A stretch of DNA of 64,000 bases, taken from positions 1 to 64,000 of the forward strand of contig NZ_RCUA01000033.1 in NCBI RefSeq assembly GCF_003731635.1, given 5' to 3'. The notes beneath the pieces are model-generated. The model worked only from the letters and a program-made list of their open reading frames with translations, was not told the origin of the DNA and did not search any database. Within the stretch, counting starts at the first letter, position 1. Each line of letters opens with the position of its first letter. The DNA is from Marisediminitalea oceani (GTDB lineage Bacteria; Pseudomonadota; Gammaproteobacteria; Enterobacterales; Alteromonadaceae). Below, one piece after another: positions 1-64,000 of the stretch. The position numbers were made by a program, and so were the translations under genes.

Positions 1-2
1 AA

Positions 3-662
3 TATATTCGCTGTATGCTGGACAGTAAGCCATTGCGTAAATGTGCCGAAGAATGTGGTCTCCACCTTGAAACATCGTTCAGGTGGCGGCATCGATTCCT
101 AGCGCTACCATCAGCACTGAAAGCGAGCAAACTAGAAGGTATTATCGAGGCTGACGAAACACTTTTTCCCTACTCAGAGAAAGGCTCAAAACGTATGACT
201 CGTCAGCCCCGCAAAAGAGGGATGAAAGCGAAAAAACGAGGGCGTTCAAAAGATGACTGGGTGCCCGTTTTAACGGTCAGAGACAGAGCCAAGAATACGT
301 ATGAGGCCGTTGTGCCAAGTGTTACATCGGCAACTCTGCATCAGGAGCTAGCAGGAAAATTAGAGAAAGACAGTGTGTTATGTAGTGATGGATATAAGCC
401 CTACATAGCTCTTTCTGAGAAAAATGATTTAATACACAAGCGCTTAGACGTGGCGGGAGGTGTTAAGGTGATAGATAAAGTCTTTCATATTCAGAATGTT
501 AACGCCTATCACAGCCGTCTGAAAGCGTGGATGAAACGGTTTCACGGAGTAGCCACAAAATACTTGGAACACTACCTGGGTTGGTTCAGGTTTATGGATA
601 ATCCAGAAAACCTTAACGAAAACAGGCTCTTTTCGATTCAACAACAGTTAATCCGAACATAG
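3..662 (+). CDS. IS1595-family (ISXO2-like) transposase, 5' end outside window
   Basis: This is the C-terminal part of a DDE transposase that moves an insertion sequence. The reading frame is open to the window edge, so the first visible ATG at 15 is probably internal. Visible family features are an N-terminal stretch with the FRWRHRFL signature, the first acidic motif EADET near residue 47 of the visible frame, SDGYKPY as the second acidic block, and an ending with NVNAYHSRLK and the HYLGWFRF block typical of ISXO2-like DDE domains. Basic spacer residues (RKRGMKAKKRGR) follow the first Asp. Whether the element is intact cannot be judged because its left end is missing. No terminal inverted repeat could be paired. 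It lies downstream of, and convergent with, the lipoprotein gene. Confidence 0.85.
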   Translation, partial: YIRCMLDSKPLRKCAEECGLHLETSFRWRHRFLALPSALKASKLEGIIEADETLFPYSEKGSKRMTRQPRKRGMKAKKRGRSKDDWVPVLTVRDRAKNTYEAVVPSVTSATLHQELAGKLEKDSVLCSDGYKPYIALSEKNDLIHKRLDVAGGVKVIDKVFHIQNVNAYHSRLKAWMKRFHGVATKYLEHYLGWFRFMDNPENLNENRLFSIQQQLIRT

Positions 663-820
663 CCAAACGTATAGTAAATCAGCGATTTTTCAAATTAACA
701 GACAGAGAGGCTGAACGGCTATGGAGTAACACAGCATTGTTGGTTTGCAGTTGGCACCCCCTGCGCAAATTTACAGGAGGTGCAATCTTTAGCTATCCAG
801 TATTACCGGATCTTCAGGGA

Positions 821-2602
821 TTATTTTTGGGTAATTGAATATACCGCCACCGTACCGCTCACTTCGTTGCCCACAATCAGAGCGGGGGCACCGGTTGGGC
901 TTTCATCTGCAGCAACAAACAGTAAGCTTTCGGGTGCCAAATCACCAATCGCATCACCTACAACCAATCCTTCGGTCACATCACGGTTATTGATGTATTC
1001 AACGAAGGACGCGTCGTAAGGGTTGGTGATGTCATAAACAAAAATGCCGCCCATTCTCTCCAGACCGATAAATGCGTAGGTACGCTCACCTACCTGACCG
1101 ACGGTCAGTGCTTCAGGCTCAGGCCCCTTGTTTTCAGAACGTGAATCACCTTCGTTTTCATCGTCACCATTGTTAAAGGCACTTCCGTATAATGATGCCG
1201 TGATGCGTTCAAAGTCATCACCGGAATCAAATACGACTAAACCATTTTGGTCCCAGATAGTGAATGACCGGGCGCCATAACTATAAGCGGCATCGTACAG
1301 TCCATTGCCATCAGCATCGCCTAAGGCGTTGGTCACCCGCAGATCGTCGGCTTCACCATTCATCTGCAGCATTTCAAGCGCCGAGCCGGGCTCAGCATCA
1401 AGAGCCTTAATTTTCACTTCTTCGGTATACGCCAGACATTCTCTGTCGTCCCAATCCTGGCCGCCAGCAGCAGTACAATCCGTCTCACTCATGTCTTCAG
1501 AAATAAAGTATTCCCGCGCATCACCCTCGTTGGCAGTTAACAGAAAATCCGCGCCTTTCCAGCTAAACATAGCAATCGTGTCGGGCATATACACACCGTA
1601 CAATCCTTCGTACTGACCGAAACTTACTTCACCGTCTTCCTGCACGTCGATATTCAGCCCGGCCCAGTTTTTGAACCCCAGACCCACTATGTCCATTGTC
1701 ATCGTGTTCAGGTCAATTACCGCCACACCATTGTTTTCCTGCAATGTCACGTATGCCATCTCATTGCTGGCCGTGATGTATTCAGGCTCTAAATCCTGGG
1801 CAACCGAAGTTGTGATGGTCACACCATTGATTGTACGTCCGGCCGGGTTAGGGAAATGCATCCCCATAGCCATTAACTCAGCCTTTTGTCCGTTGAAGTC
1901 TGTAAAATCGAGCAGTGTAGCCTCATCAGCAGGAACGCCGTCGGTGACGTCGATAACGGCTACAGAACCTTCCGGGTCAACAGTATAATCGCCACCTGGT
2001 TCACCTTCATTGGCCACCAGCACTTTGCTACCATCCGGCGTAAACGTCACCATATCGGGTAGATTACCTACTTCTACCGCCTTTAATAGCGTTGGCGCAG
2101 ACGCGGATACGCCGGTGTAGAACAGCACAAAACCGTTATCAGCCTTGGCGTCAGCAGGTACGGCTACAGCCAGTAAATCACCGGATAACGCAATACTGGT
2201 TAATCCGTCCAGAGCAACCCCGTCTACCTCGGTGGGCAAGGTAACTTCTGAACCTACGGTCAGATTTAAATCGGTAATCGGACTGTCCAGCGGCGCGTCA
2301 GACAAGTCACTGATATCTACCAGCGCAACCGTATTAGAATCACTGTTAGTGACGTAAACCATGCCACTTGCCACATCGTACTGAACAATTTCAGCAGCGC
2401 CTTCGGCTTCCAGTGATGCGCGGCCAATAACGGCCAGCTCAATGCCACGGGTTGCATCCTGACCATCTGCACCCACCGGACCGGCTTCCCCCTGAGGACC
2501 TTGCGAACCATCAGCACCGTCGTCGCCATCCAGGCTACAGCCGGTTAACAGACCCACTACAGCTAGCGCAAGTAAACTCGTTTTGAACATTGACGCTTTC
2601 AT
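821..2602 (-). CDS. Choice-of-anchor I family lipoprotein with collagen-like N-terminus
   Basis: Secreted lipoprotein of 593 residues when started at the ATG at 2602, which has an AAGGAAAT ribosome site; a longer frame to 2653 would bury the signal peptide. The signal peptide ends in LLTGC (Cys22). Directly after it come eight Gly-X-Y triplets (residues about 26-49), then repeated blade-like blocks such as DGSKVLVANEGEPGG and LLTANEGDAREY, characteristic of the choice-of-anchor I beta-propeller family related to phytase/alkaline phosphatase-like surface proteins. The two Cys in the middle (DCTAAGGQ...RECLAY) could form a disulfide. The enzymatic function is unknown. No gene is coupled to it. 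Confidence 0.85.
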   Translation of the reverse strand: MKASMFKTSLLALAVVGLLTGCSLDGDDGADGSQGPQGEAGPVGADGQDATRGIELAVIGRASLEAEGAAEIVQYDVASGMVYVTNSDSNTVALVDISDLSDAPLDSPITDLNLTVGSEVTLPTEVDGVALDGLTSIALSGDLLAVAVPADAKADNGFVLFYTGVSASAPTLLKAVEVGNLPDMVTFTPDGSKVLVANEGEPGGDYTVDPEGSVAVIDVTDGVPADEATLLDFTDFNGQKAELMAMGMHFPNPAGRTINGVTITTSVAQDLEPEYITASNEMAYVTLQENNGVAVIDLNTMTMDIVGLGFKNWAGLNIDVQEDGEVSFGQYEGLYGVYMPDTIAMFSWKGADFLLTANEGDAREYFISEDMSETDCTAAGGQDWDDRECLAYTEEVKIKALDAEPGSALEMLQMNGEADDLRVTNALGDADGNGLYDAAYSYGARSFTIWDQNGLVVFDSGDDFERITASLYGSAFNNGDDENEGDSRSENKGPEPEALTVGQVGERTYAFIGLERMGGIFVYDITNPYDASFVEYINNRDVTEGLVVGDAIGDLAPESLLFVAADESPTGAPALIVGNEVSGTVAVYSITQK

Positions 2603-2802
2603 TGCATTTCCTTTTTTATAGTTAATTGAAGTATGCTTAGCAAAGACACTCACTGATCGAAACTTAACTATTTCAGCGTGTTAATCCTGCTTAAACGTCC
2701 AAGCGTAGAAAAGCCGAGTGACAGTTTCATGTCCCTTGAGTGACAGAAATGTGAAATCCCGAGTCGTAGCACGGCTGGCAGATTGAAAAAGGAATCAAAT
2801 TG

Positions 2803-3603
2803 ATGAAGTTATCCGCTTATGTACTGGCAATGGCAATGACTGCCAGCACCCTTGTTGGGTGTGCAACCTCACCTACCGGTCGCAATCAGATACTGTTGTT
2901 TGGCAGCGATCAGCTTAATGCCATTGGCGTTCAGGCCTTTGATGGCATGAAAAGCGAAATCCCGGTGTCCAAACAGCCTGCACAGAATCAGTACGTTCAG
3001 TGTGTGGCCGACACCTTATTACCCTACGTACCCTCGGGCGTGTATTCAGGCGACTGGGAAGTCGTGGTGTTCAATGACGATCAGGTTAACGCCTTCGCAC
3101 TGCCCGGCGGTAAAATTGGCGTTTACACCGGCTTGCTAAAAGTGGCCACTAATCAGCATCAGTTGGCTGCTGTCATCGGTCATGAAATCGGCCACGTTAT
3201 TGCGCAGCATGGTAACGAGCGGATGTCGCAGACGACCCTAATTCAAACCGGTTCGCAGGTTGCCAATCAGGTACTGGCAGCAAATCAGGTGCCTTATAAC
3301 GCCGAAATTATGGGCGCACTGGGGCTCGGTTTGCAGTTGGGTGTACAGCTGCCGTTTAGCCGTACTCACGAATCAGAAGCCGATCTGATTGGTTTGCAGC
3401 TCATGGCTAAGGCCGGGTTTGATCCCCGTCAGTCCGTTGACTTGTGGCGTAATATGGAAGCGGCCAGCGGTGGGGAACGGCCAATGGAGTTGCTGTCAAC
3501 TCACCCGGCCCCCGATAGCCGGATTAAAAACCTGCAGGCGAATATGGATGCGGCAATGGCCGACTATCAGGCCAGCCCCACCAAAGCCAGCTGCAGCCAG
3601 TAA
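2803..3603 (+). CDS. M48 family metalloprotease, lipoprotein
   Basis: Periplasmic zinc metalloprotease of the M48 family (LoiP/BepA-like single-domain group), probably acting in envelope protein quality control. The ATG at 2803 is preferred over an in-frame TTG at 2800. The signal peptide ends in STLVGC (Cys20), indicating a lipid anchor. The zinc site HEIGH lies at residues 127-131, with the third ligand in the downstream HESEAD motif (about 187-192). LSTHPAPDSRI near the C-terminus is another M48 signature. Length is normal for the lipoprotein subgroup. It is monocistronic: it ends in a bidirectional terminator shared with the convergent mscS-type gene. Confidence 0.92.
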   Translation: MKLSAYVLAMAMTASTLVGCATSPTGRNQILLFGSDQLNAIGVQAFDGMKSEIPVSKQPAQNQYVQCVADTLLPYVPSGVYSGDWEVVVFNDDQVNAFALPGGKIGVYTGLLKVATNQHQLAAVIGHEIGHVIAQHGNERMSQTTLIQTGSQVANQVLAANQVPYNAEIMGALGLGLQLGVQLPFSRTHESEADLIGLQLMAKAGFDPRQSVDLWRNMEAASGGERPMELLSTHPAPDSRIKNLQANMDAAMADYQASPTKASCSQ

Positions 3604-3613
3604 GTTGCGGGCG

Positions 3614-3645
3614 AAAAAAAACGGCTCTGAGAGCCGTTTTTTGCC
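3614..3645. terminator. Bidirectional intrinsic terminator
   Basis: A 7-bp stem (ACGGCTC, 3-base loop, GAGCCGT) is flanked by seven A residues on the left and six T residues on the right. It can therefore terminate both the M48 gene (plus strand) and the MscS gene (minus strand), which converge here. Confidence 0.85.
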
Positions 3646-3655
3646 TTTAAATGAT

Positions 3656-4504
3656 TTATTCAGCGCTTTCTTTCTTCTCGGTGTTATCCGCTTCTTTGAA
3701 GAAATGCACATCCATTTGAGGGAATGGTATTGAAATACCTTCCTCGTCGAATCGTAATTTTACATTTTCAGTAAACGCCCACAATACTGCAAAATAATCT
3801 TCCTTTTTGACCCATGGGCGAACGGTAAAGTTTACACTGGAATCGCCTAGTGAAGACACGGCTACTACTGGCGCAGGCTCTTCTAAAATCCGCTCATCTT
3901 CCTTAACCATCTGCTCCAGAACATTTTTTGCCTTTAACAGATCATCGCCATACCCAATACCAAAAGTCATATCAACGCGGCGGTTTGTCATGGCTGAATA
4001 ATTAATGATGTTGTCACCATAAATTTTACCATTTGGTACGATGATCTCTTTGTTGTCAGGGGTGTTCATAGAGCTGGTAAAAATGCCTATTTTCTTTACC
4101 GTACCTGCTACACCTGCAGCTTCAACATAATCACCGGCACGAAACGGTTTGAAAACAAGCAACATTACACCCGCAGCAAAGTTCTTCAGCGAGTCCTGTA
4201 ACGATAAGCCAATTGCCAGACCAGCGGCACCTAGAATGGCAACTAACGACGTGGTATCGACACCTAATTCATCTAACGACGCTACAATCACAAACAGCAT
4301 GAGAACTGCGTTAAGAATCGACTTCAAAAAATCGACCAGCATATCGTCGTACTTCGATTTCGACATCAACTTGCCGAACATTGAAATAATAATTCCAACA
4401 ACCATCCTACCGATGACGAAAATAATAAGCGCCATCGCAATATTAATACCCCACGGAATCGCATAGGTATTAACGTACATTTCAATGTCTTCTTGAGTGA
4501 ACAT
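3656..4504 (-). CDS. mscS: MscS-type small-conductance mechanosensitive channel
   Basis: Inner-membrane channel of 282 residues that opens on membrane tension to release solutes after osmotic downshock. Three N-terminal hydrophobic helices are visible (about 15-40, 60-80, 88-115). The pore-lining helix contains LGAAGLAIGLSLQDSLKNFA, the classic TM3 pattern of Ala/Gly packing with Gln-Asp, followed by GVMLLVFKPFRAGD at the start of the beta domain. The C-terminal domain carries VPNGKIYGDNIINYS. Length matches E. coli MscS. It is transcribed alone, towards the terminator at about 3620. Confidence 0.93.
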   Translation of the reverse strand: MFTQEDIEMYVNTYAIPWGINIAMALIIFVIGRMVVGIIISMFGKLMSKSKYDDMLVDFLKSILNAVLMLFVIVASLDELGVDTTSLVAILGAAGLAIGLSLQDSLKNFAAGVMLLVFKPFRAGDYVEAAGVAGTVKKIGIFTSSMNTPDNKEIIVPNGKIYGDNIINYSAMTNRRVDMTFGIGYGDDLLKAKNVLEQMVKEDERILEEPAPVVAVSSLGDSSVNFTVRPWVKKEDYFAVLWAFTENVKLRFDEEGISIPFPQMDVHFFKEADNTEKKESAE

Positions 4505-4895
4505 ACTAAAATTCCTTTATTGTTTAGCTAACAGTAAGTTACCAGTGTTCGTGTGAACTGCGCAACAGAATTGGTTTTTTTGGGCTATAATTTCATTAAG
4601 CTGTCACACCCGCGACGTACTATTTTTTACAGATTTTACTGCTTAATTTGCTAATCAGTTGATTGCATTTGAGTTTTTAAAAAAGGCCGTCTGAGCCCTT
4701 TTTTTTACTGGATCTGAGGACCATAAACGACTATATTTTTTAGCGCAATTTTTCCAAAAGTTGGGAAATCGAATGCGCCTGAAAAGGTATTTAGGGTCAT
4801 TCAGAAGTATTTGTAAGCATGCTTATGCATCATGTCTGGTCTGGCATAGTGTTGCAACTGCTTATAATCAGTAGAAATTTTTTAAGGAATAGAAA
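4505..4895. other. Long intergenic region with palindrome and -10-like box
   Basis: 391 bp without a recognisable large gene, lying between the mscS start and a small plus-strand ORF. It is AT-rich. It holds a 12-bp palindrome TAAGCATGCTTA (4814-4825) and a perfect TATAAT (4863-4868) placed suitably for transcription into the small ORF, but no convincing -35 box at the standard distance. A weak stem with a T-run sits at about 4682-4705. No RNA family was recognised. Confidence 0.4.
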
Positions 4896-5048
4896 ATGTT
4901 ACTACTTAGTTGTCTATTTTTGGTTGTGTTATTTATTCTTGGTTATGCGCTCAAAGGCGACAAGGGAAAACACACCGTTCATGCCCGTCGCAATAAATCC
5001 ATGGCGGTCAATCAGGCACAATCCATAAATACTTTTGCCTCGAAATAA
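4896..5048 (+). CDS. Small single-span membrane protein, 50 residues
   Basis: Open frame of 50 codons starting at ATG 4896 with an AAGGA ribosome site 7 bases upstream. A TATAAT lies 28 bp upstream of the start. The product begins with one strong hydrophobic helix (residues 2-18, LLLSCLFLVVLFILGYA) followed by a basic, polar tail (KGDKGKHTVHARRNK). The layout suggests a single-span inner-membrane micropeptide with its tail in the cytoplasm. I do not recognise a family. Support is the clear ribosome site, the promoter-like box and the membrane topology. Conservation in relatives would settle it. Confidence 0.6.
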   Translation: MLLLSCLFLVVLFILGYALKGDKGKHTVHARRNKSMAVNQAQSINTFASK

Positions 5049-5156
5049 CAGTCAGCATCGCTGCAATAGCCTGGACTGTTGCAGCGATGTTTTGTTGTAT
5101 TCCTCTCGCAATGAAAGCTAAACTGTCCGCCGTTTCACTTTGGTAAGATAGTCTTT

Positions 5157-5885
5157 ATGCGTATCCCTCGTTTATTTCATCCCGACACCATCACTGTAGA
5201 CAGTGAGCTAACGTTAACTGCCGACGCAGCGCATCATGTAGCAAACGTTCTGCGACTGAAGAGTGGTCATCCGGTAGTGTTATTTAACGGTGACGGTAAT
5301 GAATATCCGGCAACCATTATTCTCGCTCAGCGACGCCAGGTTGTCATCGAGGTAGATTCCCGGCTGGCCATTGACACGCAGTCGCCTTTACCCCTGCACT
5401 TAGGCCAGGGAATATCAAAGGGTGACCGGATGGACTTAGTTCTGCAAAAGGCCACGGAGCTGGGTGCAACAACCATTACACCGTTAATTACAGAGCGCTG
5501 CCCGGTGAAACTGGACGAATCGCGCTGGCAGAAAAAAATACTGCAGTGGCAAAAAATCATTCAGGGCGCGTGTGAGCAATGTGGCCGCAATACCCTGCCG
5601 GAATTAAAACCGGTCACCCTGCTTAAAGACTGGTTGGCCGATTCCACCTCTCAAACCCGCCTGGTGTTATCGCCCGGCAGTCAACAGCGTCTGACTCAGC
5701 TAACTACAAACCATGCAGGTTTCCGTTTATTGATTGGGCCTGAAGGCGGACTATCCGATACCGAAGTACATCAATCGCAGGAAGCCGGTTTTACTGCCTG
5801 CTCACTTGGTCCCAGAATCTTACGCACAGAAACTGCTGCAATCACCGGTCTGTCTGTATTGCAGGCCACCTTTGGCGATTTGTAA
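5157..5885 (+). CDS. rsmE: 16S rRNA m3U1498 methyltransferase
   Basis: SPOUT-fold, SAM-dependent methyltransferase that N3-methylates U1498 of 16S rRNA in the assembled 30S subunit. At 242 residues it matches the family length. An N-terminal PUA-like domain (MRIPRLFHP, HHVANVLRLK) is followed by the SPOUT knot: KATELGATTITPL (98-110), LIGPEGGLSDTE (192-203) and LGPRILRTETAAI (217-229), which form the SAM-binding site. It precedes gshB on the same strand after a 114-bp gap, an order conserved in many gammaproteobacteria. Confidence 0.97.
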   Translation: MRIPRLFHPDTITVDSELTLTADAAHHVANVLRLKSGHPVVLFNGDGNEYPATIILAQRRQVVIEVDSRLAIDTQSPLPLHLGQGISKGDRMDLVLQKATELGATTITPLITERCPVKLDESRWQKKILQWQKIIQGACEQCGRNTLPELKPVTLLKDWLADSTSQTRLVLSPGSQQRLTQLTTNHAGFRLLIGPEGGLSDTEVHQSQEAGFTACSLGPRILRTETAAITGLSVLQATFGDL

Positions 5886-5999
5886 TCGTTAGTCCTGCGC
5901 CTGTAAGCTGCTAAATAATACGACCAGTAACCGCATAATGACTTGAATTAAGCGGTGATAACCTCCACTTTTGTCTTATATGACTAGAGAGAGTGCGCT

Positions 6000-6947
6000 A
6001 TGACCTATACCGTTGGCGTGGTAATGGACCCCATTGCCAAAATAAAACCAGAAAAAGACACCAGTTTCGCGATGATGTTAGAGGCCCAGCATCGCGGTGC
6101 AACATTAATCTACCTCGAACTCAAAGATTTATATATCGACAATGGCGTGCCTAAAGCCATTGGTTACCCCGTGACTGTGAGAGATCAGGCGCAGGATTTC
6201 TATACCCTTGGCGAAGAGCAACAGTATCTGCTGGGTGACCTCGACGTTATTCTGATGCGCAAGGATCCGCCCTTCGACAGTGAGTTTTTGTATGCTACGC
6301 ACATTCTCGACCTGGCCGAGCGTGCTGGTGCTCTGGTAGTTAATAAACCACAGAGCCTGCGGGATTTTAACGAGAAGCTGTTTACCGCCTATTTTCCCGA
6401 GCTTATTCCGGATACGCTGGTTACCCGCAACGCTGCTCTGGTACGCCAGTTCCATGCCAAACATAAGGATGTTATTTGCAAACCGCTTGATGGCATGGGC
6501 GGCGCTTCTATTTTCCGTATTAAGGAAGATGGCACTAACCTTGGTGTGATTATTGAAACCCTGACCAATAACGGCCAGAGCCAAATGATGGTGCAGGCCT
6601 ACCTGCCGGCCATTAAAGAGGGTGATAAGCGGGTACTGATAGTCAATGGTAAGGTGATGCCTTATTGTCTGGCCCGTTTACCATCAGCAGGAGAAACCCG
6701 TGGTAACCTGGCAGCCGGCGGCACAGGACGACCGCAACCCATCAGTGACAGCGACCGGGCACTGGCAGAAACCATCGCACCGGTGTTAGTTGAGCGCGGG
6801 TTAATGTTTGTCGGGCTCGATGTGATTGGCGATCGCATTACTGAAATCAACGTTACCAGCCCTACCTGCGTTAGAGAAATCGAGCGCGCGTACGATATAA
6901 ATATAACGGGCGAGTTATTTGACGCCATTGAAGCTAAACTTAACTAA
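6000..6947 (+). CDS. gshB: Glutathione synthetase
   Basis: ATP-grasp ligase that joins gamma-glutamylcysteine and glycine, the second step of glutathione synthesis, in the cytoplasm. At 315 residues it is full length compared with E. coli GshB. Signatures are MRKDPPFDSEFLYATH, the ATP-grasp block DVICKPLDGMGGASIFR, the P-loop region AGETRGNLAAGGTG and the C-terminal EINVTSPTCVREIE that binds Mg-ATP and product. The yqgE gene follows 42 bp downstream, suggesting one transcript. Confidence 0.98.
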   Translation: MTYTVGVVMDPIAKIKPEKDTSFAMMLEAQHRGATLIYLELKDLYIDNGVPKAIGYPVTVRDQAQDFYTLGEEQQYLLGDLDVILMRKDPPFDSEFLYATHILDLAERAGALVVNKPQSLRDFNEKLFTAYFPELIPDTLVTRNAALVRQFHAKHKDVICKPLDGMGGASIFRIKEDGTNLGVIIETLTNNGQSQMMVQAYLPAIKEGDKRVLIVNGKVMPYCLARLPSAGETRGNLAAGGTGRPQPISDSDRALAETIAPVLVERGLMFVGLDVIGDRITEINVTSPTCVREIERAYDINITGELFDAIEAKLN

Positions 6948-6989
6948 GCCGTCGCCATTTTTGTATGTCGGCCTAACGAGGTACTGAAC

Positions 6990-7556
6990 ATGACTGAACT
7001 GAAAAATCTGGCAAATCATTTTCTGATTGCCATGCCGTCAATGGAAGACCCGTTTTTTTCCCGCAGCCTGACCTATATTTGTGAACACAACGAAGAAGGC
7101 GCTATGGGCCTGGTGGTGAATCAACCTACCAATATGACCCTTAAAGAGCTATTGGAACAGGCCGACAAAGACGCAGAAGTGGACGATGAGAAGGGTCAAC
7201 AAATCGTGCTGGCCGGCGGACCGGTGAGCCAGGAGCGCGGTTTTATTTTGCACAGCCCTCAGCCTGGCTGGAGCTCAAGCCTCAACCTGACCTCAGAAAT
7301 TATGGTGACCACCTCCAAGGACATATTAGGCGCACTGGGCAATCACCGCGGTCCCGATCAGGCTATCATTACTTTGGGTTATGCAGGCTGGAGTGCGGGT
7401 CAGCTGGAGCGGGAAATTCAGGAAAACTCATGGCTGACTATCGAAGCCGATCCGAAAATTTTGTTTGATACGCCTATCCACCAGCGCTGGCAACTGGCGG
7501 TTAGCAGCCTTGGTATTGATGTCTGGCAGATCGCGCCTGAGGTGGGTCATGCCTGA
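6990..7556 (+). CDS. yqgE: YqgE/AlgH family protein
   Basis: 188-residue member of the UPF0301 (YqgE/AlgH) family. The N-terminal block [20 protein letters not shown] and the central MGLVVNQPT and [13 protein letters not shown] motifs are diagnostic. AlgH has been linked to alginate and quorum output in Pseudomonas, but the biochemical role is unknown. Its stop overlaps the start of ruvX by 8 bp, the usual arrangement, implying translational coupling. Confidence 0.95.
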
Positions 7557-7980
7557 GGCCGGGCAACGCACTGTTCTGGCGTTTGATTTTGGCACCAAGA
7601 GCATTGGTGTGGCCATCGGTCAGGAAGTCACCGGCACCGCCGCGCCCCTAGAAGCGCTTAAAGCCCGGGATGGTATACCTGACTGGGATAAGATTCAAAA
7701 GATCTATGATGAATGGCAGCCGCATATCGTAGTAGTGGGTTTACCACTGAATATGGACGGTACTTCTCAGACCATGACCGAGCGGGCACAGAAGTTTGCT
7801 AATCGCTTACATGGCCGCTTTAAGACACCGGTTACCACCTATGATGAGCGTTTAAGCACTGCCGATGCCAGAGCAACGCTTTTTGAATTAGGCGGTTATA
7901 AAAAACTAACCAAAGGTAAAGTCGACAGTGTGTCGGCCTGTTTGATTTTTACCAGTTGGTTTGAAAGCCTCTGGGATTAA
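7549..7980 (+). CDS. ruvX: Holliday junction resolvase-like / pre-16S rRNA processing nuclease RuvX (YqgF)
   Basis: RNase H-fold nuclease of 143 residues. The ATG at 7549, overlapping the end of yqgE, was chosen because [12 protein letters not shown] (Asp13) must sit at the N-terminus; the longer frame from 7465 lies inside yqgE. Other active-site blocks are [18 protein letters not shown] and [10 protein letters not shown] near the C-terminus. In E. coli the protein is needed for 5' maturation of 16S rRNA. No terminator is obvious downstream. Confidence 0.95.
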
Positions 7981-8104
7981 ATTATCCGCTGCAAAAAACA
8001 ATTCACGTGATCAATTAGCACTATAAAAATCATACTAAATAGTTATAGCCTTCCCCCGGCACTTCCCTCACACTGATGAAAATTCCAACGGTAAGGGAAT
8101 GGTT

Positions 8105-8503
8105 ATGTCGATGTCTAAATTTATTGAGCAAATCGAGAAGCTGCTACTGATCCTCATCATGCTGGCAACACTGGTGGCGGTAGGAGCAGAGATTATGCAC
8201 ATGGTTGAATATCGAACCGTGGAGCTGTCAGACCTGCTGCTGCTATTTATTTACGCCGAAGTAATGGGCATGCTGGCGGCTTACTACAACAGCAACCGTA
8301 TTCCGGTAACCCTGCCGCTGATTATAGCCATGACTGCTCTCAGTCGAATGATAATCCTGCAAAGTAAAGAGCTGGATAAAATTGTACTGATTTACGAATC
8401 GGGTAGTATTTTGCTGCTGAGCATCGCTGCCCTGATCATGAGTATAAAAGACAAGTACAGTCTGGATAAACTGAAAAACCGGGTTATCCGCCAACCCGAC
8501 TAG
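8105..8503 (+). CDS. psiE: PsiE family phosphate-starvation-inducible membrane protein
   Basis: Small integral membrane protein (132 residues from ATG 8105) matching PsiE. Four hydrophobic segments are seen: LLLILIMLATLVAVGAEI, LLLLFIYAEVMGMLAAYY, LPLIIAMTALSRMIIL and SILLLSIAALIMSI. Three in-frame ATGs lie within nine bases (8099, 8105, 8111); 8105 is best spaced from TAAGGGA. The E. coli homologue is induced by phosphate limitation, but no convincing Pho box was found here. Its stop codon overlaps the stop of the convergent lipase gene in an ACTAGT palindrome. Confidence 0.85.
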   Translation: MSMSKFIEQIEKLLLILIMLATLVAVGAEIMHMVEYRTVELSDLLLLFIYAEVMGMLAAYYNSNRIPVTLPLIIAMTALSRMIILQSKELDKIVLIYESGSILLLSIAALIMSIKDKYSLDKLKNRVIRQPD

Positions 8504-9288
8504 TGTTCATCAAACAAGCTTTTATTGCGGATATACTTGCGCATGTAATGGTAAGTAATCGGCCGTAACAGCCAGCTATGCAACGACTTTAAAAAGCGTT
8601 CGTGGGTAGGAGTATTCTCGTAAATCTGATCATCGTGAAGCCAGAGCATCTTGCCCACATGCCAGAAGTAATAGGGAAACGGCGGCATAAAGGTCACCAT
8701 ATCCAGATCGCAACAGATACGATAGGTTTTATGGTGCAACAAATAGTGTTTATTCCAGGCCCGGGTGGCTACAGCCGGCTGCCCAAAGGTGACTACCCGT
8801 TTCACTGCTTTCTTATTCTGCCGCTCAAAGTAATCGGCCATCAACACCGCTACCGCGCCGCCGGAAGAATGCCCGGTGAACGTAAAGCGTTTGCCCTGCA
8901 GACGTAATGGTTCCAGTACCTTTACCAGCAACTCGCGCAAGGGTAACGCTTCGTTAATGGTTTTAGTGCTGGAAAACATGGGCTGATTGAGCAGCCGCTT
9001 GAATCCCCAGTGCACATAAAAATGACGATCGACCTGCTTAATCTTGGCGGGTACAAATACCATGTTAGCCAGCCAGTCTCTGAGTCCCAGCGACCCTCTG
9101 AATACTACGATGACTTCTTTTTTATTGTCCGTCCACAGAATGCGAACACTCATGCGACCATATTTATCCACCAGTTGGCGTTCATGAAAGGGCTCTAACA
9201 CCTTCTGGTAATTCTCTTCGGCATCAGGATAAGCAAGCTGACAAAGAATGGCGTATCGCTCGTATTGATAACGCTTGAGTTTTTTCAT
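8500..9288 (-). CDS. Class 3 lipase-like alpha/beta hydrolase
   Basis: 262-residue lipase family protein. The nucleophile elbow is GHSSGGAVA (FTFTGHSSGGAV, Ser near residue 140). An oxyanion-type segment EVIVVFRGSLGLRDWLANM precedes it, and LDMVTFMPP (candidate Asp) and THERFL (candidate His) follow, completing a lipase-like triad. There is no signal peptide, so it is probably cytoplasmic. Substrate unknown. It converges on psiE with a 4-bp overlap of the stop codons and no terminator between, so the transcripts may overlap. Confidence 0.82.
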   Translation of the reverse strand: MKKLKRYQYERYAILCQLAYPDAEENYQKVLEPFHERQLVDKYGRMSVRILWTDNKKEVIVVFRGSLGLRDWLANMVFVPAKIKQVDRHFYVHWGFKRLLNQPMFSSTKTINEALPLRELLVKVLEPLRLQGKRFTFTGHSSGGAVAVLMADYFERQNKKAVKRVVTFGQPAVATRAWNKHYLLHHKTYRICCDLDMVTFMPPFPYYFWHVGKMLWLHDDQIYENTPTHERFLKSLHSWLLRPITYHYMRKYIRNKSLFDEH

Positions 9289-9375
9289 GGATTAGTCGAC
9301 AGACGGCAATCGTTGCTTTGATGGCACTAATATACGGGAAAGCGCCGCAATAAGTACACTCTGTTTGTGTTTAAG

Positions 9376-9681
9376 CTAACACTTGGGGGACTGGCAATTC
9401 CAGCACAGATTAAATTCGGCGTCCTGAGGCTCGTGGCAGGTATTGCATACCCAGGCGTCGGCGCTGTTATCCTCCTTTAGAGAGGTTAATACCCGTTCAG
9501 CAAACACCAGGTCGTCGGCGTTAATTAACCACAGTTCCGGTTCCAGATCCTGTGCAGGCAGTTCACCCATGGCGCCACTGATAAACTGATTGCGCACCAC
9601 ACAAGGGATCCCTTGTGTGGTTAGTGCATCGTAGTATTGCTGAATGACAAACGGCGTCACTCCTGATTTAAATCGGATCAA
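9376..9681 (-). CDS. DUF2007-like protein with C-terminal zinc ribbon
   Basis: 101-residue protein. The N-terminal part (IRFKSGVTPFVIQQYYDALT, then LWLINADDLVFAERVL) resembles the DUF2007 'putative signal transducing protein' fold. The C-terminus is a zinc ribbon with two CxxC knuckles (CNTC and CWNC) and a final CQSPKC. The frame starts with TTG at 9681, three bases after the pilU stop, without a strong ribosome site, so translation is probably coupled to pilU. The start is uncertain. The function is unknown; position suggests a link to pilus retraction, but this is inference. Confidence 0.75.
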   Translation of the reverse strand: MIRFKSGVTPFVIQQYYDALTTQGIPCVVRNQFISGAMGELPAQDLEPELWLINADDLVFAERVLTSLKEDNSADAWVCNTCHEPQDAEFNLCWNCQSPKC

Positions 9682-9684
9682 GGC

Positions 9685-10800
9685 TTAATCCATATCAATA
9701 GACACGCCGGATAACGAACCCAGACCGTCACTCTGCGGATTATTCGAGTCCAGCTTAACCATCAGGCGCAAGTCATTCGGAGAGTCAGCATGATGTAAGG
9801 CCTGCTCAAGATTGATTCGGCCCGTTTTATACAAGTCAAACAGGGCCATATCGAAGGTTTGCATGCCCTGTTCCTTGCCTTTTTCCATGGCCTCTTTAAT
9901 GCTGCCAATTTCATTGCGCTGAATAAGATCCCGAATCAGAGGCGAATTAAGCAGGATTTCAATAGCGGCTACGCGCCCCTTGCCATCCACAGTGGGCACC
10001 AGTTGCTGGGCCACAATAGCGCGGATATTCAGGCTCAGATCAAAGCGCAGTTTGTCGTGCTGATCCTTGGGTGCTAAGTGCATGATCCGTTCAATGGCCT
10101 GGTTAGCGTTATTGGCGTGCAGTGTGGCCACACACAAGTGACCGGTGTCAGCAAACGACATGGCATATTCCATGGTTTCCATGGACCGGATCTCACCAAT
10201 CAGGATGACATCCGGCGCCTGACGCAGTGAGCTTTTCAGAGCATCATCGAAAGATTGTGTATCTATGCCTACTTCACGCTGGGTGACCACGCAATTTTTG
10301 TGTTCATGCACAAACTCAATAGGATCCTCAATGGTCAGAATATGGCCATGGGAATTAGTATTACGATGGCCTATTAACGCCGCCAGTGAGGTAGATTTAC
10401 CGGTACCGGTGCCCCCCACAAACAGCACCAGCCCCCGTTTAGACATAATAATGTCTTTCAGGACCGGCGGCAGTCCGAGATCCTCAGCATTGGGAATTTG
10501 TGTCACAATCCGCCGAATAACCATACCCGCCTGATCACGTTGCCAGAACGCGCTGCAACGAAAACGACCAATGCCCTCCCGCGCAATAGCGAAGTTACAT
10601 TCCTTGGTGGTATGAAACTCATCGCGCTGTTTATCACTCATGGCCTCATGGACTAAATCCAGCGCGGCCTGATCGGTCAGCGATGTTTCCATCAACGGCG
10701 TTAGCTTGCCGTTAATCTTGGCACTTACCGCAAAACCGGATGTCACGAATAAATCGGAGGCATCGCGGTCAACCATACTCTGCAATAGTTGATCAAGCAT
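9685..10800 (-). CDS. pilU: Type IV pilus retraction ATPase PilU
   Basis: Secretion-superfamily ATPase of 371 residues, an accessory motor for pilus retraction with PilT. Walker A is GGTGTGKST (129-137), followed by the Asp box ILTIEDPIEFVHEH, Walker B DVILIGEIRS and the His box HLCVATLHANN. The C-terminal motif reads SPLIRDLIQRNEIG rather than the AIRNLIRE of PilT, which assigns it as PilU. The extended C-terminal tail also fits PilU. It lies 11 bp downstream of pilT in the same operon. Confidence 0.95.
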   Translation of the reverse strand: MLDQLLQSMVDRDASDLFVTSGFAVSAKINGKLTPLMETSLTDQAALDLVHEAMSDKQRDEFHTTKECNFAIAREGIGRFRCSAFWQRDQAGMVIRRIVTQIPNAEDLGLPPVLKDIIMSKRGLVLFVGGTGTGKSTSLAALIGHRNTNSHGHILTIEDPIEFVHEHKNCVVTQREVGIDTQSFDDALKSSLRQAPDVILIGEIRSMETMEYAMSFADTGHLCVATLHANNANQAIERIMHLAPKDQHDKLRFDLSLNIRAIVAQQLVPTVDGKGRVAAIEILLNSPLIRDLIQRNEIGSIKEAMEKGKEQGMQTFDMALFDLYKTGRINLEQALHHADSPNDLRLMVKLDSNNPQSDGLGSLSGVSIDMD

Positions 10801-10811
10801 AGCCTAACTCC

Positions 10812-11852
10812 TTAAAAGCCCGGACGTTGTTTATCTACCATCTTGGCCATGGCATCCTGCTGGGTAATCACGCCGGTAGCCACCAGACGTTGTAAGCACT
10901 GATCCATGGTCTGCATGCCATGCGACTGGCCGGTTTGGATTACCGAGTACATTTGCGGCACTTTATCTTCACGGATCAGGTTTCGAATAGCCGGTATGCC
11001 TACCATGATTTCATGGGCTGCAACCCGGCCACCGCCAATTTTTTTGAGCAGGGTTTGCGAGATAACCGCTCGCAGTGATTCCGATAGCATGGAACGCACC
11101 ATGGCCTTTTCTTCAGCCGGGAATACATCGATGATACGGTCGATGGTTTTGGGGGCCGAGTTGGTGTGCAGGGTACCAAACACCAGGTGGCCTGTTTCCG
11201 CCGCCGAAATGGCCAGACGAATGGTTTCCAAATCCCGTAATTCACCCACCAGAATCACGTCAGGATCTTCACGCAGGGCAGAACGCAGGGCGTTTGAGAA
11301 GCTATGCGTATCGCGGTGCACTTCCCGCTGGTTAAGTACACTTAATTTGTTTTCATGCACAAATTCGATAGGGTCTTCAATGGTCAGGATGTGCTCGCGC
11401 TTATGCGAGTTAATGTGATCAATCATGGCAGCCAGGGTGGTACTCTTACCTGAGCCGGTGGCGCCGGTCACCAGTACAATTCCAGTGGGCTGGTTGATAA
11501 TTTCCTTAAAGATGGCGGGCGCGCCTAAATCGTCCAGTGTCAGTACCTTACTTGGGATAGTACGTAAAACGGCGGCTGCACCGCGGTTTTGTACAAAAGC
11601 ATTAACCCGGAAGCGAGAGAGATCTTTTACCTCAAAAGAAAAATCGGTTTCGAGATTTTCTTCGTATTCCTTACGTTGTTTGTCGTTCATTATTTCATAA
11701 ACCAGCGCATGTACCTGTTTATGATCGAGCGGGTCAACGTTTAACCGACGCATTTCGCCATCCACCCGGATAATCGGAGGAAGGCCTGCGGACAAGTGAA
11801 GGTCTGATGCGTTATTCTTAACACTAAATGCTAAAAGTTCGGTAATATCCAC
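10812..11852 (-). CDS. pilT: Type IV pilus retraction ATPase PilT
   Basis: Hexameric ATPase driving pilus depolymerisation (twitching, DNA uptake). A GTG start at 11852 gives MDITELLAFSVKNNASDLHL, the conserved PilT N-terminus, with GGAG 10 bases upstream; the longer frame to 11924 overlaps the divergent yggS. Walker A GATGSGKST (130-138), Asp box LTIEDPIEFVHEN, Walker B DVILVGELRD, His box HLVFGTLHTNSA and the diagnostic AIRNLIREDK are all present. At 346 residues it is full length. It is divergent from yggS with only 38 bp between starts. Confidence 0.97.
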   Translation of the reverse strand: MDITELLAFSVKNNASDLHLSAGLPPIIRVDGEMRRLNVDPLDHKQVHALVYEIMNDKQRKEYEENLETDFSFEVKDLSRFRVNAFVQNRGAAAVLRTIPSKVLTLDDLGAPAIFKEIINQPTGIVLVTGATGSGKSTTLAAMIDHINSHKREHILTIEDPIEFVHENKLSVLNQREVHRDTHSFSNALRSALREDPDVILVGELRDLETIRLAISAAETGHLVFGTLHTNSAPKTIDRIIDVFPAEEKAMVRSMLSESLRAVISQTLLKKIGGGRVAAHEIMVGIPAIRNLIREDKVPQMYSVIQTGQSHGMQTMDQCLQRLVATGVITQQDAMAKMVDKQRPGF

Positions 11853-11890
11853 AGCCTGACTTCTCCATAACCTGTAGGTGAGATGTATTA

Positions 11891-12586
11891 ATGCAAACAA
11901 TAGCAGATCGACTGATAAACGCACGTCAAGAAATCGATAACGCCATAGCGTCTGCTAACCGTAAACCTCATTCTGTCCGATTACTGGCGGTTAGCAAGAC
12001 CAAACCCGTATCAGATATCGAGCTAGCGTATGAAGCGGGACAACGATTGTTTGGTGAGAACTACATTCAGGAAGGGGTCGATAAAATTCAGACCCTTAAG
12101 CACCTGACAGACATTGAATGGCACATGATTGGCCCCATACAATCAAATAAGACTAAAATTGTAGCTGAACATTTTGACTGGGTGCAGAGTATCGATCGTC
12201 TGAAAATTGCCAGACGTCTTAACGACCAACGCCCCGAGGATATGCCACCATTAAACGTGTGTATTCAGCTCAATATAGAGCAGGAAACCACCAAGTCCGG
12301 CATTATTCCGGATGAGTTACCGGCACTGGTGCAGGAAATACTTAACCTGCCTCGCTTATCTTTACGGGGATTAATGGCAATTCCGGCAGCCGATGTAACA
12401 CCACAAGCGCAGCATCAGACGCTCGCGGCCTTACAATCGTTGTATAATGATTTGGCAGCGCAGATCGACGCCGTGGACACCCTTTCAGTAGGGATGAGCG
12501 GTGATATGTGCGAAGCTATCGCCCATGGTTCAACCATGGTACGAATTGGCACCGCTATATTTGGTGCCCGACAACAGCAAAATTAA
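11891..12586 (+). CDS. yggS: YggS family pyridoxal phosphate homeostasis protein
   Basis: PLP-binding protein of 231 residues that controls free PLP levels and amino/keto acid balance. The PLP lysine sits in LLAVSKTKP (Lys36), as in E. coli YggS. GENYIQEGVDKI, EWHMIGPIQSNK and the phosphate-binding C-terminal block LSVGMSGDMCEAI...GSTMVRIGTAIFG are present. It leads the yggS-proC-yggT-DUF4426 cluster with a 9-bp gap to proC. Confidence 0.97.
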   Translation: MQTIADRLINARQEIDNAIASANRKPHSVRLLAVSKTKPVSDIELAYEAGQRLFGENYIQEGVDKIQTLKHLTDIEWHMIGPIQSNKTKIVAEHFDWVQSIDRLKIARRLNDQRPEDMPPLNVCIQLNIEQETTKSGIIPDELPALVQEILNLPRLSLRGLMAIPAADVTPQAQHQTLAALQSLYNDLAAQIDAVDTLSVGMSGDMCEAIAHGSTMVRIGTAIFGARQQQN

Positions 12587-12595
12587 AGGAGACTC

Positions 12596-13417
12596 ATGCA
12601 ACATCGTAAACTTGCATTTATTGGCGCGGGCAACATGACCCGCAGTATCGTTGCCGGACTGGTCGCGTCTGGTTATCCCAAAGAGGCTATAATTGCCAGT
12701 AACCGCTCGCGGCCAAAGCTTGATGCCCTGGAGGAAGAACTGGGCATTAAAGTTACCCAGTCCAACGACGAAGCCTGCCAGTTTGCTGATGCCATTGTGT
12801 TATCCGTAAAACCGCAAATGATGGCGGATGTGTGCGCAGCGATGCAGCAAAATACCGACTTTGCCGGCAAGCTCTTTGTTTCCATCGCGGCGGGTCTGCC
12901 GGTCGCCCGGTTACAGGAAATGCTCGGTGGTGATTATCCGGTAGTACGGGTTATGCCCAACACGCCAAGCTTACTGGGCAAAGGGATGTCGGGCCTGTAT
13001 GCCGACGAAACAGTAGAACAATCAGACCGCGATTATGTTGCCGATGTCATGGGCGCGGTAGGCAAAACCCTGTGGGTAGAAAAAGAAGACGATATTAATG
13101 GCGTTATTGCGGCTGCCGGCAGCAGCCCGGCCTATTTCTTCCTATTTTTACAGGCTATGCAGGAAGAGTGTATGGCGCAGGGATTTTCTCAGGCCGACGC
13201 TCGCGTATTAGTGCAACAGGCAATGCTGGGCGCAGCCGAAATGGTCTGCGAAAACCCACAACTGGAGCTCAGCGAGCTGCGTGCCCAGGTTACATCGAAA
13301 GGAGGCACTACTGCTGCTGCATGTAATTCGTTAATCGACAGCGATTTGCAGGGCATTGTTGCCAAGGCAATGCAGGCCGCCGTAGCGCGAGCTGAAGAAA
13401 TGGCTACTTTATTTTAG
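12596..13417 (+). CDS. proC: Pyrroline-5-carboxylate reductase
   Basis: NAD(P)H-dependent reductase making L-proline from 1-pyrroline-5-carboxylate. At 273 residues it matches the family. The Rossmann motif is FIGAGNMTRSIVAGL (9-23); VLSVKPQMM, VRVMPNTPSLLGKGM, AAGSSPAYFFLFLQAM and the signature VTSKGGTTAAACN follow. A strong AAAGGAG ribosome site precedes the ATG. The association with yggS and yggT is widespread. Confidence 0.98.
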   Translation: MQHRKLAFIGAGNMTRSIVAGLVASGYPKEAIIASNRSRPKLDALEEELGIKVTQSNDEACQFADAIVLSVKPQMMADVCAAMQQNTDFAGKLFVSIAAGLPVARLQEMLGGDYPVVRVMPNTPSLLGKGMSGLYADETVEQSDRDYVADVMGAVGKTLWVEKEDDINGVIAAAGSSPAYFFLFLQAMQEECMAQGFSQADARVLVQQAMLGAAEMVCENPQLELSELRAQVTSKGGTTAAACNSLIDSDLQGIVAKAMQAAVARAEEMATLF

Positions 13418-13430
13418 ATAGGAACAGGCA

Positions 13431-13970
13431 ATGAGCGCTTCGGTTTTTCTAATTACCACTATATTCAACCTTTATTTAATGGTGGTGTTATTGCGGCTTT
13501 GGTTACAGATGGCCAGGGCTGATTTTTACAATCCGTTTAGTCAGTTTGTGGTAAAAGCTACTCACCCCATCGTCGGGCCGATGCGACGGATTATTCCGTC
13601 TATCGGCACCTTTGATGTCGCCACCCTGGTACTGGCGATTCTGGTCGCGATGGCGAAGTACCTGGTGCTCAACCTGCTGTTTGGTGGCAATATTAATCCC
13701 GTGGGTCTGGTGATCATTTCATTACTGGATGTGGTCAAAGAGTTTCTTACCCTGGTGTTCTGGGTGCTTATCTTACGTGCCATACTGAGCTGGGTTTCTC
13801 AGGGACGTAATCCCATCGAATACGTCATGCAACAACTCACCGAGCCATTTCTGGCCCCTATCCGGCGCATTATTCCGCCGATTGGCGGGCTCGACTTATC
13901 GGTACTGATTGCCATTATTGCCCTGCAGGCGTTACAGCTGGTACTGCGCGATTACTTACCTTATTACTAA
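13431..13970 (+). CDS. yggT: YggT family integral membrane protein
   Basis: 179-residue membrane protein with two tandem YggT repeats. Each repeat has hydrophobic segments followed by the conserved motif NPxxxxV...T.P...P.RRIIP: FYNPFSQFVVKATHPIVGPM with RRIIPSIG, then RNPIEYVMQQLTEPFLAPIR with RIIPPIGG. Yeast/plastid and bacterial homologues are implicated in membrane organisation or osmotic and cell-division functions; the mechanism is unknown. It sits 13 bp after proC. Confidence 0.95.
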   Translation: MSASVFLITTIFNLYLMVVLLRLWLQMARADFYNPFSQFVVKATHPIVGPMRRIIPSIGTFDVATLVLAILVAMAKYLVLNLLFGGNINPVGLVIISLLDVVKEFLTLVFWVLILRAILSWVSQGRNPIEYVMQQLTEPFLAPIRRIIPPIGGLDLSVLIAIIALQALQLVLRDYLPYY

Positions 13971-13983
13971 GCAGAGGTGAACT

Positions 13984-14421
13984 ATGGGTCGACTCCGCGT
14001 TTTTTATAAACTGTTACTTGCGCTCCTGTTACTGCCGTTGGCATTTACCGCCAGCGCCGAACAAAAAGAGCAGCTGGGTGACTGGGATGTGCATTACATT
14101 GTAGTCAACTCGACGTTTTTTAGTCCTGAAATCGCCCGTCAGTACGGCGTAGTCCGCAGTAAGTACAACGCGCTGGTAAATATATCTGTGCTTAACAGCG
14201 ACACTCAGCAAGCACAAACAGTGAGTATGCAGGGCACGGCAACCAACCTGCTTGGCACCGAAAAAAAACTTAACTTTAAAAAAGTTCAGGAAGGTGAAGC
14301 GATTTACTACCTGGCCGTGTTTAGTTTTCGCCATGAAGAAACGTACCGCTTTAATATCGAGATCCGCCGGGGTAACACGGTAGAAAAACTTAAATTTCAG
14401 CAGAAGATGTACGTGGACTAA
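13984..14421 (+). CDS. DUF4426 domain secreted protein
   Basis: 145 residues. A signal peptide (LLLALLLLPLAFTASA, cleavage likely before EQKEQ near residue 26) precedes a small beta-rich domain with GDWDVHYIVVNSTFF, which is the DUF4426 hallmark. Probably periplasmic. Its position directly after yggT is typical of this family in gammaproteobacteria. Function unknown. Confidence 0.88.
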   Translation: MGRLRVFYKLLLALLLLPLAFTASAEQKEQLGDWDVHYIVVNSTFFSPEIARQYGVVRSKYNALVNISVLNSDTQQAQTVSMQGTATNLLGTEKKLNFKKVQEGEAIYYLAVFSFRHEETYRFNIEIRRGNTVEKLKFQQKMYVD

Positions 14422-14432
14422 TCCTTAGCATG

Positions 14433-14464
14433 TACCCCGGCGCGGTAATTCCGTTGCCGGGGTA
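14433..14464. terminator. Hairpin after DUF4426 gene, no U-tract
   Basis: Perfect 9-bp inverted repeat (TACCCCGGC/GCCGGGGTA, 14-base loop) between the DUF4426 gene and the FUSC gene. There is no T-run after it, so it may be a weak terminator or an mRNA-stabilising hairpin separating the two units. Confidence 0.4.
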
Positions 14465-14510
14465 GCGAAATGCAGACTCAATGTCATCAACCCGTAACGG
14501 AGAAACGAGG

Positions 14511-15575
14511 GTGACACGCCCAATACGGCATAAACTATCAGCCACAGCAAAACAGGCACAAAGCGGTTTCTTATATAGCCTGAAATCACTTTTTACCATT
14601 AATCCCATTCCCCGCCCGTTATCGCTAATCGCCCTCTGCTCTTTTTGCATAGCCTTGCCACTGTTACTTGGCGTGCTCAGTGGCAACCTGGAAGCCGGCC
14701 TTACAGCTTGTATTGGTGCGCTACTGGGATTGTACAGTCCTTCTTTTACCCCCGGCTATCGGGCCCGTGCGCTACTGAAAATGATAATCCCATTTAGCGC
14801 TTCGTTTACCCTCGGGCTTATAACTGCTCGCTATCTACCCGCCTCCGCTTTTTTCCTTGGGCTGGTTGCGCTGATAGCGATCTACTTTGCCTTGTATAAA
14901 AAGATGCGCCCGCCGGCCGGGTTCTTTTTTATTATGGTGTGCTGTCTGAGCAAAACCCATCATGTACCAACAGACCATATTCCTGCCATTGCCAGCGCTT
15001 TTTTTGCCGGTAGCCTGATGGTAACGATTGCCGTTTGGCTTCACGACCGCATAATGGTGAAAGACAAACCGAAACAAGTCACCGGCCCGGCACAACCACT
15101 CTGGCAACCTGCCGCCTTCGTAAAAGCGCTGGTCGCCGGAATAACCGTCGGCGGCAGTTATTATCTGGCCAGCCTGGGTGGTATTGATAATCCGTACTGG
15201 GTGCCCATTACAGTGGCAGCAATCTTGCAGGGCCAGCGCATGACCGAGTTCTGGCAACGCTCTTTGCACCGGGCCACGGGCACGGCGCTGGGCATGTTAA
15301 TTGCTGCTGGTATTTTTGCCCTGTCTCCTTCGCCACTGGTACTGATCCTGCTGTTGTTTGTGCTGGCGTTTACTATCGAAATGCTGATCACCAAAAATTA
15401 TGCACTGGCGTGTATTTTCATTACGCCGTTAACCGTTATCCTTGCCCACACCGCGCCGATTGGTTACAGCGCTCAAACGCTTATCATTGCCCGTATGATG
15501 GATGTATTAATTGGCGTTTCTTTTGCCCTGCTGGCCGGGGTAATACTCAAACTTCTGCCGGTAGAAAACCGTTGA
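14511..15575 (+). CDS. FUSC family (aromatic acid exporter-like) membrane protein
   Basis: Inner-membrane protein of 354 residues with two clusters of hydrophobic helices: one from LSLIALCSFCIALPLLLG to SASFTLGLITARYL, and another from AALVAGITV-like helices (FVKALVAGITVGGSYYLA) to VLIGVSFALLAGVILKLL. The second half contains the FUSC signature NPYWVPITVAAILQG...HRATGTALG. Relatives such as YccS and AaeB are proposed exporters. GTG at 14511 is chosen because GGAG stands 8 bases upstream; an ATG at 14481 lacks one. No partner membrane-fusion gene is adjacent, so the substrate is unknown. Confidence 0.82.
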   Translation: MTRPIRHKLSATAKQAQSGFLYSLKSLFTINPIPRPLSLIALCSFCIALPLLLGVLSGNLEAGLTACIGALLGLYSPSFTPGYRARALLKMIIPFSASFTLGLITARYLPASAFFLGLVALIAIYFALYKKMRPPAGFFFIMVCCLSKTHHVPTDHIPAIASAFFAGSLMVTIAVWLHDRIMVKDKPKQVTGPAQPLWQPAAFVKALVAGITVGGSYYLASLGGIDNPYWVPITVAAILQGQRMTEFWQRSLHRATGTALGMLIAAGIFALSPSPLVLILLLFVLAFTIEMLITKNYALACIFITPLTVILAHTAPIGYSAQTLIIARMMDVLIGVSFALLAGVILKLLPVENR

Positions 15576-15664
15576 GCGGTAGCTTTCAGACTACCAAACT
15601 GCTTGTTTTAAGTACCCTATCCATTACACTTTTGCTGGAAGAATAATCCTCTACATCAATAATA

Positions 15665-17971
15665 ATGACGGAACTCACATTGAAAAAGTTAACGCAATCC
15701 CTGATCACAGGCGTTGGTTTGCTTGCTCTGTTTGGCTGTGCCCCGAGTGGGCAACAAAGCGCTGAGCCGGCTCCGACCTTATCTCTCGAACGCATTTATA
15801 CTGATAAAGAATTTAACAGTGAACGTGCGCCCTATTTTCGCTGGCTGGATGATGGCAGCGGCTATACAGTGCTCGAAGCGCGCAGTAAAGATACTCAGCA
15901 AACTGATGATGACAGCCACGGCGTAACCGGCAATGACATCGTTTTTTATCAGCCTGATGGCAGCGGCCGCAAGGTGCTGATAACAGTAGAACAGCTCACG
16001 CCTGAAGGCGCAGATGACGCCCTGAGTATTGAAAACTACCAATGGTCCGAAGACGGCAAATGGGCTCTGATTTTTACTAACGGGCAAAAGGTCTGGCGGC
16101 ACCGCACACGAGGTGACTACTGGGTGTTGAACCTGGAATCTGACTCACTCTACCAACTCGGTGGCGAGACACCCAAAGAAACGAGCCTGATGTTCGCCAA
16201 GTTCAGCCCTGACAGCCAGAAAGTGGCCTATGTACAGGACAACAATATCTATGTGGAAACCCTGGGTAGCAAAAACGTCACCGCGCTTACTACCGATGGC
16301 AGCGATACCATTATCAATGGTAATTTCGACTGGGTATATGAAGAAGAGTTTTCGATTACCGATGGTTTTCGCTGGAGTCCGAACAGTAAAGCAATCGCTT
16401 ACTGGCAGCTCGATCAATCCGGTGTTGAATACTTCACCATGATCAACAATACCGACTCGCTTTACCCCGCCCTCACGCGTTTTCCTTACCCCAAGGCTGG
16501 AGAGCAAAATTCTGCAGTGAAGGTTGGTGTGGTATCACTTGCCGACCAACAAACTCACTGGGCACCGCTCACCGGCGATAATCGCGACCGCTATGTGCCG
16601 CGCATTAGTTGGGCAGGCACCAGCGAGGAAGTGCTTATTCAAGATGTCAACCGACCGCAAAATACCAATGTGCTGCGGTTATTTAACTGGCAGGATAATA
16701 CCCTGGAAACCATTTATACCGATAAGGACGATGCGTTTCTGGAATGGTATTACGCGGCCGAGTGGCAGGAAGATGGCAGCCATTTCGTCTTTCACAGTGA
16801 GCGCGACGGCTGGCGCCACCTGTACCGAATTTCCCGGGATGGTAAATCAATAATCGATTTAACGCCGGGTGAGTACGATATTGTGGACTTAATTACCATT
16901 AACGAAGCCACTAACAGTATTTACTTTACCGCTTCGCCGGATGCGCCTGAACAGCGCTTCCTGTTTAAGGGCTCACTGGACGGAAGCACCCCGGTACAGC
17001 AGGTTACCCCCATGACATTTACCGGAAATAACCGTTACTACATGTCGAAGGATGCCAGCTATGCCATGCACACGCATAGCCGGTTTAATCAACCGGCCAG
17101 TAGCCAGATCATCAAAACAACAGGCCATGAACCTGTTACCCAGCTTACCACCAACGATGAGTTGAAAGCTCAGCTGGCCAAAGAGTCGCTGCCGCAACAC
17201 GAGTTTTTCCGGGTTGAAGCCAGAGACGGTGTTGTGCTTGATGGCTGGATCATGTTCCCGCCTAATATGGACCCAACTAAACAATACCCCATCATATTTT
17301 ATGTTTACGGTGAACCCTGGGGCTCTACCGTTCAGGACAGCTGGGGTGGCAGCAGCTATCTGTGGAACAGCATGATGACACAGAAAGGCTTTATTATGGT
17401 GTCGGTGGATAACCGCGGTACCCGCGCACCAAAGGGCCGGGACTGGCGTAAATCGATTTACAAGAAGATTGGCAGTCTTACCGTACGCGATCAGGCCGAT
17501 GCCCTTGATGCCATGGCAGAGCGCTGGCCGCAAATTGATACCAGCCGGGTGGGTGTATGGGGTCACTCGGGTGGCGGCAGTTCAACACTTAACCTGCTGT
17601 TCAGACACGGCGATAAATTTCACGTAGGGGTAGCTCAGGCACCGGTGGCTGATATTCGTTATTACGATACCATCTATCAGGAACGCTACGCCGGCAACCC
17701 TAACACCGATCCGGACAGCTACACGCAGACATCGCCCATCACCTTTGCCAAAGACTTACAGGGCGAACTGTTACTGGTGCATGGTACCGGCGATGATAAC
17801 GTTCATTATCAGGGCACAGAGGCATTAATAAATGAGCTGGTGAAACACAATAAGCAGTTTGAGTTTATGTCCTACCCTAATCGCAGTCATCGCATCAGTG
17901 AGGGTGAAGGCACAACACTGCACCTGCAGACCATGAAAACCAATTTCTTCCTTGAGCACCTTAAGCCTTAA
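15665..17971 (+). CDS. S9 family peptidase, DPP IV-type, lipoprotein
   Basis: Prolyl-type serine peptidase of 768 residues. The signal peptide ends LLALFGC (Cys25), suggesting a lipid anchor. A beta-propeller domain (about 40-490; blocks such as FAKFSPDSQKVAYV and ITDGFRWSPNSKAIAYWQ) precedes the alpha/beta hydrolase domain. The catalytic triad is visible: Ser635 in WGHSGGG, Asp710 in HGTGDDNVHYQ and His742 in NRSHRI. DWVYEEEF is the Glu-Glu motif of DPP IV, indicating release of N-terminal X-Pro dipeptides. A TTG at 15680 is an alternative start with a better ribosome site. It ends at a strong terminator. Confidence 0.93.
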   Translation: MTELTLKKLTQSLITGVGLLALFGCAPSGQQSAEPAPTLSLERIYTDKEFNSERAPYFRWLDDGSGYTVLEARSKDTQQTDDDSHGVTGNDIVFYQPDGSGRKVLITVEQLTPEGADDALSIENYQWSEDGKWALIFTNGQKVWRHRTRGDYWVLNLESDSLYQLGGETPKETSLMFAKFSPDSQKVAYVQDNNIYVETLGSKNVTALTTDGSDTIINGNFDWVYEEEFSITDGFRWSPNSKAIAYWQLDQSGVEYFTMINNTDSLYPALTRFPYPKAGEQNSAVKVGVVSLADQQTHWAPLTGDNRDRYVPRISWAGTSEEVLIQDVNRPQNTNVLRLFNWQDNTLETIYTDKDDAFLEWYYAAEWQEDGSHFVFHSERDGWRHLYRISRDGKSIIDLTPGEYDIVDLITINEATNSIYFTASPDAPEQRFLFKGSLDGSTPVQQVTPMTFTGNNRYYMSKDASYAMHTHSRFNQPASSQIIKTTGHEPVTQLTTNDELKAQLAKESLPQHEFFRVEARDGVVLDGWIMFPPNMDPTKQYPIIFYVYGEPWGSTVQDSWGGSSYLWNSMMTQKGFIMVSVDNRGTRAPKGRDWRKSIYKKIGSLTVRDQADALDAMAERWPQIDTSRVGVWGHSGGGSSTLNLLFRHGDKFHVGVAQAPVADIRYYDTIYQERYAGNPNTDPDSYTQTSPITFAKDLQGELLLVHGTGDDNVHYQGTEALINELVKHNKQFEFMSYPNRSHRISEGEGTTLHLQTMKTNFFLEHLKP

Positions 17972-17993
17972 GCGGTGCCCATGAAGTAAATAT

Positions 17994-18034
17994 AAAAAAA
18001 CGCAGCAAGGCATCACGCCTGCTGCGTTTTTTAG
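17994..18034. terminator. Bidirectional intrinsic terminator
   Basis: CGCAGC(A)AGGC...GCCTGCTGCG, an imperfect 10-bp stem with one bulged A, with seven A residues before and six T residues after. It separates the convergent DPP IV-type gene and yaaA and can serve both strands. Confidence 0.88.
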
Positions 18035-18047
18035 TTTAGCAATTGGA

Positions 18048-18821
18048 CTATTGCTCTTCGCGTAAAAATACCAGTTCTGACGCTGAGCTTTGCTCTTCAC
18101 TGAAATAATACCCGGCCGTGTCAAAGGCTTTCAGTCCGTCCACGTCCTTAACCTGATTTTGAATAATGTAGCGGGCCATCAGTCCACGGGCCTTTTTGGC
18201 GAAGAAACTGATAATCTTGTACTGACCATTTTTCTTGTCTTTAAACACGGGCGTGATGATCATGCCATCAAGCGCTGCTTTCTTAACTGACTTGAAGTAT
18301 TCGTTCGACGCCAGGTTAATCAGCACATTATCACCCTGAGCTTCGAGCGCCTCATTAAGCACTTTGGTAATTCTGTTGTCCCAGTATTCATACAGGTTTT
18401 TACCGCGGGAGTTCTCCAGCTTAGTGCCCATTTCCAACCGATAGGCCTGCATCAGGTCCAACGGTCGCAGAACACCATAGAGGCCCGAGAGGATCCGCAA
18501 ATGCTGCTGGGCGTAAGCGATATCTTCATCACCTAAACTCTGGGCATCAAGGCCAGTGTACACATCACCGTTAAATGCAAACAGTGCCTGACGCGCGTTG
18601 TCGTCGGTAAACGGCACGCTGAACTCAGCAAAACGGTTAGCATTCAGGGTCGCCAGTTTGTCACTGATCTTCATCAGTGAACCAAGTTGAGCAGGGCTTA
18701 ATTCCTTACACTCTTCGGCGAGCGTCGAGGCATCATCCAACAGCTCAGGCTGGGTATAATCGCTAACCGGAACAGAGGACTCGTAATCTAAATTTTTGGC
18801 TGGGGATACAACAACTAACAT
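18048..18821 (-). CDS. yaaA: Peroxide stress protein YaaA
   Basis: 257-residue member of the YaaA (DUF328) family. In E. coli, YaaA limits free iron and DNA damage during peroxide stress and is under OxyR. The N-terminal signature [44 protein letters not shown] and the [11 protein letters not shown] block near the C-terminus are present. A strong AGGAG ribosome site precedes the ATG. No OxyR site was identified. Confidence 0.97.
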
Positions 18822-19141
18822 GCTTTCTCCTATTTCTTTACCGGAGAGTATACCACTGTTAATTACGTCAATCAGGCACTAAAAATCGATTAGCAGGTTC
18901 AATAAAATGGGTCAGAACAAACCGCAAAACGGGTTTTACCCACACCGGTGCTTATGAAAACTGTACAGCGCTTTATTTTAAAGCGATAGCGCACCGTCAG
19001 CGGTTAACCTCAACCGAAGATTGTTATACACTGAGTAAAACACGTCATAAAAATTCAAGACGGCACCCTACAGCAAATTTAACCGGCCCGTACCATCTGT
19101 ACTGATGGCACGGCCACCACTTATTCAGGATATAACAGACT
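18822..19141. other. Divergent promoter region between yaaA and tal
   Basis: 320 bp without a gene. It must hold the promoters of both divergent genes. The clearest element is a perfect inverted repeat CGCTTTA-TTT-TAAAGCG (18969-18985), operator-like. A TATACA at 19025 could be a -10 box for tal, but no -35 is well placed. No ORF with a ribosome site was seen. Confidence 0.4.
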
Positions 19142-20104
19142 ATGAGTAACCAGCTTGAATCGCTCCGTAAATTAACCACTGTAGTTGCCGATACCGGCGA
19201 CATTGATGCCATTAAAAAGTATCAGCCAGTGGATGCGACCACCAACCCGTCACTACTGCTTAAAGCCGCCAGCCTGCCACAATATGCTGCGCTTATTGAT
19301 GACGCAGTCAGCTGGGCCGCCAGTCAGTCTGATGATGCCGGGCAACAACTTACCGACGCATCAGACAAGCTTGCGGTAGCTATTGGTAAAGAAATTTCTG
19401 GCAGCATTCCTGGCCGTATTTCTACCGAAGTGGATGCCCGTTTATCGTTTGATACCGAAGCCACCATCGCCAAGGCGAAGCGCCTGGTCCAGCTGTATGC
19501 GGATGCCGGTATCGACAAGTCGAAAATCCTTATTAAGATTGCCTCTACCTGGGAAGGTATCAAAGCAGCAGAAGTACTGGAAAAAGAAGGCATCAACTGT
19601 AACCTGACACTGCTATTCAGCTTTGCCCAGGCTCGTGCGTGCGCAGAAGCCGGTGCGTTCCTGATCTCCCCGTTTGTTGGGCGTATCCTGGACTGGTACA
19701 AAAAAGCAACCGGTAAAGACAGCTACGCAGCTAACGAAGACCCGGGTGTAGTTTCTGTTACCAGCATCTACAACTACTACAAAGCCAATGGCTATAAAAC
19801 TATCGTGATGGGCGCCAGCTTCCGTAACATCGGCGAAATCCTAGAGCTGGCCGGTTGTGACCGTCTGACCATCAGCCCGCAGTTACTTGAAGAACTGGCC
19901 AATGCGCCGGGCGAAGTGGCCGCTAAATTAACTGATAACGGCGCCACTGAGCAGCCGGGCGCAGCGCTTACCGAAGCTGAGTTCCGTTGGGATATGAATG
20001 AAGATGCCATGGCTACAGAGAAACTGGCAGAAGGTATTCGCAACTTCGCAGCCGACCAGGAAAAACTGGAAACAATGTTAAAAGACAAGCTCGATAATTT
20101 GTAA
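19142..20104 (+). CDS. tal: Transaldolase
   Basis: Class I transaldolase of 320 residues in the non-oxidative pentose phosphate pathway (sedoheptulose-7-P + glyceraldehyde-3-P to erythrose-4-P + fructose-6-P). The Schiff-base lysine is Lys132 in [12 protein letters not shown], as in E. coli Tal[43 protein letters not shown] and FISPFVGRI-like text ([14 protein letters not shown]) are present. The pgi gene follows 66 bp downstream, coupling sugar-phosphate rearrangement with hexose-phosphate isomerisation. Confidence 0.98.
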
Positions 20105-20170
20105 TACAATATTAACATTAAATTGAAATTATCAACCATCTTTACTGATTAGTTTTTGTAGGAAATAAGT

Positions 20171-21820
20171 ATGACAACGCTCACGGAATCAGCCCAGTGG
20201 CAAACGCTTGAATCACTGGCCCAACTGGTTAAAAAAGAACATATGCGTAACTGGTTTGCCAGTGACGAAAACCGCGCTGCCGAAATGAATGCAGAGGCCT
20301 GCGGTATTTATATCGACTTTTCCAAAAACCGGGTGACCAAAGATGTTTTAAAAGCCCTGTTTGACCTGGCTGATGAGCGTGGTGTCGCCCAACATCGCGA
20401 CGCGATGTTCAACGGCGATATCATTAACAATACCGAAGGCCGTGCAGTATTACATACCGCGTTACGTAACTTTTCAGGCCGGCCAGTCATGGTCGACGGC
20501 GAAGATGTGATGCCGGAAGTGCTCGCCACGCTGGAGAAAATTGAGGCATTCACGCACAGTATTCACAGCGGTGAGCACAGAGGTTATACCGGCAAAGCGA
20601 TTAAACACATTGTGGCGATTGGTATCGGCGGCTCCTTCTTAGGGCCGAAGATCATGACCGAAGCCCTCAAACCTTATCAGCAGGATGCAGTAAAAGTGCA
20701 TTTTGTGGCCAACGTTGATGGCTGCCACATTACTGACGTTCTCGCCGGGATGGACCATGAAGATACACTTATCGTGATGTCTTCCAAGTCTTTCTCAACG
20801 CAGGAAACTCTGCAAAATACGCTAACCGCCAAAGACTGGTTCCTTAAACAGGGCGGTAAACAGGAAGATATCGCCAAGCACTTTGTTGCCGTATCTTCCA
20901 ATGTTAAAGCCGCTACCGAGTTCGGAATAGCTGAAGAAAACATCTTCCCTATGTGGGACTGGGTAGGCGGTCGTTATTCGTTGTGGTCTGCCATCGGTCT
21001 GCCAATTTCCTTATGCCTCGGCTTTGCCAATTTTAAAGGCCTGCTGGAAGGTGCTTTTGCTATGGATGAGCACTTTAAATCGGCTCCTAATGAGCAGAAC
21101 CTGCCGGTTATCCTGGCAGTGCTGGGCATTTGGTATCGCAACTTCTTTGGGGCGCAGTCTCACGTTATGTTGCCTTACTACCATTATCTGCGTGGTTTAC
21201 CTGCGTATGTACAGCAGCTCGACATGGAAAGTAACGGCAAGATGGTGACACAGGATGGCGATGCTATCGGTTACGAAACCGGGCCGATCATCTGGGGTAG
21301 CGAGGGAACTAACGGTCAGCACAGTTTCCACCAGCTCATTCACCAGGGGCACGGCGTTATTCCGGCGGACTTTCTGCTGCCATTAAACGTACCTAATCAG
21401 GACGACACCCATCACGCGATGCTGGCCTCTAACTGCTTTGGTCAGGCACAGGCTCTGATGCAGGGTAAATCCTTTGATGACTGCTATGCTGATTTAGCCG
21501 ACAAAGGGCTGGACGAAGCAGAGCGTAAACGTCTGGCTCAGCATAAAACCATGCCGGGCAACAAACCCAGCAACACCATTTTATTTGAAAAGCTGGATCC
21601 GTTTACACTTGGCGCGCTGGTTGCAATGTATGAACATAAGGTGTTCGTACAAGGTGTTATCTGGCAGCTTAATTCCTTTGACCAATGGGGCGTAGAATTA
21701 GGTAAAGTCCTTGGAAATCAAGTGTTAGCGGGGATTCAGGGGAATACAAAAGCAGAGACTTTTGACAGCTCAACCCAGGATCTGATTAACCGCTTTAAGC
21801 AAGCCAATGCACCAAAATAA
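20171..21820 (+). CDS. pgi: Glucose-6-phosphate isomerase
   Basis: Interconverts glucose-6-P and fructose-6-P. At 549 residues it is the same size as E. coli Pgi. Sugar isomerase motifs include IGIGGSFLGPKIMTEAL, VMSSKSFSTQETLQNT, the catalytic-base region WGSEGTNGQHSFHQLIHQG and FDQWGVELGKVL near the C-terminus. It follows tal and probably shares its transcript. A hairpin (21858-21888) lies 38 bp after the stop. Confidence 0.98.
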   Translation: MTTLTESAQWQTLESLAQLVKKEHMRNWFASDENRAAEMNAEACGIYIDFSKNRVTKDVLKALFDLADERGVAQHRDAMFNGDIINNTEGRAVLHTALRNFSGRPVMVDGEDVMPEVLATLEKIEAFTHSIHSGEHRGYTGKAIKHIVAIGIGGSFLGPKIMTEALKPYQQDAVKVHFVANVDGCHITDVLAGMDHEDTLIVMSSKSFSTQETLQNTLTAKDWFLKQGGKQEDIAKHFVAVSSNVKAATEFGIAEENIFPMWDWVGGRYSLWSAIGLPISLCLGFANFKGLLEGAFAMDEHFKSAPNEQNLPVILAVLGIWYRNFFGAQSHVMLPYYHYLRGLPAYVQQLDMESNGKMVTQDGDAIGYETGPIIWGSEGTNGQHSFHQLIHQGHGVIPADFLLPLNVPNQDDTHHAMLASNCFGQAQALMQGKSFDDCYADLADKGLDEAERKRLAQHKTMPGNKPSNTILFEKLDPFTLGALVAMYEHKVFVQGVIWQLNSFDQWGVELGKVLGNQVLAGIQGNTKAETFDSSTQDLINRFKQANAPK

Positions 21821-21857
21821 ACATTACTGGTTATAATCTGAGCCAATAATGTGCAAA

Positions 21858-21888
21858 ACAGAGGGAACCGCTCACGGGGTCCCTCTGT
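21858..21888 (+). terminator. Hairpin downstream of pgi
   Basis: Nine-base arms ACAGAGGGA/TCCCTCTGT with a 13-base loop. No T-run follows, so termination is uncertain; it may also protect the pgi 3' end. Confidence 0.45.
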
Positions 21889-22046
21889 ACATAAGAACAC
21901 CACGGATTGTCATCACAGCGTCATAATTTGTTAATTAAAAGTAAACAAAACTATTTTAATCTAACGATAGCTGTGGTACAAAAATTGTCAGGGGTCAATA
22001 AAGACACACTGACAGTGTAGTTAGCGGTAATAACAAGGAGATCTCC

Positions 22047-22223
22047 GTGGATACTTCAGATCTATTTGCAATGCTTAACCTAGACGAAACTTCAACCAAA
22101 ACTAAAAGTAAAAAACGAAAGTGGAGAGAAATCGAAGCAATTAAAGACCGGTATCAACTTGAAAAGGAACTCGCTGATATCGACATGAGTTTTGACCTGG
22201 CTTTAGAAGAAAGCGCACGCTAA
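22047..22223 (+). CDS. DUF3545 family small protein, 58 residues
   Basis: Short frame starting with GTG at 22047, with a perfect AAGGAG 6 bases upstream. The product has an N-terminal acidic segment (MDTSDLFAMLNLDE), a Lys/Thr linker and the basic-acidic block KKRKWREIEAIKDR followed by KELADIDMSFD, which matches the DUF3545 pattern I know from Alteromonadales and Vibrionales. Strong amphipathic helix character suggests a binding role, but the function is unknown. It has its own terminator hairpin 9 bp downstream and probably its own promoter in the 226-bp gap after pgi. Confidence 0.8.
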   Translation: MDTSDLFAMLNLDETSTKTKSKKRKWREIEAIKDRYQLEKELADIDMSFDLALEESAR

Positions 22224-22231
22224 GAATACAC

Positions 22232-22262
22232 AACGACCACATCATTGATGTGGTCGTTTGCG
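22232..22262 (+). terminator. Strong hairpin after DUF3545 gene
   Basis: AACGACCACATCA and its complement meet almost without a loop, giving at least 11 paired bases, followed by a short, interrupted T-run (GTTTGCGTTT). Probably the terminator of the small gene. Confidence 0.65.
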
Positions 22263-22316
22263 TTTAGGGTGTCTGGTTTTTAAAACGGGCTACAAAGTGG
22301 CTTATTAACTGGCGGT

Positions 22317-22976
22317 TTATACCTGCCAGTTAATAGGTGACTTGTTCTGGCTACTCAGAAGCTGGTTAGTCTGGCTGAAGTGTTTACAGCCCAAAAATCC
22401 CCGGTGTGCAGACAACGGTGAAGGGTGAGGTGCACTCAGTACATGATGTTTGCTGGTATCGATATGCATGCCTTTCTTCTGCGCGTGGCTGCCCCACAGT
22501 AAAAAGACCACACCTTGTTGATGGCGGTTAACGGCATCAATCACAGCGTCGGTAAAGGTTTCCCAGCCCCATTTCGCATGGCTGTGGGCTTTACCCTGCT
22601 CTACCGTTAATACGGTATTTAACAGCAAGACTCCCTGCTCCGCCCAACTGGTGAGTGTGCCATGTTTTGGTATCACAAACCCATCGATGTCGGCGGCCAG
22701 TTCTTTGTAGATATTAACCAGCGACGGCGGCGTTTTAACTCCCGGTAATACCGAAAAACACAAGCCGTGGGCCTGATCCGGGCCATGATAGGGATCCTGA
22801 CCAAGGATCACCACTTTCACGCTCTCCAGCGGTGTGTACTTAAGCGCGTTAAATACGTCTTGTTGAGGCGGATAAATCACTTTACCCGCCTCGCGCTCAG
22901 ACTCAACACGCGCCATCAGCCGGGTAAAGTACTCAGCCTCTTTTTGTGGCCCCAGGGCATCCTGCCAAGTGGTCAT
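22317..22976 (-). CDS. ung: Uracil-DNA glycosylase (family 1)
   Basis: Base-excision repair enzyme removing uracil from DNA. At 219 residues it is full length. The water-activating motif GQDPYHGP has catalytic Asp61; [13 protein letters not shown] contains the catalytic His and minor-groove loop; [17 protein letters not shown] and [11 protein letters not shown] are also family blocks. Its ATG overlaps the thrC stop by one base (TAATG), so it is the last gene of the thr operon here. Confidence 0.98.
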
Positions 22977-24265
22977 TACTCGCCTTTGAGTAGCGCAATC
23001 ATATGCGCTTTTAAAGCTTCGTAATCAGCCGGCAGCTCGGCTTCCAGGCTATCCTGATTAGCACAATCGGCCAGCGGCTTGGGCAGACTCAGCGGCGTAC
23101 CTAATACGTTTTCAACGGTTTCACGGAATTTGGCCGGATGTGCAGTACCTAAAAATACGCCAACTTCGTCGTCGTTCAGGTCGTGGCTCACCGCACGGTA
23201 AGCAATGGCGGCATGCGGCTCAGAGGTATAGCCTTCTTTCAGCAACTGACGCATAGCAAGCTGCGTATACTCTTCGTCTACAGACTCACCGCGCAGGATG
23301 GCTTTGTCTATGTAACCGCGCTCTACCAGCGCTTCAATGCGTGGCCAGTTGTTAGGCTGGCTGACATCCATGGCATTAGACATGGTAGCCACCGTAGCAT
23401 TAGGCGCCCATTCACCGGTTTTCAGGTAACGTGGTACGGTGTCATTCAGGTTAGTTGCCGCAATAAAGCGTTTAATGGGTAAACCCATTACCTTGGCAAT
23501 CATGCCAGCGGTCAGGTTACCAAAGTTACCACTGGGTACCGAAAAGACCGCTTTGCTGCGCTTGTCTTCAGGCAGTTGTGCTACCGCTTCAAAGTAATAA
23601 CAGACCTGAGCTAACAGGCGGCTGATATTGATAGAGTTGGCAGAGTTAAGGTGCAGGCCTTCGCGTACGTCAACGTCATCAAAGGCGTGTTTAACCATCG
23701 CCTGACAGGCATCAAAGTCACTCTCAATGGCAACGGTATGAATATTATCGCCCAGGGTGGTAAACAGCTTTTGCTGCAGTGGGCTGATCTTGCCTTTGGG
23801 AAACAGGATAACCACATTGATGTTATCCAGCCCGTGGAAGGCATGGGCAACCGCAGCACCGGTATCACCGGAGGTTGCAGTCAGAATTGTAATAGGTGCG
23901 CCGTCACTGATGCGAGCGAGGCACTGGGCCATAAACCGACCGCCAAAGTCTTTAAAGGCCAGTGTTGGGCCGTGGAACAACTCCAGGCAGTAGGTTTTAT
24001 CATTCACCTGCTCCACTTTGGCCGGAAAAGTAAACGCGTCTTTTACGATATCGGCAACAGTGTCTTCACCTAACTCATCGCCAATAAAGGCCGACAGGAT
24101 TTTAGTGGAACGCTCAACAAAAGGCATTGCCAGCAATTCATCAATGTTGTCAAAGCTGGGAATTTCAGTAGGGAAAAATAACCCCTGATTACGTCCCAGG
24201 CCCTGCTTTACTGCCTGCGCAAATGACACCTGTTCACTTGCGTCTTTTAAATTTACCAATTGCAC
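22976..24265 (-). CDS. thrC: Threonine synthase
   Basis: PLP enzyme converting O-phosphohomoserine to threonine. The GTG at 24265 gives [19 protein letters not shown], which aligns with the E. coli ThrC N-terminus; the longer frame to 24325 would run into thrB. The PLP lysine is about residue 105 in [12 protein letters not shown], followed by [12 protein letters not shown] and [13 protein letters not shown]. Length is 429 residues. An AAGG lies 9 bases before the GTG. It is 11 bp after thrB. Confidence 0.97.
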
Positions 24266-24276
24266 TTCGTTATACC

Positions 24277-25233
24277 TTACTCTTGTTCCTGCTGTGATCC
24301 GGCGCCTTTCGCGGGGATACGGCATACATGGCTAAAGCCATCTTCATTTTGAATGTAGTTCTCGGTTAACCAGTTGGCTATATCGTTGGCCTGGCGATAA
24401 TCATCACACACGGCAAACACGGTTGGACCAGAACCTGAAATTCCAAACGCCAGCGCGCCGTTAGCCATGCTGTAATCCCGTGCTTCATCAAACACCGGCA
24501 GCAGTGACTTACGGTAGGGCTCAGCAATTACATCCTGCATCACGCTGGCAGCCATGGCATAGTCGTCGTTGTACAGCGCGTGTACAAAGATACCGAGCTG
24601 ACGGCCAAAGGTGAGTGTATCTTTAAGCGGCACCGCATTGGGCAGGATATTACGCGCTGCGGAAGTGGATACGCTGATACCCGAGTAGCACACAACCCAG
24701 TACCAGCTTTTGACTACCGGCAGCGATACGGTGACGTTATCTTCCTGCCCGGTCATCAACGTCATACCACCCAGATAGCAAGGTGCAACATTATCGTAGT
24801 GGATACTGCCACTGATTTGCCCTTCCAGCTCACCCATCATCTTTAACAGGGTATTCTGGTCGAAAGGACGCTCAAAGTGTTCATTCAGACCATGAAACGC
24901 TGCCACAATCGAGCTGGCACTGGAGCCCAGTCCGCTGCCGATAGGCAGCGATTTAAGCAAAGTAATGTGTACCGGTGTCGTGGCCAGGTTTCTGGCCTGC
25001 ATGGCTTTCACAAAAAAGTGATAGCAGTCGGTAACGATATTCTCATCGGCATTGGCCGGCAGTTTATGCGCAAAGACACCGGCAACGGTGAGTCCGTACT
25101 CGTCTGCATCACTGATAATGACTTCGTCACCCAGTAAGCTACCATCCAATGGTTGTAAGGCTGCGCCCAGTACATCAAAGCCAAGGCTGATATTGCCTAT
25201 TGATGCGGGTGCGTAAGCTCTGGTTGTTTTCAT
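24277..25233 (-). CDS. thrB: Homoserine kinase
   Basis: GHMP kinase of 318 residues phosphorylating homoserine. ATP-binding loop LPIGSGLGSSASSIVAAF, N-terminal YAPASIGNISLGFDVLGAAL and C-terminal GISGSGPTVFAV are the three GHMP motifs. It starts 22 bp downstream of the thrA stop. Confidence 0.98.
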   Translation of the reverse strand: MKTTRAYAPASIGNISLGFDVLGAALQPLDGSLLGDEVIISDADEYGLTVAGVFAHKLPANADENIVTDCYHFFVKAMQARNLATTPVHITLLKSLPIGSGLGSSASSIVAAFHGLNEHFERPFDQNTLLKMMGELEGQISGSIHYDNVAPCYLGGMTLMTGQEDNVTVSLPVVKSWYWVVCYSGISVSTSAARNILPNAVPLKDTLTFGRQLGIFVHALYNDDYAMAASVMQDVIAEPYRKSLLPVFDEARDYSMANGALAFGISGSGPTVFAVCDDYRQANDIANWLTENYIQNEDGFSHVCRIPAKGAGSQQEQE

Positions 25234-25255
25234 TTTTACTAATCTCTAAAACCGG

Positions 25256-27721
25256 TTAATACGCGTTTTGTTTCCATGGCATGGTACGAAGAATATCAGC
25301 AAACACGCCAGCAGCAGTTACCGTAGCACCTGCGCCGTAGCCGCGGATAACATAAGGAATAGGCGTGTAATAATCACTGTGGATTGCCAACGCGTTTTCA
25401 CCATCTTTCACTGCCGCCAGTGGGTGTGAGCCTGGTACCGCCTGAATGGTGACTTTACATTTATCACCTTCAATTGAGCCAATGTAACGTAATACTTTAC
25501 CTTCCGCCGCAGCACTTTCAACCCGCTTGGCAAAGTCGGCATCAAGCCCGGGCAACTGTTCCATAAAGCTCGGCACGTCGCAGTCTTCGGCAAACCCTTC
25601 GGGTAGCACTGATTCTATCTCAATGTCGCTGAGTTCAAGTTCCAAATCGGCTTCACGGGCCATGATTAACAGCTTACGGGCCACGTCCATACCGCTTAAG
25701 TCGTCGCGTGGATCGGGCTCAGTAAAGCCGTTTTCCTTAGCAATAGCGGTTGCCTGAGATAAGGTTAAGCCTTCTTCCAGCTTACCAAAGACGTAGGACA
25801 AACTGCCCGACAGAATACCTTCAAAGCGGTGCAGTACGTCACCGGCAATAAACAGCTTCTGCAGGTTATCAATTACCGGCAAACCAGCACCAACCGTGGT
25901 TTCATACAGATACTGGCGGTTGGTGTTTAAAGCGGTTTTGCGCAGCTTTTTGTAATAGGCAAGGCTGTCGGTATTGGCCTTTTTATTTGGCGTAACCACG
26001 TGGAAGCCATTTTCCATCATGTCGACATACTGACTGGCAATGGCTGCATTACTGGTACAGTCCACAATCACCGGATTCACCAGCGCATTGCTGTTTACAA
26101 AGTCATGTAAACGCTCAACCGAGAACGCATCAGTAGCTTCATTTAACTGAGCTTTCCAGTCACCGTTAACATCCACACCCTGACTGCTCAGCAGCAGTTT
26201 ACGGCTGTTGGCGATGCCATATACACGAAGCTGAATGTTACGTGCCAGTAAGGTGGGTTGCTGTTTGGCAATCTGACCCAGCAACTCTGCGCCTACTACA
26301 CCACAGCCCACCAGGAAGACATCAATAGTATGCAGGTCTGAGAAGAAGTTCTGGTGAATTACCTTAACCGCTTTCTTGGCTCGTTTGGCTTCGATAACCG
26401 TTGAAATAGAACGTTCAGAAGAGCCCTGGGCAATGGCAATGTTGTTTACCCGCGCCTGGGATAGTGCATTAAAGAAGCGTGCTGCCAGACCTTTGGTGTG
26501 ACGCATGCCATCACCGACCAGGGTCACGATGGCTAATTCATGACGCACCTCAATGGGGTCAAGTAACTGGTTTTGCAGTTCCAGGGCAAAGGCATCTTCA
26601 AGCAGATTCTGCGCACGCAGTGCATCTTTACTGGAAATACAGAAGCTGATGGAATACTCAGAGCTGGACTGGGTGATAAGGCTGATAGAGATATGCGCGT
26701 TAGACATTACCTCAAACACCCGGCTTGCCATGCCAACCATGCCTTTCATACCCGGGCCGGCCACATTAAACATAGAAATGTTATCAAGCTGAGAAATCCC
26801 TTTTACGCTGGTCCAGGTAGTGCTCGCTTCATTGCTGATAAGCGTACCCGGCGCGCTGGGGTTTAAGGTATTTTTGATTAAGCAGGGAATGTGATGCTGG
26901 GCAATTGGGCCGATAGTTTTAGGATGCAGCACCTTGGCACCGAAGTAAGACAGCTCCATGGCTTCCTGATAAGTCAGCTTATCAAGTAATACCGCGCCCT
27001 CAACCTGATTCGGATCGGCATTGTAAACCCCGTCCACATCAGTCCAGATTTCACAACATTCAGCGTCAATACAAGCGGCCAGCACGGCGGCAGAATAGTC
27101 AGAACCATTACGACCCAGAGTGACTTTCTCGCCTTCTTCATTGGCGGCCACAAAACCTGGCATGATGATCAGTTGGCTACCATCGGTAACCACTTCACTG
27201 AAATTGGCTTTACTCAGCGACACATCCGCAATGCTATCGAGGTAATCGCCCTCGGCTAATACGTATTCCACCGGATCGAGGACCTGGTTGCTGATCCCTT
27301 TGGCCGTTAAAATGCCACTGAACAAATTAACGCTGATGTATTCGCCCAGACTCATGATGCTGGCGGTTACGGCATCCGGAGAACGCCCTAACAGCGCGAT
27401 ACCTTGTAGCTGCTTTTTCAGACCGGCCAGGTGAGTAGTGATAAAATCGTTGATGGTGGCAACATCGAAGCCGGCAACCTGTTCGCTGAGTTCTGCGGCG
27501 ATGCCCAGCACTTTGTCACTTAATTCGCCAAACAGAACCTCGTAGTCTTCGCCCGCCGCAGCTTGCTCGCAAAGCGCACCAAGAGCGTTAGTGACGCCTT
27601 TCGGGGCCGACAATACTACCGCAGCTCCATTGGCCTGGTGGATCGTCATGCTAATCTCGGTCACTCGCAAATAACGCTGCGCATCGGCCAGAGATGAACC
27701 ACCAAACTTTAAGACTTTCAT
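25256..27721 (-). CDS. thrA: Bifunctional aspartokinase I / homoserine dehydrogenase I
   Basis: 821-residue fusion catalysing the first and third steps of threonine synthesis. The aspartokinase part starts with [29 protein letters not shown] and ACT-type regulatory segments ([31 protein letters not shown]) follow, so threonine feedback is expected. The homoserine dehydrogenase part (from about 465) begins with the Rossmann motif [16 protein letters not shown] and has VTPNKKANT and [11 protein letters not shown]. The length equals that of E. coli ThrA. Transcription is preceded by a Thr/Ile-rich leader and terminator. Confidence 0.98.
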
Positions 27722-27771
27722 TGAATGCTCCTTGACTGCATCGTGTTTTGGGCCTTGCCCATTTTTATTAC

Positions 27772-27806
27772 CGCAAAAAAAAACCCGCTCTTGTGAGGGC
27801 GGGCTT
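27772..27806 (-). terminator. thr operon attenuator terminator
   Basis: On the minus strand, CCCGCCCTC-ACAA-GAGCGGG forms a GC-rich hairpin followed by nine consecutive T residues, 25 bp after the leader-peptide stop and upstream of thrA. This is the classic position of a ribosome-mediated attenuator. Confidence 0.9.
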
Positions 27807-27830
27807 TCGTTGTCTGTTTGCTTACGCGCA

Positions 27831-27896
27831 CTAGCCAGCGACCGCCCTCGTTGAGGTGGTAATAATCATGCCGGTGGTGCTCATAATCGTCTTCAT
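27831..27896 (-). CDS. thrL: thr operon leader peptide
   Basis: A 21-codon frame upstream of thrA, reading [19 protein letters not shown] then AG and stop. Five Thr and three Ile codons are concentrated in the first 16 positions, as in E. coli ThrL, so stalling at low charged tRNA-Thr or tRNA-Ile would control formation of the downstream terminator. Its ribosome site is weak. The stop is 110 bp before the thrA ATG. Identification rests on composition, size, position and the following attenuator. Confidence 0.88.
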
Positions 27897-27911
27897 GTGG
27901 TCAATTTGCCG

Positions 27912-27931
27912 TATAGACGTCTATATGTCAA
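27912..27931 (-). promoter_or_regulatory. Met box-like palindrome overlapping a TTGACA
   Basis: Contains AGACGTCT (27915-27922), identical to the 8-bp MetJ met-box consensus, inside a 14-bp palindrome TATAGACGTCTATA. Flanking octamers match the consensus at 5 of 8 positions on each side, compatible with tandem MetJ binding. On the minus strand TTGACA directly abuts it. The -10 at standard distance is poor, so the promoter itself is unproven. Confidence 0.5.
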
Positions 27932-28050
27932 CAGCCATTTGCACAATTTTAGACCGTTCCCTGACCTTTTTGCGGCGGGAATCTTTATTTTGGGCGCGCA
28001 TAATATCACGAGAGTATGCCTCACTTCTACACCCACAACCCGCCTTTATG

Positions 28051-29016
28051 TTACTGGTTTGCCGTGCTGTCCTGCATCATCTGCCGGGCACTGGATAAAG
28101 GGAGCGGTTTATTCGGAGTTGCCGTCACGCGCTCATCACCGGCGCGCCATTCGAAATCGGCGTAATACTGCTTGCGATACTCTGTGGGTGTAACGCCACA
28201 GTATTTTTTAAATGCCGCCAGCATTGCTCTGTGTTCGGCGAAACCAGCCCGTTCGGCAATATCGGTAATCGGCACCTGCATGCTTTTGAGCCGAGGCTTG
28301 GCATGATTCACCCGCACCATAGCCAGATAATCCGAGGGGCTGTAGCCGCTGACTTTTTTAAATAAACGGGAAAAGTGGGAATAGCTCAGATAAGCCCGAG
28401 CGGCCAGGTCCGCTACAGTAAGCGGTTCGGCAAAGGCCTCGTTAATATAAGCAATACTCTGGCGGATCACCATTTCCTCCCGGGAGTCAGGCACCGCACC
28501 TGCCGATATTTGCGGTTGCTGCCTGAGTCGCTCTTCTAACAGGGCCAGCAACCAGTAGGTACTTGCCTGCAATGCAAAGAAAGAGGCATCCGGCTGTAAT
28601 ACCAGCTCCAGCAGCGTAAAACACTGCGCGGCTAACTGCCTGGCCGCAGACTCGCCCGCACTAAAATGACCAAACCCCGCCGGCAAAGTATGGGTTTCGT
28701 GACCTAATTGTGGCGAAAACTGCAAGGTAAGTAATGCACATTGGTGTTGGTTTTCAAGGGCATGGATTAGATCGGGTCCGATATAGGCCAGATCACCGGT
28801 ATTGAGTTGCACTTCCTGCTGATGCACCGTGAGACTGAGTGCGCCTTTCAGCACATAAACCAGCTCTGGTGCTTCATGCCAGTGGGGCTGGCAGTGGCTC
28901 AGCTCTGCAGCAAAGACATTTAATTGCGCCGAGTCATAGGTGATCACCTCGCAGGTGCCGGCAAAGGCAACAGCTTGCTTATCTGACTGGGTATTAACTA
29001 AGCGAAAAGGCTGCAC
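28051..29016 (-). CDS. AraC family transcriptional regulator with cupin domain
   Basis: 321 residues. The N-terminal cupin-like sensor domain includes PHWHEAPELVYVLKGALSL and GDLAYIGPDLIHAL (about 45-90). The C-terminal double helix-turn-helix is AraC type: PLTVADLAARAYLSYSHFSR, then GYSPSDYLAMVRVNHAK and ITDIAERAGFAEHRAMLAAF. GTG start with AAGGAG 11 bases upstream. It is encoded 93 bp downstream of the GH3 gene on the same strand, so it most likely senses a sugar and controls the symporter-glycosidase unit. Confidence 0.9.
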   Translation of the reverse strand: MQPFRLVNTQSDKQAVAFAGTCEVITYDSAQLNVFAAELSHCQPHWHEAPELVYVLKGALSLTVHQQEVQLNTGDLAYIGPDLIHALENQHQCALLTLQFSPQLGHETHTLPAGFGHFSAGESAARQLAAQCFTLLELVLQPDASFFALQASTYWLLALLEERLRQQPQISAGAVPDSREEMVIRQSIAYINEAFAEPLTVADLAARAYLSYSHFSRLFKKVSGYSPSDYLAMVRVNHAKPRLKSMQVPITDIAERAGFAEHRAMLAAFKKYCGVTPTEYRKQYYADFEWRAGDERVTATPNKPLPLSSARQMMQDSTANQ

Positions 29017-29109
29017 CGGCGAGTTGGCTCCTTACCAATAGCATCATCAATACGGTTCTTAAGCATAGCTTATCAGGTTGCGCAGTGGATAGCCTAGCGC
29101 CACCAATTA

Positions 29110-31440
29110 TTAGCTTTGCAGGGCTTCGAGCAGTTCTGTACGGCTAACCGGCACATTTAAGAATTCAGTAAGGGCGATAAACAGCCCACAAAATAGCTCT
29201 GGGGCAATGGCCTGCAGGCGCTCTGTAATGACTGCCTCATCCAATCCGCTTTTATCAGCCACCAGTGTGACTACCCGTTGAAATGCCTGCTCGTCTTTTA
29301 TCACCTGCACCAGCGAGCTGTCTTCTCTGAGCGGCAACCGGTAGTCGCTACCTGCTACCTGTACAGCTGCCGACAACGGCAACTCCCGGGATGAAGGCCC
29401 CACTTTTACCTGATAACACCCCCCTTCGACTATCCAGTCATGCAGCGCCGGATGCCAGGCACGAAAATCATCGGCCTCCACCGTCAGGCGCACGGTTTTA
29501 CTCTCACCCGGTTTAAGGGCAACTTTGGCATAGGCTTTTAACGCCAGTGGCGGCTGCGCCAGCTCAATACCGGGGAAACTCAGGTAGAGCTGAATAATTT
29601 CTTTTCCAAAGCGGGCCCCGGTGTTGGCAACCGTGACATCTACCTGAAGCGACTCGCCGGTACCCAGCTTCTCGTTTACTACCTCAATACTGCGGTACTC
29701 GAAAGTGGTATAACTCAGGCCATAGCCAAATGGAAAGCAAGGTGTCATTTTACGCTTATCGTAGTAACGGTACCCTACGTAGATACCTTCACTGTAATGG
29801 TGTTTTAACGCCTCTCCGGGGTAATGCAGATAAGCCGGGGTTTCTTCCAGTGAATTCGGCACGGTAACTGTCAGCTTACCGCTGGGATTTTTCAGGCCGA
29901 AAATCAGGTTAGCGATAGCCCGGCCAACACCCTGCCCGGCGAAAAAGGTTTCCAGCACGGCTTTACACTGCCCAAGCCATGGCATAACCACCGCATCGGA
30001 ATTCATCAGCACGACCACTACATTAGACTGCACAGCGGCCACTGCGTTTAGCAATTCAGCATGACTTGCCACCACATCCAGATGTTGACGGTCGCCATTT
30101 TCACCGTCTTCACCCACAGCAGTGTTGATAAATACAATCGCAACATCAGCAGCCTCGGCCTGAGCAGAAGCAAGCAGCAGAGCCTGTTCACTGCTGGTTT
30201 CGCCTTCAGCAACCCCGGCACTGTAGGTCACCTCAGCCGCCTCACCAGCGACATCGATAATTTCATCCAGCGGCCGGTCAAGTATACTGGGTACCGTAGT
30301 GGCGCAGCCTGAGCCTTGTATCACCGGCGTATGGGCAGCAGGCCCGAGGACAGCAATTTTATGCGTGTCAGTGGTATCCAGTGGCAGCAGATCATCAGTA
30401 TTTTTCAGTAACACGATAGACTCTTCAGCAATACGCTGGGCCAACCGATGGTGAGCTGGCATGTCTACCGGGCGCGATTGCTTGCGCGCACCACCAATGC
30501 GTTCAATCAGCTCAAGCATGCGCATACAGGCAGTATCCACTGCATCGAGGTTAACCTCGCCACACTCAATCGCGCTTAGCAATTCGCTTTTATCTCTGGC
30601 TACCTCAGGCATGGCCAGGTCGTTACCTGCTGTTAGCGACGCCGGACGGTCTTTCACGCCATACCAGTCAGACATTACCAGCCCTTTATAACCCCACTGC
30701 TCGCGCAGGATGTCATGCAATAGGCCCCGGTGCTGCGAGGTTTGCTGGCCATTTAATCGGTTGTAGGACGACATTAACGTCCAGGGATCGGCCTTATCAA
30801 TAGCCCGCTTAAAACCGGACAGATATATTTCATGTAACGCGCGCTCATCAACAATAGAGTCCATTTCGGTGCGGCGATATTCGGAGTTATTACAGGCAAA
30901 GTGTTTGAGGCTGGCGCCTACTCCCTCGCCCTGCAACCCATTGATCAGCGCAGCTGCCAGTTCTCCGGAAAGTAACGGATCTTCCGAGTAATACTCATAG
31001 CCACGGCCAGATAATGGCGTACGCCGGATATTGATGCCGGGGCCAAGTAAAATATCCACGCCCAGCGCCTGACATTCCCGGGCCAGAGCCTGGCCCATTT
31101 GTTCTACCAGTTCATTGTCCCAACTGCACGCCAGTGCCGAACCATTGGGAAAGCAGGTTGCCGGCAGTGTGTGGCCAAACAAGGCTTCACTGCCTTTCTT
31201 ATCGGTCTGCTCATCAGCTTGCTGATTAACAACGCCGAGGAAATCGGTAATCGACCAGTTGCCTTCATTATCAATTTGCTCCGGACTGTAACGTACCCCG
31301 TAAGTGCCATCGGTCATGGTCAGCGGCTCGATACCGTGTGCCGGTAAATGGGCGGTTTTCCAGAGTCCGTTACCGGTCAGCAACGCCACTTTGTCTTCCG
31401 TCGACATGGCATTCAGGCACTGCATTATCGATTTATTCAT
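29110..31440 (-). CDS. Glycoside hydrolase family 3 beta-glycosidase, cytoplasmic
   Basis: 776 residues. The GH3 N-domain has the nucleophile Asp258 in VMSDWYGV and the substrate-binding block KHFACNN (179-185), LGPGINIRRTPLSGRGYEYYSEDP upstream; the C-domain and a fibronectin III-like domain (from about 600; GKEIIQLYLSFP and LKPGESKTVRL) follow. No signal peptide is present, so it acts on oligosaccharides imported into the cytoplasm, consistent with the coupled GPH symporter. Specificity (beta-glucoside or beta-xyloside) cannot be decided. Its start overlaps the symporter stop by 8 bp, with GGAG just upstream. Confidence 0.93.
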   Translation of the reverse strand: MNKSIMQCLNAMSTEDKVALLTGNGLWKTAHLPAHGIEPLTMTDGTYGVRYSPEQIDNEGNWSITDFLGVVNQQADEQTDKKGSEALFGHTLPATCFPNGSALACSWDNELVEQMGQALARECQALGVDILLGPGINIRRTPLSGRGYEYYSEDPLLSGELAAALINGLQGEGVGASLKHFACNNSEYRRTEMDSIVDERALHEIYLSGFKRAIDKADPWTLMSSYNRLNGQQTSQHRGLLHDILREQWGYKGLVMSDWYGVKDRPASLTAGNDLAMPEVARDKSELLSAIECGEVNLDAVDTACMRMLELIERIGGARKQSRPVDMPAHHRLAQRIAEESIVLLKNTDDLLPLDTTDTHKIAVLGPAAHTPVIQGSGCATTVPSILDRPLDEIIDVAGEAAEVTYSAGVAEGETSSEQALLLASAQAEAADVAIVFINTAVGEDGENGDRQHLDVVASHAELLNAVAAVQSNVVVVLMNSDAVVMPWLGQCKAVLETFFAGQGVGRAIANLIFGLKNPSGKLTVTVPNSLEETPAYLHYPGEALKHHYSEGIYVGYRYYDKRKMTPCFPFGYGLSYTTFEYRSIEVVNEKLGTGESLQVDVTVANTGARFGKEIIQLYLSFPGIELAQPPLALKAYAKVALKPGESKTVRLTVEADDFRAWHPALHDWIVEGGCYQVKVGPSSRELPLSAAVQVAGSDYRLPLREDSSLVQVIKDEQAFQRVVTLVADKSGLDEAVITERLQAIAPELFCGLFIALTEFLNVPVSRTELLEALQS

Positions 31441-32812
31441 GATGCTCTCCTGCGTTTTCCTGCCTGGCCAGTTTTCGCTGGGTTATGTTTTCAATAAGGT
31501 CACGATAGGTGGTTTCATTAAGCTGGTAAAAGGCCACTACCAGCATACTCAGTAAAAACATCAGCGCCGGAAACAGAGTCATGGCAAAGTTAATGCCTGC
31601 CACCGCGGCAGCATCAGGCGTTGCACTGGTGTAATCGAAAACATCCAGTAGCAGGCCAGCACAACCGCCGCCCAGCGCCATAGCCAGCTTGGTAACAAAG
31701 TTATAAAAGCCATAAATCGTGCCTTCCGCCCGGGTATTATAATGCCATTCAGCGTATTCCACGGTATCAGGCACCATAGACCACATTGTCACAAAGCCCA
31801 TTCCCAGCGTCACACTGAACATACACACGCCGGTCATCACTGCTGTGATGTTGTCACCGGCCAGAAAGTACTGATAAAGCAATCCACTGATACCAAACAA
31901 CAATGCTGCCTGGGTAATCGTTTTTTTGCCCCAATGCGCAATCAGCTTTTCTGAAGCTATAATCCCGCCGGTATAAGCCAGCGTCTGAATCAGAAAAAAG
32001 GTGGTCAGGAAAGCTTCATCACCAATCACATACTTTACAAAATACACCGCAATGGCCAGCCAGACCGTATAAGCAATGTAGAAAAACAGGGTATAAAAAG
32101 ACACGTTAATTAACGGCTTGTTTTGCAAAATAACCTGCAGGGCATTTCTAGCATTGTCTTCTACCGGATGGCTTTCGGCCTGCACGCGCTCTTTGGTCAT
32201 GGCAAAACAGGCCCAGAATGTCACCGTTGCCAGCGACGCGTAAAGCGTTACGGCAACGATATAGCCGGTTTGCGGCGAATCAAAAAGGGCCACCAAAGGC
32301 CCTGCAGTGGTCGACACCACCAGGTAACCAATGCTGGCCAGGGCAAACCGGTAAACAGACAACGAGGCCCGCGACTGTTCATGCTGAGTCAGCATGTTGG
32401 TCAGGGCGGAATAAGGGGTATTCACCGTAGTATAGGCCAGGCAATAAAGGGTGTAGGAAAACAGCGCGAAGATAAACTTGTAGTCGTCGCCAACAATCAC
32501 AAAACACAGCACGGTTAGCAAACCCAGCGGCAACGCACCAAACAGTAAATAAGGCCTTAACTTACCGTGGCGAGTGTTGGTGCGGTCTACCGCTACTCCA
32601 ATCAGCAAATTGAACACGGCATCGATAACCCGGGCCACTACAAAAATAAAACTCGCCTGAGCGGCGCTTATGCCATACACATCGGTGTAATAAAAAAGCA
32701 GAAACAGCGACACAAATCCAAACGACAGGTTGGAGGCAAAATCGCCCAGGCCGTAGCCCACCTTTTCACGTGGTGTCACAACAACATAACTTTGACTGGC
32801 GGGATGCCCCAT
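31433..32812 (-). CDS. GPH-type sugar:cation symporter (MFS)
   Basis: 459-residue transporter with about 12 hydrophobic segments. The glycoside-pentoside-hexuronide signatures are VGYGLGDFASNLSFGF at the N-terminus and VGVAVDRTNTRHGKLRPYLL after TM2, plus WSMVPDTVEYAEW in the second half. The ATG at 32812 has GGAG 8 bases before it; the longer frame is not supported. Imports an oligosaccharide or glycoside with Na+ or H+, feeding the GH3 enzyme encoded by the overlapping next gene. Confidence 0.92.
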   Translation of the reverse strand: MGHPASQSYVVVTPREKVGYGLGDFASNLSFGFVSLFLLFYYTDVYGISAAQASFIFVVARVIDAVFNLLIGVAVDRTNTRHGKLRPYLLFGALPLGLLTVLCFVIVGDDYKFIFALFSYTLYCLAYTTVNTPYSALTNMLTQHEQSRASLSVYRFALASIGYLVVSTTAGPLVALFDSPQTGYIVAVTLYASLATVTFWACFAMTKERVQAESHPVEDNARNALQVILQNKPLINVSFYTLFFYIAYTVWLAIAVYFVKYVIGDEAFLTTFFLIQTLAYTGGIIASEKLIAHWGKKTITQAALLFGISGLLYQYFLAGDNITAVMTGVCMFSVTLGMGFVTMWSMVPDTVEYAEWHYNTRAEGTIYGFYNFVTKLAMALGGGCAGLLLDVFDYTSATPDAAAVAGINFAMTLFPALMFLLSMLVVAFYQLNETTYRDLIENITQRKLARQENAGEHHE

Positions 32813-33010
32813 ATTTACTACTCCGCATTTTACGACCCGCTCACAGTAACAAAGTGTTAACAACGTCACCGCCAGAATTTTGCTGCACTTTATGCAGATA
32901 TTTGCTCAATTTCGACAAGTGGCTATGCATCTGCGTTTCGAGCCAGCCACCGGGCGAAAAAACATGATAGTTTAGCGCTTAATTTAGTAATTGTAGTAAG
33001 GAAAGCCCCT

Positions 33011-34405
33011 GTGCGCGTTTACCTGATCGTGTTTTATCTGACGTTAATTATCTGGCCAGCGTTGACCGCCGCCTCTTCACTGCCGTCGTTTGTTGACCAC
33101 CCCTGCGCAGATGATTACAGCGAGTTACCTCAAAACATCACCTGCGGCACACTGGTTGTGGCAGAAAACCCCAACGATAAGGCTTCTTCCCCGGTAGGCC
33201 TGCCCGTTGTTGTGGTAAAGGCATTACAGCCGGTTGAAGATGCGGCGCCGGTCATTTTCCTGCACGGAGGCCCGGGTTCCCATGCGGTAACAAATGTTCG
33301 GACAATGCTCACTAATGCCCGCAACAAACCGCTCATAGCCCGCGACCAGGACTGGATCTTCTTTGATCAGCGCGGAGGACGGCGAGCTACGCCTAACCTG
33401 AATTGCCCGGATGTTGAAATGACTGACGCCGGCCCGGTGGCAGAACAGGATGTGCAGGCACTCATTGCCTGTGGACATCGTTTTAAAGCCGCCGGCATCG
33501 ACTTGAATCACTACAATGCCTTGCAATCTGCCGCTGATATTCAGTCGCTTCGCAAAGCGCTGGGCATAGGCGAATACCACCTGTTTGGTTATTCCAACGG
33601 CACTCGTGTAGCGCTGACTACCATGGACCACTACCCGGATGAGCTGGTGTCTGTGGTGGTCGATTCGGTGTGGCCTCGCGAGGCAACCTGGACAGAAGGC
33701 ACACCGACCACACTGGCTAATGCAGTACGAGGCATCATTAAACACTGTCAGCTCAATCAGGATTGCCAACAACGCTACCCTGAACTTGAAGCGCACGTTG
33801 AAGCCCTGGCAAAACGCTTTCTCGCCGCACCACAAGCCGGCTCTGATGGTCGGCTATATCCTGCCACCGCCCTGGGTGCTTTTCTGATGGACTCAGGCTA
33901 TGCCAAACAGGCCATTTCGTTTTTGCCGCAGCAACTCGAACAAATGTACCAGGGAAACTATCAGGTGCTGGAGTCGTTTGAACTGGCAGATTATCGCTCT
34001 ACCGGCGCCCACATTGCCTACTTGTGCCACGATGAAATAGGCTTTGAAAGTCAGGCCCAGGTAGCCCGAAATGCCGGCGACGACCCCATTGCGCAACTGG
34101 CCGTAAAAAGCCTCGAAAACTACTTTGATGTCTGCGCTGCCTATGGCATTAAATCCGGCCCGGCCCGGGAAGCGCTGGAGGTTAAAAGCCGCATTCCTAC
34201 CCTGTTTGTCTCAGCCGAAATCGACCCGGGCTGTCCGCCAGAGTTTGCAGAAGCCACTGCCAGCCATTTTGAGAACGGCCAGTTTGTTATGGTACCCAAC
34301 ACAACCCACGGTGTGTTTCTCGAGAGCCCCTGCGCGCGCAGCATGGTTCGCCAGTTCCTGCTCAACCCCAAGCAGCCTGTAGACCGAGCCTGCCTTGCCA
34401 ACTAA
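33011..34405 (+). CDS. Secreted alpha/beta hydrolase, S33 tripeptidyl aminopeptidase-like
   Basis: 464 residues with a signal peptide (LIVFYLTLIIWPALTAASS). The oxyanion motif FLHGGPGSHA, nucleophile elbow LFGYSNGTRVAL (Ser near 196), VSAEIDPGCPPEFA (Asp) and NTTHGVF (His) complete the catalytic triad. The C-terminal Cys-rich end resembles the TAP-like domain. Probably a periplasmic peptidase cutting short or proline-containing peptides. GTG start with AAGGAAAG upstream. Ends at a good terminator. Confidence 0.85.
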   Translation: MRVYLIVFYLTLIIWPALTAASSLPSFVDHPCADDYSELPQNITCGTLVVAENPNDKASSPVGLPVVVVKALQPVEDAAPVIFLHGGPGSHAVTNVRTMLTNARNKPLIARDQDWIFFDQRGGRRATPNLNCPDVEMTDAGPVAEQDVQALIACGHRFKAAGIDLNHYNALQSAADIQSLRKALGIGEYHLFGYSNGTRVALTTMDHYPDELVSVVVDSVWPREATWTEGTPTTLANAVRGIIKHCQLNQDCQQRYPELEAHVEALAKRFLAAPQAGSDGRLYPATALGAFLMDSGYAKQAISFLPQQLEQMYQGNYQVLESFELADYRSTGAHIAYLCHDEIGFESQAQVARNAGDDPIAQLAVKSLENYFDVCAAYGIKSGPAREALEVKSRIPTLFVSAEIDPGCPPEFAEATASHFENGQFVMVPNTTHGVFLESPCARSMVRQFLLNPKQPVDRACLAN

Positions 34406-34449
34406 GCTCGCAGACCAACATCTACCATTATGTTCTATGGTAAAACGCG

Positions 34450-34478
34450 AAAAGCCGCTGTATTCAGCGGCTTTTGTA
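34450..34478. terminator. Intrinsic terminator
   Basis: AAAAGCCGCTG-TATT-CAGCGGCTTTT, an 11-bp perfect stem flanked by A and T runs. It serves the S33-like gene and, from the other side, the PepSY gene. Confidence 0.9.
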
Positions 34479-34498
34479 ATTGTGATGGCCTGACAGAG

Positions 34499-35017
34499 TT
34501 AGCTGCTGAACAACACCATCAGCACAGCAAAAACAAAACCTACACCGGCGATTTTAAGCCCGTTCTTAAACGGTAAGGCCCGCGGGATAAACATCAGGAA
34601 AGCCGACACCACGAAAAACAGCAGTGCAATACCAAAGGCAATGTTCATAAAAAATAACGGGCTGTTAGTCGTTGCCTTGTGCAGCTTAACCATTTTATTC
34701 AGCGGGAAGGGGTAATCCTTGTTTGTAACGCGGGCCTCACCGGTTTGTTTGTTGTATTCGCCCTGCGGAAAGACAATTTTACCGTCTGTTTCCTGTTCTA
34801 CCTTAAACCCGCGCATACGCAGTTGCTCGCCAAGCCCTTTACCGTTTAAGCCTGCCTCTAACTGACGATGGGAGGTTTGTTCAAACTTCAGAAAGTCGGT
34901 GGTGCGAAAAATCAGTAACACGCCGCTAAGCGCGTAAACGGCCATGATGCCGGCAAGAAAAAAACCAATCCAACGGTGATACTGTCTGAAAGTATTATGA
35001 AATTTGGGCGACGCCAT
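34499..35017 (-). CDS. PepSY-associated membrane domain protein
   Basis: 172 residues with an N-terminal transmembrane helix (HRWIGFFLAGIMAVYALSGV), an extracytoplasmic PepSY-like region (LRMRGFKVEQETDGKIVFPQGEYN) and two C-terminal hydrophobic helices (FFMNIAFGIALLFFVVSAF; IAGVGFVFAVLMVLF). Related proteins occur with iron uptake or act on periplasmic peptidases; role here unknown. It is preceded by a structured, roughly 140-bp leader. Confidence 0.82.
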   Translation of the reverse strand: MASPKFHNTFRQYHRWIGFFLAGIMAVYALSGVLLIFRTTDFLKFEQTSHRQLEAGLNGKGLGEQLRMRGFKVEQETDGKIVFPQGEYNKQTGEARVTNKDYPFPLNKMVKLHKATTNSPLFFMNIAFGIALLFFVVSAFLMFIPRALPFKNGLKIAGVGFVFAVLMVLFSS

Positions 35018-35042
35018 GGGGTCCTCTTTAAAACTCGTAATG

Positions 35043-35088
35043 CGGCAGAAGTCTTGCCTGGGATTATTAAACAGGCGCTATTCTGCCG
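35043..35088 (-). repeat. Two-tier inverted repeat in the leader of the PepSY gene
   Basis: CGGCAGAA (35043-35050) pairs with TTCTGCCG (35081-35088), and inside it GCCTG pairs with CAGGC. The structure sits 26 bp upstream of the PepSY gene ATG. No T-run follows. It may be an mRNA regulatory hairpin or a terminator remnant of the upstream gene. Confidence 0.4.
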
Positions 35089-35156
35089 AAAATTTTCTGT
35101 GGAATACAGCGAATTAACCTTTCTTAACGCTGAACCCCAAAACCGCTGCCCACCGA

Positions 35157-35540
35157 TTATTCGCACAACCAGTTAATGGCTTCACGACTTTCGTTAAAAT
35201 AATTAATCTCGCCGCTGATAAACCAACTACCGATACTGGCCATCAGTGCCTGCCACTCAGCATTGCCAACAATGGCGATTTTGCTGAATTCACTGCCATG
35301 GCGCAGGCCTATTTTAAAGTCATCCCAGGCGGCGCGTAGTTCCCAGCCCTTAAATTCGGTAGCATCAAAGAGCATTCGAACCTGCGGTGATTCAATTGTC
35401 TCAAGCGCCCCTTCCAACAAGGGAGTGAACGCCTTGTAATCCTCGTGAGTTAATTTACCCACTGCCTTCATCGACACATACAAAGTGTTGTCAAACCGTT
35501 CTATACCAATAGCGATACCATGAGTAACCTGAGCAGCCAT
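35157..35540 (-). CDS. SpoIIAA-like (STAS-related) protein
   Basis: 127 residues resembling the SpoIIAA-like family (VSMKAVGKLTHEDYKAFTPLLE, VRMLFDATEFKGWELRAAWDDFKIGLRHG, KIAIVGNAEWQALM). Such proteins adopt a STAS-like fold and are thought to bind ligands or partners; no phosphorylatable Ser is obvious. Cytoplasmic. The ATG at 35540 has a GGAGG ribosome site. Confidence 0.88.
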   Translation of the reverse strand: MAAQVTHGIAIGIERFDNTLYVSMKAVGKLTHEDYKAFTPLLEGALETIESPQVRMLFDATEFKGWELRAAWDDFKIGLRHGSEFSKIAIVGNAEWQALMASIGSWFISGEINYFNESREAINWLCE

Positions 35541-35689
35541 AACGCCTCCTTATACTTTAGTTTCAGACTCAGTTTACTGCAGCGCACTACTATTCATGCT
35601 GATTTATATCAACATAACGCAGCAGGGCGTACCGAACGAGGGCCTGCTTGTGCTATGTTCTGATCATCAAGTTCAGCCGGATAACGACA

Positions 35690-37417
35690 GTGGCAGATAA
35701 AGCGCAAGCCAAGAAAATGGCCTATCAGATAATGACCAGCTTCGACAAAAACTATCGCTGGTTCAGCCGTGTAACCCGGGGCGCCCAGGAGCGTTTCGAA
35801 AAAGGCCAGTGGCAGCAGGCGCTGGCAGCTTCCAAAGAGCGCATCTCACTGTATGAACAAAGTCTGGCTACAGCTGTCGCTGAGTTGTACGATTTTATTA
35901 TGGATCACCGCCAGGACCGTGAGTTCTGGGAACAGCTTAAAAAGGCCTTTGCAGAGCTTATCGAAAGCCATCCGCAGTATGAACTGGCAGAAACTTTTTA
36001 CAACTCGGTCATTGGTAAAGTATTCCGGCATAAATCCATCGACAACACCATTATGTTTGTCAGCTCCAGCCGCTGTTTTCTGGCTGGCCAGGACAAACAT
36101 AAAGTGATCCATAGTTTTGATACCACCACCACGGTAATGGAAATGTACGAGTCCATTTTTGCCTGTTACCGCTTTAACATTGGTTTTGAGGATCGTCCCC
36201 GGGATATGCAACAGCTGGATGATGCCCTGCGCGAGCGTCTCAGCAAAGAAGAGCTGGCCAGCGTTACCGCGGTAGAAATGCTCAAACCGGTGTTTTACCG
36301 GGGTAAAGCCGCTTACCTGGTAGGCCGGATTTGCATGCCTGAACGTACCGTTCCCTTCGTCATTGCCCTGCATACCAATGAAAATCGCCAGATCTATGTG
36401 GATGCCCTGCTCACCGAACGCCAGGATCTCAGCGTGATCTTCGGCTTCGCCCGCAGTTACTTTATGGCTGACACCCAGTTTCCCGGCGAGTTGGTGGCGT
36501 TTCTGCACGAGCTGCTGCCAAATAAAAAACAGTTTGAGCTGTTTATCGCACTGGGTCATTACAAGCACGGTAAAACGGCGTTTTATCGTAACTTCCTCGA
36601 GCATATGGATAACTCTGACGATCAGTTTGAAATTGCGCCGGGGATCCGGGGCCTGGTTATGATGGTGTTTCACCTGCCTTCTTATGGCGTGGTGTTTAAG
36701 ATTATTAAGGATGAGTTTGCTGAAAGTAAGAAAATTACCCGCGAACACGTTATCGACCGTTACAAGCTGGTGAAGATGTCAGATAGGGTGGGCCGTATGG
36801 CCGATACTCACGAGTATGTAAACTTTCGCTTTCCGCTCAGCCGGATATGCCCTGCTCTGCTTGAGGAACTTCAGGATACTTGTGCATCCAGCGTGGAGCT
36901 GACCAACGATGAGCTGATCATTAAACACCTGTATATCGAGAAAAAACTTACGCCGTTAAACCTGTACCTTCAGCAGGAAACCGACCCGGACAAACTGCAC
37001 AACGCCATTGACGAACTGGGTACCTGTATAAAACAAATTGCCATGGCCAATATTTTTCCCGGCGATATGTTGCATAAGAACTTTGGTATCACCAAACATG
37101 GCCGGGTGATCTTTTATGACTATGATGAAATCTGCTGGATGGATGAACGCAACTTCCGCTCAATACCGAAATCAGACGATCCCTATGCCTTAGACACCCT
37201 GTCGGTAGCACCTAGCGATGTATTTCCTGAACAGTTTGAACACTTTATTGTGGGTAAGCGGCCGTTTAAAGAGATGCTGAAATCCCTGCACGGCGACCTG
37301 ATGACACCAGAATACTGGCGCGATGCGCAAAAGGAAGTCTCCCAGGGTACTATTCATAATTTCACGCCCTATCCAGGCTCGCGCCGCTTCAAGCGACCAG
37401 AGCATAGCGGGCAATAG
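35690..37417 (+). CDS. aceK: Isocitrate dehydrogenase kinase/phosphatase
   Basis: Bifunctional enzyme that phosphorylates and dephosphorylates isocitrate dehydrogenase to direct carbon between TCA cycle and glyoxylate bypass. Features: YRWFSRVTRGAQERFE at the N-terminus, GLVMMVFHLPSYGVVFKIIKD (nucleotide-binding region), HKNFGITKHGRVIFYDYDEICWM (catalytic loop and metal site). Start taken at GTG 35690; a TTG at 35648 and an ATG at 35717 are alternatives. 575 residues, normal for the family. No aceA or aceB gene is adjacent, unlike in enterobacteria. Confidence 0.95.
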   Translation: MADKAQAKKMAYQIMTSFDKNYRWFSRVTRGAQERFEKGQWQQALAASKERISLYEQSLATAVAELYDFIMDHRQDREFWEQLKKAFAELIESHPQYELAETFYNSVIGKVFRHKSIDNTIMFVSSSRCFLAGQDKHKVIHSFDTTTTVMEMYESIFACYRFNIGFEDRPRDMQQLDDALRERLSKEELASVTAVEMLKPVFYRGKAAYLVGRICMPERTVPFVIALHTNENRQIYVDALLTERQDLSVIFGFARSYFMADTQFPGELVAFLHELLPNKKQFELFIALGHYKHGKTAFYRNFLEHMDNSDDQFEIAPGIRGLVMMVFHLPSYGVVFKIIKDEFAESKKITREHVIDRYKLVKMSDRVGRMADTHEYVNFRFPLSRICPALLEELQDTCASSVELTNDELIIKHLYIEKKLTPLNLYLQQETDPDKLHNAIDELGTCIKQIAMANIFPGDMLHKNFGITKHGRVIFYDYDEICWMDERNFRSIPKSDDPYALDTLSVAPSDVFPEQFEHFIVGKRPFKEMLKSLHGDLMTPEYWRDAQKEVSQGTIHNFTPYPGSRRFKRPEHSGQ

Positions 37418-37441
37418 TCAGATCCCCTGCCTCGATAGGAT

Positions 37442-37465
37442 AGCGCCATCTGCAAAAATGGCGCT
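37442..37465. terminator. Hairpin between convergent aceK and MAPEG genes
   Basis: AGCGCCAT/ATGGCGCT, an 8-bp perfect stem with an 8-base A-rich loop, lying between two convergent genes. T-tracts are lacking on both sides. Confidence 0.4.
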
Positions 37466-37477
37466 GGTCATTGGTAG

Positions 37478-37861
37478 TTATAACAGCGTTGCGAACAAGG
37501 CAACGCTAATCCCGAGCCCTGCCACAAACATGATGCTGCGCAGTTTGTCGATGTCGTACCAATAGCAAAAAAGATACACAATACGACAAACAACAAAGGC
37601 CGCAGCGAGGTATACGTGGGTTGCCCCAACCGTGGTTAATGCCAGTACCGCTAGCGCCGCGGGGGCAAAATAGGTAATCGCCTCAAAACAATTATAATGC
37701 GCAGCATTAGCCCGCGCACCAAAGCCTTCAAGGGATTGCTGCTGAGCACGTGGGTGGCGATTGTCGTAGCCACCGGAGCGCTGCATGGCCACCGCCAGTG
37801 GCACCTTGGCTAAAAATGGCATGACGCAAACCAGCATCAGGCAAAGTAAAAAGATTGTCAC
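37478..37861 (-). CDS. MAPEG family membrane protein
   Basis: 127 residues with four hydrophobic segments. The MAPEG pattern is visible in GARANAAHYNCFEAITYFAPA (the RAxxAHxN..E motif) and in the last helices (LAAAFVVCRIVYLFCYWYD). Eukaryotic relatives conjugate glutathione or make leukotrienes; bacterial members are poorly characterised. An internal GGYDNRHPRAQQQ loop precedes the motif. Confidence 0.88.
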   Translation of the reverse strand: MTIFLLCLMLVCVMPFLAKVPLAVAMQRSGGYDNRHPRAQQQSLEGFGARANAAHYNCFEAITYFAPAALAVLALTTVGATHVYLAAAFVVCRIVYLFCYWYDIDKLRSIMFVAGLGISVALFATLL

Positions 37862-37894
37862 CGGTGTTCCTCCTTTTCTGGTGTCAAACTAACG

Positions 37895-38431
37895 TTATTG
37901 TTGCTGCATAAAAATGGTTACTTCGGCCATCACCAAACCAAATTTTTTCACGTAGGAACGGTTCATAAGCGTGCCATCACCCATTGCCCAGAACCAATCG
38001 TCGAAGGCGACTTCATAGGTCGTATCGTCTACCGGTAAGTCCATTTTGTATTGAAAGTTGAATGCATTACCGTACGACGTGCCCTTTGCCACACCCAAAA
38101 TATCTCCGGCCCGGCCTTCATAAACACCGTTTCCGGTTGGCGTTATCCGCCAGGTGCGTTGCATTGGCCCCTCACCCACCTCATAGTTGAACGACTCGTC
38201 AAGCACCAGGGTGTCGCCATCCATACTGCCTTTAATGTCTACCGTAAAGCGTTGCACCACATCGCCGGAGCGGTTCTGAACAATGCCCCAGGCCTTCACA
38301 TCACCCACAAAAAACGCTTCCAGCGACAGCGGCGGCGTGGTTTGCTGATACTTGCTGCCATCAATGGAGGCACTGCACCCGACTAATGTAAAAACTAACA
38401 GCCCTAAAACCCAAATACGAAACATGTTCAT
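37895..38431 (-). CDS. DUF3833 lipoprotein
   Basis: 178 residues. Signal peptide with lipobox FTLVGC (Cys19). The mature part has LEAFFVGDVKAWGIVQNRSG, DESFNYEVGEGPMQRTW and the C-terminal FDDWFWAMGDGTLMNRSYVKKFG, all hallmarks of DUF3833. Envelope protein of unknown role. Its start overlaps the stop of the chalcone-isomerase-like gene (ATGA), so the two are coupled. In other marine gammaproteobacteria these families appear together in photooxidative or membrane-lipid stress clusters. Confidence 0.9.
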   Translation of the reverse strand: MNMFRIWVLGLLVFTLVGCSASIDGSKYQQTTPPLSLEAFFVGDVKAWGIVQNRSGDVVQRFTVDIKGSMDGDTLVLDESFNYEVGEGPMQRTWRITPTGNGVYEGRAGDILGVAKGTSYGNAFNFQYKMDLPVDDTTYEVAFDDWFWAMGDGTLMNRSYVKKFGLVMAEVTIFMQQQ

Positions 38432-38961
38432 TCCTCCAACTCCAGTAATTTTGCTCTGAATTCAGGCTCGGTGGTTTGTGGTCCAAGCCAGATATTAAAA
38501 AACCATTCGCCAAAAGCCGGGTCCTCTACTTCGCCCACCAGCTCATCATTGTGATAAAAACGCGTTCCTCCGGCACTGGTTTTGATGCCGGTGATAGTGT
38601 CCTGCTCTTTTACATCCGGGAAAATCTGCCGCATCGTACTCTGCCAGCGTTCAATGCGGGATTTGTCCGACAGCCCTTGTTCGCGCATTTCTTTAATCGA
38701 ACGCTCGGTGATATCTTCACCGTCAAAATCGCGAAGGTAGGTAAGCGCCAAAGCAAAAGACCCCTGTGGCTGCCATTTTCCCTGGGGAGCAAACAAGCGT
38801 GCGTCATAAACGTCCCAGAACAAATACGAGTAGCGGGCCTCACCCACTTTGGCTGCGCCGGGTATCGCTGAGCTAACCAATTCCGGCACGCTGCTGGCCT
38901 GTGCGGTATAACTCAAAATGAAAAATATCAGGGCGACTAGCCGCTGCAGATAACTTTTCAT
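38428..38961 (-). CDS. Chalcone isomerase-like secreted protein
   Basis: 177 residues with a signal peptide (LVALIFFILSYTAQA). The mature sequence matches bacterial chalcone isomerase-like proteins: GEARYSYLFWDVYDARLFAP, ALTYLRDFDGEDI, and DPAFGEWFFNIWLGPQTTEP. It is not expected to act on flavonoids; lipid or fatty-acid binding is proposed for the fold. First gene of a two-gene unit with DUF3833. A TGATC box lies about 50 bp upstream on the minus strand. Confidence 0.88.
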   Translation of the reverse strand: MKSYLQRLVALIFFILSYTAQASSVPELVSSAIPGAAKVGEARYSYLFWDVYDARLFAPQGKWQPQGSFALALTYLRDFDGEDITERSIKEMREQGLSDKSRIERWQSTMRQIFPDVKEQDTITGIKTSAGGTRFYHNDELVGEVEDPAFGEWFFNIWLGPQTTEPEFRAKLLELEE

Positions 38962-39096
38962 AAATTCTCCGAAAAATCTGATACTGCTTATACCGCAGCA
39001 ACCACATTCGTGATCACATTGGCAACGTACCGGCGATTGATCTTTGTAATGGCTGGGATTACCCTGCCCTTTTCGTTACTGATAGCAATAGCCACC

Positions 39097-40050
39097 ATGA
39101 CTACCGAGCATCTGCAAAAGCAGTTAGGACTCAGTCTGCCTTCTCCTTTAGAGCGTTTTACCCCAAACTGGCCGGGTGCAGAACGAGTAACGCTCTGGGT
39201 GAAACGAGATGACCTTATCCACCCGATTATTTCGGGTAATAAATGGCGCAAGCTGAGTCAGCTGTTGGCAGACAACGCTGCTACAACGCAACATATTGTG
39301 AGTTTTGGTGGGGGTTTCTCTAATCACCTGCACGCCCTTGGCTGGTGCTGCCATCAACTGGGTATTGAGTTCACGGCACTGATCAGAGGTAACTATGGAG
39401 CATCGCCTACGCCGATGCTAGCCGATCTGAGTCGCTGGCATGCCAATATCCGCTACCTGACTAAACTGGAATACAAGCAACGTGATGAGCCTGACTTCAT
39501 AGCCGGTCTGCGCAAACAATATCCCGGCGCTCTGATCGTTCCCGAGGGCGGCAGCCAGCAGGATGCGCTGGCGGGAGTTCAATCCATGCTTACGGAATGT
39601 CAGATTCCCTTTGATAAGATTATTACTCCTGTAGCAAGTGGCGCGACTCTAGCCGGGTTGATAAATGGGGCGGGAATAATTGATGGGGCCGGAATGCATA
39701 GCAGCGTCAGCGCCAGGCAGCAGGTATTGGGTATTGCAGTTCTTAATGGGGTTGGGTATCTTGAAAATCTGGTAGCACGATTTTTACCCGCTAAATCAAG
39801 CTGCGACTGGCAGATTCTGCATCAGTACCATCACGGTGGTTATGCCCGTACCTCGCCGGCGTTACTGACTTTGTGTGATGAAATGCAGCAGGAATATGAG
39901 ATCCCGCTAGAACCAGTCTATTCAGGCAAGGTATTTTATGCGGTAAAAGCCTTGCTCGCCCAAGGCGCTTTCGCGGCCGGCGAGCAAATTATCATTGTGC
40001 ACACCGGCGGACTACAAGGCGCCCGAACTGATCCTGACAGCCGTTCGTAA
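39097..40050 (+). CDS. PLP-dependent 1-aminocyclopropane-1-carboxylate deaminase / D-cysteine desulfhydrase family protein
   Basis: Fold-type II PLP enzyme, 317 residues from ATG 39097, which gives the family-typical short N-terminus before LWVKRDDLIHPIISGNKWRKL (PLP lysine in GNKWRKL). SFGGGFSNHLHALGW, VPEGGSQQDAL, PVASGATLAGL and IVHTGGLQGA follow. The longer frame from 39010 adds a hydrophobic stretch that homologues lack. Substrate not determinable: D-cysteine and ACC are the characterised ones. Confidence 0.88.
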   Translation: MTTEHLQKQLGLSLPSPLERFTPNWPGAERVTLWVKRDDLIHPIISGNKWRKLSQLLADNAATTQHIVSFGGGFSNHLHALGWCCHQLGIEFTALIRGNYGASPTPMLADLSRWHANIRYLTKLEYKQRDEPDFIAGLRKQYPGALIVPEGGSQQDALAGVQSMLTECQIPFDKIITPVASGATLAGLINGAGIIDGAGMHSSVSARQQVLGIAVLNGVGYLENLVARFLPAKSSCDWQILHQYHHGGYARTSPALLTLCDEMQQEYEIPLEPVYSGKVFYAVKALLAQGAFAAGEQIIIVHTGGLQGARTDPDSRS

Positions 40051-40091
40051 CGTTACCAATTATGAGCATTAAACACTAACAGGGAGACTAC

Positions 40092-40499
40092 ATGAGTGAC
40101 AATCACACCGTTTTTTCACGTCCCAGCCAGTTGTTAATCGACCGCTCGTTAACCCTGTGTAAATCACTGCTGCGAATGGAAAACTCCTTTTATCCTTTCG
40201 CAGCGATTTATGAAAACGGTCGCATAGGCTGTTTGTTCAGTGAAGACTTTGGCGTAGAAAATCCCGGTGAGATGCAAATTCTTGAGCATCTGCAATGGCG
40301 CATCATCGATAACATTACCGACAACGATGCCTACGCAACGTTAGTCTATGCAGCGCAAATTGAAATTAATGAACAGGAAGCCCAGGACGCCATTGTGATC
40401 ACATTGTGCGAACCTAATCGTCCGGAACGTTCAGTGGTCTATCCTTATTATCGTCAAAACCAGCGTGTCATCCTTGCACCACCGCTGGTTGAAAAGTAA
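40092..40499 (+). CDS. Hypothetical protein, 135 residues
   Basis: Soluble, acidic protein with no signal peptide or transmembrane segment. ATG preceded by AGGGAG. Segments such as ENSFYPFAAIYENGRIGCLF and EAQDAIVITLCEPNRPERSV suggest an alpha/beta fold. I do not recognise a family. It lies 41 bp after the PLP-enzyme gene and 112 bp before the carboxynorspermidine synthase gene on the same strand, so it may belong to either unit. Confidence 0.75.
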   Translation: MSDNHTVFSRPSQLLIDRSLTLCKSLLRMENSFYPFAAIYENGRIGCLFSEDFGVENPGEMQILEHLQWRIIDNITDNDAYATLVYAAQIEINEQEAQDAIVITLCEPNRPERSVVYPYYRQNQRVILAPPLVEK

Positions 40500-40611
40500 T
40501 CATCATCTATAATTCTACAGCACGGCAGACGGTCAACTTTGCTTGCCTATTTTGTGCCGTCTGATAGCATTCAACGCAAATTTTAAATCCATTACAAAAG
40601 GGATGAAGACT

Positions 40612-41814
40612 ATGTCTCGTGTTCTGATCATCGGCGCTGGTGGCGTAGCGGCAGTTACCGTAAAAAAATGTGCTCGCCTGCCTGAGTACTTCGACGAAAT
40701 TTACCTGGCCAGCCGCACTGTTTCCAAGTGTGAAGCTCTTCAGCAAGAAGTAGGTATCGACCATGTGAAAGGCGTTTTCGCCGTTGATGCTGATGATGCA
40801 AAAGCCGTTGAAGCGTTAATTAACGATGTTAACCCGGATCTGGTGGTTAACCTGGCGCTGCCGTATCAGGATCTGCCCATCATGGATGCCTGTCTGGCCA
40901 CCAAAACTGATTACCTCGATACCGCCAACTATGAGCCTAAAGATGTTGCCAAGTTTGAATACAGCTGGCAGTGGGCCTATCAGGATAAATTTAAAGATGC
41001 CGGTATCATGGCGCTGCTCGGCAGTGGTTTCGATCCGGGCGTAACCAACGTTTACACCGCCTACGCCGCGAAGCACTATTTCGACGAAATCCACTATCTG
41101 GACATTGTCGACTGTAACGGCGGCGATCACGGCCAGGCATTTGCCACTAACTTTAACCCTGAAATCAACATCCGCGAAATCACGCAGCGCGGCCGGTTCT
41201 GGGAAGACGGCGAGTGGAAAGAAACCGATCCGCTGAGCGTACGTGAAGATCTGGATTATCAGAACATTGGTGTTCGTGCGTCTTACCTGATGTTCCATGA
41301 AGAGCTGGAGTCTATTGTTAAGCACTTCCCGTCTCTGAAACGCGCGCGTTTCTGGATGACCTTCGGCGATGCTTATCTTAACCACCTACGGGTACTGGAA
41401 GGCATCGGTATGACCAGCATCGAGCCGGTGGAATTCCAGGGTCAGCAAATTGTTCCGCTGGAATTTTTGAAAGCGGTATTGCCTAACCCGGGCTCACTGG
41501 CCGAAGGCTACACCGGCATGACCTGTATCGGTACTTATATTACGGGTATCAAAGACGGCAAAGAAAAAACCATCTTCATCTATAACAATTGCGACCACGC
41601 GGTATGTAACGAAGAAGTGGGCGCTCAGGCAGTGTCTTACACTACCGGCGTACCGGCTATGATTGGCGCGATGATGATGCTACAGGGTAAATGGCATAAG
41701 CCAGGTGTTTGGAATATGGAGCAGTTCGATCCGGATCCGTTTATGGAAGAGCTCAACAAACACGGCTTGCCGTGGCATGTGCTTGAATGCGATAGCAGCC
41801 CATTCAGCAAATAA
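40612..41814 (+). CDS. Carboxynorspermidine synthase (saccharopine dehydrogenase family)
   Basis: NADPH-dependent enzyme condensing aspartate semialdehyde with diaminopropane or putrescine to carboxy(nor)spermidine. 400 residues. N-terminal Rossmann motif VLIIGAGGVAAVTVKKCA; LVVNLALPYQDLPIMDAC and LLGSGFDPGVTNVY are diagnostic. ATG 40612 chosen over ATG 40603 by distance from AAGGG. nspC follows 22 bp downstream. The pair forms the alternative, SAM-decarboxylase-independent route to triamines known from Vibrio and Campylobacter. Confidence 0.93.
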   Translation: MSRVLIIGAGGVAAVTVKKCARLPEYFDEIYLASRTVSKCEALQQEVGIDHVKGVFAVDADDAKAVEALINDVNPDLVVNLALPYQDLPIMDACLATKTDYLDTANYEPKDVAKFEYSWQWAYQDKFKDAGIMALLGSGFDPGVTNVYTAYAAKHYFDEIHYLDIVDCNGGDHGQAFATNFNPEINIREITQRGRFWEDGEWKETDPLSVREDLDYQNIGVRASYLMFHEELESIVKHFPSLKRARFWMTFGDAYLNHLRVLEGIGMTSIEPVEFQGQQIVPLEFLKAVLPNPGSLAEGYTGMTCIGTYITGIKDGKEKTIFIYNNCDHAVCNEEVGAQAVSYTTGVPAMIGAMMMLQGKWHKPGVWNMEQFDPDPFMEELNKHGLPWHVLECDSSPFSK

Positions 41815-41836
41815 CGGTATTAACGGAGACGACGGC

Positions 41837-42967
41837 GTGACCGATTTAACCCAACGCACTGATATTCCCTCCCCGTGCTATGTGCTGGAGGAAGCGAAGC
41901 TGGTTAACAACCTGGAACTGATGAAACGCGTACAGGATGAATCCGGCGCCAGAATTATTCTGGCCCTTAAAGGATTTTCCATGTGGTCTGTGTTTGACAT
42001 TGTAAAACAGTACCTCCATGGCGCTACCGCCAGTTCGGTGTGGGAAGCCAGACTTGCCAGTGAAATGGGCAAAGAGGTGCATGCCTACGCACCGGCTTAC
42101 AAAGCCAGAGACATTGCTGAACTGGCAGGCCTGGTCAATCATCTGTCGTTTAACAGTCTTACTCAATGGCAGGCGTACAAGGATGCTTTGCCTGGTGTTT
42201 CGCTGGGCTTGCGCATTAACCCTGAACATCAGGAAGCAGACACGCCGTTATACGATCCGGCCGCACCGGGTTCGCGCCTTGGGATCCGCGCCAGCGAACT
42301 GGAAGGTATCGATTTAAGCGGTATCGAAGGGTTTCATTGCCACAACCTCTGTGAGTGCGACTCTTACGCAACGGCTCGCACCCTCGAAGCCATCGAGCAG
42401 CGCTTTGGTAAATGGCTGGGTCAGCTAAAATGGTTAAATTTAGGCGGCGGGCATCTCATGACCCGTGCTGGCTATGACGTTGACCACCTGATTCGCACCC
42501 TGAAAACGTTTAAAGCCAAATACCCGCATCTGGATGTGATCCTCGAACCGGGTTCTGCAGTGGCCTGGCAAACCGGGCCTCTGATTGCCGAAGTAGTGGA
42601 TATCGTCAATAACGAGGGGCCCATTGCGCTGTTGGATATATCGGCCACCGCGCATATGCCGGACGTCCTGGAAATGCCCTATCGCCCGACGATATTGCAC
42701 GGCGGACAACCCGGAGAACTGGGTCATGATATCAAGCTTGGCGGCAACTCCTGCCTGGCAGGTGATGTTATAGACACCTACAGTTTTGCCGAGCCACTGG
42801 CTGTCGGTACGCGACTGCAGTTTGAAGACATGATGCATTACACCATGGTAAAAACCACGTTTTTTAACGGTGTGGAGCACCCGGCTATAGGAATTTTACG
42901 CTCCAACGGAGATTTTGAATTAGTCCGTCAATTCCATTACGACGATTTTAAAGCGCGCTTATCCTAA
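41837..42967 (+). CDS. nspC: Carboxynorspermidine decarboxylase
   Basis: Fold-type III PLP decarboxylase, 376 residues, converting carboxy(nor)spermidine to (nor)spermidine. GTG 41837 has GGAG 9 bases upstream; the longer frame lies inside the previous gene. PLP lysine in IILALKGFSMW; FHCHNLCECDS, LGGGHLMTRAGYD, LEPGSAVAWQTG and GNSCLAGDV are family motifs. A 7-bp stem (42955-42971) overlapping the stop may end transcription. Confidence 0.95.
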   Translation: MTDLTQRTDIPSPCYVLEEAKLVNNLELMKRVQDESGARIILALKGFSMWSVFDIVKQYLHGATASSVWEARLASEMGKEVHAYAPAYKARDIAELAGLVNHLSFNSLTQWQAYKDALPGVSLGLRINPEHQEADTPLYDPAAPGSRLGIRASELEGIDLSGIEGFHCHNLCECDSYATARTLEAIEQRFGKWLGQLKWLNLGGGHLMTRAGYDVDHLIRTLKTFKAKYPHLDVILEPGSAVAWQTGPLIAEVVDIVNNEGPIALLDISATAHMPDVLEMPYRPTILHGGQPGELGHDIKLGGNSCLAGDVIDTYSFAEPLAVGTRLQFEDMMHYTMVKTTFFNGVEHPAIGILRSNGDFELVRQFHYDDFKARLS

Positions 42968-42989
42968 GCGCCTTTCCATCACTCCGATT

Positions 42990-43012
42990 TTAACGCCTTG
43001 GCCTTGTTAGCT
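42990..43012 (-). repeat. Degenerate or minimal attC-like site
   Basis: On the minus strand GCTAACAAGGCC-AAGGCGTTA: both outer core boxes are present but the centre is almost missing. It begins 9 bp beyond the attC at 43021-43126 and could be a deleted attC marking the end of the array. Confidence 0.4.
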
Positions 43013-43020
43013 TTCATCAA

Positions 43021-43126
43021 TCTAACGCCCTAATTTGGCGCCACAAACGCGTGGGCTATATTGCGAAGCGCCCCGCGTGATTGTGTCCCAGAGAGCAAGG
43101 CGAGTGCCTTAATTTGATTGTTAGCT
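43021..43126 (-). repeat. attC-like site 1
   Basis: About 106 bp. On the minus strand it opens with AGCTAACAATCAAATTAAGGC and closes with GGCGCCAAATTAGGGCGTTAGA; the ends pair through CTAAC and AATT blocks. It follows the YoeB stop by 8 bp. Confidence 0.75.
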
Positions 43127-43134
43127 GCCACCTA

Positions 43135-43398
43135 TTAGTAATGGTAACGACACGAGATAACCGTAATTGCTGTATCGTCTACCGCATATACTAAACGGTT
43201 AGTGTCATCTATTCTGCGGAACCAGAAACCTGAAAGATTTTCTTTAAGAGGTTCCGGCTTTCCAATTCCATCAAATGGAGCGCGCTTAACATCAGAAATT
43301 AATTTATTGATACGTTTCAAGGTTTTCTTATCTTGAGTCTGCCAATATACGTAACTATTCCAAGCTTCATCAGTCCATGATAAAAGCCTGTTACTCAT
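43135..43398 (-). CDS. yoeB: YoeB/Txe family toxin
   Basis: 87-residue ribosome-dependent mRNA interferase of the RelE superfamily. Motifs: LLSWTDEAWNSYVYWQ, GKPEPLKENLSGFWFRRID and the C-terminal catalytic IVISCRYHY-type end (AITVISCRYHY, with the conserved His-Tyr). ATG 43398 overlaps the antitoxin stop by 8 bp, the usual coupling. It is the second gene of a two-gene cassette ending in attC site 1. Confidence 0.93.
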   Translation of the reverse strand: MSNRLLSWTDEAWNSYVYWQTQDKKTLKRINKLISDVKRAPFDGIGKPEPLKENLSGFWFRRIDDTNRLVYAVDDTAITVISCRYHY

Positions 43399-43645
43399 CA
43401 AGAAGTTCTCGCTGGGTCGTTTTTGCCGATCTAAACTGTTCTATTGAACGATTTAAGTGTTCAGAGTTGGCTGGAGAACGAAGTAGATGAACGGTTTCCA
43501 TAAGGCTGTTGTAGTAATCTAATGACATTACAACAGCATCTTCAGAGTCACGACGAGTGATTATTGTTGTATCTGCATCGTTAATTACATTGTCCAACAC
43601 GGCTTTTAGACCATTTCGTGCTTCGGTAAAAGAGACAATTCTCAT
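43391..43645 (-). CDS. yefM: YefM/Phd family antitoxin
   Basis: 84 residues. The N-terminal DNA-binding Phd/YefM fold has MRIVSFTEARNGLKAVLDNV and TIITRRDSEDAVVMSLDYYNSLMET; the acidic C-terminus (TTQRELLDE) would neutralise YoeB. The ATG at 43645 has a GGGG(T)G site upstream and gives the normal N-terminus. Likely autoregulates its own promoter, which should lie in the 90 bp at the 5' end of the cassette (43646-43735). Confidence 0.93.
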   Translation of the reverse strand: MRIVSFTEARNGLKAVLDNVINDADTTIITRRDSEDAVVMSLDYYNSLMETVHLLRSPANSEHLNRSIEQFRSAKTTQRELLDE

Positions 43646-43743
43646 TTTGCACCCCACTTGTACATTATATTGGACAAGTCTAGATCGAAAATAAGCACAT
43701 GTACAGGATATTGTGCATTACTGCGCTGTGGCAGCTAACATCC

Positions 43744-43849
43744 TCATAACGGGCAAAAATACCTAGGCTAAAATACCGAGCGAAGCGAGGGGAGCCTACG
43801 TGTTTTTGTCCCTAGCGAGCACAGCGAGTGGTTAATGCCTTTGTTAAAT
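43744..43849 (-). repeat. attC-like site 2
   Basis: About 106 bp. Minus strand: ATTTAACAAAGGCA at one end and TTTTTGCCCGTTATG at the other; inner arms ACACGTAGGCT and AGCCTAGGTAT pair. The stop codon of the membrane protein gene lies inside the first core box. Confidence 0.75.
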
Positions 43850-44164
43850 GCCAATCACCAACTTCATCGATTCTGCCGCAGATATAAAACCCAGTATAAA
43901 GAATAACATACGTATTAAAATATTAACTGCAAAACGCAATGTATCAGGTTCATACCATGGTTTTTTATCAAAATCATATTCTGTACGAAGTTGTCGCTGA
44001 TACTCTCCAATAATTTGCTTACCAATAACCAGCAAAAAAATTAAGGAGAAAAAGGTAAAAGCGAAAACTCCACCTGGAAGAGAATAAAACTCAATAACAG
44101 CTTCGCTGAGTACTAATAAAACTCCAGCTATAAATGATGTTGTTTTTGTGGCTTCCATTGGCAT
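43844..44164 (-). CDS. Cassette-encoded small membrane protein, 106 residues
   Basis: Three hydrophobic segments (SFIAGVLLVLSEAVIEF, GVFAFTFFSLIFLLVIG, FAVNILIRMLFFILGFISA) separated by a charged central loop (EYQRQLRTEYDFDKKPWYEPD). No family recognised. ATG 44164 overlaps the cassette junction itself, so its ribosome site would lie in the preceding attC; ATG 44158 is an alternative. The TAA stop is within the core box of attC site 2. Confidence 0.65.
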   Translation of the reverse strand: MPMEATKTTSFIAGVLLVLSEAVIEFYSLPGGVFAFTFFSLIFLLVIGKQIIGEYQRQLRTEYDFDKKPWYEPDTLRFAVNILIRMLFFILGFISAAESMKLVIGI

Positions 44165-44230
44165 TAACGCTTTAAACAGCGGAAAACGTGAGCAAAGCGA
44201 GTAGTTTTCCGCTGCTTTAAATTGTTATAT
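44163..44230 (-). repeat. attC-like site 3
   Basis: 68 bp and the clearest of the set: minus strand ATATAACAATTTAAAGCAGC to GTTTAAAGCGTTAAT, with a perfect inner arm pair AGCGGAAAAC/GTTTTCCGCT around a 16-base centre. The DUF4262 gene stop TAA lies in its first box. Confidence 0.85.
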
Positions 44231-44689
44231 TTCACTAAGCTCACCGGACCCATTTAAGATGGGTTGTGCCCATCGATAAAACTCGGATCTATCGTTGAAC
44301 CATGGCCAAAAACCATCTGTCGTTGGCCATATCATTTGCAACATATCGAAGTCATCTCCGTCGTGAAGCCATAAACCCCAGCCTAAATATTCTTCGTAAT
44401 GTGACTTATCCATTTTTATAAAGCAGACATCAAAGCCTTCAAGAAAATCGGAATAGTAATTACCAGGTTCAAATACTTCACCATCAAGCAAACGGTTCTT
44501 GTAATTGTTGATAATCGAGTGAGCCAAATCTAGCTTCAGTCCCACAATGATAAGGTCAGGCTTACTTTGGTTCTTATTGATGCCAATTGAATAACTGAAG
44601 CAAGGTTCTCCGTCACCTTCCATAACCTTCAATACGTGACACCCGAACTTCTCGATATCACTTAGTGCTTTTTCATCCTTTTCGTCCAC
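44225..44689 (-). CDS. DUF4262 family protein (cassette)
   Basis: 154 residues, cytoplasmic. GCHVLKVMEGDGEPCFSYSIGI and KPDLIIVGLKLDLAHSIINNY match the DUF4262 pattern; the C-terminus is Trp-rich (WGLWLHDGDDFDMLQMIWP, GFWPWFNDRSEFYRW), also family-like. GTG start with GGAG 7 bases upstream. Function unknown; the family is often found on mobile or polymorphic loci. It occupies a single-gene cassette. Confidence 0.82.
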   Translation of the reverse strand: MDEKDEKALSDIEKFGCHVLKVMEGDGEPCFSYSIGINKNQSKPDLIIVGLKLDLAHSIINNYKNRLLDGEVFEPGNYYSDFLEGFDVCFIKMDKSHYEEYLGWGLWLHDGDDFDMLQMIWPTTDGFWPWFNDRSEFYRWAQPILNGSGELSEI

Positions 44690-44705
44690 TAAAGTCTCCG
44701 TGAAA

Positions 44706-44782
44706 TATAACGCTCACATAAACGGCGCGAGGTACGAGCGTCCGGCGACCGATAGGGAGCGAATTTCATGTGCTTGTTAGCT
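44706..44782 (-). repeat. attC-like site 4
   Basis: 77 bp. Minus strand AGCTAACAAGCACATGAAA at one end and TTTATGTGAGCGTTATA at the other; CACATGAAA pairs with TTTATGTG. The stop of the upstream membrane protein gene lies within the first box. Confidence 0.8.
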
Positions 44783-45193
44783 ACTTGGCCCATTATACTT
44801 TTGAAGAGCCTTTTCAACTTTTTTATCAATGTTGCGAAGTACAAGCGGAGTTGAATAGCCCAACACTAACGACAAAAACCAAAGCCGACCCGCAGCACTA
44901 GCAGTTGGCTGAATAGCTCCAAGAAAAAGGAACGCAATACCAAAGCCAATTCCTGTTCCTGCGAGCCACATACCCATAACCCAATAACCTCTTTGCCTTC
45001 GACTCTCTTTTGTTTGCTTCCTTTTTTCCTCGATAGTCGAGTTCGAGACCGACTCATATACTGGCGGCTTGAGCAAATCTATTTCAGAAGTCCAGCCTCG
45101 GATTAAGCTTGCGACTCCGGCTATAAAAGGGCAGGTCCAAAGTAGAGCTTCATCTTGCATACTCATGTTAAATATTTCGTTTAATTCAAACAC
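44777..45193 (-). CDS. Cassette-encoded membrane protein, 138 residues
   Basis: Three hydrophobic segments: an N-terminal one (LLWTCPFIAGVASLI), then GYWVMGMWLAGTGIGFGIAFLFLGA and AAGRLWFLSLVLGYSTPLVL, separated by a charged loop (NSTIEEKRKQTKESRRQR). No family recognised. GTG start at 45193 with GGA 8 bases upstream; ATGs at 45166 and 45160 are alternatives. The stop TAA is inside attC site 4. First cassette of the array. Confidence 0.65.
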   Translation of the reverse strand: MFELNEIFNMSMQDEALLWTCPFIAGVASLIRGWTSEIDLLKPPVYESVSNSTIEEKRKQTKESRRQRGYWVMGMWLAGTGIGFGIAFLFLGAIQPTASAAGRLWFLSLVLGYSTPLVLRNIDKKVEKALQKYNGPSS

Positions 45194-45214
45194 ATTTCAG
45201 TCCGTTGTGTGAGT

Positions 45215-45268
45215 AGCTAACTGTAAAATAGACACCAAAACAGTCCGAATAAAACTGCCATTTTGGTG
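45215..45268. repeat. Array boundary: core-like site plus inverted repeat
   Basis: AGCTAAC (45215-45221; minus-strand GTTAGCT) is followed 12 bp on by CACCAAAACAGT...ACTG...TTTTGGTG (45233-45268), an inverted repeat with 8-bp perfect outer arms. It may be a relic attI, a diverged attC, or an unrelated hairpin. The 45269-45480 stretch beyond holds no recognisable gene. Confidence 0.4.
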
Positions 45269-45480
45269 CTTATCAATTTCCTAATAACTTCAGATTATCT
45301 TAAAGGTCCAACAGATAAAAGAATGCGGATGTGGTGGTGTTTTTTATCCAACATTAAATACGCCACTCCCTACTAAAATTGTAGTTTGGCGTAAAACGCG
45401 CACCAGAGAATAAATTACGCTCTCTCGGCAGCTACCATCGCTTTAATTTTTGGCTGATAACTGAGCGCTTAAGATTAAGC

Positions 45481-45747
45481 TTATATAATACCGTGCCCAC
45501 GGCTTATACCGCTGGCAGCAATTTTGCCTTCTGCCAGTACCGTATCGTCGAGTTTAATTTTGAACGGGCTGTCAGCTTTGCCAACAATACTGTATTCAAA
45601 CCCGTAAATATGGTTGTCATGAATATGCACCGTTGCTGAGCGGGCCGGTGAGACTAATTCGTAAACCCCGTTGTCGGCATGCTCATTGATGATATTCACC
45701 ATCCAGTTACCGCGGTCCATATCGATATTGAGCGTTTTCTCAAGCAT
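45481..45747 (-). CDS. Hypothetical protein, 88 residues
   Basis: Small soluble protein, with beta-strand-rich text (NGVYELVSPARSATVHIHDNHIYGFEYSIVGKADSPFKIKLDD) and a His-containing VHIHDNHIYG stretch. ATG 45747 with CGGAG upstream. Not recognised. It stands between the cassette array and rsmI on the same strand, and its codon use is closer to the chromosomal genes than to the cassettes. Confidence 0.65.
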   Translation of the reverse strand: MLEKTLNIDMDRGNWMVNIINEHADNGVYELVSPARSATVHIHDNHIYGFEYSIVGKADSPFKIKLDDTVLAEGKIAASGISRGHGII

Positions 45748-45884
45748 TCGTCATTCTCCGAAAAACGTTGTGTGTCACCTGAAATAACTAAAGAAGCACA
45801 CTGCAACTGCCAGTGTGTTGATATTTGAATTATTGAAATAACGGCCTTAGAACTAACAGCCGGATGTAGGGCAAAATGTTAGAT

Positions 45885-46718
45885 TTATTCTAGGGCCAAA
45901 CCAGCCTGATACAAAGCGTTTTTCTTTAGCTGATAATGATCTGCGACAATGGCAGCTGCTTTTTTCAGTGGTAAGTCCTGCTTCAGGCGTTTAAGCAGAG
46001 CGATGGCTTCGCTGGGCAGTTCGTCACTGGCAGGCGGCGCGCCGGCCACCATCAGCACAAATTCACCTTTTTGATGCACAGCATCTGCTTCCAGCCAGGC
46101 GATGACACCGTCCGGCGTATCACTGACGTAGGTCTCAAACGTTTTGGTCAGCTCTTTGGCCAGTACCAGATGCCGATCTGGCCCCAGAGCGGTTTTGATA
46201 TCGTTAACGGTATCCAGGATACGCCTCGGCGCCTCGTAAAATACACTGGTACAGGTGCGGTCCAGGAGCGTTGCCAGTACGTTCATACGGGCCTGATTTT
46301 TAACCGGTAAAAACCCTTCAAATATAAACCGATCGGTAGCCAGTCCGGAGGCGCTCAACGCCGTTATCGCCGCACAAGGGCCAGGCAGGGCGACCACATT
46401 AATGCCGGCTGCCCGGCATGCACGCACCAGTACAAAACCCGGATCGCTGATCAATGGTGTTCCGGCATCACTAATTAACGCAACGGCTTCACCGCCGAGC
46501 AATTTATTGCACAGCATCTGAGTTCGCTTTTCTTCGTTATGATCATGCAGCGACAGGGTTTTCGCCTGGATAGAAAAATGTTGTAAAAGCTTCTGGCTAT
46601 GGCGGGTGTCCTCCGCGGCAATCCAGTCTACCGCACCTAACACGTCGATAGCCCGCTGGGTGATATCCTGCAGGTTGCCAATGGGCGTAGGCACAATATA
46701 AAGGGTAGCGGCGGTCAT
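45885..46718 (-). CDS. rsmI: 16S rRNA C1402 2'-O-methyltransferase
   Basis: Tetrapyrrole-methylase-fold enzyme, 277 residues, methylating the ribose of C1402 in 16S rRNA. LYIVPTPIGNLQDIT, AAEDTRHSQKLL, LISDAGTPLISDPG and ALPGPCAAITALSASG are the SAM-binding motifs; FYEAPRRI and a C-terminal helical domain (LKRLKQDLPLKKAAAIVAD) complete it. It faces lpoA, the conserved arrangement. Confidence 0.97.
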   Translation of the reverse strand: MTAATLYIVPTPIGNLQDITQRAIDVLGAVDWIAAEDTRHSQKLLQHFSIQAKTLSLHDHNEEKRTQMLCNKLLGGEAVALISDAGTPLISDPGFVLVRACRAAGINVVALPGPCAAITALSASGLATDRFIFEGFLPVKNQARMNVLATLLDRTCTSVFYEAPRRILDTVNDIKTALGPDRHLVLAKELTKTFETYVSDTPDGVIAWLEADAVHQKGEFVLMVAGAPPASDELPSEAIALLKRLKQDLPLKKAAAIVADHYQLKKNALYQAGLALE

Positions 46719-46895
46719 AGGGTAAAATCCGGCAAAGCTGAAAGGCTGCCAATATACCTGTTTGTCACAATGGCGGAAACCTTTGTGTGGTATTCACTGG
46801 CCATTAAGCCAGAATTTAGATTAATCCGTAGATTTTAGTTATCAGTCAGTTAAACTGGCGGTTCAGGAATAATTGTATGGAATCGCGGAACGTTT

Positions 46896-48806
46896 ATGCG
46901 TCGATGTTACCCATGGTTACTGTTTGGTTTAAGTGTGACTTTGCTATTGAGTGGTTGTGGCTCAACTGCCCCCACCACCCGCGCCCCGGTGAAAACCTCA
47001 GTGCCCCAGGTGCAAACCGAAGATAACACCGAGACTACGCTGACGCCGGCGATGATGGTCGCCCGGGCGCAGGATGTCTGGCAGACAACCGGCGATATAA
47101 ATTTACGTAATGGCTACCTGCTGGATGCGGCACAAGCCTTTCTGGCTGACGGTGCGCCGGCTAAAGCCAGTCAGATTGGTTACTTGCTGCGCGATCAAAT
47201 CCGCTTACCGGAACAACAAAACCGCTATCAGTTACTGCTGGTTGAACTGTACGGCAACGATCCCAGGGTAGGCAGTGCACAACGGCTCGAACTGCTGCAA
47301 TCCATAACCGCTTCGGACCCTGCTACCAAGGCACAAAAGTTTGCTTTGATGGCAACCGATTATGCCCGCCTTGGTGAATGGTTGGCGGCTGCTAACGCGC
47401 TACTCAATAGTGATGATGCCAATCCTGAACATGTAGCGCAGGCCTGGCAATGGGTTAATCAGGCCTCGGCGCAGCAATTACAGGACAGTGCCCGCTTTAA
47501 CAAACTTCCCGCCTACGTTTCTCTGCGTCAGCTTATTCTTGAGCATGGTTTTGAGCCTGACGTACTCAGGCAGCAACTGGCTCAGTATCAACGCGTATTT
47601 CGTAATCACCCGCTGGTAACTCATTGGCCGGACAACCTGAGCAACCTCGACCAGCTAGCCCAGACTAATCGCGAAAATATCGCCGTGATGTTACCACTCA
47701 GTGGTCGTTTACAGGTCACCGGTATGGCGATTAAAGAAGGGATCCTCGCCGCTTACTTTAACGATGCCAGTGCCATGAATGCGACCCGGATCCCCCAGTT
47801 GCAATTTATCGACACCAATGGCGCAACCGCCGATGAGTTAATTGCAGCCGCTGCCGACGCAGACTGGATCATCGGCCCCCTGCTGAAAGAAAATGTCGAT
47901 GCGCTGTTGCCGAAACTCAGCCCGCAACACCGTATTTTGACCCTGAACCGCCCTGAAGCTTCACTTCCGGCGCTGGGCGATGGCGAACAACAAGAGCTGC
48001 TGCCAGCCAGCTTCAGCTCACAGGTTTACTACGCACTAGCCCCAGAAGATGAAGCCAGTCAGCTGGCCGAGCGGGTATTTACCCAGGGCCGACGTTCACC
48101 GGTGCTGGTCGCCTCAGAGAATACGCTTCATCAGCGTATGCAGGACGCCTTTTTAACCCGCTGGCAACAACTCACCAGTGGCCTGGCAGCCAGTCAACAC
48201 AGCGCCCCGACACTGGTAACTTATTCCGACAACAATACGTTGCGCGAAGGCATTCTGGATGCTCTGGATGTTGCTCAGAGTAAAGAGCGCATTAAAGAAA
48301 TACAGAGCTTCGCCGACGGTGAGCTGTATAACATGGCGCGTAACCGACGGGATATTGATGCGGTAGTGGTTTTCACCTCACCGGAACAAACCGAACTGGT
48401 TAACCCGGTGATTGAAGCGAGCATCAGCCCCTTTGATGGCGTTACCGTGCCGGTGTTTGCAACCTCCCGCTCCATCGATTATGCCCAGTCGCGCAACCAG
48501 TGGCGAGATTTGGAGAACCTGCATTTCCTCGACATGCCGTGGGTACTGCCCGACAATCCGGCGCCCGAACTGGCCGCCCAAACCGATGCGCTATGGCCGC
48601 AGCGCCCTACTCCACTGCAACGCCTGTTTGCTTTTGGCGTGGATGCCTACAACCTGCTACCGCGGATTAACAGTATGGCGTGGTTACCACAGTTACAGTA
48701 CGAGGGCCTGACTGGCGCGCTAAGTGTTAATCAGAACAATGAGATAGTACGCAGTTTACCGGAAGCAGTGGTAACCCAGGAGCGCGTACAGGTATTGGCA
48801 GAATAA
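46896..48806 (+). CDS. lpoA: Penicillin-binding protein activator LpoA
   Basis: Outer-membrane lipoprotein stimulating the transpeptidase PBP1A. Signal peptide ends LLLSGC (Cys21). The N-terminal half is TPR-like (about 45-255); the C-terminal half is a periplasmic-binding fold starting at NIAVMLPLSGRLQVTGMAIKEG. 636 residues, full length. It leads lpoA-yraN-diaA-dolP. Confidence 0.95.
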   Translation: MRRCYPWLLFGLSVTLLLSGCGSTAPTTRAPVKTSVPQVQTEDNTETTLTPAMMVARAQDVWQTTGDINLRNGYLLDAAQAFLADGAPAKASQIGYLLRDQIRLPEQQNRYQLLLVELYGNDPRVGSAQRLELLQSITASDPATKAQKFALMATDYARLGEWLAAANALLNSDDANPEHVAQAWQWVNQASAQQLQDSARFNKLPAYVSLRQLILEHGFEPDVLRQQLAQYQRVFRNHPLVTHWPDNLSNLDQLAQTNRENIAVMLPLSGRLQVTGMAIKEGILAAYFNDASAMNATRIPQLQFIDTNGATADELIAAAADADWIIGPLLKENVDALLPKLSPQHRILTLNRPEASLPALGDGEQQELLPASFSSQVYYALAPEDEASQLAERVFTQGRRSPVLVASENTLHQRMQDAFLTRWQQLTSGLAASQHSAPTLVTYSDNNTLREGILDALDVAQSKERIKEIQSFADGELYNMARNRRDIDAVVVFTSPEQTELVNPVIEASISPFDGVTVPVFATSRSIDYAQSRNQWRDLENLHFLDMPWVLPDNPAPELAAQTDALWPQRPTPLQRLFAFGVDAYNLLPRINSMAWLPQLQYEGLTGALSVNQNNEIVRSLPEAVVTQERVQVLAE

Positions 48807-48810
48807 TGGT

Positions 48811-49155
48811 ATGGCACGTTGGATTGGTCACAACCAGGAAAAACGTGCCCAACAATACCTGCAACGGGCCGGCCTCACTCTGGTGGCCAAAAATGTGACC
48901 TATCGGGGCAGCGAAATCGACCTGATAATGAAAGAACAGCAAACCTGGGTATGCGTGGAAGTAAAATATCGCCAGCAAGATAGCCATGGTCATGCTGCCG
49001 AAACGATCAGCCCGGCAAAAATTCACCGAATGGGTACTGCGTTTCAACGTTATTTAAGTGATAATGGTATTAATTCCAATATGGTTCCCATGCGGCTTGA
49101 CGCAGTAGTCATTGACGGTGACACCATCAACTGGCTGAAGAACATCGCTCAGTAG
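48811..49155 (+). CDS. yraN: YraN family protein (UPF0102, nuclease-like)
   Basis: 114 residues. The restriction-endonuclease-like core GSEIDLIMKEQQTWVCVEVKYR contains the D-(E/Q)xK active-site pattern; the N-terminal EKRAQQYLQRAGLTLVAKN is typical. Starts 4 bp after the lpoA stop, with no ribosome site of its own, so it is probably translationally coupled. Confidence 0.95.
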   Translation: MARWIGHNQEKRAQQYLQRAGLTLVAKNVTYRGSEIDLIMKEQQTWVCVEVKYRQQDSHGHAAETISPAKIHRMGTAFQRYLSDNGINSNMVPMRLDAVVIDGDTINWLKNIAQ

Positions 49156-49178
49156 GGTCATGGGGCCTGTGCAGTTAA

Positions 49179-50379
<1,201 letters not shown>

Positions 50380-50493
50380 CAGGGCGAAGACTTTCAGCAG
50401 CAAGTAACGCAGGCTTTTCCCTGATAGACAAAAATGCATAGTGCAATTATGCTAAAGGGAATTACTCTGAGAATGTTGATTGGAAAATCGTGG

Positions 50494-53466
50494 ATGTCCA
50501 GGTACGTCAGTCTTCAGACTGTTAAGCAACTCGCCTTTCGTATAGTCCTTTGCACCCTGACTGTTTTTTTCAGTTCCACAGGCTATGCCGCGCCATCACA
50601 ACTCAGCGATTACTTTAAAGAAGTCTGGACCACCCGCAACGGACTCCCGCACAACACCATCAATGCCATTTCACAAAGTGAAGACGGCTACCTGTGGGTG
50701 GGCACCTGGGAAGGTGCAGCCCGATTCAACGGCCGTTCGTTTACCGTGTTTGGCCGCGGCGAACCCAGCGGTATGCCGGATGTCGGTATCCGCACCATCT
50801 ATAAGAATCGTCAGCAAAATTTGATCTTTGCCGGCGCCCGCGGCGGATTAAGTGAGCGTCGCCCTGATGACTGGCAAAGCTGGCAGCCTTACCGGGTATT
50901 AATTAACGGTGTGGCCGACGATAAACAGGGCAATCTGTGGCTGGCAACTGAAGGACAAGGGGTCTACCGTCAGGCAGCCCGTGGCGAACGAACCCAACTA
51001 ACTATTCAACAAGGCTTACCGAGTAACGTAATCTCCAGCGTACTGAGCACAGATGATGGCAGTATCTGGCTGGGAACCGGGCGCGGACTGGTGCGCCTTA
51101 ACAGCGAAGATGAAAGTTTTGCGCTGGAACAGATCGCCGGGCTGCCTGAAGTCCCGGTGCTGGCATTAACTGCCTATAACGATGGCTTGTTAATTGGCAC
51201 CGAGCGAGGTCTTTATCAGTATCAGTCCGGTGAGGTCAGCATTTTCTCTCCGCAATTAATGGATCTGCCAGTATCAGTGTTATTGGCTTTCGATAACCAA
51301 ATCTGGGTAGGCACCACCGACCGCGGTCTTCTGCGCTATAGTGACGCAGGCCTGGAGAGTCTCAATATGGCTGCCGGGTTGCCAAACAATCGGATCCTTT
51401 CATTGTTCCGCGACCGGGAAAACAGCATCTGGGTAGGCACCAATGGCGGCTTATTCAGGCTCCGTGACGCGCCATTTGTCACGCTAACCACCGAGCAGGG
51501 GTTAGCCGGTGATTATATTCGCTCAGTATTGTCACACAGTGACGGCAGTATATGGGTAGGTAGCAGCCAGGGCGTTAGCCGCATCACTAAGCAAGGTATA
51601 GAAGCTGTAGACTTTTCTAGTTACAGCGACGGCCAGTCGGTGCTGAGTATGGTTGAAGGGCCTGATGGCTCAGTCTGGATAGGCACCTATTCTGATGGTG
51701 TCCTGCAGTGGCAGGACGATGCCATTGTACAGCAGTACAACCGGCGCACGGGTTTACTGGCTAACGAAGTCCGCGCCATCGCCGTTACCCCACAGGGCGG
51801 TTTATGGGTAGGCACAGGTCACGGCCTGAACTATGTCGACGACAACGGCGTGCGCAGTTTTACTACAGAAGATGGCCTGCCCACACCATTTGTAATGGGG
51901 CTGTATTTACACGATGACGGTCGCCTGTTTATTGGCACCGGTGGCGGTGTAGTTATCCGTAGTCCGAACGGCGACATTACCCCGGTAGATATCAGTAACC
52001 TCGATGATGCAGAATATGCTTTTGGGTTTGCGCCGGATCCGGCTGCAGACCTGCTATGGATGAGTACCGATCGCGGCCTGGTTGCCTATGATCTGACCAC
52101 AGGCCGTTTAACCATGCTTGGTCGCGACGCGGGATTACCTTTCGATAAGGTCTTTCAGGCGGTCATCGACAAGAACAGGCATCTGTGGTTAAGCAGTAAC
52201 CGCGGTATATTGCGCTTCAGACGCGAACAAATTGAGGAGTACCTTGCCGGAAAGCGCGAGCAGGTTGATTACGAACTCTTTGGCGAGAGTGACGGGATGC
52301 AAAGTGCACAGGCCAACGGCGGCTCCATGCAGGCTGCTACTCTGGCTCAGGACGGCACGGTATGGTTTGCAACATCCAAAGGCGCCAGCCGGGTGAACCC
52401 GGCCGAACTGAAGCGCTTTTCGGCCAATACCCCGCCGGTGGTAATCGAAGGCTTTAAGGTCAATGGTTCAGCACTGCCTTTACATACTGAAAAAGACATA
52501 GCTCCCGGCGCAGACCGAATTGAGATCCAGTTTGCCGGACTGGGCTTTGTGATGCCCGAGCGAATTCAATACCGCACCCGCTTACAGGGATTCGATAACA
52601 GCTGGGTCGACCGGGGCTCCAATACTATTGCGGAATACACTAACCTGCCACCGGGCGATTATCAGTTTATGGTAAGCGCTTCCTATCCGGGAGGCGCCTG
52701 GGGCGAACAAAATGCCAGCTTCCGCTTTACCATTGCTCCTTATTTCTGGCAACAAACCGGCTTCTGGATAGTGGTATTACTAACGGTTATCGCCATGGTC
52801 ATTGTGGCTCACCGCTGGCGTATGAAAAGTCTGCGTCAACGCGCCGAGGAACTTAGCACCCAGGTGGCAGAGCAAACATATACGCTTAAACAACAGGCCA
52901 ACAACCTGCGTAAAGTCGATGAAGAGCGCTCGGCATTATTACTGGAAATCAAACGCCAGGCTGCTGAGTTTGAGCAGCAAGCCCGCTCAGATAAACTAAC
53001 CGGACTTGCCAACCGCCGGGCATTCGATGAGTCACTGCACCGCGAATGTGCCCGTTCTAAAAGACGCAACCTACCGCTTTGCCTGGCGCTGTTGGATATT
53101 GATCACTTCAAGCAAATTAACGATACATTTAACCACAGCATAGGCGACAAAGTGCTTAAGCTGGTGGCCGATGCTATTAGTCAGCATTGCAGGGAAGAAG
53201 ACCTGGTCGCACGCTGGGGCGGTGAAGAGTTTGCCATACTGTTGCCCAACTGCGATAACCAGGCGGCACAGGATATTTGCGAGCGCATTCGCCAGGCGGT
53301 TAGCGAGACCGACTGTTCTGCCATCGCGCCGGACATTTCCCTGACTATCAGTATTGGGGTCACGGCTTATCATAGCGACGATACTTTTGATAAGTTGATT
53401 TCGCGGGCGGACAAAGCGTTATATGCCGCTAAAGAAGCAGGCCGCAATCGTCTCACCCAGATTTAA
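50494..53466 (+). CDS. Membrane diguanylate cyclase with two-component-regulator propeller and Y_Y_Y domains
   Basis: About 990 residues. Signal peptide (QLAFRIVLCTLTVFFSSTGYA), then a large periplasmic double propeller of repeats with the pattern DGSIWVGT(S)GL(V/F)R; Y_Y_Y domain (NSWVDRGSNTIAEYTNLPPG); a membrane helix (FWIVVLLTVIAMVIVAH); a coiled coil; and a C-terminal GGDEF domain with LTGLANRRAFD, active site GGEEF (909-913) and inhibitory I-site RxxD (REED, 900-903). It should make c-di-GMP in response to a periplasmic signal with product inhibition. Start uncertain (ATGs at 50434, 50449, 50473, 50494). Confidence 0.92.
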   Translation: MSRYVSLQTVKQLAFRIVLCTLTVFFSSTGYAAPSQLSDYFKEVWTTRNGLPHNTINAISQSEDGYLWVGTWEGAARFNGRSFTVFGRGEPSGMPDVGIRTIYKNRQQNLIFAGARGGLSERRPDDWQSWQPYRVLINGVADDKQGNLWLATEGQGVYRQAARGERTQLTIQQGLPSNVISSVLSTDDGSIWLGTGRGLVRLNSEDESFALEQIAGLPEVPVLALTAYNDGLLIGTERGLYQYQSGEVSIFSPQLMDLPVSVLLAFDNQIWVGTTDRGLLRYSDAGLESLNMAAGLPNNRILSLFRDRENSIWVGTNGGLFRLRDAPFVTLTTEQGLAGDYIRSVLSHSDGSIWVGSSQGVSRITKQGIEAVDFSSYSDGQSVLSMVEGPDGSVWIGTYSDGVLQWQDDAIVQQYNRRTGLLANEVRAIAVTPQGGLWVGTGHGLNYVDDNGVRSFTTEDGLPTPFVMGLYLHDDGRLFIGTGGGVVIRSPNGDITPVDISNLDDAEYAFGFAPDPAADLLWMSTDRGLVAYDLTTGRLTMLGRDAGLPFDKVFQAVIDKNRHLWLSSNRGILRFRREQIEEYLAGKREQVDYELFGESDGMQSAQANGGSMQAATLAQDGTVWFATSKGASRVNPAELKRFSANTPPVVIEGFKVNGSALPLHTEKDIAPGADRIEIQFAGLGFVMPERIQYRTRLQGFDNSWVDRGSNTIAEYTNLPPGDYQFMVSASYPGGAWGEQNASFRFTIAPYFWQQTGFWIVVLLTVIAMVIVAHRWRMKSLRQRAEELSTQVAEQTYTLKQQANNLRKVDEERSALLLEIKRQAAEFEQQARSDKLTGLANRRAFDESLHRECARSKRRNLPLCLALLDIDHFKQINDTFNHSIGDKVLKLVADAISQHCREEDLVARWGGEEFAILLPNCDNQAAQDICERIRQAVSETDCSAIAPDISLTISIGVTAYHSDDTFDKLISRADKALYAAKEAGRNRLTQI

Positions 53467-53470
53467 ACGG

Positions 53471-53493
53471 CCCGGCTTTACTCTTTTGCCGGG
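53471..53493 (+). terminator. Hairpin after the diguanylate cyclase gene
   Basis: CCCGGC/GCCGGG with an 11-base T-rich loop, 5 bp after the stop. No T-run follows the stem. Confidence 0.45.
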
Positions 53494-53663
53494 TAACACC
53501 GACTGTTAAACGAGGGAAGACAGACCTGCTTCGCCACTTTATCGTCGACATAATACTTTGGTGGTACGGTACCGCTGCTCAAATAATCATCAGCTATACT
53601 ACCCCTGCTACAGAGCGCAGAACTGGCAGGGGCTGGCGACTGGTCAGCCGTATTTAGTACCAT
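53478..53663 (-). CDS. Possible small protein, 61 residues
   Basis: Frame with ATG at 53663 and AGGGA 6 bases upstream, located in the 310-bp gap before the GntR gene and divergent from it. The product is polar with two Cys near the C-terminus (CLPSFNSRCYPAKE). No family recognised. One TGTCGACA-like site lies inside it, so part of this stretch may simply be regulatory DNA. Confidence 0.3.
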   Translation of the reverse strand: MVLNTADQSPAPASSALCSRGSIADDYLSSGTVPPKYYVDDKVAKQVCLPSFNSRCYPAKE

Positions 53664-53688
53664 TTTATTCCCTATCCGCTGACCAGCT

Positions 53689-53751
53689 TTGTCGACAATA
53701 AACCCTATTCCATATTGACTGACTCGGTCAAAACGCCTATATTGTCGACAT
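53689..53751 (+). promoter_or_regulatory. GntR gene promoter with two TTGTCGACAA-type operators
   Basis: A -35 TTGACT (53715-53720) and -10 TATATT (53738-53743) are separated by exactly 17 bp. Palindromes TTGTCGACAA (53689-53698) and TTGTCGACAT (53742-53751) flank it, centred 53 bp apart, five helical turns; the second overlaps the -10. This fits autoregulation by a FadR/FCD-type GntR regulator, which typically binds short palindromes. Confidence 0.7.
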
Positions 53752-53776
53752 CATTTCCAACAGTGAGTCGTGAATT

Positions 53777-54445
53777 GTGAGTATCGCAGCCTTTGCTGAA
53801 CAAGCGGTTACCAGTGCTGATAAAACCTTTTTACAGCTTCGGGTAGATATTGTTGAAGGAGCCATTCCGGCAGGCAGTAAACTCAGTGAAACCGAACTGT
53901 CGACAAAGTATCAGGTCAGCCGCGCCGTTATCCGTGAAGCGATTAATCGCCTTGAATCCTGTCATCTGGTTGAGCGTAAAGCCAACGTCGGCGCGCGGAT
54001 TGTATCGCTAACGCCTGAAGGTTTAATTCAGCTGTACCAGGTTCGCGAAGCGCTAGAAGGCATGGCCGCTCGTTTGGCAGCAAAAAATATGTCGGACGAA
54101 GAAATTGCCGATCTCACTGCCCTACTCGACAACCACTTTCAAACTGTCAAAGGCGGCGAGTCCTACTATCAGGAAGCCGGCGATCTGGATTTTCATTATC
54201 GGATTATTCTGGGCAGTAAAAATCAACACCTTATCGAAGTGCTGGTTAACGGCATCTACCATTTGATTCGCATGTACCGCGTGCAGCTCGGCATGGCCGG
54301 GCCGCGGGTAACTACCGCATTTGATGAACACAAACACGTGGTACAGGCGATTGCAAACCGTGACGAAGAGCTGGCCGAAATGCTCATGCGTCGTCACATT
54401 TTGTATTCAAAAAACAACATTGAACGCAAGTTGCTTCAATCCTAA
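53777..54445 (+). CDS. GntR family (FCD) regulator of the propionate operon
   Basis: 222 residues. Winged helix-turn-helix at about 15-80 (KLSETELSTKYQVSRAVIRE, then INRLESCHLVERK) and an all-helical FCD ligand domain with metal-binding-type Asp/His residues (DLDFHYRIILGS; AFDEHKHVVQAI). GTG start. It is the first gene of the prp operon, 24 bp before prpB, so it most likely responds to a methylcitrate-cycle intermediate. A further TGTCGACA-type site (53897-53906) lies within its coding region. Confidence 0.9.
   Translation: MSIAAFAEQAVTSADKTFLQLRVDIVEGAIPAGSKLSETELSTKYQVSRAVIREAINRLESCHLVERKANVGARIVSLTPEGLIQLYQVREALEGMAARLAAKNMSDEEIADLTALLDNHFQTVKGGESYYQEAGDLDFHYRIILGSKNQHLIEVLVNGIYHLIRMYRVQLGMAGPRVTTAFDEHKHVVQAIANRDEELAEMLMRRHILYSKNNIERKLLQS
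53897..53906. promoter_or_regulatory. Intragenic GntR operator-like site
   Basis: CTGTCGACAA matches TTGTCGACAA in 9 of 10 positions, inside the GntR coding region about 150 bp downstream of the -10 operator. It could be an auxiliary looping site. Confidence 0.4.
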
Positions 54446-54469
54446 TCAACCTAAACCAAGAGAATGATT

Positions 54470-55348
54470 ATGAGCGCAGGTAAAAAATTTCGTCAGGCAC
54501 TGGCCGACAATAAACCTCTTCAAATCGTAGGCACCATTAACGCCTACAGTGCCATGATGGCAAAAGCCATTGGCCACAAGGCCATCTACCTCTCTGGTGG
54601 TGGTGTTGCTAATGCTTCTTACGGTCTGCCGGATCTGGGCATGACCTCATTAAATGACGTTATTGTTGACGTTCAGCGCATCACCTCTGCCTGCGACCTG
54701 CCATTGCTGGTAGATATCGATACCGGTTGGGGCGGCGCATTTAACATTGCCAAAACCATTAAAGACATGGAAAAAGCCGGCGCCGCAGCAGTGCACATGG
54801 AAGACCAGGTAGCGCAAAAACGTTGTGGTCATCGCCCTAATAAGGAAATTGTATCAACCGCCGAGATGGTTGACCGTATCAAAGCAGCCGTGGACGCCCG
54901 TACCGATCCGGACTTTTTCATCATGGCCCGCACCGATGCCTTTGCTCAGGAAGGCCTGGAAAAAGCCATTGAACGTGCCAAAGCCTACGTTGCAGCAGGT
55001 GCTGATGGTATCTTCGCAGAAGCGGTGAAAACCGAAGAACACTACCGCGCCTTCTCTGAAGCGCTGGATGTGCCAATTCTGGCCAATATCACAGAGTTCG
55101 GTCAAACCGAACTGTGGAACAAAGAAGAGTTGGGTGAATGGGGTGCCGCCATGGTGTTGTACCCGTTAAGTGCTTTCCGTGCCATGAATAAAGCCGCCGA
55201 AACCGTTTATACCGCCATCCTAAAAGACGGCGATCAAAAAGCCGTCACAGACATGATGCAAACTCGTATGGAACTCTATGATTATCTGGGTTACCACGAG
55301 TACGAGCAGAAGCTCGACGCGCTGTTCGCGGAAGGTAAAAACAAGTAA
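54470..55348 (+). CDS. prpB: 2-methylisocitrate lyase
   Basis: Splits 2-methylisocitrate into pyruvate and succinate, the last step of the methylcitrate cycle. 292 residues from ATG 54470 (AAGAGA 6 bases upstream; ATG 54464 is the alternative). PEP mutase/ICL fold with [18 protein letters not shown], metal-binding [11 protein letters not shown] and catalytic KRCGH (117-121, Cys119). Confidence 0.97.
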
Positions 55349-55360
55349 ACCATTAACCGG

Positions 55361-55402
55361 CCGACGCCGCCCAATCGGGTTTTGCCACCCGCACAGCGTC
55401 GG
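55361..55402 (+). repeat. Hairpin in prpB-prpC junction
   Basis: CCGACGC/GCGTCGG arms around a 28-base loop in the 102-bp gap, 40 bp before the prpC ribosome site. No T-run; possibly an mRNA processing or stability element. Confidence 0.45.
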
Positions 55403-55450
55403 TCCGAATAAATAAATGTACTCTACAAAAATTACATTAGGAGAAAAACG

Positions 55451-56575
55451 ATGGCTAAAGTACTCAGTGGTGCAGGCTTACGTGGTCAGGTAGCCGGTAA
55501 AACCGCATTATCAACCGTAGGCGTTTCAGGTTCCGGCCTGACCTATCGTGGTTACGATGTAAAGGACCTGGCCAATAACTGTCAGTTTGAAGAAGTTGCC
55601 TATCTTATCCTCAAGGGCAAGCTACCAAACCAGACCGAGCTGGATGAATACAAAGCAAAACTGAAAGGCATGCGCAGTCTGCCACAGGCCCTGCTGGATG
55701 TTCTGGAGCGTATTCCTGCTGATGCTCATCCAATGGATGTTATGCGAACCGGTTGTTCGATGCTGGGTAACCTGGAAATGGAAAAAGACTTCAGCGAACA
55801 GGGTGAAATCACTGACCGCATGCTGGCCTGCTTCCCAAGCATTATCTGTTACTGGTATCGTTTCTCTCATGATGGTGTGCGCATCGACGTTAATACCGAC
55901 GACGACTCTATTGGCGCACATTTCCTGCATATGCTGCATGGCAAAAAGCCTAACGATCTGCACGAGCAGGTCATGCACGTATCACTTATCCTGTACGCAG
56001 AGCACGAATTTAATGCTTCCACCTTTACCGCTCGCGTGTGTGCCTCAACTCTGTCTGACATGCACTCTTGTATTACCGGTGCGATTGGTTCACTGCGTGG
56101 CCCATTGCACGGCGGTGCCAACGAAGCAGCCATGGAACTGATTGAAAACTTTACCTCACCTGAACATGCCGAAGCCGAAATGATGGGTAAACTGGAGCGT
56201 AAAGAGAAGATCATGGGCTTCGGTCATGCGATTTACTCTGAGTCTGACCCTCGTAACGAAATCATCAAAGGCTGGTCTGAAAAACTGGCTGCCGATGTGG
56301 GCGATACCGTACTTTACCCGGTTTCTGTACGTTGTGAAGAAGTCATGTGGCGCGAGAAGAAACTGTTCTGTAACGCTGATTTTTTCCATGCCTCGGCTTA
56401 TCACTTTATGGGCATCCCCACTAAGCTGTTTACGCCTATCTTCGTGATGTCACGCTTAACAGGCTGGGCTGCTCACGTTATGGAGCAACGTGCTGATAAC
56501 CGCATTATCCGCCCATCTGCAGACTACACCGGCGAAGATCTGCGTCCGGTGCCTGCTATCGCAGATCGCGCTTAA
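55451..56575 (+). CDS. prpC: 2-methylcitrate synthase
   Basis: Condenses propionyl-CoA with oxaloacetate. 374 residues, short citrate-synthase type. GLRGQVAGKTALSTVGVSGSGLTYRGYD at the N-terminus is typical of PrpC; catalytic blocks include HADHELNAS-like AEHEFNASTF, GPLHGGANEAAM and GFGHAIYSESDPRN. AGGAG precedes the ATG. Confidence 0.96.
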   Translation: MAKVLSGAGLRGQVAGKTALSTVGVSGSGLTYRGYDVKDLANNCQFEEVAYLILKGKLPNQTELDEYKAKLKGMRSLPQALLDVLERIPADAHPMDVMRTGCSMLGNLEMEKDFSEQGEITDRMLACFPSIICYWYRFSHDGVRIDVNTDDDSIGAHFLHMLHGKKPNDLHEQVMHVSLILYAEHEFNASTFTARVCASTLSDMHSCITGAIGSLRGPLHGGANEAAMELIENFTSPEHAEAEMMGKLERKEKIMGFGHAIYSESDPRNEIIKGWSEKLAADVGDTVLYPVSVRCEEVMWREKKLFCNADFFHASAYHFMGIPTKLFTPIFVMSRLTGWAAHVMEQRADNRIIRPSADYTGEDLRPVPAIADRA

Positions 56576-56583
56576 ATCCTTAT

Positions 56584-56614
56584 TGCCGCTTCGTGACCGT
56601 CGAAGCGGCAGTTT
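56584..56614 (+). terminator. Intercistronic hairpin prpC-acnD
   Basis: TGCCGCTTC/GAAGCGGCA, a 9-bp perfect stem followed by GTTTT. It resembles a weak terminator placed 22 bp before the acnD start, so it may tune expression of the downstream genes. Confidence 0.55.
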
Positions 56615-56635
56615 TGCTACGCTTTAGGATACGTC

Positions 56636-59227
56636 ATGAATACCGAATACCGTAAAAGCCTGACAGGCACTAATCTGGACTACTTCGACGCGCGTGAAGC
56701 CGTTGACGCCATTAAACCCGGCGCGTTTGATACCCTGCCCTACACTTCCCGCGTGCATGCAGAGAACCTGGTTCGTCGTTGTCCGCCAGACCAACTTAAA
56801 GACTCGCTTATCCAGTTAATCGAGCGCAAACGCGACCTCGATTTTCCCTGGTTCCCGGCCCGCGTGGTGTGTCACGACATTCTCGGCCAGACCGCACTGG
56901 TTGACTTAGCCGGCTTACGCGATGCCATCGCCGAGAAAGGCGGTGATCCGTCCAAGGTAAACCCGGTGGTACCTACTCAGCTTATCGTGGATCACTCACT
57001 GGCGGTTGAACACGCAGGCTTTGAAGAAGACGCGTTCGAAAAGAACCGCGCCATTGAAGACCGTCGTAATGACGACCGCTTCCACTTTATCAACTGGACC
57101 AAAACCGCGTTTAAAAATGTGGATGTAATCCCACCCGGCAACGGCATTATGCACCAGATTAACCTGGAGAAAATGTCGCCGGTGGTGCACGCCAAAGATG
57201 GTGTTGCCTTCCCGGACACCCTGGTTGGCACCGACAGTCACACACCACACGTTGATGCCCTGGGCGTTATCGCTGTAGGTGTAGGTGGTCTGGAAGCTGA
57301 AAGCGTTATGCTGGGCCGTGCTTCTTACATGCGCTTACCTAACATTGTGGGTGTAGAGTTAACCGGTAAACCACAGCCTGGCATTACTGCTACCGATATC
57401 GTACTGGCGTTAACTGAGTTCCTGCGTAAAGAGCGTGTCGTCTCAGCTTACCTTGAGTTCTATGGCGAAGGTGCAGCCCACTTAACCTTAGGCGACCGCG
57501 CCACTATCTCTAACATGACGCCGGAATACGGTGCCACGGCAGCGATGTTCTATATTGACGACCAGACTCTGGATTACCTGCGTCTCACCGGTCGTACCGC
57601 TGAGCAGGTCGAGCTGGTAGAAACCTATGCAAAACAGGCTGGTCTGTGGGCCGACACGCTTACCGAAGCCGAATACGAGCGCGTACTGACCTTTGATTTA
57701 TCATCAGTGACCCGCAACATGGCTGGTCCTTCTAACCCTCACGCACGTTTGGCTACCAGCGATCTGGCTGCGCGCGGCATTGCCGGTAAATGGGAAGAAC
57801 AGGAGGGCCTGATGCCCGATGGCGCGGTAATCATTGCCGCCATCACCAGTTGTACCAACACCAGTAACCCGCGTAACGTGGTGGCAGCCGGTCTGTTAGC
57901 CCGTAATGCAAACGCGAAAGGTCTGGTGCGTAAGCCTTGGGTGAAAAGCTCATTGGCGCCGGGCTCCAAAGTGGTGAAGATGTATCTAGAAGAAGCCAAC
58001 CTGCTGCCCGAATTGGAGCAACTTGGCTTTGGTGTGGTAGCCTTTGCCTGTACTACCTGTAACGGCATGAGCGGCGCGCTGGATCCACGCATCCAGCAGG
58101 AAATTATCGACCGCGACCTCTATGCAACCGCAGTACTTTCCGGTAACCGTAACTTTGATGGCCGTATCCATCCATACGCCAAACAGGCTTTCCTGGCCTC
58201 ACCACCGTTGGTAGTGGCCTACGCTATTGCTGGTACCGTGCGTTTTGATATCGAAAAAGACGTACTGGGCCACGATCAGGACGGCAATCCGGTTACCCTG
58301 AAAGACATTTGGCCGACAGACGAGGAAATCGATGCGGTAGTCAAAGCCTCAGTAAAACCTGAGCAGTTCAACAAGGTTTACGAGCCAATGTTTGACCTCT
58401 CGGTTGACTACGGTGACGACATCGACCCACTCTACGAGTGGCGCGAAATGAGTACTTATATCCGTCGTCCGCCCTATTGGGAAGGCGCCCTGGCCGCCGA
58501 GCGTACCTTAAAAGGGATGCGTCCGCTGGCTATCCTGCCGGACAACATCACCACCGATCATTTATCGCCGTCGAACGCGATTCTGGCGTCGAGTGCTGCC
58601 GGTGAGTACCTGGCCAAGATGGGCCTGCCGGAAGAGGACTTCAACTCTTACGCCACCCACCGCGGCGATCACCTGACAGCCCAGCGGGCTACGTTGGCTA
58701 ATCCGAAAATTTTCAACGAGATGGTGGTTGAAAACGGCGAGGTGAAACAAGGCTCTCTGGCGCGAATTGAGCCGGAAGGTAAAGTCACCCGCATGTGGGA
58801 AGCTATCGAAACCTACATGGAACGCAAGCAACCACTGATTATCATCGCCGGTGCCGACTATGGTCAGGGCTCGTCTCGTGACTGGGCGGCAAAAGGGGTG
58901 CGTTTAGCCGGGGTAGAAGCCATTGTGGCGGAAGGCTTTGAGCGTATTCACCGTACCAACCTGATTGGTATGGGCGTCTTACCGCTTGAGTTCAAACCGG
59001 GCACTACCCGCAAAACGCTGGAGCTCGATGGTACTGAAACGTTTGATGTCATAGGTGAACACACCCCGGGTAACACCCTGACACTGGTGATCCACCGTGC
59101 CAACGGCGAAACCGTTGAAGTACCGGTAACCAGTCGTCTGGATACCTTTGAAGAGGTCTCCATTTACTCCGCTGGCGGTGTACTTCAGCGTTTTGCCAAG
59201 GACTTCCTGGAAGCCGAGGCAAACTAA
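56636..59227 (+). CDS. acnD: Fe/S-dependent 2-methylcitrate dehydratase AcnD
   Basis: Aconitase-family enzyme of 863 residues dehydrating 2-methylcitrate to the trans isomer of 2-methylaconitate; works with PrpF instead of PrpD. The 4Fe-4S cysteines are in ITSCTNTSNPRN and CTTCNGMSG; PTQLIVDHSLAV, GVGGLEAESVMLG and YGQGSSRDWAAKG are aconitase motifs, the last from the C-terminal swivelling domain. Confidence 0.96.
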   Translation: MNTEYRKSLTGTNLDYFDAREAVDAIKPGAFDTLPYTSRVHAENLVRRCPPDQLKDSLIQLIERKRDLDFPWFPARVVCHDILGQTALVDLAGLRDAIAEKGGDPSKVNPVVPTQLIVDHSLAVEHAGFEEDAFEKNRAIEDRRNDDRFHFINWTKTAFKNVDVIPPGNGIMHQINLEKMSPVVHAKDGVAFPDTLVGTDSHTPHVDALGVIAVGVGGLEAESVMLGRASYMRLPNIVGVELTGKPQPGITATDIVLALTEFLRKERVVSAYLEFYGEGAAHLTLGDRATISNMTPEYGATAAMFYIDDQTLDYLRLTGRTAEQVELVETYAKQAGLWADTLTEAEYERVLTFDLSSVTRNMAGPSNPHARLATSDLAARGIAGKWEEQEGLMPDGAVIIAAITSCTNTSNPRNVVAAGLLARNANAKGLVRKPWVKSSLAPGSKVVKMYLEEANLLPELEQLGFGVVAFACTTCNGMSGALDPRIQQEIIDRDLYATAVLSGNRNFDGRIHPYAKQAFLASPPLVVAYAIAGTVRFDIEKDVLGHDQDGNPVTLKDIWPTDEEIDAVVKASVKPEQFNKVYEPMFDLSVDYGDDIDPLYEWREMSTYIRRPPYWEGALAAERTLKGMRPLAILPDNITTDHLSPSNAILASSAAGEYLAKMGLPEEDFNSYATHRGDHLTAQRATLANPKIFNEMVVENGEVKQGSLARIEPEGKVTRMWEAIETYMERKQPLIIIAGADYGQGSSRDWAAKGVRLAGVEAIVAEGFERIHRTNLIGMGVLPLEFKPGTTRKTLELDGTETFDVIGEHTPGNTLTLVIHRANGETVEVPVTSRLDTFEEVSIYSAGGVLQRFAKDFLEAEAN

Positions 59228-59237
59228 TCTGATAGCA

Positions 59238-59257
59238 GGGGGCAATGCGCCCCCTTT
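59238..59257 (+). repeat. Intercistronic hairpin acnD-prpF
   Basis: GGGGGC-AATGC-GCCCCC followed by TTT, 10 bp after the acnD stop. A short, very stable stem; weak terminator or stabiliser. Confidence 0.5.
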
Positions 59258-59287
59258 AGCAGTTAACAATCTTTTAGTGAGAGACTC

Positions 59288-60466
59288 ATGGCTTTTGCAC
59301 CACAAATAAAAATTCCGGCCACCTATATGCGTGGCGGTACCAGTAAAGGCGTGTTTTTTAATCTGGCCGACTTGCCTGAAGCTGCGCAACAACCCGGCGC
59401 ATATCGCGACGCCATGCTGCTGCGCGTGATTGGCAGCCCGGACCCCTACGGTAAACAAACCGACGGTATGGGCGGCGCCACCTCAAGTACCAGCAAAACC
59501 GTTATTCTGAGTAAAAGCGAGCATGAAGGTTACGATGTGGATTACCTGTTTGGTCAGGTGTCTATCGATAAAGCCTTTGTGGACTGGAGCGGCAACTGCG
59601 GTAACTTAACCGCTGCGGTAGGCGCCTTTGCGGTAAATAATGGTTTGGTCGATGCCGCTCGTATCCCTGACAACGGCATTGTTGTGGTCCGTGTCTGGCA
59701 GGTGAATATCAGCAAAGCCATTAATGTGCATGTGCCCATTACCAATGGCGAAGTGCAGGAAACCGGTAACTTCGAGCTCGACGGTGTTACCTTCCCGGCT
59801 GCCGAAGTGAAAGTGGAGTTTATGGATCCGGCCGACGGCGAGGGCGATATGTTCCCCACCGGCAACCTGGTGGATGAACTCACCACACCGGAATTTGGCA
59901 CCCTGAAAGCCACTATGATCAATGCCGGCATCCCAACGATTTTTGTGAATGCGGCGGATATTGGCTATACCGGCACCGAGTTGCAGGACGATATAAATAG
60001 CGACCCTATAGCACTTGCCAAATTTGAATCACTGCGCGCCCACGGCGCGGTAAAAATGGGCCTGATAGAAACTGTCAGCGAAGCAGCCGGTCGTCAGCAT
60101 ACGCCTAAAATCGCGTTTGTGGCGCCCCCTAAAGAATATACCTCATCAAGCGGCAAGCTTATTGAGATTGACGACATTGATGTACTGGTACGCGCCTTAT
60201 CCATGGGCAAACTGCACCACGCAATGATGGGCACGGCGGCCGTAGCGATTGCCACTGCAGCAGCTATTCCCGGCACGCTGGTGAATGATGCAGCCGGCGG
60301 TGTAGACCGTTCTAACGTAGTGTTTGGCCACCCTTCCGGCACCCTTGGGGTTGGCGCAGAAGCAGCGTTAGTTAACGGCAAATGGACTGCCACCAAAGTG
60401 GTGATGAGCCGTTCAGCGCGAATTCTGATGGAAGGTCGCGTACATATCCCCGAACCTCAGGTTTAG
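59288..60466 (+). CDS. prpF: 2-methylaconitate cis-trans isomerase
   Basis: 392 residues; isomerises trans-2-methylaconitate made by AcnD to the cis form. IPATYMRGGTSKGVFF at the N-terminus, GMGGATSSTSKTVIL, WSGNCGNLTAAVG (catalytic Cys region) and VFGHPSGTLGVGAEA near the C-terminus are PrpF motifs. Last gene of the operon. Confidence 0.97.
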   Translation: MAFAPQIKIPATYMRGGTSKGVFFNLADLPEAAQQPGAYRDAMLLRVIGSPDPYGKQTDGMGGATSSTSKTVILSKSEHEGYDVDYLFGQVSIDKAFVDWSGNCGNLTAAVGAFAVNNGLVDAARIPDNGIVVVRVWQVNISKAINVHVPITNGEVQETGNFELDGVTFPAAEVKVEFMDPADGEGDMFPTGNLVDELTTPEFGTLKATMINAGIPTIFVNAADIGYTGTELQDDINSDPIALAKFESLRAHGAVKMGLIETVSEAAGRQHTPKIAFVAPPKEYTSSSGKLIEIDDIDVLVRALSMGKLHHAMMGTAAVAIATAAAIPGTLVNDAAGGVDRSNVVFGHPSGTLGVGAEAALVNGKWTATKVVMSRSARILMEGRVHIPEPQV

Positions 60467-60478
60467 CTTTAACTAACC

Positions 60479-60566
60479 CGCTGTGCACAGGTTACGTGCA
60501 CAGCGACGCTTACGATTTCTCTGGGTGGCCAGCTACTATTGGGCATGGGCTGGTCACCCCTTTTCT
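60479..60566 (+). terminator. Terminator region of the prp operon (two hairpins)
   Basis: First hairpin CGCTGTGCAC/GTGCACAGCG (10 bp, 7-base loop); second GGTGGCCAGC/GCTGGTCACC (one mismatch) followed by CCTTTTCTTTT, the likely actual termination point. Confidence 0.7.
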
Positions 60567-60651
60567 TTTACAACACTGGCAATCTGCTTCTTTAAAGCGC
60601 ACAATAATCATTCATCAGCGTAGTGGAGATGGACATACCTGGAGATGGAAT

Positions 60652-61071
60652 ATGGCAGGTAAATTTAATAAACACGGCTCTTTAAGTGTTGCCATTGACG
60701 GCAGACTGATTGTGTTAAATGGTGAAGGCCCTTGGAATGCAGAATCACTGCACTTATCTGACGATAAGATCATGCAGAACCTGCGTGCCATGTACGGCTC
60801 TCCCTGGGGCGTGCTGGCCATTTTTCGTGGCGAGGCCGTATATGTTCCCGAAGCATTCGCATTACTTCGCAAGCAAATTAAAAAAGAAATTACTCTCGGC
60901 CGGGTAGCCACGGCAGTAGTGTTTGAGGACGTCAACTCGCCGTTGTTGTCAAAGCACCAGTTTGAATCGATTTATGAGATGCCAGGCCATGAAGTGGCGT
61001 TTTTTGATTCGGCCGACGACGCCAAAACCTGGTTGAATTCACTGATTAATCAGCAGCAACAGCAAGCTTAA
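60652..61071 (+). CDS. Hypothetical protein, 139 residues, STAS-like appearance
   Basis: Started at ATG 60652 (GGAG 8 bases upstream); the longer frame lies in prpF and its terminator. Cytoplasmic, with alternating beta/alpha text: SLSVAIDGRLIVLNGEGPWN, WGVLAIFRGEAVYVPEA, VATAVVFEDVNSPL and ADDAKTWLNSLI. This resembles SpoIIAA/STAS-like proteins, but no signature proves it. Its stop overlaps the stop of the convergent gene by 3 bp. Confidence 0.72.
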   Translation: MAGKFNKHGSLSVAIDGRLIVLNGEGPWNAESLHLSDDKIMQNLRAMYGSPWGVLAIFRGEAVYVPEAFALLRKQIKKEITLGRVATAVVFEDVNSPLLSKHQFESIYEMPGHEVAFFDSADDAKTWLNSLINQQQQQA

Positions 61072-61502
61072 AAACGGTAAGCAATTGAGGCCAGTGGCGA
61101 CCAGTCCTCACCGTCATACAGATAACTCGCCCCCAGCACGACGCCGGGCTTATTTTTACCCGCAAAGTAGATTTTGATACCCGTGGAGCCACCAAACTCA
61201 TGATCTACATCACCGCTGTACGCATTGCTGGTGGAATTCATCCCGCCATAAGCACTGACGGCGAAATACTTATTGAGAAAAACACTGGCCCCCATGCCGC
61301 CGCGAAACGAGCCACCGGCTTCAGATGAACCATCAACCCCCACGGTGGCGAAAATTTCTAATGGTTTAAATGGCGTTTGCAAGGCTACCTGGGAGCCGAT
61401 AACGCCGTACTCCCAGCCAATACCCGCTTCTGCCCGCAGACGCTCTGCACACTGACCGGCTGAAGCGGTCAGTAATAAGATAACAAACCCGATCCCTTTC
61501 AT
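61068..61502 (-). CDS. Small outer-membrane beta-barrel-like protein
   Basis: 144 residues with a signal peptide (GFVILLLTASAGQCA). The mature part alternates Gly/aromatic beta-strands (GGMGASVFLNKYFAVSAYGG, GVVLGASYLYDG) and ends in ASIAYRF, the C-terminal Phe typical of outer-membrane barrels. Two conserved-looking blocks flank SNAYSGDVDHEFGG. Family not recognised. Located 24 bp downstream of arcB on the same strand. Confidence 0.72.
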   Translation of the reverse strand: MKGIGFVILLLTASAGQCAERLRAEAGIGWEYGVIGSQVALQTPFKPLEIFATVGVDGSSEAGGSFRGGMGASVFLNKYFAVSAYGGMNSTSNAYSGDVDHEFGGSTGIKIYFAGKNKPGVVLGASYLYDGEDWSPLASIAYRF

Positions 61503-61526
61503 AGCGCTTCCTTGTTATTTTTCGAA

Positions 61527-63887
61527 TCAATCGTCGATGGTTTGCTCTTTTAACCAGTCGTGCAGTTTTTCCATGTCGTGAGGTACCGCCATTTGCAGCT
61601 CCTCTACCCAGTCATGAACATTTTGCCACCACGCAGGGTGGTCGCCCTGCTGGATTTGATTGGCGATTCGTTGCACTCTTGCCAGGCCAACAGAGCTGGC
61701 TGCCCCCTTAATCTTATGGGCCTGGGCGCACACTTCCGATTTCTCATCGGCACTTAAGCTTAGCTGCAGAATTTCCATATATTCCGGCATTTTTTCGTGG
61801 AACACTTTCACACTGGCGCGCACCATATCCTCGCCAATGGTATCCACCAGCATCTGTAGCAACTCCATGTCCAGAATATTGGTCAGCAATTTACTGCTGT
61901 CGAGCTTCTTACGTGGCGGCGCTTCCGGCGCCGGCTGATCCACCTCAGATTCTGCAAACAGCATGTTAAGGACTTCAACCACCCGGCTCTTCTTAACCGG
62001 CTTGGCTATCACATCGTCCATTCCGTTTTGCAGATATTCTTCACGCTTTTTAATCACGTTAGCGGTGAGCGCCACGATTGGCGTTTGCATAACCAGGTCT
62101 TCTTCGTGCAGTGTGGCTGCCACATCAAAGCCATTCATATCCGGCAACTGAATATCGAGGAAAATAAGGTCGTAGGTCGTTTCCCGTGCTTTATCTATGG
62201 CTTCCTGACCGGTCATGGCCACATCCACATGCTGGCCTAACTTCTCCAGCAATGCCTTGGCGACCATTACATTAAGCTCGATGTCTTCAACCAGCAGAAT
62301 ATTAAGTCCGGTTACCTGTAACTGTGCCACCTGCATCGGACGGCTGGAAACCTGTAATGGCAATTCAACGATAAAGCGGGTGCCTTTGCCCTGCTCGCTC
62401 TCAACCCGGATATCACCGTGCATTAAATCAACCATCTGCTTACAAATTGCCAGCCCGATCCCGGTACCGGTAGCCGATTGATGGTCGGGATGATCCACCT
62501 GATAGTACATGGCAAAGATCTTATCGATTTCGCTGTCGGGGATCCCCACGCCGGTATCTTCAATAACATAGGTCACCAGCGAGATATCGTTATCCGGACG
62601 GGTGGCCGAAACGGTAAGCGACACATGTCCCTTCTGGGTGAACTTGACGGCATTGAACAGGATGTTCCACAGGATCTGACGTAACCGCGTGCCGTCTACT
62701 TCCACCTGCTTAGGTAACGGTTCAACGATATTAGTGATCAGCTCCAGTGATTTGTCTTTTGCCAGTAAACGAATAATCGAGCTCAGCTCGTCGGTGAAGT
62801 CACGCAGTGATACGGTTTTAAGCGAAAGCTCCAGCTTGTCGCGGTCGAGCTTATCCAAATCGATTATATCGTTGAAAATATTGCCCAGGGTAATCGCACT
62901 GGCATAAATGGTGCTCACCCAGCTCCACTGTTCTTCGTTAAGCTCAGTATCACGCAGCATGCGGCTTAACCCTACAATACCGTTAAGCGGCGTACGAAGT
63001 TCGTGGCTGATGGTGGCAATAAAGCGGGTTTTGTCGGTACTGGCTTTAGCTGCCGCACTTTCCGCCTGTTTACGCTCGGTCATATCACGGCCAAACGCGA
63101 GCAGACCTAAACGGGTACCATCCTGGTCGAAAAACGGTACCTTGCGCATTTCAAAGTAGCGCCGACGACCGTCAGCAAAACGTAACCACAGTTCTTCAGT
63201 AATACTGGCATTGGCTTCCAGTACTTCATGATCACTGGCCACCACCTGACGGGCCAAATCTTCTTCATATACATCGTGGGGTGTTAATCCAAGCAGCTCT
63301 TTCTCAGTTTTGCCAGTCATCTGTTCGGCCACCCGGTTACAACCGGCAAAGCGCCCTTCTTCGTTACGGTAATAGATCAGATCAGGCGAGGCATCAATAA
63401 TAGAGCGTAACAGCGTGGACAAGCGTCGGGCCTGGGCCTCTTTCTCCGACTTATCCTGGATTTCTTTTTCCAGCTCCTTAAACACCGTTTCCCGTTCTTC
63501 CTGGGCGTGTTTACGTTGTTCTATTTCATGGTTGAGCTGACGTATATTGTTTTGCAGTTCGCGGTTGAGAAACACATCTTCTTCACGCAGGTGTTCCAAC
63601 TGGCTGACCACTTCTTTTAAATTCGTCCGCGAATGTTCCAGTTGCTTTACCAGTTCACTGAAAAAGTACAACACCCAGGGCGCCGACAGCATGGTAAGAA
63701 TAACGGCGCTGATAAAGTCATCAGGCTGCACGTCACTACCCAGGCTCACACGGATGACGTAAGAACCGCCTACCGTAAATGCCAGCGTTAATACGACAAA
63801 CAATACACTTAGCTTAATAGTGCCAAAGCGCTCTACAAACTGCGCAAAACGTATCGCCCAGGAATCATTCGGAGTTTCTTGATGCAT
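61527..63887 (-). CDS. arcB: Aerobic respiration hybrid sensor kinase ArcB
   Basis: Tripartite kinase of 786 residues sensing quinone redox state and phosphorylating ArcA. Two membrane helices (about 24-46, 58-80), a leucine-rich coiled coil (80-150), PAS domain (about 153-275), kinase with H-box SHELRTPLNG (His295) and ATP motifs EDTGVGIP and GTGIGLAICK, receiver domain (Asp578 in LIFLDIQLPDMNG) and HPt (His724 in AHKIKGAASSVG). The N-terminus has FFSELVKQLEHSRTNL like E. coli ArcB. All three phosphorelay sites are intact. Confidence 0.95.
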   Translation of the reverse strand: MHQETPNDSWAIRFAQFVERFGTIKLSVLFVVLTLAFTVGGSYVIRVSLGSDVQPDDFISAVILTMLSAPWVLYFFSELVKQLEHSRTNLKEVVSQLEHLREEDVFLNRELQNNIRQLNHEIEQRKHAQEERETVFKELEKEIQDKSEKEAQARRLSTLLRSIIDASPDLIYYRNEEGRFAGCNRVAEQMTGKTEKELLGLTPHDVYEEDLARQVVASDHEVLEANASITEELWLRFADGRRRYFEMRKVPFFDQDGTRLGLLAFGRDMTERKQAESAAAKASTDKTRFIATISHELRTPLNGIVGLSRMLRDTELNEEQWSWVSTIYASAITLGNIFNDIIDLDKLDRDKLELSLKTVSLRDFTDELSSIIRLLAKDKSLELITNIVEPLPKQVEVDGTRLRQILWNILFNAVKFTQKGHVSLTVSATRPDNDISLVTYVIEDTGVGIPDSEIDKIFAMYYQVDHPDHQSATGTGIGLAICKQMVDLMHGDIRVESEQGKGTRFIVELPLQVSSRPMQVAQLQVTGLNILLVEDIELNVMVAKALLEKLGQHVDVAMTGQEAIDKARETTYDLIFLDIQLPDMNGFDVAATLHEEDLVMQTPIVALTANVIKKREEYLQNGMDDVIAKPVKKSRVVEVLNMLFAESEVDQPAPEAPPRKKLDSSKLLTNILDMELLQMLVDTIGEDMVRASVKVFHEKMPEYMEILQLSLSADEKSEVCAQAHKIKGAASSVGLARVQRIANQIQQGDHPAWWQNVHDWVEELQMAVPHDMEKLHDWLKEQTIDD

Positions 63888-64000
63888 AACTGAAATACTT
63901 CGTTGTTTAGTGCCGCTATCCTAGCAGGTCTTAGCGACATTCGCATAGGTTACTACGCAGCAAAAAGCCGATAAAATGGCCTTATAGTAACTGTTTACCT

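Follow-up and report, generated by a model that had tools for sequence, protein, structure and literature searches.

The locus between nspC and rsmI carries an array of gene cassettes with no integrase gene beside it, which raises the question of whether such a block is a relic or is still altered by an integrase acting in trans. The preliminary description had left this choice undecided. Integrons are described with the attI site adjoining the integrase gene intI. The reading favoured here, with a probability of about 0.77, is that the block is an integron platform composed of an attI and a cassette array without an integrase gene, and that its cassettes would be swapped at the head by IntI supplied in trans. 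The window is the whole stretch of 64,000 bases that was analysed and G000 is its genome.

The Cassette Array

The array consists of four cassettes on the minus strand, flanked by nspC (end at 42967) and by an 88-aa gene that adjoins rsmI (Table 1). The attC sites were sought with a covariance model built from 46 of 66 collected attC, all residing in intI-adjacent arrays of the same genome and its relatives; two of these came from the main integron of G000 and none from the window. Over all 64,000 bases, the model gave exactly four matches at a limit of E = 10; every one lies on the minus strand, and the E values range from 2e-11 to 8e-8. Four attC-like sites of one orientation had been placed between nspC and rsmI in the preliminary description, and the covariance search proposed there returned these four, at the places named, and not an empty result. 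The sites themselves are upheld, although the lengths first given (68–106 bp) are replaced by those of the covariance matches (69–117 bp).

The cassettes are chained by exact inverted core pairs of 10, 12, 9 and 12 nt, in keeping with the view that minus-strand cassettes of one or two genes lie between the attC sites. The chain has a score of 32, which was reached by none of 1000 dinucleotide shuffles (best shuffle, 20), and the best score elsewhere, in stepped stretches without overlap with the block, was 14. Three stop codons (44777-44779, 44225-44227 and 43844-43846) lie inside the first core boxes, as had been noticed, and the yoeB stop (43135-43137) lies outside. The block is also AT-richer than its surroundings, as claimed, with a GC content of 0.41 in the array and of 0.50 and 0.52 in the 10-kb flanks. 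Folding as single-stranded DNA, suggested as a further check, was clearly better than that of shuffles for the attC at 44162-44233 and 43022-43128, and gave no clear gain over shuffles for the other two of the four. A search of Rfam with 42800-45900 gave no match. By the usual definition (at least two attC, no integrase nearby), the array is a CALIN, as it had been called.

Table 1. Features of the integrase-less array and its head, in window positions.
Feature	Position	Strand	Genes	attC position	Covariance match	Basis
Rest of head, 5′ part, from the attI homology to the 88-aa gene; no intI, though expected here and beyond	45402..45480	-				Alignment, tblastn
Orphan attI region; crossover expected at G45221/T45220 of GTTAGC	45217..45401	-				Homology to intI-upstream regions
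Cassette 1	44711..45220	-	138-aa ORF (44777-45193)	44705-44782	43.7 bits, 78 bp	Core pair GTTAGCTAC/GTAGCTAAC, attC match
Cassette 2	44168..44710	-	DUF4262 protein (44225-44689)	44162-44230	42.0 bits, 69 bp	Pfam PF14081, attC match
Cassette 3	43739..44167	-	106-aa ORF (43844-44164)	43733-43849	56.8 bits, 117 bp	attC match
Cassette 4	43026..43738	-	YefM antitoxin (43391-43657), YoeB toxin (43135-43401)	43020-43126	50.6 bits, 107 bp	Pfam PF02604, PF06769, attC match
Terminal remnant, TAAC and GTTA half-sites with collapsed middle; array end before nspC	42992..43025	-				By eye

At an E limit of 0.001, the 138-aa protein of the first cassette has no counterpart in the other members of the set of 59 genus genomes. 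It has no confident Pfam match, only one weak match under the curated cut-off. The 106-aa protein of the third has no Pfam match. The attC of this third cassette is 90–91% identical to attC of intI-adjacent arrays in G061, G071 and Alteromonas salexigens. Further attC arrays occur in G000 on contigs C25, C38 and C63, among the matches listed for the model.

The Head of the Array

The attI-like head that precedes the first cassette was overlooked in the preliminary description. A head query of 266 bases was searched in the 59 genus genomes, G000 included. Copies at 92–93% identity were found in G061, G034, G071, G078 and G023, every one beside the 88-aa gene. The same query found diverged copies (68–73% over ~185 bp) in G081, G071, G034 and G061, in each case just upstream of the gene for a full integron integrase. 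The window head matches the intI-adjacent attI regions with an E value of 5e-23, and the six heads align with these regions at 68–76% identity up to the crossover GTT. The exact crossover base given for the window is the one expected from the general integron rule. The sequences of G034 (96%) and G023 (91%) align with the window as far as the first GTT of the array; beyond it, a different sequence follows.

At the six loci, the head comes directly after the 88-aa gene, and no IntI-like sequence was detected in the nine stretches searched there (tblastn, E up to 0.05). The same is true of an integrase in contig positions 40000-48000 around the window array (L144, tblastn). As the head is homologous to intI-upstream regions and IntI-like sequence is missing at the six loci, it is, by sequence homology, an attI homologue without intI. 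Two traits of the complete integron are separated here: the array is headed by attI, as judged by that homology, and intI adjacent to attI is absent.

A 19-base core pattern has eight exact matches in the 59 genus genomes, with four at orphan heads, four beside intI and none elsewhere. The pattern was built from these same sequences, and its weight lies in the absence of further exact matches. Approximate matches are at the level of a reversed-pattern control, and only the eight exact ones and the window (one mismatch) were used. Searches of plasmids and phages with the head gave no match at E 1e-5.

Compared with the window, the five relatives show 91–92% identity over the attI part, 95–98% over the remaining 5′ part of the head and 90–100% over the flanking genes. 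The head is no more conserved than its flanks, and so gives no sign of selection keeping it functional. A simple scan of 45180-45500 for the cassette promoter Pc found no sigma-70-like match near attI. The 88-aa protein (45481-45747) has no Pfam match and is present in 32 of the 60 genomes searched, its own included.

The Same Locus in Related Genomes

The orphan attI between nspC and rsmI is present in six genomes, G000, G061, G034, G071, G078 and G023, which form one clade with a support of 100/100 in a tree of eight genomes whose inner, deeper forks are weak. G081 is the sister lineage of this clade. Both G081 and the outgroup G002 are devoid of head and array, with only a short intergenic stretch at this place. 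Both flanks and the array reside on a single contig only in G000, G061 and G078; the flanks are on separate contigs in G034, G023 and G071. In G016, the nspC–rsmI interval (L130:5191-6255) holds a 354-aa ORF and no attC match.

The first cassettes of the six orphan sites are shared in 0 of 15 pairs. In G000, the first cassette holds the 138-aa ORF, in G078 a 133-aa ORF, in G023 a ParDE-like pair and in G071 a type II restriction enzyme and methyltransferase pair (L166:1756-3982, PADLOC). The first cassette of G061 has no ORF of at least 80 aa, and that of G034 has no ORF of at least 40 aa in its visible part. The DUF4262 cassette is common to G000 and G023 at different array positions; the protein of G023, 98% identical, is encoded in its last cassette, which adjoins nspC in place of the YefM-YoeB cassette. 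The YefM-YoeB cassette is next to nspC in the other five genomes (G000, G061, G078, G034 and G071). The terminal remnant, as seen by eye, is present in all six and extends ~160 bp further in G034 and G023. The comparison of this interval in close relatives, put forward in the preliminary description, has shown cassettes that differ and are not collinear. Since intI is missing at all six loci, it appears by parsimony that the cassette differences arose without a local intI.

The Integrase and Its Two Alleles

The claim that there is no intI is true of the locus and untrue of the genome. A search of the whole of G000 found none near the array and one full-length intI on contig C31, the sole TIGR02249 match above the cut-off (423 bits against 265). 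The cassettes of this main integron lie on the attI side of intI, up to the contig end. Each of the six orphan-attI genomes has one intI (E up to 1e-60), away from the orphan locus; that of G023 is truncated by a contig end. In G078, the IntI reading frame is interrupted by a stop, and the crossover triplet is GCT instead of GTT. Site and integrase are both damaged there, so local decay does occur.

The main integron resides at one locus, beside genes of 207 aa and 401 aa, in G000, G078, G061, G034, G071 and G081, and the intI contig of G023 is 94% identical to the main locus of G000 over 5 kb. It was observed at the main locus (L170, L164, L161, L162, L163, L047) that IntI alleles are ~60% identical and the compared neighbour proteins 95–100%. 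The loci of G078 are identical over the 5,000 bases compared to those of the MAG P03SWT1Cbin.13 (L357 = L047), and the same holds for G023 and the Alteromonadaceae MAG SRR3960684_bin.7 (L358 = L048).

The allele termed IntI-A is found in G000, G078 (97% identical to the IntI of G000) and G023 (95%). IntI-B, which is ~60% identical to IntI-A, is found in G061, G034, G071 and G081. Judged from sequence, the two alleles at the main locus are the mark of an intI-attI module swap among close relatives. This creates a mismatch in the genome of the window, as its orphan attI resembles the B type whereas its sole intI is of the A type. The mismatch counts against supply of IntI in trans, as does the damage to site and integrase in G078.

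Orphan attI Sites across the Genus

The compared genomes are assigned to Alteromonas on the basis of named IntI relatives. Applied to 18 genus genomes, the attC model revealed arrays far from intI among the matches listed. The ends of 16 such arrays were taken from these matches and compared by blastn with intI-adjacent attI regions, and 13 arrays gave a match. No such match was found for L265 and L267, and L269 has a 26-bp match only. L267 carries a B-type core, according to a pattern search with one mismatch and inspection by eye.

A count independent of arrays was made with a sequence model built from 20 intI-adjacent attI 61-mers. In the 59 genus genomes, at least 69 attI sites were recognized in at least 30 genomes, a lower bound, with stricter filters and part of the candidates scored. 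Among these, 23 sites are beside intI (training sites included) and one is beside an internally deleted intI (G066, L312). At least 45 sites, in at least 28 of the 59 genomes, are away from any intI found; L312 was kept out of the 45, as it is where the main integron of G066 resides. With an E limit of 1, the model misses the window head, its B-type relatives and the attI-like heads of L258, L262, L263 and L264. These represent other attI families, and the genus-wide count thus covers the main family only.

Attachment sites of the same orientation follow 39 of the 45 intI-distant attI sites; the first attC is no more than 1.2 kb away in 38 of them and 3.9 kb away in L308. A single attC is visible in four of the 39 arrays (L305, L308, L320 and L328), two of them at contig ends. 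Of the remaining six sites, five have a contig end no more than 300 bases away; the sixth, the weakest match, has no attC in 4.6 kb. IntI-like sequence was sought at the 45 sites by tblastn (E up to 0.01) in stretches of 0.9 to 7.9 kb upstream, and none was found. The upstream flanks have no match to the compared intI loci except one of 247 bp. The two instances of intI loss are the main locus of G066 (L312) and a deletion in G072 (L267), with none seen at orphan loci. Both L267 and L312 show large internal intI deletions beside attI and arrays, and no intI was matched in their genomes at an E limit of 1e-60.

Five groups of orphan sites have upstream flanks common between genomes. At such orthologous sites, the first cassette differs in 93 of 94 usable pairs, which are mutually non-independent, and one pair has a common start. 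The count leaves out L318, L322 and L326 (less than 150 bases downstream), and L332 was removed from its group, being tied to it by 420 bp only. As a yardstick, the 20 intI-adjacent attI sites have a common first cassette in 0 of 190 pairs.

It appears somewhat probable that Alteromonas chromosomes are multi-platform integrons, in which one integrase would serve several attI sites, each with its own evolving array, and that many CALINs would be working platforms and not relics.

Two irregular arrangements were observed. After the first cassette of L260 (G082), the attC are reversed for ~6.5 kb and then return to the former direction, as after an inversion. At L328 and L330, attC also occur upstream of the orphan attI, which may sit within an array.

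Relation to Known Systems

In PMC4119200, integrase-less attC arrays are reported from two other genome regions of Alteromonas, and such arrays are in this sense already known. Xanthomonas carries CALINs at fixed loci, and mobilisation of CALINs in trans is stated to be possible (PMC12444791). Integrase-less arrays have been interpreted as degraded integrons, and the definition of a CALIN excludes attI (PMC9024848). As the same source indicates that IntegronFinder detects attI in class 1 only, standard annotation would miss an orphan attI. A search of the open-access literature, which includes few subscription journals, found no report of an attI at the head of integrase-less arrays.

The window array resembles a CALIN in its four attC and the lack of an integrase nearby, but it is headed by an attI homologue. 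It shares with sedentary chromosomal integrons the attI homologue, the attC cassettes, a toxin-antitoxin cassette and attI-end cassettes that vary between relatives. It differs from them in that the locus has no intI, and the integrase must come from elsewhere. As in insertion at secondary attG sites, the cassettes are away from the integrase, but here the target is an attI homologue and not an unrelated genomic site.

The sequence evidence suggests that attI can sit a long way from intI, that it can be passed on at constant chromosomal positions and that its cassettes can differ from species to species. If CALINs are headed by attI, the way in which they are counted changes and a direct test becomes possible. 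It also raises the question of whether one integrase can feed several arrays, and choose between them.

Origin and Maintenance of the Platform

By parsimony, the ancestor of the six genomes would have acquired the orphan attI in a single event, at a point between nspC and the 88-aa gene, and cassettes would since have been inserted and removed at the array head. The IntI of the main chromosomal integron most likely performs this reaction in trans, and the site may still be active in G000. The attI homology, the missing intI at the locus, the empty site in the sister lineage, the differing first cassettes and the intI elsewhere are observed; the role of IntI and present activity in G000 are inferred. 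That relatives carry different genes at the same intI-less point indicates that an integrase from elsewhere in the genome probably swaps the cassettes. The attI head with its varied first cassettes bears on the choice left undecided at first, and the decay in G078 is real and weighs the other way. Some of the differences could be due to differential deletion from a single long ancestral array, which would likewise require precise site-specific events. According to PMC4119200, the integrase-less regions of Alteromonas gain new cassettes less often than the region beside the integrase. This remark tempers the trans reading; the comparison made here is between species.

One alternative concerns origin and is compatible with exchange of cassettes in trans. 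The attI may have arrived within a cassette carrying a piece of attI, making the platform a by-product of cassette mobility that may work alike now. Such delta-attI cassettes are known in mobile integrons (PMC12901181), and of the 46 sites that lack an intact intI, two (L328 and L330) also have attC upstream. However, inspection by eye showed no core site where the head begins, directly after the 88-aa stop, and this origin is considered rather unlikely.

It is likewise unlikely, and a little more so, that the array is frozen, that is, that a whole integron once resided here, lost its intI by deletion and has since decayed by loss of cassettes only. A degraded-integron origin has been proposed for CALINs (PMC9024848), and the genus offers both internal intI deletions, in G066 (L312) and G072 (L267), and the decay of site and integrase in G078. 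The absence of intI in all six genomes most simply predates their split, yet none of the 15 pairs has a first cassette in common. In addition, apart from L312, the other orphan sites have upstream flanks that match no compared intI locus beyond the single 247-bp match. Exchange at the head by IntI in trans remains the preferred reading.

Cassette insertion at attG sites has been reported (PMC12444791, PMC12901181), and cassettes may enter such a non-classical secondary site and build an array, with any attI likeness of the head due to chance. This is highly improbable for the window, as the head matches attI regions over ~185 bp, a target that is not unlike attI, and the empty sites lack the head itself. 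Arrays do break assemblies and the intI of G000 is near the end of C31, but a misplaced piece of the main integron is the least credible explanation of all, as the array is inside a contig of 155,982 bp with both flanks and the same arrangement is seen on single contigs in G061 and G078.
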